A stretch of DNA of 40,889 nt from positions 1 to 40,889 of the forward strand of contig JAFMVD010000054.1 of assembly GCA_025499625.1 (NCBI GenBank), read 5' to 3'. Below the pieces are notes generated by a model, which saw nothing but the letters and a program-made list of their open reading frames with translations, did no database searches and was not told the DNA's origin. The position numbers were made by a program, and so were the translations under genes. Below, piece by piece: positions 1 to 40,889 of the stretch. This DNA comes from Carboxylicivirga fragile. GTDB taxonomy: Bacteria > Bacteroidota > Bacteroidia > Bacteroidales > Marinilabiliaceae. How positions within the stretch are numbered: position 1 is the stretch's first letter; each line of letters starts with the position of its first letter.

Positions 1-27
1 AAGTCCCCTTCAGGGGATTTAGGGGTA
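1..27. repeat. Short G/C-rich palindromic repeat-like element
   Basis: CCCC (5-8), a four-base TTCA loop and GGGG (13-16) are followed by a second AGGGG run (21-25). It stands out in AT-rich intergenic DNA downstream of a minus-strand gene. Similar short CCCC/GGGG palindromes are scattered between genes in many Bacteroidota genomes. I saw no second copy in this window, so calling it a dispersed repeat is a guess. Confidence 0.25.
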
Positions 28-138
28 GTAAAAAAGGATATTTGATTACAAATTAAAAGTAACCTAATTGTGATTTTTACTTTTTGGACACCCTCTTTTT
101 GTATTTTATACCTATAATTTTTTAATTAGTAAACGGTT

Positions 139-480
139 TTAGATAAGTACTCTTATTTCTCTGGCCACTTGCTGGTTGTATTCAAATGCCATGTTTTTAT
201 AATTTACTAAATCAACGATTGAACCGATGAAACATAAACCTATGGTGAAAAGGTATAAAATCCCCATTCCAATTTGGTTTACCATAAAGCGCTGCAATCC
301 GGGTAGAAAAAATAATCCAACTACAGACATGATTAATAGGGTCTGAGGATCTTTTCTTCGTCCACGATAGACCAATATAAAATTCTGTAGTTGCTCATCG
401 CTAACGTCCTTAAGAAACGATTCAAGGAAAAGGGCTTCTTCAGTGTCAGCTTCAGGTAGTAGAGTAAAAATTCTATTCAT
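139..480 (-). CDS. TM2 domain-containing membrane protein
   Basis: A protein of 113 aa. The first ~45 residues are soluble, acidic and helical. They are followed by two hydrophobic segments at about residues 47-65 and 70-90, joined by a short turn containing PGLQRF and NQIGMG. That is the layout of TM2 domains, which are two-helix membrane modules of unknown biochemical role. The start codon lies inside the end of the upstream DUF2752 gene (8-base overlap), so the two are almost certainly translated as a coupled pair. TM2 and DUF2752 genes are commonly adjacent in Bacteroidota. The family is reasonably sure; the function is unknown. Confidence 0.8.
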   Translation of the reverse strand: MNRIFTLLPEADTEEALFLESFLKDVSDEQLQNFILVYRGRRKDPQTLLIMSVVGLFFLPGLQRFMVNQIGMGILYLFTIGLCFIGSIVDLVNYKNMAFEYNQQVAREIRVLI

Positions 481-784
481 AATTTTTGGTATTAAAGGAT
501 TTAAAATGAATATCAGGTTTCAGTAATGAATAGGATCGATAGAGTAGGAGAAGTAGAGCAGGAATAGCAAGAGGGTGAGTATGCCACGATTCGGCAAACC
601 GGCCTCTAAATATAAAAGCAATGGAGTGTCCTAATCCACATCCAGGACAGAAATCGAAACCTAAATTTTTAAGCAGGCACAATGAAAAGTGACTGTCTAA
701 TTCAGGATTGGTAAACGCAAGTAGCACAATAGCTAACAACCAAAAATAGGCTTCGAGATGACGCTTTTTAAATTGATAGCTCAC
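473..784 (-). CDS. DUF2752 family membrane protein
   Basis: A protein of 103 aa with hydrophobic segments near residues 12-25, 48-60 and 70-83. The motif FCPGCGLGHS at about residues 45-54 is the signature of DUF2752: a Cys-Pro-x-Cys-Gly pair at the start of a membrane helix, then a histidine and a further HTHPL motif. The CxxC pair could bind a metal or form a disulfide, but no activity is established. It is the first gene of a two-gene unit with the TM2 protein downstream (8-base overlap). A candidate -7 box at 818-825 lies 33 bases upstream of the start. Confidence 0.85.
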   Translation of the reverse strand: MSYQFKKRHLEAYFWLLAIVLLAFTNPELDSHFSLCLLKNLGFDFCPGCGLGHSIAFIFRGRFAESWHTHPLAIPALLLLLYRSYSLLKPDIHFKSFNTKNYE

Positions 785-817
785 TTTATAGTAGTATTAA
801 ATATACGCAATCTTTTT

Positions 818-825
818 CAAAATTA
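818..825 (-). promoter_or_regulatory. Candidate -7 promoter box for DUF2752/TM2 pair
   Basis: Read on the minus strand this is TAATTTTG, a perfect match to the Bacteroidota -7 consensus TAnnTTTG, about 33 bases before the DUF2752 ATG. I could not see a good -33 TTTG box, so this is a motif match only. Confidence 0.45.
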
Positions 826-965
826 CTAATCTTATATACGTGTAGGTTTATGATATACGTGCTTACATACTAACATATCCATAAAACTTATATACACAGA
901 ATGTTTCGATCTAACGACGGCCTATTAAGTACTCTATTTAATAACTATTGTTTTATTCTGAATTA

Positions 966-2321
966 TTATTTTATCCAACCTTTATAATTGAATTCGCAGT
1001 TAACCCAGCTCTTATCAATGGTTATGTAGGTATCGCTTTGTTTCTCTTTAATCCAATCATCTAATGTTTCCTGGCGCTTTTTGTTTTCCAACATATTCTG
1101 CAACATTTGATAATCATCGCGCTTATTCGCTTTGTGTGGTGCTGTTTTCTTTTCGAGAAGAACTAAGCGATAGGTGGCTTGTCCTTTACGTTCATCCATC
1201 ATGTAAAACGAGTTGGATAAATCATCAACTTCCATATTTTGAAGCTCCTTATTAATGGCTACTGGAATTTGAGATAATTCAAACTTTTTAGTTCCTGTCT
1301 CAGGATTAAGCATTGTACCACCGCTTACACGCGAATCCTTATCCATCGAGAAACGTAATGCAGCCTCTTCAAAACTAATGGTGTTGTCAGCAATTAAGCC
1401 GCGAATGGTGTCAAGTGTAGCTTTTGTTTCGTCCAAGGCTTTTTGACCTACCTTAGGCTTAATTAATATGTGACGACAATTGATGCGCTCACCCTTACGG
1501 TCGATCAATTGAATGATGTGAAAACCATATTCAGTCTCAACAATTTTTGAGACTCTTTTTTTATCCTGTAAGTTGAATGCTACACTGGCAAATTCAGGAA
1601 CTAATCCTGATCGTGGCATCCATCCCAATTCTCCACCGCGTTGAGCCGATCCTTTGTCTTCCGAATATAATACAGCTAGCGTTGCAAAGTCGCGTCCTTC
1701 ATTTATCTGACGTTGAAAATCGCGCAGTTGAGTTTTAACGCGGTCAATTTCTTTTTGCTCTATTTTAGGATTAAGCACAATTTGTTTCAATTCAAATTGC
1801 GTTGGTATCATTGGTAAGCTGTCCTTATTTACTGTTCTGTAGAAAGCGCTAATTTCAGCTGGCGTTACAGCAATGTTTTTGGTGATTTCACCTTGCATGC
1901 TTTGCGTCAGCATTTGTGTACGCACCATTTCCATTTGATCGCGTTTTATCTGCAGAAGTGATTTGTTAAAATATTCTTCCAACTTTTCCTTATCTCCAAT
2001 CTGAGAAATAAAATAGTTAATACGTTGATCAACCTGATTTACTACTTCGTTTTCACTAATTTCAATACTATCCAGTTCAGCCTGATTAAGTAATAACTTA
2101 CTTATTAATTGCTGTTCGAAAATATTGCACTTCAAGTCGCCAGCAAAGTTGGCTCCTTCCATTAATGACTGCTGATATTGATGCTCGACATCTGATTTTA
2201 AAATGGCATTATCACCAACCACAGCAATCACTTCATCGATTACATTAGATTGTGCATGAATAGATAGATTCGATGCTAATAAAGTTAAGATAAGGGTACT
2301 TAGGATATATATTCTTCGCAT
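966..2321 (-). CDS. SurA-like periplasmic peptidyl-prolyl isomerase/chaperone
   Basis: A protein of 451 aa with a cleavable signal peptide (residues ~1-23, ending SIHAQS). A SurA N-terminal chaperone region follows at ~26-165, opening VIDEVIAVVGDNAILKSDVE, the usual SurA family start. A first parvulin domain lies at ~173-276 (ELKQIVLNP, then GGELGWMPRSGLVPEFA and GFHIIQLID). A second, more diverged one lies at ~281-386, with the CRHILIKP strand present but the later glycine motifs weakened. In proteobacteria SurA escorts outer-membrane proteins through the periplasm; the same role is likely here. It is last in a run of three foldase genes, but the 154-base gap and its own -7 box suggest separate transcription. 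Confidence 0.85.
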   Translation of the reverse strand: MRRIYILSTLILTLLASNLSIHAQSNVIDEVIAVVGDNAILKSDVEHQYQQSLMEGANFAGDLKCNIFEQQLISKLLLNQAELDSIEISENEVVNQVDQRINYFISQIGDKEKLEEYFNKSLLQIKRDQMEMVRTQMLTQSMQGEITKNIAVTPAEISAFYRTVNKDSLPMIPTQFELKQIVLNPKIEQKEIDRVKTQLRDFQRQINEGRDFATLAVLYSEDKGSAQRGGELGWMPRSGLVPEFASVAFNLQDKKRVSKIVETEYGFHIIQLIDRKGERINCRHILIKPKVGQKALDETKATLDTIRGLIADNTISFEEAALRFSMDKDSRVSGGTMLNPETGTKKFELSQIPVAINKELQNMEVDDLSNSFYMMDERKGQATYRLVLLEKKTAPHKANKRDDYQMLQNMLENKKRQETLDDWIKEKQSDTYITIDKSWVNCEFNYKGWIK

Positions 2322-2383
2322 GCTTTCAGTTTTGTATATGCTATTTCGGACGCACTATTAGGCCTGCCGATTTTTGATTCTTG

Positions 2384-2391
2384 CAAATATA
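2384..2391 (-). promoter_or_regulatory. Candidate -7 promoter box for the SurA-like gene
   Basis: The minus-strand reading is TATATTTG, a perfect TAnnTTTG, about 62 bases upstream of the ATG at 2321. A recognisable -33 box is not evident. Confidence 0.4.
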
Positions 2392-2475
2392 AAAAAAAGG
2401 ATTAGCTTTTATGCCTGAGATGGCATAAATACAAGATTCAAGGTGTGATAAAAAGTGAAATATTAATGGTTTGAT

Positions 2476-3342
2476 CTAATAGAACTTTAAGGATTTGTCT
2501 TTCAGGGCTTCTTCGTACAAGTCACTTTCTATTTGCTTGATAAATGCCATTCGTTTTTTGTTTAAAAGAATAGCCTTTATTTTTTCCTCAACATAGTCCA
2601 TTGGTGCCAATTCAGCACTTAATTTAAATTCCTTTATGGCTAAGAAATAGTGAAATAAGGAATCGGAAGTTTCGTAATGTTTATTGTAACGAATGAATTG
2701 CTCCGTGCGAGCAATGGGTTCGGGTAGTTTGTTATTTATTTCTTTCATTGGAAGCCAGTGATCGAAGAACACTTCGTACTTTTTTGAGTTCTGAAAACAA
2801 TAAGCTTCTAGCTTAACCATGTCCTCTTGCTTGTCAGAACGGTAAAGTTTTTTTAGTGTTTCAATATTAGGTGCTGTTTTTGGAACTATCACAAATACAC
2901 CTTTAATAATAGGGTCGGTTAATTTAAAGTTATCGACCATTTCGTCGTAACATTGACTTATCTCGCTTCCTGTTATGAAGGGACTAAATTTTTGCTCCAA
3001 TAATTTTTGTTGATATTGATGCACCAATAACGATCGGCGATATTCATCCAATAATGTTTCAACATCCTTTTCTTCGGGAGTTAAATTAAGCTCGGCTTTA
3101 CGCAGTAGTAATTCCGAGCGAATCCAACGATTAATATAATCCTGAGCAAAGAAAACACTGTCTTCATCTGAAAGATGATTGGGGATAGCCCTATACAACA
3201 TGCCATTCGTTAGTTGTTTATCTCCAACCAATAAGATGGGTTCATTATTCTCTTGCTTATCGTTCTCAGAACATGAAAAACATAAAAAGCATGCGAAGAT
3301 GCAAAGGGTTATGATACTACTTTTAGTGAACAGATATTTCAT
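2476..3342 (-). CDS. SurA/parvulin-related lipoprotein with degenerate PPIase region
   Basis: I place the start at the ATG at 3342 because it gives a textbook lipoprotein signal (MKYLFTKSS, hydrophobic core, then CFSCS lipobox with Cys ~24). Upstream ATGs at 3354 and 3384 only add a polar tail before it. The mature protein (~265 aa) is helical and has the SurA-N pattern (VGDKQLTNGMLYRAIP, then YINRWIRSELLLRKAEL). It lacks the HILxK, GGxLGW and GFHxI motifs that mark a working parvulin fold. It is probably a chaperone or partner without isomerase activity. It lies between two PPIase genes on the same strand, 62 bases after the upstream gene's stop, so co-transcription with that gene is likely. 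Confidence 0.65.
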   Translation of the reverse strand: MKYLFTKSSIITLCIFACFLCFSCSENDKQENNEPILLVGDKQLTNGMLYRAIPNHLSDEDSVFFAQDYINRWIRSELLLRKAELNLTPEEKDVETLLDEYRRSLLVHQYQQKLLEQKFSPFITGSEISQCYDEMVDNFKLTDPIIKGVFVIVPKTAPNIETLKKLYRSDKQEDMVKLEAYCFQNSKKYEVFFDHWLPMKEINNKLPEPIARTEQFIRYNKHYETSDSLFHYFLAIKEFKLSAELAPMDYVEEKIKAILLNKKRMAFIKQIESDLYEEALKDKSLKFY

Positions 3343-3404
3343 TGCGGAAACCATAAATCTTGAGTTTGTATCACAAATATACAATACTATTGCAGCTCTA
3401 AAAA

Positions 3405-5303
3405 TTATTGCTTGGTCTCTTCAATAATTCTTGTGTTGATCTGCGGATTGTATTTTTTATTTAAAGCTTCCACCCAGTTTTTCTCTAATTCTGTCTGGTA
3501 GTCCGACATCACCATTCCACGAACCTCATTAAGTTCACGCTCTCTCTCTAAAATGTGCTCACCCTTGCGAAGGAGATATTTATAATCTTTTGCTTTTTGT
3601 TTTTCAGAACCCCAAATTTGTTGATCCAACAGTGGGTATTGGCCTTTTTTAAATGTGCCTTTTTCAACCTTTGCATATAATTGAATGTCCTTTTTGAGTG
3701 AATCATTCATTATAATTGAGGTGTCGGATAGTATGAGTTGAAGTTTTTTGTAATCTTTCTTTTTCTTGCAAAAATATAAGGTGCCTTCAAAGCACTCTTC
3801 CTGACGATATTTCTCTTTGTTGGCGATGAAGAATTCAGAGAGGCCTAATGTATCCGTTGAAGCTTTGTTCCAGATTTCTTTTTGGCTAATCTCAAAAATA
3901 AGCAGTCCATCGTGATATTCATTCATCAGATACCTAAAGTCGGGATACTTATTTTTTAGTACACTTTTTTCATATGCCAACAGTTCTGTGTCCATATAAC
4001 TTTCCCATGCAGCTAACACTTCTTCATTGTTAATCTTCGATATGTCAATTCTACTTCGATCGAGGTGCGCTAAGAAATCATCACTACTTATGGTTTGATC
4101 AGCAAAAGTACAGAGCGATATATTAGTTGCTTCTTTATTACCAGTACCTTTTTTAAGGTCCAAAATTAAATTACGATCATACTTTGGTTTGTACTCAGCT
4201 CTAAGTTTTTCAATGGTAGCTTTTTGCCCAGCATAAGCACGCTCGTCACGTTTTATCTTTTGTAGAATGTCCTCTTTTTGTTCTTCTAATGGAGCGATTG
4301 GCCTTTTCTCAATAAGTTTGATGATATGCCAGCCAAATGGTGTTTGAATTGGTTTTGATATCTGTGCACTATCTTGCAAGGCAAAGGCTTCTTTTGCAAA
4401 TTCAGGAACCATGCGTCCTGTTCCAAACCAAGGTAGTTCTCCATTGTTTTGAAGTGTGTTTTTGTCGTCAGAATACGCCTGAACCAAAGTGCTAAACTCA
4501 GCACCATCCAATAATTGTGAATATACCGAATCAATGTCTGTTTTTGCCTGTTCCTTTAAATTAAGAGGTGCATTGGGAGGTATGATCTTCATGATATGTG
4601 CCACTTTAATCTCACCTGGATTTTTTCTCTTGTCGTGTACATAGATAAGGTGATAACCGAATGATGTTCTTACTATGTTGGAAACGTTTTGAGGTTCAGT
4701 TGTGAATGCTGCTTTCTCGAAAGGATATACCATCATGAAACCGGTAAAGTAGCCAAGGCGACCGCCATTTTTGGATGAAGGCCCCTCTGAATGTTCGCGG
4801 GCTATCTTTGCAAATGATGCTTCGTCAGTGATTAATTCCTTTAGAGCTTTAATGCGATTATAAGCTTCTAAAGTATCTTCTGGTGTTGCTGATTGTGATA
4901 ATTTAATCAGAATATGAGAGGCATCAACTTCATAGAGTAAATGTTCGTAAGCCTCCTTTATTACAGCATCTGTGGCCTTTTTGTCGGTTAAGTAGGGTTT
5001 AGCAAGTTCGTTGTAATAATACTCTAGTTCATTTTTAAAACTGGGCATCGTATCATAGCCTTGTGCCATTGCTTCGTTAACCTTAAGTTTGTAGTTAACA
5101 AATATTGGTACGTACTCTTCTCTTGTTAAAGGTTCTTGCGACAAAGAATTATTTTTGTCAAAAATGTAATCGAATTCTTCAATTGAATAGTTATTCTCAC
5201 CAATGGTTAATAAGGTGTTGTCTTGCGCAGTGCTAATAACTGGTAAAAATGCATTAAGTAAGAAGATGCCACTAATGGCTAGGAGTATACGTGTATTCAT
5301 CAT
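3405..5303 (-). CDS. Periplasmic peptidyl-prolyl isomerase with two parvulin domains
   Basis: A protein of 632 aa with a signal peptide (residues ~1-26, ending STAQD). A SurA/PpiD-like N-terminal helical region follows. Parvulin domain 1 lies at ~128-230 (ASHILIK, GGRLGYFTGFMMVYPFEKAA, GYHLIYVHD). Domain 2 lies at ~232-335 (VAHIMKI, NGELPWFGTGRMVPEFAKEA, GWHIIKLIE). Both domains keep the core motifs. A long C-terminal helical half (~340-632) ends in a basic, charged tail and has no motif I recognise. The likely role is folding of outer-membrane and secreted proteins. It is first of the three foldase genes, with a -7 box at 5344-5351, and is separated from guaB by a terminator. Confidence 0.85.
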   Translation of the reverse strand: MMNTRILLAISGIFLLNAFLPVISTAQDNTLLTIGENNYSIEEFDYIFDKNNSLSQEPLTREEYVPIFVNYKLKVNEAMAQGYDTMPSFKNELEYYYNELAKPYLTDKKATDAVIKEAYEHLLYEVDASHILIKLSQSATPEDTLEAYNRIKALKELITDEASFAKIAREHSEGPSSKNGGRLGYFTGFMMVYPFEKAAFTTEPQNVSNIVRTSFGYHLIYVHDKRKNPGEIKVAHIMKIIPPNAPLNLKEQAKTDIDSVYSQLLDGAEFSTLVQAYSDDKNTLQNNGELPWFGTGRMVPEFAKEAFALQDSAQISKPIQTPFGWHIIKLIEKRPIAPLEEQKEDILQKIKRDERAYAGQKATIEKLRAEYKPKYDRNLILDLKKGTGNKEATNISLCTFADQTISSDDFLAHLDRSRIDISKINNEEVLAAWESYMDTELLAYEKSVLKNKYPDFRYLMNEYHDGLLIFEISQKEIWNKASTDTLGLSEFFIANKEKYRQEECFEGTLYFCKKKKDYKKLQLILSDTSIIMNDSLKKDIQLYAKVEKGTFKKGQYPLLDQQIWGSEKQKAKDYKYLLRKGEHILERERELNEVRGMVMSDYQTELEKNWVEALNKKYNPQINTRIIEETKQ

Positions 5304-5343
5304 TGTAGATTGTTCAATTATATTATTCCTTAATTAACGTTCG

Positions 5344-5351
5344 CAAATTTA
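5344..5351 (-). promoter_or_regulatory. Candidate -7 promoter box for the foldase genes
   Basis: The minus-strand reading is TAAATTTG, a perfect TAnnTTTG, about 40 bases before the start at 5303. It sits just downstream (in transcription sense) of the guaB terminator, where a new promoter is needed. Confidence 0.45.
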
Positions 5352-5414
5352 GTTTATTATACTTTTAGAAAATATGTTTTGTCGCGATAAATTTATAACA
5401 AGCTGTTATAATAT

Positions 5415-5447
5415 AAAAAAACGCCCGAATCATAAATGAAACGGGCG
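5415..5447 (-). terminator. Rho-independent terminator of guaB
   Basis: A six-base-pair G/C stem is formed by CGCCCG (5422-5427) and CGGGCG (5442-5447). On the minus strand it is followed by seven U residues (5421-5415). It lies 23 bases past the guaB stop codon, so guaB is transcribed separately from the foldase genes. Confidence 0.85.
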
Positions 5448-5469
5448 CAATAATATAATAAGCTCTTTT

Positions 5470-6939
5470 TTATCTAGAATAATTCGGTGCTTCACGTGTA
5501 ATGGTCACGTCATGCGGATGGCTCTCACTCATACCGGCATTTGAAATTTTCGTAAATTTAGCTTTGTGTAAGCCTTCTAGGTTTCCGGCCCCACAATACC
5601 CCATGCCAGCTCTTAATCCACCAACCAATTGATAGATTACTTCATAAAGCGTTCCTTTATAAGGTACACGAGCAGAAATTCCTTCTGGCACTAATTTCTT
5701 AATGTCGTCTTCAACATCTTGGAAGTAACGATCTTTTGACCCTTGTTGCATCGCCTCAACAGATCCCATGCCTCGGTATGCTTTAAATTTACGACCATTG
5801 TAAATAATGGTCTCACCCGGAGATTCATCAACTCCAGCGAATAAACCACCGGCCATTACAGCGTGTGCTCCTGCAGCAAGCGCTTTAACGATATCGCCTG
5901 AATAACGAATTCCTCCATCGGCTATAACAGAAACACCAGTGCCTTCTAGTGCTTTGGAAACATCGTGAATGGCAGATAACTGTGGTACCCCAACTCCTGC
6001 GATAACACGTGTTGTGCAGATTGAACCTGGACCAATGCCAACTTTCACACCATCAGCTCCAGCTTTAACTAAGTCTAGTGCAGCCTCAGCAGTAGCAATG
6101 TTACCAACCACTACATCAAGACTTGGGTATTTTTCTTTGGTTATTTTCAAGGTTTCTAAAACACCTTTACTATGACCGTGTGCCGTATCAATAACAATGG
6201 CATCAACATTGGCAGCTACCAATGCATCGATGCGCTCGAATGTGTCAGATGTTACTCCAACACCTGCAGCTACGCGTAAACGACCCTTCTCATCTTTACA
6301 TGCTAAAGGTTTATCTTTTGCCTTAGTGATATCCTTATAAGTTACCAAACCAATTAGTTTGTTGTTGTTGTCAACAACTGGCAACTTTTCAATTTTGTAT
6401 TGTTGAAGAATGGCAGCAGCTTTTTCTAAGTCGGTAGTTTGGTTTGTTGTAACCAAATTCTCAGTGGTCATTACCTCGTCAATTGAACGTTCCATGTTTG
6501 GTTCGAAACGTAAGTCGCGGTTTGTAACTATACCTACTAAGTATCCATAATTGTCTACCACTGGAATTCCACCTATCTTATATTCGGCCATTAAACCTAA
6601 GGCTTGTCCAACCGTACTGCCTTGAAGTATGGTAACCGGGTCATAAATCATTCCATTTTCTGCACGCTTTACCGTTACTACTTGTTTGGCTTGCTGGCTT
6701 ATACTCATGTTTTTATGAATAACGCCAATGCCACCTTCGCGAGCAATAGCGATAGCTAAGCTAGCTTCAGTAACAGTATCCATTGCGGCTGATACAATAG
6801 GGGTGTTAACAACAATGTTTCTTGAAAAAAGACCATTAAGTTTAACATCTCTCGGCAAAACTTGTGAGTATGCTGGTATTAGTAAAACATCATCAAATGT
6901 TAAACCTTCGGAAACGATTTTATCCTCAATAAATGACAT
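5470..6939 (-). CDS. guaB: IMP dehydrogenase
   Basis: Catalyses NAD-dependent oxidation of IMP to XMP, the committed step of GMP synthesis, in the cytoplasm. The protein is 489 aa from the ATG at 6939 ([20 protein letters not shown], the usual family start). Tandem CBS domains lie at ~100-215. The active-site loop GPGSICTTR has its catalytic cysteine at residue 308, and the flap motif RGMGS is near residue 410. The open frame runs on to 6996, but that extension is not family-like and contains a -7 box (6973-6980), so the internal start is preferred. The gene is divergent from recQ and is followed by its own terminator. Confidence 0.97.
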
Positions 6940-6972
6940 GGAACCTTTGTTTTTGGGATTAAAAAATTTTGG

Positions 6973-6980
6973 CAAAACTA
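6973..6980 (-). promoter_or_regulatory. Candidate -7 promoter box for guaB
   Basis: The minus-strand reading is TAGTTTTG, matching TAnnTTTG, about 34 bases before the preferred ATG at 6939. It lies inside the longer open frame and so argues against the 6996 start. No clear -33 box was seen. Confidence 0.45.
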
Positions 6981-7241
6981 CTAAAAAATCACACATCTGC
7001 TTCGCTTTAAAATGTTAATATTGGTTTAAAAAATAAACTTAGACCAATGGGTCGGTGGGAGCTTTTGAGAAGCGATTTTTTTAAGTGCTTGTAAGGCTTG
7101 GAAGATTTGGGTTTACTTCTCTTGTGGTAGGATTTGTATTGAACAATAGCGCGTGTGCTTATTTGGAGAGATTGGCCTAAAAAATATTTGTTTTGAACGC
7201 GATGTTAAAAAAATACTACGCTCGTTTTCTTTAATTTCGGC

Positions 7242-7249
7242 TACCTTTG
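7242..7249 (+). promoter_or_regulatory. Candidate -7 promoter box immediately before recQ
   Basis: TACCTTTG matches TAnnTTTG and ends nine bases before the recQ ATG (7258). Transcription would begin only a few bases from the start codon, giving a nearly leaderless mRNA. Confidence 0.35.
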
Positions 7250-7257
7250 TTTGCAAT

Positions 7258-9165
7258 ATGAACGTTTTTCACCACATATTAAAACAGTATTGGGGCTACG
7301 ATGCATTTCGCCCTTTGCAGGAAGATATTATTCAATCGGTTGCTGATGGCAAAGATACACTTGGTTTAATGCCAACTGGAGGTGGGAAGTCTTTGACTTT
7401 TCAGGTACCCGCATTGGCTAAAGAAGGTGTTTGTATTGTTGTAACGCCATTAATTGCCTTAATGAAGGATCAGGTAGCTAATTTAAAAAAACGTGGTGTT
7501 AAAGCTGTTGCTATACATTCAGGCTTGTCGAAAGATGAAATTAATGTGGCGCTTGATAATTGTATTTTTGGTGGTGTTAAGTTTTTGTATTTATCACCTG
7601 AGCGTTTAGGAACGGATTTGTTTAAAGATAAGTTGGTTCAGTTAAATGTTTCACTGTTGGCCATTGATGAGGCGCACTGTATATCACAATGGGGGTATGA
7701 CTTTAGGCCATCTTATATGAAGATTGCTGAAATTCGCGAGTTAATTCCTGATACGCCAATTTTAGCTTTAACTGCGACGGCTACCCCTGAGGTGGTTGAT
7801 GATATTCAGGATAAATTACTTTTCAAGCAAAAAAAACTATTTCAAAAAAGCTTTAAGCGCGATAATCTAATTTATGTGGTGCGTTATGCTGAGGATAAAG
7901 AGCAGCAACTTTTAAGTGCGCTTCAGAAGGTGAAAGGAAGTGCTGTTGTATATGTAAGGAGTAGGAAGAAGACAAAGGAATATGCTGAGATGCTTTTGAA
8001 AAATGGTGTTTCGGCCAGTTCGTTTCATGCTGGAATGCCTCAGGAATATAAGGATAAGCGTCAGCAAATGTGGACAAATGATGAAGTACGTGTGATAGTT
8101 TCCACCAATGCATTTGGGATGGGAATTGATAAGCCCAATGTTCGCATAGTTATTCATATGGATGCGCCTGATTCTTTAGAAGCTTATTTTCAGGAAGCGG
8201 GAAGGGCAGGCCGCGATGAGAAAAAAGCATACGCATTAATGTTGTGGTCAAACAACGACAAGGCGCGATTAAAGCGAAGTATTCCTCTTTCGTTTCCGGA
8301 TAAGGAAATAATTATTCGCGTGTATGAAGCTTTGGGGAATTTCTTTCAAATAGCGGTTGGTAGTGGTTATGGAATGATTTATGATTTTGATATGGGGCTG
8401 TTTTGTAGTACTTACAAAATGAATATCATGATTGTTTATAATAGTTTGAAAATATTGCAGCGTGCTGGATATCTCGAATTTTCAGAGGAAATGAATTTGG
8501 CTTCAAAGGTTCACTTTATAATGCGACGCGACGAGTTATATAGATTTCAGGTTGCTAATGAAACCTTTGATCGTTTTTTGAAGCTTTTATTGCGTTCGTA
8601 TACAGGGTTGTTTACCGAGTATGTTTCGGTGAATGAGGAGGTGTTGGCTAAGCGAATGAATGTAACCAGGAAAGCAATTTACGATTACTTGCTTAGTTTG
8701 AGTAAACTTAAGGTGATTAAGTATATTCCTCAGCGTAAAACACCAGTTATTACATACACCACATCGCGTGAAGAAGGTCGGCATGTGGAATTAAGAAAAG
8801 CGGTTTATCAAGATCGTAAAGAAAAATACGAAGGGCGGATTCAAAGTGTTATCGATTATGGAACCTACAATCATATCTGCCGGAGTAAGCTTTTGTTAAG
8901 TTATTTTGGACAAACTGATTTAACAAATTGTGGGCATTGCGATGTCTGTCTGGAGATTAAGAAAACTGATTTATCGGTAAGCGATTTTGATAAAGTACAG
9001 AATGAACTGGAAAGTATACTTAAGCAAAATCCAATGTCTCTTAATCAATTGAAGGAAAAAGTTAAAGTGCCTTCGGATGAGCTGGAAAAGGTAGTAAGAT
9101 GGCTCGAAGAATATGAAATAATTGGTGTTTCGGAAGATGGCATGTACGAATGGTGGCGCAATTAA
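7258..9165 (+). CDS. recQ: ATP-dependent DNA helicase RecQ
   Basis: A 3'-5' DNA helicase acting in recombination and replication-fork repair. The start at 7258 (MNVFHHILKQYWGYDAFRPLQ) matches the family. The frame open from 7153 adds 35 unrelated residues and overlaps the -7 box. Motifs seen: aromatic/Q motif FRPLQ; Walker A GGGKS near residue 43; DEAH box with the aromatic loop (AIDEAHCISQWGYDFRPSY) near 140; motif V/VI GFGMGIDKPNVR and QEAGRAGRD. The RQC zinc region has CRSKLLLSYFG and CGHCDVC near 540-565. At 635 aa it ends in a short winged-helix-like stretch, and I see no clear HRDC domain. Confidence 0.95.
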   Translation: MNVFHHILKQYWGYDAFRPLQEDIIQSVADGKDTLGLMPTGGGKSLTFQVPALAKEGVCIVVTPLIALMKDQVANLKKRGVKAVAIHSGLSKDEINVALDNCIFGGVKFLYLSPERLGTDLFKDKLVQLNVSLLAIDEAHCISQWGYDFRPSYMKIAEIRELIPDTPILALTATATPEVVDDIQDKLLFKQKKLFQKSFKRDNLIYVVRYAEDKEQQLLSALQKVKGSAVVYVRSRKKTKEYAEMLLKNGVSASSFHAGMPQEYKDKRQQMWTNDEVRVIVSTNAFGMGIDKPNVRIVIHMDAPDSLEAYFQEAGRAGRDEKKAYALMLWSNNDKARLKRSIPLSFPDKEIIIRVYEALGNFFQIAVGSGYGMIYDFDMGLFCSTYKMNIMIVYNSLKILQRAGYLEFSEEMNLASKVHFIMRRDELYRFQVANETFDRFLKLLLRSYTGLFTEYVSVNEEVLAKRMNVTRKAIYDYLLSLSKLKVIKYIPQRKTPVITYTTSREEGRHVELRKAVYQDRKEKYEGRIQSVIDYGTYNHICRSKLLLSYFGQTDLTNCGHCDVCLEIKKTDLSVSDFDKVQNELESILKQNPMSLNQLKEKVKVPSDELEKVVRWLEEYEIIGVSEDGMYEWWRN

Positions 9166-9252
9166 TTACGTGACTAAATCACTTTAAAGTCAGCATTGAT
9201 AAGGATTGAAAATGACAACCATCGGCATGCACCTAATCTGCTTTTTTTTTGT

Positions 9253-9260
9253 TACTTTTG
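9253..9260 (+). promoter_or_regulatory. Candidate -7 promoter box for the DUF5063 gene cluster
   Basis: TACTTTTG matches TAnnTTTG and lies 52 bases before the ATG at 9313. It could drive the four closely spaced genes from DUF5063 to the DEAD-box helicase. Confidence 0.4.
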
Positions 9261-9312
9261 GCGATTAATAAAATCAATAATTGACTTAAGAGGGGTTGAA
9301 TAATAGTCGTAT

Positions 9313-9939
9313 ATGGAAGAGCCTTTAGAGCACATTGTTTATTCCAAGAATGTAATTGAATTTGTTACTGTAGCCAAGGAGTTTTGTACATTTATTGAAG
9401 GGTGCGAACATTATTCGCGCACTGATTTTGTAACGGTTGCAACTCGAATTATTCCTTTGATATATATTAAAGCTGCTGTTTTGCCAAAGATAGAAGTTGA
9501 GCTGGACGAACCTATTGAAAAAACAGTTGATGAAATTGTTTATGAGCAGGTACAAGCTTCAGTCGCTTTTAAGTTAGGGCGATTTAATGATTATTTAGAA
9601 GTATTCACCGCTGATATGCAACGTAGCGATACGCCAATTATCGCATTTATTGCCGAGGATATTGCAGATATATATCAAGATCTTAAGGATTTTATTTCGG
9701 CCTATCGAATTGGAGCGGTTGAAATAATGAACGATGCCTTAGCTGTTGTTCAGCAAGATTTTGAAATGTACTGGGGGCAACGGATTGTGAACACCTTACG
9801 TGCATTGCACGCAGTGCTTTATGGTGAAGAAGATTTGGAAGAAGAGGAGGGAGAAGAGACTTTACAAAAGGAGCGAAAAACAGATAATTGGTTCGTTAGT
9901 CGCATGCAGAAGGATTGGCAAGAAGAACAGGAAGATTAG
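9313..9939 (+). CDS. DUF5063 domain protein
   Basis: A soluble acidic protein of 208 aa, predicted mostly helical, with no signal peptide or membrane segment. The body (residues ~5-170) fits the DUF5063 family by its start (YSKNVIEFVTVAKEFC) and by the DIADIYQDLKDFISAYR and YWGQRIVNTLRALHAVLYG stretches. The tail from ~175 is very acidic (a run of eight E or D residues) and then charged. No catalytic motif is visible. It lies 22 bases upstream of an RNase D-like exonuclease and then an rRNA methyltransferase, an association I know from other Bacteroidota, which hints at a role in RNA handling. That is guilt by association only. Confidence 0.8.
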   Translation: MEEPLEHIVYSKNVIEFVTVAKEFCTFIEGCEHYSRTDFVTVATRIIPLIYIKAAVLPKIEVELDEPIEKTVDEIVYEQVQASVAFKLGRFNDYLEVFTADMQRSDTPIIAFIAEDIADIYQDLKDFISAYRIGAVEIMNDALAVVQQDFEMYWGQRIVNTLRALHAVLYGEEDLEEEEGEETLQKERKTDNWFVSRMQKDWQEEQED

Positions 9940-9961
9940 TTAATTGAAAAGACACTAGTTA

Positions 9962-10558
9962 ATGCAAAAAACCATATCGAAGGAGGAACTAAGTTTATTG
10001 CCATTACATCATTTCGAAGGAAATGTGGTAGTTGTAGAAGATGAAAGCCAGATTGAGGAGCAAGTAAAAGAGCTTGAGCAATGTTCTGTTATTGGTTTTG
10101 ATACGGAAACGAAACCTTCTTTTCAAAAAGGAAAGATTAATAAAGTATCGCTTTTGCAGTTTGCATCGCCAGAAAAGGGCTATTTATTCCGATTGAATAA
10201 AACAGGATTACATCCGTCTTTGATACGTTTAATGGAGAATCCGGAAATTCAAAAGGTTGGTGTTGCTTTAAGAGATGATATAAAAGGCTTACAGCGTTTA
10301 GAAGGGTTTAGTCATGCTGGTTTTGTTGAGCTGCAGGATTATGTGAAAGATGTGGGGATAGAAGATATGAGTTTGCGTAAATTGGCTGGAATTGTATTAA
10401 ACTTCCGCATAAGCAAGCGACAGCGTTTATCCAACTGGGAAGCTCCTCACTTAACCGATAGTCAGGTTATTTATGCTGCTACCGATGCATGGGTGGGGGT
10501 TGAATTATTTAATAAACTTACAGCGGAATTTCCGCAATGTGAAGTTCAAACTTTATAG
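9962..10558 (+). CDS. RNase D-like 3'-5' exonuclease domain protein
   Basis: A protein of 198 aa made up of a single DEDD-type exonuclease domain. Exo I is IGFDTETKP (~residues 44-52, Asp and Glu metal ligands). Exo II is KVGVALRDDIKGL (~97-109). Exo III is YAATDAWVGVELF (~170-182, tyrosine and final Asp, the DEDDy type). It lacks the HRDC domains of true RNase D, so it is a short single-domain member. The substrate is most likely RNA 3' ends, but DNA cannot be excluded. It lies 22 bases after DUF5063 and 10 bases before the methyltransferase gene, so an operon is likely. Confidence 0.88.
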   Translation: MQKTISKEELSLLPLHHFEGNVVVVEDESQIEEQVKELEQCSVIGFDTETKPSFQKGKINKVSLLQFASPEKGYLFRLNKTGLHPSLIRLMENPEIQKVGVALRDDIKGLQRLEGFSHAGFVELQDYVKDVGIEDMSLRKLAGIVLNFRISKRQRLSNWEAPHLTDSQVIYAATDAWVGVELFNKLTAEFPQCEVQTL

Positions 10559-10568
10559 AATTTGATTT

Positions 10569-11756
10569 ATGGCAAAATTGCCTCAACTCGTTTTAAAAGC
10601 AGGTAAAGAACAAAGTTTAAATCGTTTTCATCCCTGGGTATTCTCGGGCGCCATTAAGAAGATTAAGGGTGAATTGATGGAAGGTGATTTTGTGGAAGTT
10701 CTGGATAGTAACGAAAATTTCCTTGCCTTAGGTCATTCTATTATTGGTTCCATCTCAGTTCGGGTATTATCCTTCGAACAGGTTGAGATGGATTATGATT
10801 TTTGGCGAAATAAAATTCAGAAAGCATATGATCTTCGTAAGGCCATTGGTTTGGCTGAAAATGAACAGACTAATGCCTATCGTTTAGTACATGGAGAAGG
10901 TGATTATCTGCCTGGCTTAATTATAGATTATTACAATGGAACTGTAGTTGTTCAGATGCATACGGTTGGTATGTACCGTATTCAGGATGTAATTGTTGAT
11001 GTACTGAAAGATGTGTTGGGCGATAAGCTTAAATCAGTTTATGCTAAGTCGGAGGGAACATTGCCATATAAAGCATATGTGGATGCTACCAATGGGTATA
11101 TTTACGGAGATAAGCCAGAGAAGATTGCCCTTGAAAATGGTTTAAAATTCCACGTGGATTGGGAGAAGGGACAGAAGACTGGTTTTTTTGTTGATCAACG
11201 CGAAAATCGTTCTCTCATTGAGCGCTATAGCAAAGGACGTAAGGTCTTGAATATGTTTTGCTATACAGGTGGTTTTTCCTTTTATGCCATGCGTGGAGAT
11301 GCTAAGCTGGTTCATTCGGTTGATAGTTCGGAGCGCGCCATACAGGTAACCAACGATAATGTGCAATTAAATTTTCCGGGAGATGAACGTCATCAGGCCT
11401 TTGCCGAAGATGCTTTTAAGTACTTGGGAGAAACAAAAGATCAATATGATCTGATTATATTGGATCCGCCTGCTTTTGCCAAACACCAGAATGTGGTAAA
11501 AAATGCACTTCAGGGCTACCGACGCCTTAATGCCAAGGCTATGGAGCAAATTCAGAAGGGCGGCATTCTGTTTACCTTTTCATGTTCGCAGGTAATAACA
11601 AAAGAGCAATTCAGAACAATGGTGTTTTCGGCGGCAGCGCGTGCGGGACGAAAAGTTCGTATATTGCAGCAATTAACTCAACCTGCTGATCATCCGGTTG
11701 ATATTTACCATCCCGAGGGAGAATACCTTAAGGGACTGGTAGTTTATGTAGATTAA
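10569..11756 (+). CDS. rlmI: Class I SAM-dependent rRNA methyltransferase, RlmI-like
   Basis: A protein of 395 aa, the usual length for RlmI. It has an N-terminal PUA domain (~2-75, opening LPQLVLKAGKEQSLNRFHPWVFSG) and a central beta-rich domain (VHGEGDYLPGLIIDYYNG). The Rossmann methyltransferase domain starts near 205 with the SAM loop VLNMFCYTGGFSFYAM. The catalytic region has DPPAFAKH near 300 and FSCSQ near 340; in the E. coli enzyme the cysteine of that last motif acts in m5C formation. The E. coli protein makes m5C1962 in 23S rRNA; whether the same base is the target here is inferred. It is the third gene of the RNA cluster. Confidence 0.9.
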   Translation: MAKLPQLVLKAGKEQSLNRFHPWVFSGAIKKIKGELMEGDFVEVLDSNENFLALGHSIIGSISVRVLSFEQVEMDYDFWRNKIQKAYDLRKAIGLAENEQTNAYRLVHGEGDYLPGLIIDYYNGTVVVQMHTVGMYRIQDVIVDVLKDVLGDKLKSVYAKSEGTLPYKAYVDATNGYIYGDKPEKIALENGLKFHVDWEKGQKTGFFVDQRENRSLIERYSKGRKVLNMFCYTGGFSFYAMRGDAKLVHSVDSSERAIQVTNDNVQLNFPGDERHQAFAEDAFKYLGETKDQYDLIILDPPAFAKHQNVVKNALQGYRRLNAKAMEQIQKGGILFTFSCSQVITKEQFRTMVFSAAARAGRKVRILQQLTQPADHPVDIYHPEGEYLKGLVVYVD

Positions 11757-11776
11757 ATATTACTAAAAAGATAATC

Positions 11777-13021
11777 TTGGAGTTTAAAGAATTTGATTTT
11801 TCCAATGAGTTGCTAGATGGATTGGATTCCATGCGTTTTGAAAAAGCAACACCTGTTCAGGAGAGAACCATCCCAATTATTAAGGAGGGTAAAGATCTGA
11901 TTGCCGTTGCGCAAACCGGAACGGGTAAAACAGCTGCTTATTTGTTGCCTGTACTAGATAAGCTAGTACGAGATGGGCATAATAAAATAAATGCTTTAAT
12001 CATTGTTCCTACGCGTGAGTTGGCAATTCAAATTGATCAGCAAATGGAAGGATTTGGTTACTTTCTTGATGTATCGTCAACTGCTATTTATGGTGGTAAT
12101 GATAAGGATGAATGGAACCGCCAAAAAAATGCTTTAACCACCGGGGCTGATATTGTGATTGCGACTCCTGGTCGATTGATACAGCATCTGACCATGGGTT
12201 ATGTAAAAATGGATACGCTTCAGCATTTGATTTTAGATGAGGCAGATCGCATGTTAGACATGGGCTTTTTCGAAGATATTATGCAGGTGGTTACTTTCTT
12301 GCCTAAAGAGCGTCAAACGCTTATGTTTTCGGCAACAATGCCTTCAAAAATTAGAGAGTTAGCTAAAAATATATTGCAAGACCCTGATGAGGTGAATATC
12401 GCCATGAGTAAACCAGCGGAAGGTATATTGCAAGCGGCTTACATGGTGTATGATACACAAAAGGTAGCTTTGTTAAATGACTTATTGAAAGATAAAGATT
12501 TACCAAGTATTATTGTTTTTGCCTCAACTAAAATAAAAGCCAAGGAGATTGCTCGTTCTTTGAGAAGCAATGGTTTTAATGCCAAAGATATTCATTCTGA
12601 CTTAGAACAGGCTGAGCGTGAAGATGTGCTCCGGGAATTTCGAAATAGGAAGGTTCAAATAATTGTGGCTACCGATATTATTGCTCGTGGTATTGATATT
12701 GAAAAGATCGATTTGGTGATCAATTTTGATGTACCACGCGACGCTGAAGATTATGTACACCGCGTGGGTAGAACTGCTCGTGCGCAAACGCAAGGAGTAG
12801 CAATAACTTTAATAAATGATAAGGAAGTGCTTGAATTTCATAAGATAGAGCAACTTATCGAAAAGGAAGTTTATAAAATTCCATTACCTCCGCATATTGG
12901 TGATGCTCCTGAGTACAATCCTGGTGCCTTAAAAAAAGGTCGGGGGCGCAAAGGTGGTTACAATAAGAAACGTAGCTTCAACAAAAAGCCGCGAACCAAT
13001 AAAGGAGGAAACAAGAGCTAA
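11777..13021 (+). CDS. DEAD-box ATP-dependent RNA helicase
   Basis: A protein of 414 aa. The start is a TTG at 11777. The first in-frame ATG is 18 codons later and would remove the conserved phenylalanine upstream of the Q motif (FKEFDFSNELLDGL then ATPVQ), so TTG is preferred. Motifs in order: AQTGTGKT (Walker A), PTRELA, TPGR, DEAD in LDEADRMLD, SAT in FSATMP, IIVFAST, ATDIIARGIDI and HRVGRTARA. The last ~35 residues are a basic Gly/Lys/Arg/Asn tail typical of RhlE-type or CsdA-type helicases that bind rRNA. It follows the rRNA methyltransferase by 20 bases, consistent with ribosome assembly or RNA decay. Confidence 0.92.
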   Translation: MEFKEFDFSNELLDGLDSMRFEKATPVQERTIPIIKEGKDLIAVAQTGTGKTAAYLLPVLDKLVRDGHNKINALIIVPTRELAIQIDQQMEGFGYFLDVSSTAIYGGNDKDEWNRQKNALTTGADIVIATPGRLIQHLTMGYVKMDTLQHLILDEADRMLDMGFFEDIMQVVTFLPKERQTLMFSATMPSKIRELAKNILQDPDEVNIAMSKPAEGILQAAYMVYDTQKVALLNDLLKDKDLPSIIVFASTKIKAKEIARSLRSNGFNAKDIHSDLEQAEREDVLREFRNRKVQIIVATDIIARGIDIEKIDLVINFDVPRDAEDYVHRVGRTARAQTQGVAITLINDKEVLEFHKIEQLIEKEVYKIPLPPHIGDAPEYNPGALKKGRGRKGGYNKKRSFNKKPRTNKGGNKS

Positions 13022-13116
13022 GAAAATCTTTTAGCTCCTCTTTAAGTTTACTATTTTCACAAGCTGATCTAGTTTATGGATGGTTGTACTATTGTTAATT
13101 CTCATATTTTTATTCA

Positions 13117-15246
13117 ATGCAAAATTTGTTTGTTGATCTAATCGCTAAGGAGTTAAGTCTTGTAAAGACGAGTGTTTCTAATGTGTTAACGCTTTTGGAT
13201 GAAGGAGCTACCATTCCATTTATCAGTCGTTATCGCAAAGAAATGACTGGCAGTATGGATGAGTTGGATATTGCAAACGTGAAGGAGCGCTATGAGAAGC
13301 TTCAGGAAATTGAAAAGCGGAAAGAGAGCATCCTAAAATCGATGGATGAGCAAGGTGTGCTAAGTGATGAGCTTCGAAAAAAGATAGAGTCAACCTACGA
13401 TTTAACAGAACTTGAAGATATTTATCTGCCTTACAAACCAAAGCGTAAAACGCGTGCTGTTAAAGCTCGTGAAAAAGGTTTGGAACCTTTGGCTAAGATT
13501 CTGATGAAACAATATGAGAACGATGTTGAAGGAAAAGCCAATGCCTTCGTCAAAGGTGAAGTGGAAACTGTGAGTGATGCTCTACAAGGAGCACGCGATA
13601 TAATCTCAGAATGGGTTAATGAGCATCGGGTAGGGCGCGAAATAGTGCGATCTGTGTTTGAAAAAGAGGCTATTATTACTTCAAAAGTTGCCAAAGGAAA
13701 AGAGGAAGAAGCGGCAAAGTACAGCGATTATTTCGAATGGAGTGAACCATTGAAAAAATGCCCATCGCACCGATATTTGGCTATGCGCCGTGGAGAGAAA
13801 GAAGGTTTCTTGAAGCTTAGTATTGGGCCTGATGCTGAAAATGCCTTGGATCGATTGGATCGTTATTTTGTAAAAAGCGATACAGAGGCGGCTGGTCAGG
13901 TACAGGATGCTATAACCGATGCCTACAAACGCTTATTGTCACCTTCCATTGAAACGGAATTTTCGAATTTGTTTAAGGAGAAATCAGATACCGAAGCCAT
14001 TCGGGTTTTTACTGATAACCTACGTCAGTTATTATTGGCTTCGCCCCTTGGGCAGAAGCGTGTTTTGGCTTTAGACCCTGGTTACAGAAGTGGTTGTAAG
14101 GTAGTATGTCTCGATCAGTACGGAGGCTTATTGGAGAATTGTAATATTTATCCTCACCAGCCTCAAAACGAATATCAAAAATCGAGCGATACAATCACGC
14201 GCTTGGTTGAAAAGCATAAAATAGAAGCCATTGCCATTGGTAATGGCACAGCTTCGCGCGAAACAGAAGCTTTTGCGAAAGGTTTGAAATTTAAACATGA
14301 GGTGCAAATTTTTGTAGTGAGCGAAGATGGAGCTTCGGTTTATTCAGCAGGTAAAGTAGCTCGCGAAGAGTTTCCTGATTACGATGTAACAGTGCGTGGA
14401 GCTGTTTCCATCGGTCGACGTTTGATGGATCCTTTGGCAGAATTGGTTAAGATTGATGCAAAATCCATAGGTGTTGGACAGTATCAGCACGATGTGGATC
14501 AGAATCAATTAAAAAAATCTTTAGATCAAGTTGTTGAATCGTGTGTTAATCAGGTTGGGGTTAACCTTAATACAGCGAGTAAGCATCTATTAACCTATGT
14601 TTCAGGATTGGGACCTCAGTTGGCTCAGAATATCGTAGATTACCGAAGTGAGAATGGTGCATTTGATTCACGTGATAAGTTAAAGAAAGTACCGCGTTTG
14701 GGTGCCAGAGCCTACGAACAGAGTGCAGGATTTTTAAGAATAGCTAATGCTAATAATCCTTTGGATAATACAGCGGTTCACCCAGAGTCGTATCGTATTG
14801 TCAAACAAATGGCAAAGGATTTAAAGTGTGAAGTAGCTGACCTTATTGCTGATAAGGTTTTGCGTCAAAAGGTTGATTTGAATGCCTATGTGACCGATAA
14901 AGTTGGCTTGCCTACATTGAATGATATCATGTCGGAGCTAGATAAGCCAGGCCGCGATCCTCGTGAAACGATTAAAACCTTTGAATTTGCCGAAGGAATC
15001 TTTTCCATTGATGATTTACACGATGGTATGGAGTTGCCTGGAATCGTTACTAATATTACCAATTTTGGTGCCTTTGTTGATGTTGGTGTAAAACAGGATG
15101 GCTTGGTGCACATTTCTCAATTAGCCAATCAATATGTGAGCGATCCTAACCAGATTGTTAAATTACAGCAGCACGTAAAAGTAAGGGTCATTCAAGTTGA
15201 TCGCCAGCGTAAACGTATTCAATTGTCGATGAAGGGACTCAATTAG
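13117..15246 (+). CDS. tex: Tex family RNA-binding transcription accessory protein
   Basis: A protein of 709 aa, close to the family norm. The N-terminal Tex helical region (~1-190) contains the family motif GATIPFISRYRKEMTG. A YqgF/RNase H-like domain begins near 320 (RVLALDPGYRSGCKVVCLD). Helix-hairpin-helix repeats lie near 485-555 (LNTASKHLLTYVSGLGPQLA and the following PRLGARAYEQSAGFLRI). A C-terminal S1 RNA-binding domain occupies ~635-705 (GIVTNITNFGAFVDVGVKQD, LVHISQLA). Tex binds nucleic acid and the transcription machinery, and its exact cellular job is unsettled. It is separated from the helicase by 95 bases, so it may have its own promoter. Confidence 0.95.
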   Translation: MQNLFVDLIAKELSLVKTSVSNVLTLLDEGATIPFISRYRKEMTGSMDELDIANVKERYEKLQEIEKRKESILKSMDEQGVLSDELRKKIESTYDLTELEDIYLPYKPKRKTRAVKAREKGLEPLAKILMKQYENDVEGKANAFVKGEVETVSDALQGARDIISEWVNEHRVGREIVRSVFEKEAIITSKVAKGKEEEAAKYSDYFEWSEPLKKCPSHRYLAMRRGEKEGFLKLSIGPDAENALDRLDRYFVKSDTEAAGQVQDAITDAYKRLLSPSIETEFSNLFKEKSDTEAIRVFTDNLRQLLLASPLGQKRVLALDPGYRSGCKVVCLDQYGGLLENCNIYPHQPQNEYQKSSDTITRLVEKHKIEAIAIGNGTASRETEAFAKGLKFKHEVQIFVVSEDGASVYSAGKVAREEFPDYDVTVRGAVSIGRRLMDPLAELVKIDAKSIGVGQYQHDVDQNQLKKSLDQVVESCVNQVGVNLNTASKHLLTYVSGLGPQLAQNIVDYRSENGAFDSRDKLKKVPRLGARAYEQSAGFLRIANANNPLDNTAVHPESYRIVKQMAKDLKCEVADLIADKVLRQKVDLNAYVTDKVGLPTLNDIMSELDKPGRDPRETIKTFEFAEGIFSIDDLHDGMELPGIVTNITNFGAFVDVGVKQDGLVHISQLANQYVSDPNQIVKLQQHVKVRVIQVDRQRKRIQLSMKGLN

Positions 15247-15308
15247 AAGGTAAATTATTTCAAGTATCTAATCATTGCGGTATATTGCTGTTTGAAAAAT
15301 GATTTGAT

Positions 15309-16733
15309 ATGACCAAGTGTTTAGTTTTTATTCTGACTTTCTTTTTTGTCGTTTCTTGTTCACAAAAGCATGAGAAGGAAAGTGGCAAGCCTAATGTTAT
15401 TATCATATTCACTGATGATCAGGGGTATCAGGACCTTGGGTGTTTTGGTTCCCCGGATATTGAAACGCCTCACCTGGATAAATTGGCAAAAGGTGGAATC
15501 AGACTTACAGATTTTTACGCTGCTCAAGCCGTATGTTCTGCTTCTCGTGCAGGGCTATTGACGGGTTGTTATCCTAATAGAATAGGTATACATGGAGCCT
15601 TTATGCCCGATAGCAAACATGGCTTGAGTTTGTCGGAAACGACCATTGCTGAGATGTTAAAAGCTAAGGCTTATAATACTGCAATTTTTGGTAAATGGCA
15701 TTTGGGAGATCATCCGGATTTTATGCCATTAAACCATGGCTTCGATGAATTCTTTGGGATTCCATACTCCAACGACATGTGGCCAATGCACCCTCAGCAA
15801 GGTCCCATATTTGATTTTCCTCCCTTACCATTATTTGAAAATGAAACCATAATTGACACTTTGACTGATCAAAGCCTGCTAACGACTCAGATTACTGAAC
15901 GGAGCGTTGATTTCATTAAACGCAACAAAGATGTGCCGTTCTTTTTGTATGTTGCACACCCACAACCGCATGTGCCATTATATGTTTCGGATAAATTTAA
16001 GGGGAAATCAGAAAGAGGTTTATATGGTGATGTTATTATGGAGATTGATTGGTCTGTCGGTCAAATAATGGAAACATTAAAACAGTTAAAAATTGAAGAT
16101 AATACCCTCCTTATTTTTACATCTGATAATGGCCCATGGTTAAATTATGGAACACACGCTGGTAGTGCCTATCCTTTAAGAGAAGGAAAAGGTACGGCAC
16201 TTGAAGGTGGGCAAAGGGAGCCGTGTATTATTTATTTTCCAGATGAGATAAAACCAGGAAGAAACATTGAAACCCCAATGATGAATATTGACATCTTGCC
16301 GACAATTGCTGAAATAACCGGTAGTTCACTTCCTCAAAATGTATTTGATGGTAAGAGTGTTTGGGACATCTAGACAGGAGAATCCAATAAAAGTCCGCAT
16401 GATGCTTATTACTTTTACTATCATGTTAATGAGTTGCATGGCGTTAGGTATAAGCAATGGAAAATGTATTTTCCACATTCTTATCGAACATTAAATGGCC
16501 GGCCGGGTGGTGATAATGGATTGCCAGTTGAATATGAGTATAATACGATGAATGAAATTGAATTATATGATTTGTCAGTTGATATTAGCGAGACGAAGAA
16601 TGTAGCCATGCAAAATCCAGAAGTAGTTGAGGAGATTAAAATATTGGCTAATAAGATGAGATCGGAGCTCGGTGATGCCCTATATGAAATAAATGGAAAA
16701 GGCAATAGAACGTGTGGTATGGTGAAAGATTAG
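15309..16733 (+). pseudogene. Secreted sulfatase lipoprotein, interrupted by an in-frame TAG
   Basis: A family S1 (formylglycine-dependent) sulfatase. It has a lipoprotein signal (VVSCSQ), first metal-site motif IIIFTDDQGYQDLG, and maturation motif CSASRAGLLTG with the cysteine at residue 76 to be converted to formylglycine. It also has GKWHLGD, SDNGPW and the C-terminal region TPMMNIDILPTIAEITG. The frame stops at TAG 16371-16373 after SVWDI, then continues in the same frame without another stop to 16733, with clear sulfatase C-terminal sequence (TGESNKSPHDAYYFYYHVNE, then HGVRYKQWKMYFPHS). Relatives usually have Leu before TGE, so TTG to TAG is the simplest change. The first piece (354 aa) keeps the catalytic part but loses the C-terminal subdomain. 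This could be a recent pseudogene, a sequencing error or readthrough. Confidence 0.85.
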
Positions 16734-16890
16734 CGTTTTGACTATCATGATAAATAGCAGTCAGGATAACTTGTAAAAAATTAATTTTCATTTTTTCTCA
16801 ATAAAATTCTCGTTTCTGAGGGATAAAAAATAAAAAATTCGTTTTTTAGCATTTCTTAACACATCAAAGACTTTTAAGCAAACCAAAATT

Positions 16891-18675
16891 ATGCAAGAAC
16901 TAAACGAATTTTTAAAATTAATTGATTCATATATTGGTAGTCATCTGTGGTTTGTATGGCTATTGCTCGGTACAGGTATCTTTTTTACCATCTATCTGAA
17001 ATTCCCACAAATACGTTTTTTTAAATATGCTTTACGCATTGTTCAGGGAAAATTTGATAAGGAAGATGATGAGGGAGATACTTCCCACTTTCAGGCTTTA
17101 ACAACCGCGCTTTCGGGAACCGTAGGAACAGGAAATATTGCTGGAGTGGCTTTGGCAGTGCATATGGGTGGGCCAGCTGCTTTATTTTGGATGTTGGTAA
17201 CTGCCATGTTGGGTATGACCACAAAGTTTGTTGAGGTGACGCTTTCGCATAAATACCGTGAGAAAGTTGCTGATGGTTCAATGGCAGGTGGACCAATGTA
17301 TTTCATGAAGGCGCGTCTGAACATCAAATTGTCTTCGGGTAAAATGCTGAATACGGGTAAATGGATCGCCATTGTTTTTGCCCTAGCTACCGTTTTGTCT
17401 TCGTTTGGTACAGGTAGTTTACCTCAGATTAATAGCATATCCAACTCCATATTTGCCACCTTTGGTTTACCGCACATGTTAACAGGTTTTGTGTTAGCTA
17501 TATTATTAGGTTTTGTTATAATTGGTGGTATAAAACGTATAGCAAAGGTGACATCGAAGTTGGTGCCTGCTATGGCATTACTCTATTTTATCGGAGCTAT
17601 TTCGGTTATTGCTTTTAATTATGAGAATATTTGGCCGTCTATTCAAGCCATCTTCGCCGATATATTTACAGGTTCTTCCGCAACAGGTGGATTTCTGGGA
17701 GCAACCATAGCATTTGCATTTAATCGCGGAGTAAACCGCGGTTTATTTTCTAATGAGGCAGGACAAGGGTCTGCGCCAATTGCGCATGCCGCGGCTCGTG
17801 CACACGAACCTGTATCGGAAGGTCTGGTTGCGTTATTAGAACCATTTATTGATACCATCATTATTTGTACCCTAACAGGTTTAACCTTATTGGCTTCGGG
17901 TGTTTGGAACGAAAAATTGGACAACCGTTTCCAGTTAGCCGACCTGCAAGTATTGCAAGGTGTGCATTATGAAGATGTAAGTGATAATGGTAGAATTCAG
18001 CTAGCCAATCATATTAACGGAGAAGAGAGTTTGCCACTTTTTACTGGTATACTTAGTGTTGAAGAAGGGTTGATAACATCAGATGTTAAAGTTGTACACG
18101 CTCGTTCTTTGGCCGAAAATGTTAAGGTTCAAAAGGGAGGTACTCCATTTACAGGTCATATTGATGTGATGAATGGTGTGGTTAGTTTGAAAGATGATAC
18201 GGCAGAGCCTGAATCGTTTATGGATAAAATAAAGGCACAATTCTCATCTGAGCCAAGTAATAAAATAGTTATTCGGGGTAAATCATTAGTACATAGTGCA
18301 CCACTTACCACTGTTGCCTTTACCAAAGGCTGGTTTGGCCATTGGGGTCAATACATTGTATCAATTGGATTACTATTGTTTGCCTTCTCAACAGCTATTT
18401 CCTGGTCGTATTATGGCGATAGGGCAGTTACCTATTTATGGGGACCCAAAGCGGTCATTTGGTATCACATGATCTATGTAGTTGCATTCTTTTTGGCTTC
18501 CTTTGTTGACACAACAATCATTTGGACTTTATCGGGTATTACAATTGCATTGATGACCATTCCAAACTTGATTGGTTTGTTATTCCTGCATCGTGAAATG
18601 AAGGATGAGGTAAAATCGTTTTGGGTGGAATACCGCCAGCGTTTTCCGGATGAAAAACGTGTACCAAAAGACTAA
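16891..18675 (+). CDS. Alanine/glycine:cation symporter (AGCS) family transporter with large loop insert
   Basis: An inner-membrane Na+- or H+-coupled importer of small amino acids. The family signature is clear: [19 protein letters not shown] near 68-86, a long run of membrane helices, and [21 protein letters not shown] near 281. At 594 aa it is well above the usual 450-500. The excess is a hydrophilic segment at about residues 340-470, between the helix ending LLASGVW and the one starting near [16 protein letters not shown]. The insert has beta-strand-like, glycine-containing stretches and no motif I know. The gene ends 22 bases before the sigma-factor gene, so readthrough into the regulatory genes is possible. 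It may take up amino acids freed from the same substrate, but housekeeping use is equally likely. Confidence 0.92.
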
Positions 18676-18697
18676 TAATAAAGGTTTGTGTTAATTT

Positions 18698-19237
18698 ATG
18701 TCTGATAAAATTGTATTGGCAGATATAAAGAACTTTGAAGAGTTCTTCATGGAGCACCATCATGCTATGGTGCTCTATGCCTATAAATTTGTTAGAGATA
18801 AAGATCTGGCAATGGACATTGTGCAAGATGCATTTACCCGACTTTGGGAAAGCCGGAATGAAGTGCTTATAAAAGTATCTGTCACTGCTTATCTCTATAA
18901 AACCGTATACAATCTTTGTTTGAACCACATAGAGCAGCAAAAATTACATAGTCAACATCATCAGGCAATTTCTCTTGAATTAAGGGAAAAAGAGCTTGAT
19001 TATTTTAATGGGGAGACGAGCTTACTTCAAAAAGAAACGGCTAGCGTAATTGCATCGGCGGTTAAAGAATTACCCGAAGACTACAAGCAGGTAGTTGAAA
19101 TGAGTCGTTTTGAAGGCTTAAAGAACAAAGAAATTGCTGAAAAATTAAATATTCCACAACGTACTGTAGAGACTCGTATTTATCGGGCAATTAATAAGTT
19201 GCGCGACTCCTTACGTGATTTTGTAAATAAAAATTAA
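18698..19237 (+). CDS. ECF sigma-70 factor (FecI-like, Bacteroidota PUL type)
   Basis: A protein of 179 aa. Region 2 occupies ~12-80 (MVLYAYKFVRDKDLAMDIVQ, DAFTRLWESR). Region 4 occupies ~120-172 (ELPEDYKQVVEMSRFEGLKN, then KEIAEKLNIPQRTVETRIYR as the helix-turn-helix). It directs RNA polymerase to promoters of the neighbouring susC/susD genes when released by the FecR protein encoded 70 bases downstream. The RNA near its start can form a nine-base-pair hairpin (18752-18775). It follows the AGCS symporter gene by only 22 bases. The exact promoter it recognises is unknown. Confidence 0.93.
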   Translation: MSDKIVLADIKNFEEFFMEHHHAMVLYAYKFVRDKDLAMDIVQDAFTRLWESRNEVLIKVSVTAYLYKTVYNLCLNHIEQQKLHSQHHQAISLELREKELDYFNGETSLLQKETASVIASAVKELPEDYKQVVEMSRFEGLKNKEIAEKLNIPQRTVETRIYRAINKLRDSLRDFVNKN

Positions 19238-19307
19238 AAATTCTTTCATTTTGTTGACGTAGTTTTTCGTACTTGTCTGTCATGCTATATAGAAAGTGAA
19301 ATGACAG

Positions 19308-20285
19308 ATGAACGAATTGAACGAAATAGAGCAGATTATTATTCGCCACTTGGATAACACTGCAACGGAATCCGAGTTAAAGCGATTAAATAATTGGCTT
19401 GAGGAGGCAGAGGAGAACAGGAAACATTATCACGAGATGAAGGATGTGTGGGATGCCACACCATCTGTTATTGGGCATGAAAAATCACAGAAGCAGTGGA
19501 AGAAGTTAAATCAATCTCGATTAAGGTCGATCCCATTCCGTAGAATTTCCATCGAATTGATTAAGGTGGCAGCTGTTGCTGTAATTGCGCTTATGGCTGG
19601 ATATTTCTTTTTTGAAGTAGCTGATGAGGATGTTCATTACGCAACAATTGAAGTGCCGTATGGCTCTAAATCTACACTCAAATTACCTGATGGAACTAAT
19701 GTGACATTGAATGCCGGATCCAAGTTGGTATACCCAAGTAATTTTTCAGAAAAGGAAAGGAATGTTGAGTTATCAGGCGAAGCTTATTTTGCGGTAGAGC
19801 ATAATCCCAAAAAACCTTTTGTGGTTAATGTAGATGATTTGGAAGTAAGAGTTTTGGGTACAGAGTTTAATGTGATGGCTTATCCCGAATTTAAACGAGT
19901 TGAAACTACTTTAGTATCGGGTAAGGTCTTACTCAATCGTAAGGGATTTGCTTATGATGATGGTATAATTTTAAAGCCTGGTCAAAAAGCAACTTATGAA
20001 AATAATGGCTTAAAGATTCAATGGGCTAATATTGAGTTAGAATGTAACTGGACTCAGAATGAGTTTTATTTTGAAAGTATACCTTTTAATGAGTTAATGA
20101 CACGTTTGGAAAAATGGTACGATGTTACCATTGAATACAATAAAGAAGATTTTAAAGACCTTACATATACAGGTAAATTTAGAAATGAAGAAACTGTATG
20201 GCAGGCATTTGATGCCATACGGATGACCACGCCAGTGGATTATACAACTGAGCATAGAAAAGTATTTATAACATTGAAAAAATAG
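19308..20285 (+). CDS. FecR-type anti-sigma factor
   Basis: A protein of 325 aa in the inner membrane. The cytoplasmic N-terminal ~75 residues (EIEQIIIRHLDNTATESELK, NNWLEEAEENRKHYHEM) bind the sigma factor. One membrane helix lies at ~84-102. The periplasmic FecR domain spans ~110-210 (IEVPYGSKSTLKLPDGTNVT, LNAGSKLVYPSNF, GEAYFAVEHNPKKPF). A C-terminal DUF4974 domain lies at ~250-325 (FYFESIPFNELMTRLEKWYD). The periplasmic part is expected to contact the STN domain of the SusC encoded next, which turns substrate binding into sigma release. It is separated from the sigma gene by 70 bases that may hold its own promoter. Confidence 0.94.
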   Translation: MNELNEIEQIIIRHLDNTATESELKRLNNWLEEAEENRKHYHEMKDVWDATPSVIGHEKSQKQWKKLNQSRLRSIPFRRISIELIKVAAVAVIALMAGYFFFEVADEDVHYATIEVPYGSKSTLKLPDGTNVTLNAGSKLVYPSNFSEKERNVELSGEAYFAVEHNPKKPFVVNVDDLEVRVLGTEFNVMAYPEFKRVETTLVSGKVLLNRKGFAYDDGIILKPGQKATYENNGLKIQWANIELECNWTQNEFYFESIPFNELMTRLEKWYDVTIEYNKEDFKDLTYTGKFRNEETVWQAFDAIRMTTPVDYTTEHRKVFITLKK

Positions 20286-20310
20286 TTGCCTATGAGGTAA
20301 AGTAGCACAT

Positions 20311-20350
20311 ACAAAAAAAACCGGAGAGATGCGGCAACATCCTTCCGGTT
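20311..20350 (-). terminator. Strong minus-strand terminator in the fecR-susC gap
   Basis: The stem is formed by 20319-20331 and 20338-20350: seven perfect pairs (AACCGGA/TCCGGTT), a G-U pair, one mismatch and four further pairs (GATG/CATC) around a six-base loop. The run of A at 20313-20320 becomes eight consecutive U residues on the minus strand right after the stem. On the plus strand no U-run follows, so as a terminator it works only for minus-strand transcription, although no minus-strand gene is annotated here. Confidence 0.75.
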
Positions 20351-20382
20351 AAGAATAATTTTAAAACGAGTTTAAAATAAAT
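20311..20382 (-). ncRNA. Candidate cis-antisense RNA over the susC leader (DonS-like)
   Basis: A perfect Bacteroidota -7 box (TAAATTTG on the minus strand, 20394-20387) and a strong minus-strand terminator (to 20311) would produce an RNA of roughly 70 nt. It would be complementary to the susC 5' leader and end just before the ribosome-binding area of susC. Bacteroides species carry short cis-antisense RNAs at this place in sigma/anti-sigma-controlled PULs (DonS of B. fragilis is the named example), where they reduce susC/susD expression. No -33 box was visible and the 5' end is estimated, so this is a prediction from position and structure. Confidence 0.4.
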
Positions 20383-20386
20383 CACA

Positions 20387-20394
20387 CAAATTTA
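20387..20394 (-). promoter_or_regulatory. Candidate minus-strand -7 box at the susC start codon
   Basis: CAAATTTA on the plus strand reads TAAATTTG on the minus strand and overlaps the first base of the susC ATG. It is the only perfect minus-strand TAnnTTTG I saw near the antisense terminator. There is no matching -33 TTTG, and a chance match over a window this size is not rare. Confidence 0.3.
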
Positions 20395-23300
20395 TGAAAA
20401 AATTTTCTAACAGCATGGGAATGCTCTGTTCCTTTGCGAATTCAAAACAGTGGAAGATTATGAAACTTTCAATATTCCTACTGATCGTTAGTATGGTGCA
20501 TATTTCCGCATCATCTTATTCCCAATCAAAGAATTTAAACTTTACTAAAGGGCATTCAACCTTAAAAGATGTCTTTCAGGAGATTGAGCAGCAATCATCT
20601 TATACTATCTTTTATAAAGATGATCAAGTTGACTTAAATCGTGTTATTACACAGGACGTTGATGTTGCTAATGTAGATGAAGTGCTACAAGTGGCACTTA
20701 AGGGAACCGGTTTGACTTATCAGATTAACGACAAGTTAATTGTAATAATGAAAGATGAAAATCATATTGCACAACAGGTAGAAAAGAAAACCATTAAAGG
20801 TAAGGTAGTTGATAATACAGGATTTCCATTGCCTGGTGTTAACGTATTTGTGCAAGGTACTACAAATGGAACTATTACAAATGTTGATGGTGAGTTTGAG
20901 TTGGAGATTAATACAACAGATGAAAATATAGTATTTTCGTTTATTGGATTTGAAACACAGGTAGTTGCTGCTCAGGGTAAATCAAGTTTTGATATTTCTT
21001 TAATGGATGAAGCCTTTGGATTAGACGAAGTTGTTGCTATAGGTTTTGGCGTTCAAAAGAAAAGTGATTTGACAGGAGCTGTAGCATCTGTTAAAGGAGA
21101 TAAATTAACAAAAGTAGTTGCATCTAATCCCGCTGAGCAACTGCAAGGTCGAATGGCTGGTGTAAATATCACTTCAATTGGAGGTGGGCCTGGTGCAGGC
21201 ATGGATATCAAAATTCGCGGAGCAAGTACTTTAAATAATAATAGCCCATTGGTGATTATTGATAATGTTCCGGGTAGCATGTTTATGCTGAATCCAGATG
21301 ATATTGAATCGATGGAAGTATTAAAGGATGGAGCTGCCGCGGCAATTTATGGTACTGAAGCGGCTAATGGAGTTATTTTAATTACAACAAAAAGGGGTAA
21401 AGAAGGTAAAATGACCGTTAATGCTTCTGCGAAAATGGTTGTACAGAAACAAACAGAACAGCTTCAAATGTTGAATTCAAGTCAATACATGAAGGTAGCT
21501 AATATGATGTATGAAAATACGAATACATCAAAGCCACAGTTTTTATCTGAACCTTATTATTACGATACTAATTGGTTAGATGCTGTAGTGCGCGATGCAC
21601 CAATGCAAGAGTATAATGTAAGCATGAGTGGTGGATCAAAGGATATTCAATACTATGTTTCTGGTAGTTGGTTGGACCAGAAGGGTACCATTATTGGGTC
21701 AGATTTTAAAAAGGCAAATATTCGTTCTAAAATTGATTTCAAAGGAGAGTATTTTGATGCAGGGATTAATGTGAGTTATAACGAGACTGATCGTAGTAAT
21801 TTGTCGATGAGTATTAAAGAAGCATATGAAATGATGCCTATGATACCAGTATTTGATGGTTCAAGGCCGGATGGCTTTGGTTACGCCGATGATGATAAAG
21901 GAATGCTTTCTAACAATAATCCAGTTGGTACAGAGCATTTTCGCGATAGCAAATCAACAGACCAGTTTTTCAGTGGATTGGGTTATGTGACATTTGATAT
22001 TATTAAAGGACTAAATTTTAAATTTGAAGCAGGTTTAAATAATAGCAATCGTCATTCATTTTTACATCATCCTTCATATAATATTAATGAAAAGCAGATT
22101 GTACGCTATCCTCGAGTATATGAAGAGCGATCTAACTGGCGTGAAATGAATATTAATAATATACTTAATTACACAAAAGATTTCGGGGATCATAGTTTGA
22201 AATTAATGGGTGCTTATGTTGTTAAGAAAGAAACAAATGATTGGATGACTGCCAATATAAGTGGCTTTAAGAATGTATATAGTGCTGAAGGAGATGAATT
22301 AATTATTACGGAAGAACCAACAGGTTTCTTAGATGAGAGTTTTAATACCTTAGATGCAGGTCAAGATGGTGATTCATCCGTAGGTGGATCCCGCACTACT
22401 TATACGAAAACTTCGTTGTTATGGCGCTTAAATTATTCTTATAGAGGTCGTTATTTGTTTCAGGCAACGGTGCGTCGTGATGGTTCTTCTAAGTTCGGTC
22501 CAGATTCACGATACGGTACATTTCCTTCTTTTGCCTTAGGATGGCGTTTAACCGAGGAAAGTTTTATGGGTTCTCAGGATTGGTTGTCAAACTTAAAAGT
22601 AAGAGCCAGTTATGGTATTCTTGGTAATGAAAATAGTTTAGGCCTTTACGAACATATGCCTTTGATGACCAGTAGCACAGGTGAATATTTAAGTTATTCC
22701 AGAGGTGGTGGAGAAACAGTGTGGCTAGGAACTATCTCGAGAGATTTAGAAAATAGAGAATACCGATGGGAAACGACAACAACGATGAATATTGGTTTTG
22801 ATTTTGGAGTAATTAATAATAAGCTGTCTGGTTCATTGAATTACTACGATAATACAACAACTGATATGCTGGTTAATAAACCAATTCCTTCTTCAGCTGG
22901 TATTAATACTCCAAAAGTGAATTTTGGAGAAATGGTAAATAGCGGATTTGAGCTAGAATTAACTTATCAAGATAGAGTTGGAGATCTAGAGTATACTCTA
23001 TTTGGGGGTTTGAGTACCACTAAGAATGAAGTGACGAAATTAGGGAATGATTCAGAAAGTATCAGAGGTGTTGCTTTAAATTATTCGGAACACTTTGCGC
23101 ATCAAACTCGAGTGGGAGGTCCATTAGGTGCTTTTTATTTGTATCAGGTTGATGGTATTTTCCAGAATGACAAAGAAGTTAGTGATTATAATGCTAAGGG
23201 TAAAGATGGTGTTGATATCCTACCAAATGCAAAACCTGGAGACATTCGTTTTAAAGATGTGAATGGTGATGGTGTATTGAATGACGATGATAAAATATTT

Positions 23301-23810
23301 AGTGGTACTGGTATTCCTAAGGTTAATTATAGTTTTAGTATCGATGCTGCATATAAAGGTTTTGATCTATCTATCTTAATGCATGGATCAGCAGGTCATA
23401 AGATATATAATGGTAATCGTTATTATTTTGAAGGTATGCGCACGGGAAGAAATATGTTTGCTACTACTGCGAATGCATGGACTACATCGAATACTAATAC
23501 TGATATGCCGCGTGCTGCTTTTGGTGATCCTAATGGTAATAGTCGGGAATCGACTCGTTTTCTTGAAGATGGAGATTATTTCAGAATTAAAACGATACAA
23601 TTAGGATACACTCTACCAAGAGTTTGGACTGAAAAGATTAAGCTGCAAAAGGCACGCTTTTATGTAAGTGGCCAGAACTTATTTACGTTTACTAATTATA
23701 CTGGGCAGGATCCGGAAATTGGTAGGTCCGACGTGTGGAGCCCAAGTCTGGATACAGCATTATATCCAATCTCTAAAATGTACATTGCAGGTGTTCAAAT
23801 TACTTTATAA
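20394..23810 (+). CDS. SusC/RagA-type TonB-linked outer-membrane transporter with STN signalling domain
   Basis: A protein of 1138 aa. The start at 20394 gives a long basic lead before the signal peptide, common in this class; the ATG at 20460 (MKLSIFLL) would give a plain signal peptide. After cleavage (~residue 44) comes an STN domain (~48-120: FTKGHSTLKDVFQEIEQQS, FYKDDQVDLN), which signals to FecR. A CarboxypepD_reg-like beta-sandwich follows (~135-205: KGKVVDNTGFPLPGVNVFVQ). The plug has the DEVVAIGFGVQKKSDLTGAV start and the conserved SIRGA-like IRGASTLNNNSPLVIID. A ~900-residue beta-barrel runs to the C-terminus. It imports the oligosaccharide captured with SusD. The leader contains the antisense terminator described separately. 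Confidence 0.97.
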   Translation: MKKFSNSMGMLCSFANSKQWKIMKLSIFLLIVSMVHISASSYSQSKNLNFTKGHSTLKDVFQEIEQQSSYTIFYKDDQVDLNRVITQDVDVANVDEVLQVALKGTGLTYQINDKLIVIMKDENHIAQQVEKKTIKGKVVDNTGFPLPGVNVFVQGTTNGTITNVDGEFELEINTTDENIVFSFIGFETQVVAAQGKSSFDISLMDEAFGLDEVVAIGFGVQKKSDLTGAVASVKGDKLTKVVASNPAEQLQGRMAGVNITSIGGGPGAGMDIKIRGASTLNNNSPLVIIDNVPGSMFMLNPDDIESMEVLKDGAAAAIYGTEAANGVILITTKRGKEGKMTVNASAKMVVQKQTEQLQMLNSSQYMKVANMMYENTNTSKPQFLSEPYYYDTNWLDAVVRDAPMQEYNVSMSGGSKDIQYYVSGSWLDQKGTIIGSDFKKANIRSKIDFKGEYFDAGINVSYNETDRSNLSMSIKEAYEMMPMIPVFDGSRPDGFGYADDDKGMLSNNNPVGTEHFRDSKSTDQFFSGLGYVTFDIIKGLNFKFEAGLNNSNRHSFLHHPSYNINEKQIVRYPRVYEERSNWREMNINNILNYTKDFGDHSLKLMGAYVVKKETNDWMTANISGFKNVYSAEGDELIITEEPTGFLDESFNTLDAGQDGDSSVGGSRTTYTKTSLLWRLNYSYRGRYLFQATVRRDGSSKFGPDSRYGTFPSFALGWRLTEESFMGSQDWLSNLKVRASYGILGNENSLGLYEHMPLMTSSTGEYLSYSRGGGETVWLGTISRDLENREYRWETTTTMNIGFDFGVINNKLSGSLNYYDNTTTDMLVNKPIPSSAGINTPKVNFGEMVNSGFELELTYQDRVGDLEYTLFGGLSTTKNEVTKLGNDSESIRGVALNYSEHFAHQTRVGGPLGAFYLYQVDGIFQNDKEVSDYNAKGKDGVDILPNAKPGDIRFKDVNGDGVLNDDDKIFSGTGIPKVNYSFSIDAAYKGFDLSILMHGSAGHKIYNGNRYYFEGMRTGRNMFATTANAWTTSNTNTDMPRAAFGDPNGNSRESTRFLEDGDYFRIKTIQLGYTLPRVWTEKIKLQKARFYVSGQNLFTFTNYTGQDPEIGRSDVWSPSLDTALYPISKMYIAGVQITL

Positions 23811-23822
23811 AATAGCACTATC

Positions 23823-25319
23823 ATGAAGAAATATCTTATATATATATTAGTTGGCTTGATGCCAATATTGGGGAGTTGTGGTGATGATTTTTTAACCCAA
23901 ACTCCAGATGATTTACTAACAACTGAAACATTTTATCGTAATCTGTCCGATGCGGAAGCAGCTTTAGCAACCGTTTATGCTCAGATTGGTGCGTCAGACC
24001 GTTGGGATGTGACTGAGGTAAACTTTGTAGTTGAGCAATTTCGTTCAGATATGTGTATGCCTGGTCCAGATAGATATGCAGATTGGACAGCCATATCCAC
24101 TTTTACTTACACAATTGGTAACAGTCGTTTCTTTATTTATTGGGAAGATTCTTATCGCGGATTGAACCATGCTAATCAGGTAATTGAGAAAGTTGGGGCA
24201 ATGGGAGATGAGAAAATTGACCCAGAACAACGCAATCAAATTGTTGCTGAAGCAAAATTCTTACGTGCATTTCTACATTTTCGCTTATTAAATAATTGGG
24301 AGAAGATTATTTTAAAAGAAAAGGCACCTACCAGTGCAGAAGAGTTATCACAAGGTGTTAGTGAACGCTCTGTGGTTTGGGCACTTATTGAATCAGATTT
24401 GATTGATGCAGCTAATAATTTACCAGAAACGCAGACCAAAGAAAATACTGGTCGCGCAACAAAAGGTGCAGCCATTGGGTATTTGGGAAAAGCTTTATTG
24501 TATCAAGGGAAGTGGTCCGAAGCTGCTTCAGAGTTTAAGAAATTAGTTGATGATGGTGTTGGTGAATATGATTTAGTGGACGATTATAAATCAAATTTTG
24601 ATGGATCAAATGAGAATAATGAAGAATCACTTTTTGAAATTCAATATTCGCCGGTGCGTTCTAATGGACGTCATATTGGTCATGTACTAGGTAAATTTAC
24701 TTCTGCCAGTCAAACTGGTGGTTGGGGAAATATTGAAGCAACTTCCAACATAGTAGATGAATTTAAGTCGGAAGGTATGATTGCTACAACAGGATTGTAT
24801 GACACTAGAATGTATGAAACATTGTTTTTTGATGATCCTAATATAGACGTATTTGGAGAAAGTTTTAAAGATGTTTTTGGTGATTCAGAACAAATAATTT
24901 ACCGTAAATATACTTTGTCAGATCGACCAGAGAGTGATAATGATCCATGGTATTCTTCTCAAAATGTACCAACTATGCGATTCGCAGATGTATTATTGAT
25001 GTATGGTGAAGCCTTGAATGAATCAAGTTCTGCTGATGCTGCCAAACCGCATGTTGACCGTGTTAGAGCACGAGCTGATATGCCTGCATTGCCTAGTGGT
25101 TTGAGTAAAGAAGATATGCGCCAAAGAATTATTCATGAGCGTGCTGTTGAACTTGCATATGAAGGTCATCGATTCTTCGATTTACGACGATGGGATCCTA
25201 ACTTACTTGAATCTAAGATGCAAAACAGTGGTAAGCCTGGGGCAGATAACTTTGTTTTATCAAATCATGCTTATTTCCCAATTCCCGAAAGTGAAACTAA
25301 CACTAATGAGGAATTATAG
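23823..25319 (+). CDS. SusD/RagB-type nutrient-binding outer-membrane lipoprotein
   Basis: A protein of 498 aa. The lipoprotein signal ends LGSCGDD (Cys ~20), followed by the acidic DD export-type start common to surface lipoproteins. The SusD N-terminal region FLTQTPDDLLTTETFYRNLS, then AEAALATVYAQIG, and TPR-like helices (NHANQVIEKVG, EAKFLRAFLHFRLLNNW) are typical. So is the C-terminal RagB region (RFADVLLMYGEALNE, HERAVELAYEGHRFFDLRRW, ending FPIPESETNTNEEL). It forms the lid of the SusC pore and binds the glycan. It starts 12 bases after susC stops, a certain co-transcript. Confidence 0.97.
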   Translation: MKKYLIYILVGLMPILGSCGDDFLTQTPDDLLTTETFYRNLSDAEAALATVYAQIGASDRWDVTEVNFVVEQFRSDMCMPGPDRYADWTAISTFTYTIGNSRFFIYWEDSYRGLNHANQVIEKVGAMGDEKIDPEQRNQIVAEAKFLRAFLHFRLLNNWEKIILKEKAPTSAEELSQGVSERSVVWALIESDLIDAANNLPETQTKENTGRATKGAAIGYLGKALLYQGKWSEAASEFKKLVDDGVGEYDLVDDYKSNFDGSNENNEESLFEIQYSPVRSNGRHIGHVLGKFTSASQTGGWGNIEATSNIVDEFKSEGMIATTGLYDTRMYETLFFDDPNIDVFGESFKDVFGDSEQIIYRKYTLSDRPESDNDPWYSSQNVPTMRFADVLLMYGEALNESSSADAAKPHVDRVRARADMPALPSGLSKEDMRQRIIHERAVELAYEGHRFFDLRRWDPNLLESKMQNSGKPGADNFVLSNHAYFPIPESETNTNEEL

Positions 25320-25418
25320 TTGTGACTTTTTATATGTGTCCTAATATTTTAGTCTATTTTAATAAAAAATAGATTTAAGTAAGGGCATAAAGTTTATCAA
25401 TACTTAAAAAATAAAAAA

Positions 25419-26234
25419 ATGAAGCAATTAAATATATATATAATTCCTCTTTTAGTTTTGATCTTTGTATGGTCGTGCGATACAAAGGATATTGAAGATA
25501 TAGAACAAGAAGTGCCCGTAGTTGTATGGGAAGCTGATATCTATAGAGCTAATATAATACTGGAGCCTTATGCTGAAAAGATTGATCCTGTAAATGTGCG
25601 TTTATTTGGTAAATCAATAGCGTCAGATGTAAAGGTAAGCATTGAAGTTGATGCTGCAACAACTGCTATTGAAGGGACTGAATTTACAATAGAAAGCAAG
25701 AATTTGGTAGTAGTCGCTGGTTCTAATTTTGTGGAAGTGCCATTTGTTATTGATGCTCAAAAACTGGAAGCGGATGTTGAGAAAAAGGTGGTTTTAAATA
25801 TCACGACGGTAAGCGGTGCACGAAATTCAAAGACTACCTCAACAGTTGTTCTAAATAAGATTAACTACGATGTATCGGGTTGGGCTGGAGATTATACATT
25901 CGAAGGTGACGGTTGGACTCGTGATGCTTCAGTTAAAGCGACTGGAACTCCATACGAATTAGTAATGAATAGTTTCTGGGGTAATGGTTTGGATATGGCT
26001 GGAACCGTGGATGCTACCGATCTTAATAATCTACGTTTTATTGTTCCAGCTGGTACAAAATTGGATAATGGTTGGGATGATAAAGGAGCTTGGTGGTTAG
26101 CAACTGATTTAATTGCTACTATGGATGAAGATGGTAAGGTGATGGATTTCATTCAGTTCGATTATGTTTGTGATGATGGCACCGAAGGAAGTTTCCCATG
26201 GTGTTCTGGTAATTGTACCATGACTATGAATTAA
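25419..26234 (+). CDS. Unrecognised surface-type lipoprotein, likely glycan-binding partner of SusC/SusD
   Basis: A protein of 271 aa with lipoprotein signal (IFVWSCDTKDIEDIEQE, Cys ~20) followed by an acidic stretch, as in exported surface lipoproteins. Residues ~38-145 look like a beta-sandwich of the Calx-beta or DUF1735 kind (VNVRLFGKSIASDVKVSIEV, TTAIEGTEFTIESKNLVVVA, VEKKVVLNITTVSG). The C-terminal ~120 residues are rich in Trp and Gly (YDVSGWAGDYTFEGDGWTR, FWGNGLDMAG, DDKGAWWL) and end with three cysteines in a short span (VCDDGTEGSFPWCSGNC). I do not recognise the C-terminal half. Its position after susD and before a strong terminator suggests a surface glycan-binding protein. Confidence 0.65.
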   Translation: MKQLNIYIIPLLVLIFVWSCDTKDIEDIEQEVPVVVWEADIYRANIILEPYAEKIDPVNVRLFGKSIASDVKVSIEVDAATTAIEGTEFTIESKNLVVVAGSNFVEVPFVIDAQKLEADVEKKVVLNITTVSGARNSKTTSTVVLNKINYDVSGWAGDYTFEGDGWTRDASVKATGTPYELVMNSFWGNGLDMAGTVDATDLNNLRFIVPAGTKLDNGWDDKGAWWLATDLIATMDEDGKVMDFIQFDYVCDDGTEGSFPWCSGNCTMTMN

Positions 26235-26249
26235 AATAATATATGATCT

Positions 26250-26294
26250 TTAGTTAGTGTGCCTGAGGTTTCTGTGCACACTAACTAAATTTTT
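26250..26294 (+). terminator. Terminator of the sigma/SusCD transcription unit
   Basis: A perfect 13-base-pair stem (26250-26262 with 26276-26288, arms TTAGTTAGTGTGC and GCACACTAACTAA) with a 13-base loop is followed by a run of five T. It lies 16 bases past the lipoprotein stop and ends the PUL core transcript before the M6 protease. Confidence 0.9.
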
Positions 26295-26340
26295 CCCATA
26301 AACTTTGTAGCGTTTAACTAACGTTTCACTCATATCGTAT

Positions 26341-28974
26341 ATGCGTTTTATTATAATTTTCCTATTTTTTGCATTGGCAACAAATATTATTGTTGCACAA
26401 TCTAAAGTGGTCGGTTCACCTATTTTTCCTGAAACGACTGCTTATACCAACTCTTTGGGTGAAGTAATTAAACTTACTCGGATTGGAGATAACGCTCTGA
26501 ATTATTTTCTAACTGAAGATTCTTATCCAGTTATTCAGTATGAAAAATGTTTTGAGTATGCTGCTTTTATTGATGGAAAGTTATATCCGTCTGGCCATGA
26601 AATTACCTTGAATCATACTGAAGAACAAAAGCAGAATTGTTTACTTTTTAATATTAGGATAGCGCAATATTATCAACAACAAAGGGCCATCTTAAAGGCG
26701 ACCCAATTATTTCCTTCAGTCCAAAGTGTCGGTGATATTAATATATTGGTGCTTTTAATTGATTACTCTAATAAAAAACATAGTCGTACACGCGAAGATA
26801 TTGATAGAATGTTTAATGAAGCGGGATACGAGGGGTTTGGTAGTGTTAAAGAATTTTTTCAACGAGCTTCACATGGCAAATTAAATATTTCATTTGATGT
26901 AGTAGGGTGGATGAGTACCGATAATCCGAGTACTGAGTACTCCGAAGAAAAAGGTATGTATTTAACTGGAAATTTGGTTAGAGAAGCAGTTGATGCAGCA
27001 GAGAACTCTGGTGTTGATTTCTCTAAATATGATAATGATAATAATGGGAATGCCGATGCAGTGATTGTTATGCATGCAGGTTTGGGCGCTGATCATCGTG
27101 GTGAAGAACAATATATATGGCCTCACTCCTGGACATTATCGGGTACTGTAGACAAGCAGGTAAGATACGATGGTGTTGAAATCGATCAATATGTAATTGC
27201 ATGCGAAATGCGAAAGAACAACGGAGTTCTGCAAGCCGCTGGTTCTGGCACTTTCTGTCATGAGTTCGGACATGCACTAGGTTTACCCGATTTGTATGAT
27301 GGAACTGGAAAATCGAGTGGACTTGGGCATTGGGCTTTAATGTCGGCAGGTTCGTGGTTGGATGGAGGTTATCGACCATCAAATCTCATGGCTTGGTGCA
27401 GGTATAAACTGGGGTGGGAAACTCCAATAGAGAAAAATTTTGATGAATACGAGAGTTTAGTTTTGTCATCGATGAATACATCTGAAAACCAGGTGCTCAA
27501 AATAAACACACGAAGCGATAATGAGTATTTTCTGATCGAGAATAGACAGGCTGAAAACAATGATGAAGCACAACCAGGTTCTGGCTTGGCGATTTACCAA
27601 GTTAATGAGCAGCAAAGCAAAAAAGAGCGAGGTGTAAATGATAATCGTCAAAATCCTGGGATTCGGATGCTCGAAGCTGATTTTTCGTATTCAGGTGGTT
27701 TATATGATGGAGAGGATCGTGGAGTTGCTGCCGATTTATTTCCAAGTATTGAGGGTAAAACACATGTTGGTGCTTTTACAATACCTTCTACCAAGTTATT
27801 TTCAGGTGGAATATCTGGGGTTGAAATTAAGGATATCACGGTTTTAGAAAACGATGCAGTAAGTTTTAATATTGCTGAGCCACAACCCACTTTATTGTGG
27901 CATGGCGAGACTTTTTTTGAGTCGTATTTAAACGATGGATCAATTCGAAATACGATTCGTTTAGAATTAGTAGGTGATGAATTTGTATTTGAAGGAGAAA
28001 GTTTAAAATCTTCCAGTTTTGAAGTGAAAAATTTGCCTTTAGTTTATAGTGTGAGGACAAAAAGGATTTCAAATAATTCAATAGAATTAGAGTTGGTTGG
28101 CAAACAAGATCAACATGAGCCGTCGAATAATCGCTATAATATTAAATTTAAGTTTCATAATTCCGCCTATAAAACACTAACTAGTGAGGAAATTAATCAG
28201 TCGGAAAAAACTGGAGTAAGCCTTAAGTTTATCAATGAAGAAGCTGGCGTTCGTTTATTTGTTGAAGATTTTGAGAATGCAAGTATTCCGTTATTGCCTG
28301 ATGGCTGGGAAGCTTTGAAAGGAAACGAAGGTAGTGACACCTATTGGGAAACTGTAAGAGGAGGTAATCACACACCTGCAGGTACAAATAGTATTCAGTT
28401 TTATAATAAGAATGAGGGAAATGAGGCATTCTGGTTAATTACTCCTCAGATTGATCTTTACGATTATAATGAGGTTGAATTTTCATTTTGGCAGAAGTAT
28501 GATTTAAAAGGAGATGCTGCTAATAAGGTTGCTATTTCAACTGATAAGCTGAATTGGGCTACCATTTACGATTCACACCCGCAAGCAAACGACACATGGG
28601 AAGAAGCGGTCTCGAAAATTCCCGACGACTTTTTAGGTCAAAAAATTTATTTAGGATTCTGTATTTATGAAGAACAAGCCTATGGATGGTTTTGGGATGA
28701 TGTGGAATTGCGAGCTATTGGATCGAATGCAATTAATACGATAAATGTGGATAATGATTTACAAATAGTATACAACGATGAAATTCAACTTATGAGTGTG
28801 AGAGATGAACCTTTTGTTGAGGCAATTTCAATATATAATTTGTCAGGACAGGTTATTAAGCGTAGTAAAGGAGTAAATGAAATATCTACTTCAGGAATAA
28901 GAAAAGGTATTTATTTGGTAGGTGTTAAAATGAAGGGATATGATCAAAAAGTATTTAAATTGAGTATGAAGTAA
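26341..28974 (+). CDS. M6 family metalloprotease with T9SS C-terminal sorting domain
   Basis: A protein of 877 aa, secreted. Signal peptide ~1-20 (ending IVAQ). A propeptide region follows (TTAYTNSLGEVIKLTRIGDN, typical of M6 proteases). The catalytic domain (~130-450) has zinc motif HEFGHALGLPD (His307, Glu308, His311). A DNDNNGNADAVIVMHAG segment looks calcium-binding. A cleaved-adhesin or MAM-like jelly roll lies at ~640-790 (DFENASIPLLPDGW, FWLITPQIDL, WFWDDVEL). The last ~75 residues (FVEAISIYNLSGQVI, GIRKGIYLVGVK) are a type A T9SS sorting domain, implying export to the surface or medium. It opens the second transcript of the region. Peptide-bond cleavage next to glycosidases suggests a glycoprotein target. 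Confidence 0.92.
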   Translation: MRFIIIFLFFALATNIIVAQSKVVGSPIFPETTAYTNSLGEVIKLTRIGDNALNYFLTEDSYPVIQYEKCFEYAAFIDGKLYPSGHEITLNHTEEQKQNCLLFNIRIAQYYQQQRAILKATQLFPSVQSVGDINILVLLIDYSNKKHSRTREDIDRMFNEAGYEGFGSVKEFFQRASHGKLNISFDVVGWMSTDNPSTEYSEEKGMYLTGNLVREAVDAAENSGVDFSKYDNDNNGNADAVIVMHAGLGADHRGEEQYIWPHSWTLSGTVDKQVRYDGVEIDQYVIACEMRKNNGVLQAAGSGTFCHEFGHALGLPDLYDGTGKSSGLGHWALMSAGSWLDGGYRPSNLMAWCRYKLGWETPIEKNFDEYESLVLSSMNTSENQVLKINTRSDNEYFLIENRQAENNDEAQPGSGLAIYQVNEQQSKKERGVNDNRQNPGIRMLEADFSYSGGLYDGEDRGVAADLFPSIEGKTHVGAFTIPSTKLFSGGISGVEIKDITVLENDAVSFNIAEPQPTLLWHGETFFESYLNDGSIRNTIRLELVGDEFVFEGESLKSSSFEVKNLPLVYSVRTKRISNNSIELELVGKQDQHEPSNNRYNIKFKFHNSAYKTLTSEEINQSEKTGVSLKFINEEAGVRLFVEDFENASIPLLPDGWEALKGNEGSDTYWETVRGGNHTPAGTNSIQFYNKNEGNEAFWLITPQIDLYDYNEVEFSFWQKYDLKGDAANKVAISTDKLNWATIYDSHPQANDTWEEAVSKIPDDFLGQKIYLGFCIYEEQAYGWFWDDVELRAIGSNAINTINVDNDLQIVYNDEIQLMSVRDEPFVEAISIYNLSGQVIKRSKGVNEISTSGIRKGIYLVGVKMKGYDQKVFKLSMK

Positions 28975-29087
28975 ATGTTATGTTTTTTCGTAAAAAATAA
29001 AAGTATTTTTACCAAAGGTTTATGCTAGATCAGTAGAGGAAAATACTACTAAATATGTTATTAGTTAGACTTAACAAAGATTTGAAG

Positions 29088-31292
29088 ATGATGGAGAAAT
29101 GTAAGCAGATAGTTTTTTTTGGTATGCTTGTGCTTTCTTGTTTTATTTTTAGTTGTTCTGAATTAGATGAAAAGAAAGCTAATCAAGAAGTAGCAATTGA
29201 AGTTTTAAGCAGGACAATTGGTGCCGATAAACTAAATATTTTTGAATTTTCATTAGAACCTAATGCAATAAAAAAGGATGCTTATTCAGTAGTTAATAAT
29301 GGAGGAAAGATTCATATTAAAGCTAATACACCTATCGCTTTATGTAGGGGAACTTACGAATTTTTTAAAAACGATTGTAATAGTTTGGTGTCTTGGTCTG
29401 GTTCAAAAATTAATATTCCTGAAGTTTTACCACAGGTTAATCGTCAGGTAACAAGTCCGTATCAATTTCGTTATTATTTTAATGTGGTAACACATGGTTA
29501 CTCCACTGCCTATTGGGATTGGAAGCGATGGGAGAAGGAAATTGATTGGATGGCTTTACATGGCATAAATATGCCATTGATTGGTGGTGCACATGAGGCG
29601 ATTCTTTATAGAGTGTTTGAGAAACTTGGGTTAACCAAACCTGAAATTGAAGCTTATTTTTCTGGTCCTGCACATTTTCCCTGGAACCGCATGGGTAACC
29701 TTAATGGTTGGGATGGGCCTGTGCCTGATTCGTATTATCAGAAACAAATTGATTTAACACACAAAATGTTAGATCGGATGTATGACTTGGAGATGACGCC
29801 AATTGTTCATGCGTTTGCTGGCTTTGTACCTAAAGGCTTAAAGCGATTGTATCCTGATGTTGAGATGCGTGAACTTGGGTGGGGAGGTGGATTGCCACTG
29901 GAAAATAATGCCTACATCCTCTCACCTAAAAGTCCGCAATTTATTGAAATAGGTGCTTTATACATTGAAGAGTGGGAAAAGGAATTTGGTAAAGGTGAAT
30001 ATTATTTGGCCGATAGTTTTAATGAAATGGATGTGCCGCAATCTCCAGATCCAGAAGAAGCCTTTGCTGAACTGGCTATGTACGGCGAGTCTGTTTATAA
30101 CTCCATAAAAAAGGCTAATCCGGATGCCACTTGGGTTATGCAAGGTTGGACATTTCCCTATCACCGTGATGAAAACGGCAAGTTGTTCTGGACAAAAGAG
30201 CGATTGGGATCTCTGGTTTCAAAAGTACCTGATGACAAGCTATTAATACTTGATTTGGCGAACGAGTACAATCATGTATTCTGGAAGATTGATTCATCCT
30301 GGAAAATGTACGAAGGTTTCTTTGGTAAAAAATGGATTTATTCTTTTATCCCTAATATGGGAGGTAAAGTGCCATTGAATGGGGTACTTGATGTGTATGC
30401 TAATATTGCGGTTGATGCACTCGAGTATGAGAATAAAAAGAATTTGGTTGGATTTGGTTTTGCTCCCGAGGGGATTGAAAATAATGAAATTATTTATGAA
30501 TTATTATCGGATGTGGCCTGGTCGCATAAACGAGTTAATTTAGATAGTTGGATTGAAAAATATTGTATTCAACGTTATGGAGCCTATCCTGCGAAAATGA
30601 AGGATGCTTTTGAACTTTTGAACCAGTCTTGCTTTGGAACATTTACCGATCATCCAATGCATCGTTATCAATTCAGACCCTATGATAAGCCTCAGGGCGT
30701 TGAAGATCATGCTACCGTTCATACATCGCAAACTTTTGAGGAAGCGGTCAGAACATTTGTGGCTTGTTCATCTGAATTAGATGAAAGTGATTTATATACC
30801 TACGATGCCATAGAGATGGCTGTGCAATATTTGGGGCTTTTTATTGATCAGCAATTATTATTTTTTCTTGATGAAGAAGGTGAAAATGACCATCTGGAAT
30901 TAAAAGAAATAATGGATATTCTATTGGTAATGGATCGTTTGTTAGAATCACATCCCAATCATAAATTGGATAATTGGGTTAATTTTGCACGTAGCTGGGG
31001 AGATAATAATGTTGAGAAAGACTATTACGAGCAGAATGCCAAACGATTGATTACGACATGGGGTGGCGATCCTGTTAATGATTACTCGGGACGTGTTTGG
31101 AGTGGTTTAATTCGCGATTATTATGTGCCTCGATGGATTAATTATCATTCCGATAAATCGGGAAATCAAAAAAATAATATGCGCGAGTGGGAAGAAATGT
31201 ACATAGCCACACCTGGTGTTTCTAGTGTTGAAACGTATGAAGAACCACTCAACGTGATAAATGAAATGTTAAATAAATATCATCTATACTAA
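29088..31292 (+). CDS. Alpha-N-acetylglucosaminidase, GH89 family lipoprotein
   Basis: Removes terminal alpha-linked GlcNAc. I chose the ATG at 29088 (MMEKCKQIVFF) because it starts a lipoprotein signal with CFIFSCSE lipobox; the frame opens 33 bases earlier, and 29091 is also possible. The ~734 aa protein has the NAGLU N-terminal domain and a catalytic barrel with YYFNVVTHGYSTAYWDWKRW, HGINMPLIGGAHEA, FNEMD (Glu313) and FAPEGIENNE (Glu461). These correspond by motif to the two catalytic glutamates of human NAGLU. A helical C-terminal domain follows. Known substrates of the family are heparan sulfate ends and GlcNAc-alpha-1,4-Gal caps of mucins. The LysO gene begins five bases after its stop. 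Confidence 0.93.
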   Translation: MMEKCKQIVFFGMLVLSCFIFSCSELDEKKANQEVAIEVLSRTIGADKLNIFEFSLEPNAIKKDAYSVVNNGGKIHIKANTPIALCRGTYEFFKNDCNSLVSWSGSKINIPEVLPQVNRQVTSPYQFRYYFNVVTHGYSTAYWDWKRWEKEIDWMALHGINMPLIGGAHEAILYRVFEKLGLTKPEIEAYFSGPAHFPWNRMGNLNGWDGPVPDSYYQKQIDLTHKMLDRMYDLEMTPIVHAFAGFVPKGLKRLYPDVEMRELGWGGGLPLENNAYILSPKSPQFIEIGALYIEEWEKEFGKGEYYLADSFNEMDVPQSPDPEEAFAELAMYGESVYNSIKKANPDATWVMQGWTFPYHRDENGKLFWTKERLGSLVSKVPDDKLLILDLANEYNHVFWKIDSSWKMYEGFFGKKWIYSFIPNMGGKVPLNGVLDVYANIAVDALEYENKKNLVGFGFAPEGIENNEIIYELLSDVAWSHKRVNLDSWIEKYCIQRYGAYPAKMKDAFELLNQSCFGTFTDHPMHRYQFRPYDKPQGVEDHATVHTSQTFEEAVRTFVACSSELDESDLYTYDAIEMAVQYLGLFIDQQLLFFLDEEGENDHLELKEIMDILLVMDRLLESHPNHKLDNWVNFARSWGDNNVEKDYYEQNAKRLITTWGGDPVNDYSGRVWSGLIRDYYVPRWINYHSDKSGNQKNNMREWEEMYIATPGVSSVETYEEPLNVINEMLNKYHLY

Positions 31293-31297
31293 TACAT

Positions 31298-31585
31298 ATG
31301 GCTTCATACATTGTAATTGCATTATTTTCGGTTGGAATAGGCGTTGGATGGCTTTTTCGAAATAAGGAAAAAACACGTAAAAATGTTGATGTAGCTGTTA
31401 CCTGGGCTGTATACCTGCTACTATTTTTACTTGGTATTTCCGTTGGGGTTAACGAAGAAATTATCAATAATTTTTCACGAATTGGTTATAAAGCTTTCTG
31501 GTTAACATTTGGTGCCGTTGCAGGCAGCGTATTGTTGGCAAAGCTTGTTTATGAGTTGTTTTTTAAAACGAAGGATAAGGCATAG
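31298..31585 (+). CDS. LysO family transporter, N-terminal part
   Basis: A protein of 95 aa with three hydrophobic helices (about 3-18, 32-48 and 66-86) and the LLFLLGISVGVNEEI motif seen in the first half of LysO (YbjE), the E. coli lysine exporter. The downstream gene supplies the second half. Together they are 296 aa, the length of the single E. coli protein. The stop and the next ATG are separated by two bases, so the two chains are made together. A two-gene LysO is common in Bacteroidota rather than a mutation here. It follows the GH89 gene by five bases. Confidence 0.8.
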   Translation: MASYIVIALFSVGIGVGWLFRNKEKTRKNVDVAVTWAVYLLLFLLGISVGVNEEIINNFSRIGYKAFWLTFGAVAGSVLLAKLVYELFFKTKDKA

Positions 31586-31587
31586 TT

Positions 31588-32193
31588 ATGAAAGGGAGTT
31601 TAATAATATTGGCATTTTTTGCAGTCGGCCTTGTTGGCGGTATTTATGATGTTTTTCCAACTTGGTTATTAAATGAAGAGTTAACAACTTATGCTTTATT
31701 TGCTTTAATGTTCCTCGTTGGAATTAGTATTGGAAGTGACAAAACGGCATTTTCCATCCTGCGTAAAATGAATTTAAAAGTTGTGTTGGTGCCATTAACT
31801 GTTGTGGTTGGTAGTTTAGCAGGTACAGCACTAATTTCTTTTATTTTGAGCGATATAAGTGTGAAAGAAGCGATGGCCGTTGGAGCAGGGTTTGGTTACT
31901 ACTCTCTATCAAGTATTTTTATAAGTAAGTTGAGTGGGCCAGAGCTTGGGGTAGTTGCTTTGCTATCCAATATTTTTCGAGAAATACTGACCTTGTTGGC
32001 TGTTCCATTTTTAGTTCGATATTTTGGAAAGTTAGCTGGAATTGCAACGGGAGGTGCAACAGCCATGGACACTACCTTACCCATTATCGTGAAATTCACA
32101 GGTAAGGATTACGGCATCATTGCCATCTTTAGTGGAATAATCTTAACAATATTGGTGCCTATTCTGGTTAAAGTGATTTTTGAGTTTTTGTAG
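31588..32193 (+). CDS. LysO family lysine exporter, C-terminal part
   Basis: A protein of 201 aa, almost wholly hydrophobic, with about six membrane helices. It opens SLIILAFFAVGLVGGIYDVF and has FLVGISIGSDK, mirroring the first-half motif. It then has GFGYYSLSSIFISKLSGPEL and GGATAMDTTLPIIVKFTGKD, which are LysO family signatures. In E. coli LysO exports L-lysine and the toxic analogue thialysine. The specificity of this copy is inferred from family only. It probably assembles with the 95-aa product of the preceding gene. A 284-base gap separates it from the GH2 gene. Confidence 0.88.
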   Translation: MKGSLIILAFFAVGLVGGIYDVFPTWLLNEELTTYALFALMFLVGISIGSDKTAFSILRKMNLKVVLVPLTVVVGSLAGTALISFILSDISVKEAMAVGAGFGYYSLSSIFISKLSGPELGVVALLSNIFREILTLLAVPFLVRYFGKLAGIATGGATAMDTTLPIIVKFTGKDYGIIAIFSGIILTILVPILVKVIFEFL

Positions 32194-32276
32194 TTAAAAA
32201 TTAGACAGTTACAGATTAGTAGTGTAGCTTTAATGGGAGAGCTATATCCATTTTTCAATGTAAATTTAGGGGGTAG

Positions 32277-35600
<3,324 letters not shown>

Positions 35601-35640
35601 CGATTCGTTAATTGGTTTTCCCCATTTGTGTATAAATTAA

Positions 35641-37836
<2,196 letters not shown>

Positions 37837-37849
37837 ACATTCGTATTGA

Positions 37850-37909
37850 TAAAAAAAAGGATCGTATCTTTATTAAGTTTTTAATACAGATGCGATCCTT
37901 CCATTTTTT
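37850..37909. terminator. Bidirectional terminator between GH63 and PepSY genes
   Basis: A 13-base-pair stem (37857-37869 with 37888-37900, one G-U pair) is preceded by a run of A (37851-37858) and followed by a run of T (37904-37909). It can therefore end both the plus-strand glycosidase transcript and the convergent minus-strand pair. Confidence 0.88.
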
Positions 37910-37921
37910 AGATGCTGAAAC

Positions 37922-38470
37922 TTACATCCAAATTATGTAGACTAAAGGTAAAATCAAACCAGCCATTAAATACCATTTGCCTCTACCTGCTAACCCTTTT
38001 TTTCCTTTTACCATAAATAGACCTGATAATGCAAAAAAGATGAGCGTAAATGCAAAAATATCTCCTACAATAGTCCAATGAGCCACTTTATTATAGTGCA
38101 ACTTATTCATAAAGTAAATGAGAGGCTTCTTTTTATGATACTCGTAATCAACAGTTCCTGATACTGTCTCGTATATGCCTAATCCGCCATCCAGCATAAC
38201 GCGATAGTGTTCTTCATCAATACTTAATATGCGCTTTATTTCTGGAAGATCACCTTTGCTCTGCCATTCAGCAGCGAGTTCAGCTCGTGATAAATGTTTG
38301 GCTAAAATAACTGTTCCTTCGGTGCTTTTAAAAGCTGGATCTGTACCGTCAATATGATTAAGAATGTATCCTGATATACCATAGATAAGAGAAATCCCCA
38401 CCATCAGATAACCTAAGTCGCGGTGGATGATTCGGATCCATTTTCTAAACTTCTTATTCGACCACTTCAT
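37922..38470 (-). CDS. PepSY-associated membrane protein
   Basis: About 182 aa from the ATG at 38470 (MKWSNKKFRKWIRIIHRDLG), a standard start for PepSY-associated TM proteins. The frame is open to 38515 but that adds a non-family lead. Helices lie at about 20-37 (LGYLMVGISLIYGISGYILN), 130-150 (IVGDIFAFTLIFFALSGLFM) and 165-181. A periplasmic loop of ~90 residues lies between the first two. HRD in the first helix and HYNKVAHW before the second are typical histidine-bearing motifs. The family is linked to iron-siderophore reduction and membrane redox, but the role here is unknown. Its start overlaps the upstream lipoprotein gene by 17 bases, implying coupled translation. Confidence 0.82.
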   Translation of the reverse strand: MKWSNKKFRKWIRIIHRDLGYLMVGISLIYGISGYILNHIDGTDPAFKSTEGTVILAKHLSRAELAAEWQSKGDLPEIKRILSIDEEHYRVMLDGGLGIYETVSGTVDYEYHKKKPLIYFMNKLHYNKVAHWTIVGDIFAFTLIFFALSGLFMVKGKKGLAGRGKWYLMAGLILPLVYIIWM

Positions 38471-38972
38471 ATTCGCTTCCTTCAACAAAATAAATAGAGT
38501 AGTGATCTTTGCCATGTTCTTTCATCCAGGCGCGCATGTCGTTAATGTTATCCATCTCAGTAGAACATGCTTCTGCAGAACCATCTTCCGCTTTGTGTTG
38601 CAGTTCCTCTTCCCACTGGTCAATGTATTCCTTGGTAAGTTTACGCTCTTTCAAGGTGCCGGTCACTATTAGCGTATTCCCCATAAGACTTTGGTCGAAA
38701 CCAGTAATCTTTCCACCTGCTTCAACTCGCACGGTAAATTTTTCATCATCACCTACAAGAAATGCGCGTTTACCGGAGTGTTTACATGTATGGGTCACAT
38801 GGCCTTTTATTTTTATTGTTTTATCAACTAAGCCTTCAGCTTCATTAAGAAGGTTGTCGATTACAATAACTTTGTCAGCCTTGTCAGAGTTATCATCTGA
38901 TTCATTTGTTTTTAGATTGCAAGCTGTTAGTAATAAGCTTGCAGCGAAAGCTAGTAAAAGATAATTTTTCAT
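38454..38972 (-). CDS. OB-fold lipoprotein of unknown function
   Basis: A protein of 172 aa with lipoprotein signal (LLLTACNLKTNES, Cys ~18). The core (~45-115) reads as an OB-fold (GLVDKTIKIKGHVTHTCKHS, GKRAFLVGDDEKFTVRVEAG, LIVTGTLKERKLTKEYIDQW). It has a THTCKHSGKRAF motif in which Cys and His could hold a metal. The C-terminal ~50 residues are charged and helical with one more cysteine (EACST). I do not know a function. Translational coupling to the PepSY membrane protein suggests a shared periplasmic complex, perhaps metal or redox related; this is inference. Confidence 0.65.
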   Translation of the reverse strand: MKNYLLLAFAASLLLTACNLKTNESDDNSDKADKVIVIDNLLNEAEGLVDKTIKIKGHVTHTCKHSGKRAFLVGDDEKFTVRVEAGGKITGFDQSLMGNTLIVTGTLKERKLTKEYIDQWEEELQHKAEDGSAEACSTEMDNINDMRAWMKEHGKDHYSIYFVEGSEYEVVE

Positions 38973-39278
38973 TCGAAATAAATTTAGTTCGTTTATTGTG
39001 TGTTTTCTATCAAGCCATACATTGTCTGAAGATGGATGGCATGTATTAAATATTAGAAATTAAAATTAGTAAATGCAATTGGTATTTCGAGGTCTGTATT
39101 CGACTAAATGACTTTTACAGTCAGTTTTTAACAAGTGCTTAACAACGTTTTGTGAATTTCGAAGGTTTAGATACACTGATTGTTATTAAAAATAGTGGCT
39201 CACAACAATTATCAGTAACTATTTATTTAAATTGGCAGTATATTTGTTTTGTACCTTAAAAAACTAAAATATAAAAAT
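38973..39278. other. Intergenic region between divergent lipoprotein and DsbD-alpha-like genes
   Basis: This 306-base region is AT-rich. It contains a plus-strand -7 box at 39239-39246 for the downstream gene. An imperfect inverted repeat lies around 39175-39216 (ACTGAT...ATCAGT with partly matching AACAA/TTGTT inside). No small ORF or RNA gene was convincing. Confidence 0.5.
39239..39246 (+). promoter_or_regulatory. Candidate -7 promoter box for the DsbD-alpha-like gene
   Basis: TATATTTG matches TAnnTTTG and lies 32 bases before the ATG at 39279. It overlaps the spurious TTG-initiated extension of the frame, supporting the later start. Confidence 0.45.
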
Positions 39279-39734
39279 ATGAAAAAGAACGTATTTGCAA
39301 TATTAATGTTGCTTGTGTTTGGAGCTGTAGTAGTAAGTGCTCAAATGAAAGAGCCTGTAAAATGGAAGTTTGAGATTAAGGAAGTTAATCAATACGAAGT
39401 TCAGGTTGTGGCTCATGCAACTGTGGAAGAATCTTGGAAAGTATACGGATTAAATGTGCCCGAAGGTGGACCAGTGGCTACTGAAATCACCTTTGAAGGT
39501 GGTGAAAATAGTAAACCACTTAAGAAAGCAGTTGAGGTAACGCCACCAACTGTAAAACACGATGAGGTATTCGATATGGAAGTGCCCTATTTTAAAAAGA
39601 AGGCTACTTTAAGTCAGAATGTACGTATTACAAAGCGTCCGGCAACGGTAAAGGGTTATTTAACATTTATGTGCTGCGACAATGAAACATGCTTACCTCC
39701 AACAGATGTGGAGTTTGAGTTTGTAGTAAAATAA
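39279..39734 (+). CDS. Stand-alone DsbD N-terminal (alpha) domain protein
   Basis: A protein of 151 aa from the ATG at 39279. A signal peptide (~1-22, ending VVSAQ) is followed by one immunoglobulin-like domain that fits the DsbD periplasmic alpha domain (WKFEIKEVNQYEVQVVAHAT, then WKVYGLNVPEGGPVATEITF). The motif MCCDNETCLPP near 130-140 places two cysteines six residues apart, as in the redox pair C103/C109 of E. coli DsbD. Full DsbD has a membrane domain and a thioredoxin domain after this; both are absent and none is encoded nearby. It likely passes electrons or binds a thiol partner in the periplasm. It is a single-gene unit with its own -7 box and terminator. Confidence 0.8.
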   Translation: MKKNVFAILMLLVFGAVVVSAQMKEPVKWKFEIKEVNQYEVQVVAHATVEESWKVYGLNVPEGGPVATEITFEGGENSKPLKKAVEVTPPTVKHDEVFDMEVPYFKKKATLSQNVRITKRPATVKGYLTFMCCDNETCLPPTDVEFEFVVK

Positions 39735-39758
39735 GCTAGTTTCAATACATATTATATT

Positions 39759-39782
39759 AACCCCGCAAAAGCGGGGTTTTTT
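39759..39782 (+). terminator. Terminator after the DsbD-alpha-like gene
   Basis: AACCCCGC (39759-39766) pairs perfectly with GCGGGGTT (39771-39778) around a four-base AAAA loop, followed by a T-run to 39782. Confidence 0.93.
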
Positions 39783-39793
39783 GTTGGATAACT

Positions 39794-39822
39794 TTTGATG
39801 TGTTTTAATCCTTCTATCTTTG
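39794..39822 (+). promoter_or_regulatory. Candidate -33/-7 promoter of the HAD phosphatase gene
   Basis: A TTTG at 39794-39797 and TATCTTTG at 39815-39822 match the Bacteroidota -33 (TTTG) and -7 (TAnnTTTG) boxes. The gap of 17 bases is slightly short of the usual ~19. It lies 26 bases before the ATG at 39848 and just after the previous terminator. It is the best promoter match in the window. Confidence 0.55.
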
Positions 39823-39847
39823 CGCTTGCAAAACAATATATAAGAAG

Positions 39848-40633
39848 ATGATAAAAATGATTGTGTCCGATATGGACGGAACCCTATTGAGCTCGAATAA
39901 ACAATTGCCACGTGATTTTTTGGCAGTGTTTAATAGGCTGAAAGCAGAAGGAATACAGTTTGTTGTAGCTAGTGGGCGTCAGTATTACACCTTAGAAGAC
40001 GAGTTTAAGCATTTGAATCATAACATTGTCTTTGTGGCCGAAAATGGAGGATTTATTAAGTGGAGTGGAGGAGAGATGGTAACTCGTTCGGTAAAGCCAA
40101 AAGACGCAAGTGGTTTAATTAATAGGATTAGGGCTATCGAAGGGGCTAATATTGTTTTGTGTGGTAAAGATGGTGCTTATGTAGAGGACACTTCCAAAGA
40201 TTTTGTGAGTGAGATGTCGAAATACTATGTCCGGCACAAGATAGTGGAGGATTTAACATTTGTACAAGATGATATTCTTAAAATAGCGGTTAACGATTTT
40301 TCAAATATGGAATCGTCTACCTATCCTCAGTTAAAAGAATTATCTAATGATTTTCAAATAAGCACATCTAGCCCTATTTGGTTAGATATTATGCCCAAAG
40401 GAACTAATAAAGGGAATGCGATTAAATTTTTGCAAGAAAAATTCGGAGTGAGCAAAGAGCAGACGGTTGTTTTTGGTGATTATTTGAATGATTTGGAGAT
40501 GATGACTGAGGCTAAGTACAGTTACGCAATGGCCAATGCTCATTCGCTTGTTAAAGAAGCTGCTGCTTTTGAAGCCTTAAGCAATGATCAGGAAGGGGTG
40601 ACAAAGGCTATAATAGCACTGTTGGACGAGTAG
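39848..40633 (+). CDS. Cof-type HAD-superfamily phosphatase
   Basis: A protein of 261 aa, cytoplasmic. HAD motif I is SDMDGTLL (nucleophile Asp8, general acid Asp10). Motif II is VVASGR, near residue 40. Motif III lysine is in KGTNKGNAIKFL near 195, and motif IV is FGDYLNDLEMM near 218. The ~100-residue C2 cap between motifs II and III places it in the Cof/YbjI group. These enzymes dephosphorylate sugar phosphates, flavin mononucleotide or pyridoxal phosphate with broad specificity, so the true substrate is not predictable. It is a single-gene unit with a promoter and terminator of its own. Confidence 0.92.
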   Translation: MIKMIVSDMDGTLLSSNKQLPRDFLAVFNRLKAEGIQFVVASGRQYYTLEDEFKHLNHNIVFVAENGGFIKWSGGEMVTRSVKPKDASGLINRIRAIEGANIVLCGKDGAYVEDTSKDFVSEMSKYYVRHKIVEDLTFVQDDILKIAVNDFSNMESSTYPQLKELSNDFQISTSSPIWLDIMPKGTNKGNAIKFLQEKFGVSKEQTVVFGDYLNDLEMMTEAKYSYAMANAHSLVKEAAAFEALSNDQEGVTKAIIALLDE

Positions 40634-40659
40634 TAAAAATAATTAAACACTTGATTATT

Positions 40660-40684
40660 AAAGGAGCCGATGGCTCCTTTTTTT
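40660..40684 (+). terminator. Terminator after the HAD phosphatase gene
   Basis: AAAGGAGCC (40660-40668) pairs with GGCTCCTTT (40672-40680) around a three-base loop, and the T-run continues to 40684. It lies 27 bases past the stop codon. Confidence 0.93.
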
Positions 40685-40691
40685 ATGCAAG

Positions 40692-40717
40692 AAGGGCAAG
40701 TACGTTTACTTGCCCTT
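40692..40717. repeat. Perfect 11-bp inverted repeat after the terminator
   Basis: AAGGGCAAGTA (40692-40702) and TACTTGCCCTT (40707-40717) form a perfect hairpin with a four-base CGTT loop, eight bases beyond the previous terminator. There is no U-run on either strand, so it is not a standard terminator. It could be a repeat element or part of a longer structured RNA. Confidence 0.5.
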
Positions 40718-40889
40718 ACCCTTAAATCAGCTAACTAAATCCAAGTTATATGAAAAAATCCACTGCAAAAATGCAGGTATATTTTAATTATTGTATTTCA
40801 CTAGTGACCGACTAATTTTTTAAAATGAGGGTACTCCCTAAAGGTTTCCCCTCAAAGTTGTAAATTGATTTTGCGAAACATTTTACAAC
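40718..40889. other. Non-coding end of window with short inverted repeats
   Basis: No gene is visible. The last 65 bases contain two nested small inverted repeats: TGAGGG (40826-40831) with CCCTCA, and GTTGTAAA (40857-40864) with TTTACAAC (40882-40889). The second arm ends exactly at the window edge. They may belong to the control region of, or the repeat before, a gene beyond the window. Confidence 0.35.

Follow-up and report, generated by a model that had tools for sequence, protein, structure and literature searches.

The gap between fecR and susC

The window, that is the whole stretch of 40,889 nucleotides analysed here, contains a PUL whose genes for an ECF sigma factor, a FecR anti-sigma factor, a SusC-type receptor and SusD follow one another on the plus strand (Table 1). 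All listed ORFs of at least 200 aa between 7153 and 37836 are also on this strand, as the first-pass annotation had stated. Downstream of susD come a protein that matches no Pfam family, an M6 peptidase ending in a T9SS sorting tail and a NAGLU-type glucosaminidase; farther along are encoded a LysO exporter, a beta-galactosidase of GH2 and a GH63-like enzyme. A sulfatase is also encoded in the region 15309-37836, besides the glucosaminidase, the peptidase, the beta-galactosidase and the GH63-like enzyme; sulfated amino-sugar glycans or glycoproteins would fit this enzyme set as substrates. The SusC N-terminus (20394-20462) displays an extension of about 22 residues before a signal-peptide-like stretch, MKLSIFLL, which starts at the second in-frame ATG near 20460, a layout common to many relatives.

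Table 1. Genes and features at the locus (positions in the window)
Feature	Position	Strand	Basis or remark
ECF sigma factor	18698..19237	+	Pfam Sigma70_r2, Sigma70_r4_2
FecR anti-sigma factor	19308..20285	+	Pfam FecR, FecR_C; stop codon 20283-20285
CCTATG	20289..20294	+	motif 5' of HP1 in 31/114 family leaders
Predicted antisense RNA, ~68-71 nt	20313..20383	-	5' end near 20380-20383, 3' end in U-tract; from box and terminator positions
U-tract of terminator (A8 on plus)	20313..20320	-	A-run of at least five at 74/114 main hairpins in the family
HP1, terminator hairpin	20319..20350	-	loop UUGCCG on minus, CGGCAA on plus at 20332-20337
HP2, weak AU-rich hairpin, not a twin of HP1	20358..20378	-	loop 20366-20370
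-7 box TAAATTTG (TAnnTTTG)	20387..20394	-	overlaps A of susC ATG
SusC-type TonB-dependent receptor with STN domain, putative antisense target	20394..23810	+	Pfam STN, CarbopepD_reg_2, Plug
SusD	23823..25319	+	Pfam SusD_RagB, SusD-like_3

On the plus strand the gap presents successively the fecR stop codon, A8, HP1, HP2, CAAATTTATG and the susC ATG; on the minus strand the order becomes the TAAATTTG box, HP2, HP1 and U8. In the latter direction HP1 has the form of an intrinsic terminator: the hairpin is GC-rich and a U-run comes after it. The first two U of this run pair with AA at the base of the stem, which leaves six free. On the plus strand, the sequence beyond HP1 reads TTAAGAAT and has no T-run. 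The minus strand of 20311-20381 folds at -18.7 kcal/mol (z -4.06), none of 200 shuffles being as good, and for 20300-20400 the z score is -2.83 on minus and -3.46 on plus. A simple terminator scan of 18000-26000 returned three sites (4.2 expected from shuffles), HP1 not among them, probably because of an interior mismatch in its stem. The Rfam 15 covariance models gave no match at gathering score in the window and none up to E 1 within 20200-20500.

The box corresponds to the TAnnTTTG element lying at about -7 in sigma-ABfr promoters. This motif is frequent in the window (22 occurrences on minus, 24 on plus), so that TAAATTTG taken alone is weak evidence. As for the TTTG element at about -33, no enrichment of CAAA was found 11-45 nt into susC among 67 dereplicated leaders; in Flavobacterium johnsoniae the -33 element is reported not to have been found either. 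The main elements of the first-pass annotation are thus recovered: a hairpin with eight U on the minus strand only, a minus-strand TAnnTTTG at the susC ATG, a promoter match weakened by the missing -33 box, and a predicted RNA of about 70 nt, to which box and terminator positions give about 68-71 nt. A single locus is nevertheless only suggestive of an antisense RNA.

Conservation of the arrangement and strand of the hairpins

FecR matches (E up to 1e-10) were found in 63 of 71 genomes of the family; a first scan of genome contigs with the SusC protein gave no relatives. Among the matches listed, we assembled 141 stretches downstream of fecR: 13 from the window's own genome, 28 loci (L024, at a contig end, was dropped and L014 duplicates the window) and 100 others chosen approximately by rank, with some listed matches of lower rank left out. 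A usable susC start was present in 131 of the 141, a gap of at least 50 nt in 124 of these and a hairpin in 116 of the latter; the ten stretches without a start usable by the script include L040, by eye a leader of the twin-loop kind described below, and seven gaps were shorter than 50 nt. Leaders remain related to each other even after dereplication.

The main (strongest) hairpin (n=114) is preceded by an A-run of at least five, read as U on minus, in 74 cases and followed by a T-run of at least five in one. Internal controls do not display this bias: the second hairpin has A5 in 6/75 and T5 in 3/75, and random 10-mers have A5 in 7%. Strong hairpins occur in 46 of 81 dereplicated family leaders (45 in a second count) versus 0.2% of shuffled ones, with A5 in 32 and T5 in none of the 45; in control upstream regions they are found in 6/127, with A5 in none and T5 in two of these. 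A plus-strand terminator of the sigma-fecR unit was considered and rejected, given the single T-run among 114. The window's own orthologous set comprises ten leaders (the window and nine relatives) with GATG-CGGCAA-CAT in common. All ten carry the box; their A-runs measure 8, 6, 6, 5, 5, 4, 4, 4, 4 and 3, while T-runs do not exceed 4. The minus-sided tract that the first-pass annotation proposed to look for in relatives therefore holds in the family at large but is modest in half of the orthologues, a U-tract of at least five being present in 5/10, window included; a plus-strand tract, which would have contradicted that annotation, was not seen.

The box is equally recurrent. CAAANNTATG is found at 98/124 family fecR-susC starts (81/104 distinct upstream 20-mers) versus 2/135 control ORFs. 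Both control hits come from the window, one being the susC studied here and the other the symporter gene at 16891. The second match (16884-16893) covers the start of a sodium:alanine symporter gene. For 72 leaders picked because they carry the box together with an A-rich stretch, RNA lengths were predicted with a median of 84 nt (quartiles 77 and 94.5), close to the 78-128 nt reported for DonS-type RNAs (PMC7366714).

Since the window's own HP1 stem has one wobble fitting each strand, the strand on which the hairpins are selected was read from relatives. To give neither strand an advantage, only Watson-Crick pairs were used to define stems in 178 dereplicated leaders; the finder did not register the window's own stem. 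Of the single interior mismatches, 97 were A.C on plus and hence G.U wobbles on minus, 9 were G.U on plus, and 38 were of other kinds. For comparison, the A-rich composition of the gaps alone would favour A.C about 1.6-fold by our own arithmetic, and in 17 control hairpins whose own strand carries a T-tract the mismatches were GU in 7 cases and AC in 2. The signal belongs to the first hairpin (89 minus to 4 plus), the second having no clear strand preference (8 to 5). Moreover, HP1 is more stable on minus in 109/131 leaders, on plus in 18 and equally so in 4. The wobbles are independent of the U-tract and, from these stem letters, point in the same direction, minus, for HP1. Comparison between genomes thus establishes the DNA architecture and the strand of HP1 selection.

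Three other explanations of this architecture have to be weighed. It seems improbable that only the terminator matters, HP1 acting as a fence against stray minus transcription into fecR and the sigma gene, and the released RNA being functionless. Such a role agrees with the strand signal being in HP1 and not in HP2, and with the report that many antisense start sites of B. thetaiotaomicron may be spurious (PMC7366714). Yet the box keeps a constant place at the start codon, which implies that antisense start and stop are kept together, and a fence does not require the loop agreement between HP1 and HP2 observed in a subset of leaders (see below).

Alternatively, CAAANNTATG could be the translation start context of these susC genes instead of a promoter, the antisense start lying elsewhere. 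A-rich start contexts have reportedly been described in Bacteroidota, and both the coincidence of CAAANNTATG with the start codon and the missing -33 element would agree with this. However, the family starts have C fixed at -7 and T at -1 but leave -3 and -2 free, exactly the degenerate positions of TAnnTTTG, whereas in control ORFs these two letters reach 16% (C at -7) and 36% (T at -1), and we regard this explanation as quite unlikely. A plus-strand role of the hairpins, in which they would give the susC leader a structure for stability, attenuation or protein binding, is very unlikely: the plus fold does beat shuffles (z -3.46), HP2 has no strand preference and RbpB and FopS bind a ~77-nt susC leader in B. 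thetaiotaomicron (PMC11697453), but HP1 wobbles, the one T-run 3' of the hairpin among 114 and the greater stability of HP1 on minus all go the other way.

The hexamer CCTATG lies within 70 nt of HP1 in the leaders counted in Table 1, mostly at 21-39 nt. The family stretches contain 34 copies versus 0-4 for each of five rearranged or reversed hexamers; it is possibly an element of the sense (ECF) promoter, or a short-ORF start.

Outside the family, 40 stretches of Butyricimonas synergistica yielded 29 dereplicated leaders, 11 of them with a strong hairpin, of which 8 have A5 and none T5. This 4.8-Mb genome (G072) has at least 100 FecR_C matches and provides a good single-genome leader set. In Odoribacter and other loci the arrangement is partly present, being absent from many of their gaps. 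A Bacteroides-type genus provided 28 long-enough gaps of 40 fetched, all from two genomes with visibly orthologous loci. The box is present in 12 of the 28 and absent from 16; a strong hairpin is present in 15, with A5 in nine and T5 in none, and absent from 13; wobbles are 12 to 1. In another locus (L359, genome G489), the gap after fecR is occupied by a cluster of GC-rich palindromic repeats of the ACACCCGGGTGT type.

Leaders with two like loops

New here is a minority of leaders in which, judging from the letters, two hairpins share one loop (C-NNN-AA on plus) on different stems. Among 56 dereplicated two-hairpin leaders, the loops share at least 8 letters in 10 and at least 6 in 14, one of which (L033) looks accidental, versus means of 0.33 and 1.9 when loop partners were shuffled (maxima of 1000 shuffles 3 and 6). 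The pattern TGCNNNAACA ... TGCNNNAACA ... CAAANNTATGAA, which does not require the two NNN to agree, was found at 12 places in 10 of the 71 family genomes, some being one leader in sister species, and its reversed control at none; both NNN agree in 11 of the 12. In the named collection it gave 51 loci with agreement in 39. Six loci were set aside as chance (L056, L082, L085, L087, L088 and L094): L088 has equal NNN within a direct repeat, the other five differ in NNN. For the unique leaders from both searches, the NNN agree in 36/43, with ten different triplets, or in 37/49 if the six are restored.

The two triplets also appear to change together. Outside the loops L092 and L105 have 99% identity, yet the first carries TCT/TCT and the second TCC/TCC, and further joint switches separate L084 from L105 (87%), L065 from L071 (83%) and L078 from L083 (83%). 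Exceptions are L060/L086 (95%; TGT/TGT versus TCC/AGC) and L044/L053 (87%; GCC/GCC versus GCC/ACC). Among pairs of leaders with an identity of at least 68% outside the loops, 51 have the same triplets, 288 differ jointly in both loops and 121 differ in another way, in a set where pairs are not independent and orthology is uncertain at lower identities. Loops of an inverted type are found in L005, L007 and L184, the box and the U-tract being retained in L005 and L007. L006 and L007, both from the window's genome, are twin leaders; the window locus is not. Of the loops of 131 first hairpins, 37 are C-NNN-AA and 8 inverted; the remaining ones are different, 45 of them having 7 letters.

Several figures need to be read with their sampling. 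A pairing of 98.6% was obtained on 46 of 69 sequences, hand-picked for TG..CA around the loop and all found through pairing, and is therefore largely by construction; a figure of 20/47 takes in leaders found by the twin pattern itself. Loops are shared between the HP1 of paralogues in 8/274 comparisons within genomes and in 323/8241 between genomes, so that avoidance of equal loops between paralogues is not supported in this set, which counts against the letters serving as locus addresses.

When a sense RNA simply pairs with its antisense RNA, every loop meets its own complement regardless of sequence, and equal loops thus need a further reason. One would be that the sense polymerase first makes HP1 and the antisense polymerase first makes HP2, two different hairpins that must yet pair: at twin loci, HP1 of the mRNA would kiss HP2 of the antisense RNA when the polymerases converge. 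We tentatively propose, as a doubtful but possible reading of these letters, that some of the PUL antisense RNAs of Bacteroidales use a three-letter loop code, in which twin loops (UU-NNN-G on minus) change together while their stems drift, allowing such cross-kissing. If this covariation is real, the mechanism would be directly testable by altering loops or swapping them between loci. A full-text literature search, outside of which most subscription journals lie, gave no mention of equal loops in PUL antisense RNAs.

The equal loops could also be read by a partner acting in trans, an sRNA or a protein, instead of by the locus's own antisense RNA. Self-complementary sense-antisense pairing indeed does not need them, FopS sRNAs are reported to work in trans at susC start regions (PMC11697453) and further copies of a locus's own loop octamer in its PUL are slightly frequent, 13 being seen over 38 loci versus 7.9 expected. 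We give this possibility little weight, since loop letters differ by locus, which one general partner would not follow, and the three inverted-type leaders, two of which keep box and U-tract, also speak against it. A single protein reading the loop of one strand was considered as well and is unlikely, because loops vary by locus and some are carried on the other strand.

A candidate antisense RNA and known systems

Taken together, these comparisons of DNA sequences make it likely that the gap harbours a gene for a PUL-associated cis-antisense RNA (DonS type), outside Bacteroides. The first-pass annotation had suggested a DonS-like RNA from this one gap, and the suggestion gains strength from the box at 98/124 starts, the tract at 74/114 hairpins and the wobbles of 97 to 9.

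Transcription, pairing and repression are what we infer from this architecture, as follows. The housekeeping RNA polymerase would initiate at the -7 box laid over the susC start codon; the minus transcript would cross the susC leader, form HP2 and then HP1, and end at HP1 and its U-tract before reaching fecR. The resulting RNA would be complementary to most of the susC 5' UTR: HP1 begins 75 nt before the susC ATG, and one susC mRNA 5' end of B. thetaiotaomicron is placed about 77 nt before ATG (PMC11697453), so that a leader of this type would be mostly covered. Pairing would start by loop-loop kissing with the same hairpins of the susC mRNA and extend into a duplex, upon which translation would be blocked or the mRNA degraded. 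Output of susC and susD would then remain low as long as the sense transcript driven by the cognate ECF sigma factor is not abundant enough. The signature itself (U-tract on minus, -7 box on the ATG and hairpins with minus-strand wobbles) could be used to search environmental relatives for such RNAs from DNA sequence alone.

For the mechanism, the nearest working model is FinP/traJ of F-like plasmids, used here by analogy only and with no relationship claimed. FinP is described as a 79-nt RNA with two stem-loops and a U tail, acting by kissing loops (PMC8136791, PMC9977716); it requires FinO, unlike the model proposed here. The FopS sRNAs of B. thetaiotaomicron (PMC11697453) are alike in base-pairing control at the susC leader but are described as trans-encoded paralogues, unlike a cis antisense RNA.

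The closest class remains that of the DonS-type RNAs of Bacteroides, reported as 78-128 nt long, divergent to susC homologues and lowering their expression (PMC7366714). In B. thetaiotaomicron, 32 PUL antisense RNAs are listed from transcriptomes, correlations with susC being negative and also, which speaks against the present reading, positive for some, and their authors call for functional work (PMC10994844); the mechanism of DonS is termed unknown in a further report (PMC11697453). We liken the window's candidate to this class by description in these papers (original report Cao et al. 2016), not letter by letter. Like it, the candidate lies opposite the leader of a susC homologue, divergent to it, in an ECF/anti-sigma PUL, as given by Pfam matches and positions, and may share the size class and the sign of control. 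A promoter and terminator of its own on the opposite strand are suggested by the conserved signature of -7 box and terminator, without -33 box, both RNA ends being predicted. The length predicted in the window, about 70 nt (68-71), falls slightly below the 78-128 nt reported, the median being 84 nt in the 72 leaders picked from the wider set. The host is also different, a Carboxylicivirga of the Marinilabiliaceae and not a Bacteroides. The same DNA signature is nonetheless present in gaps of the Bacteroides-type genus.
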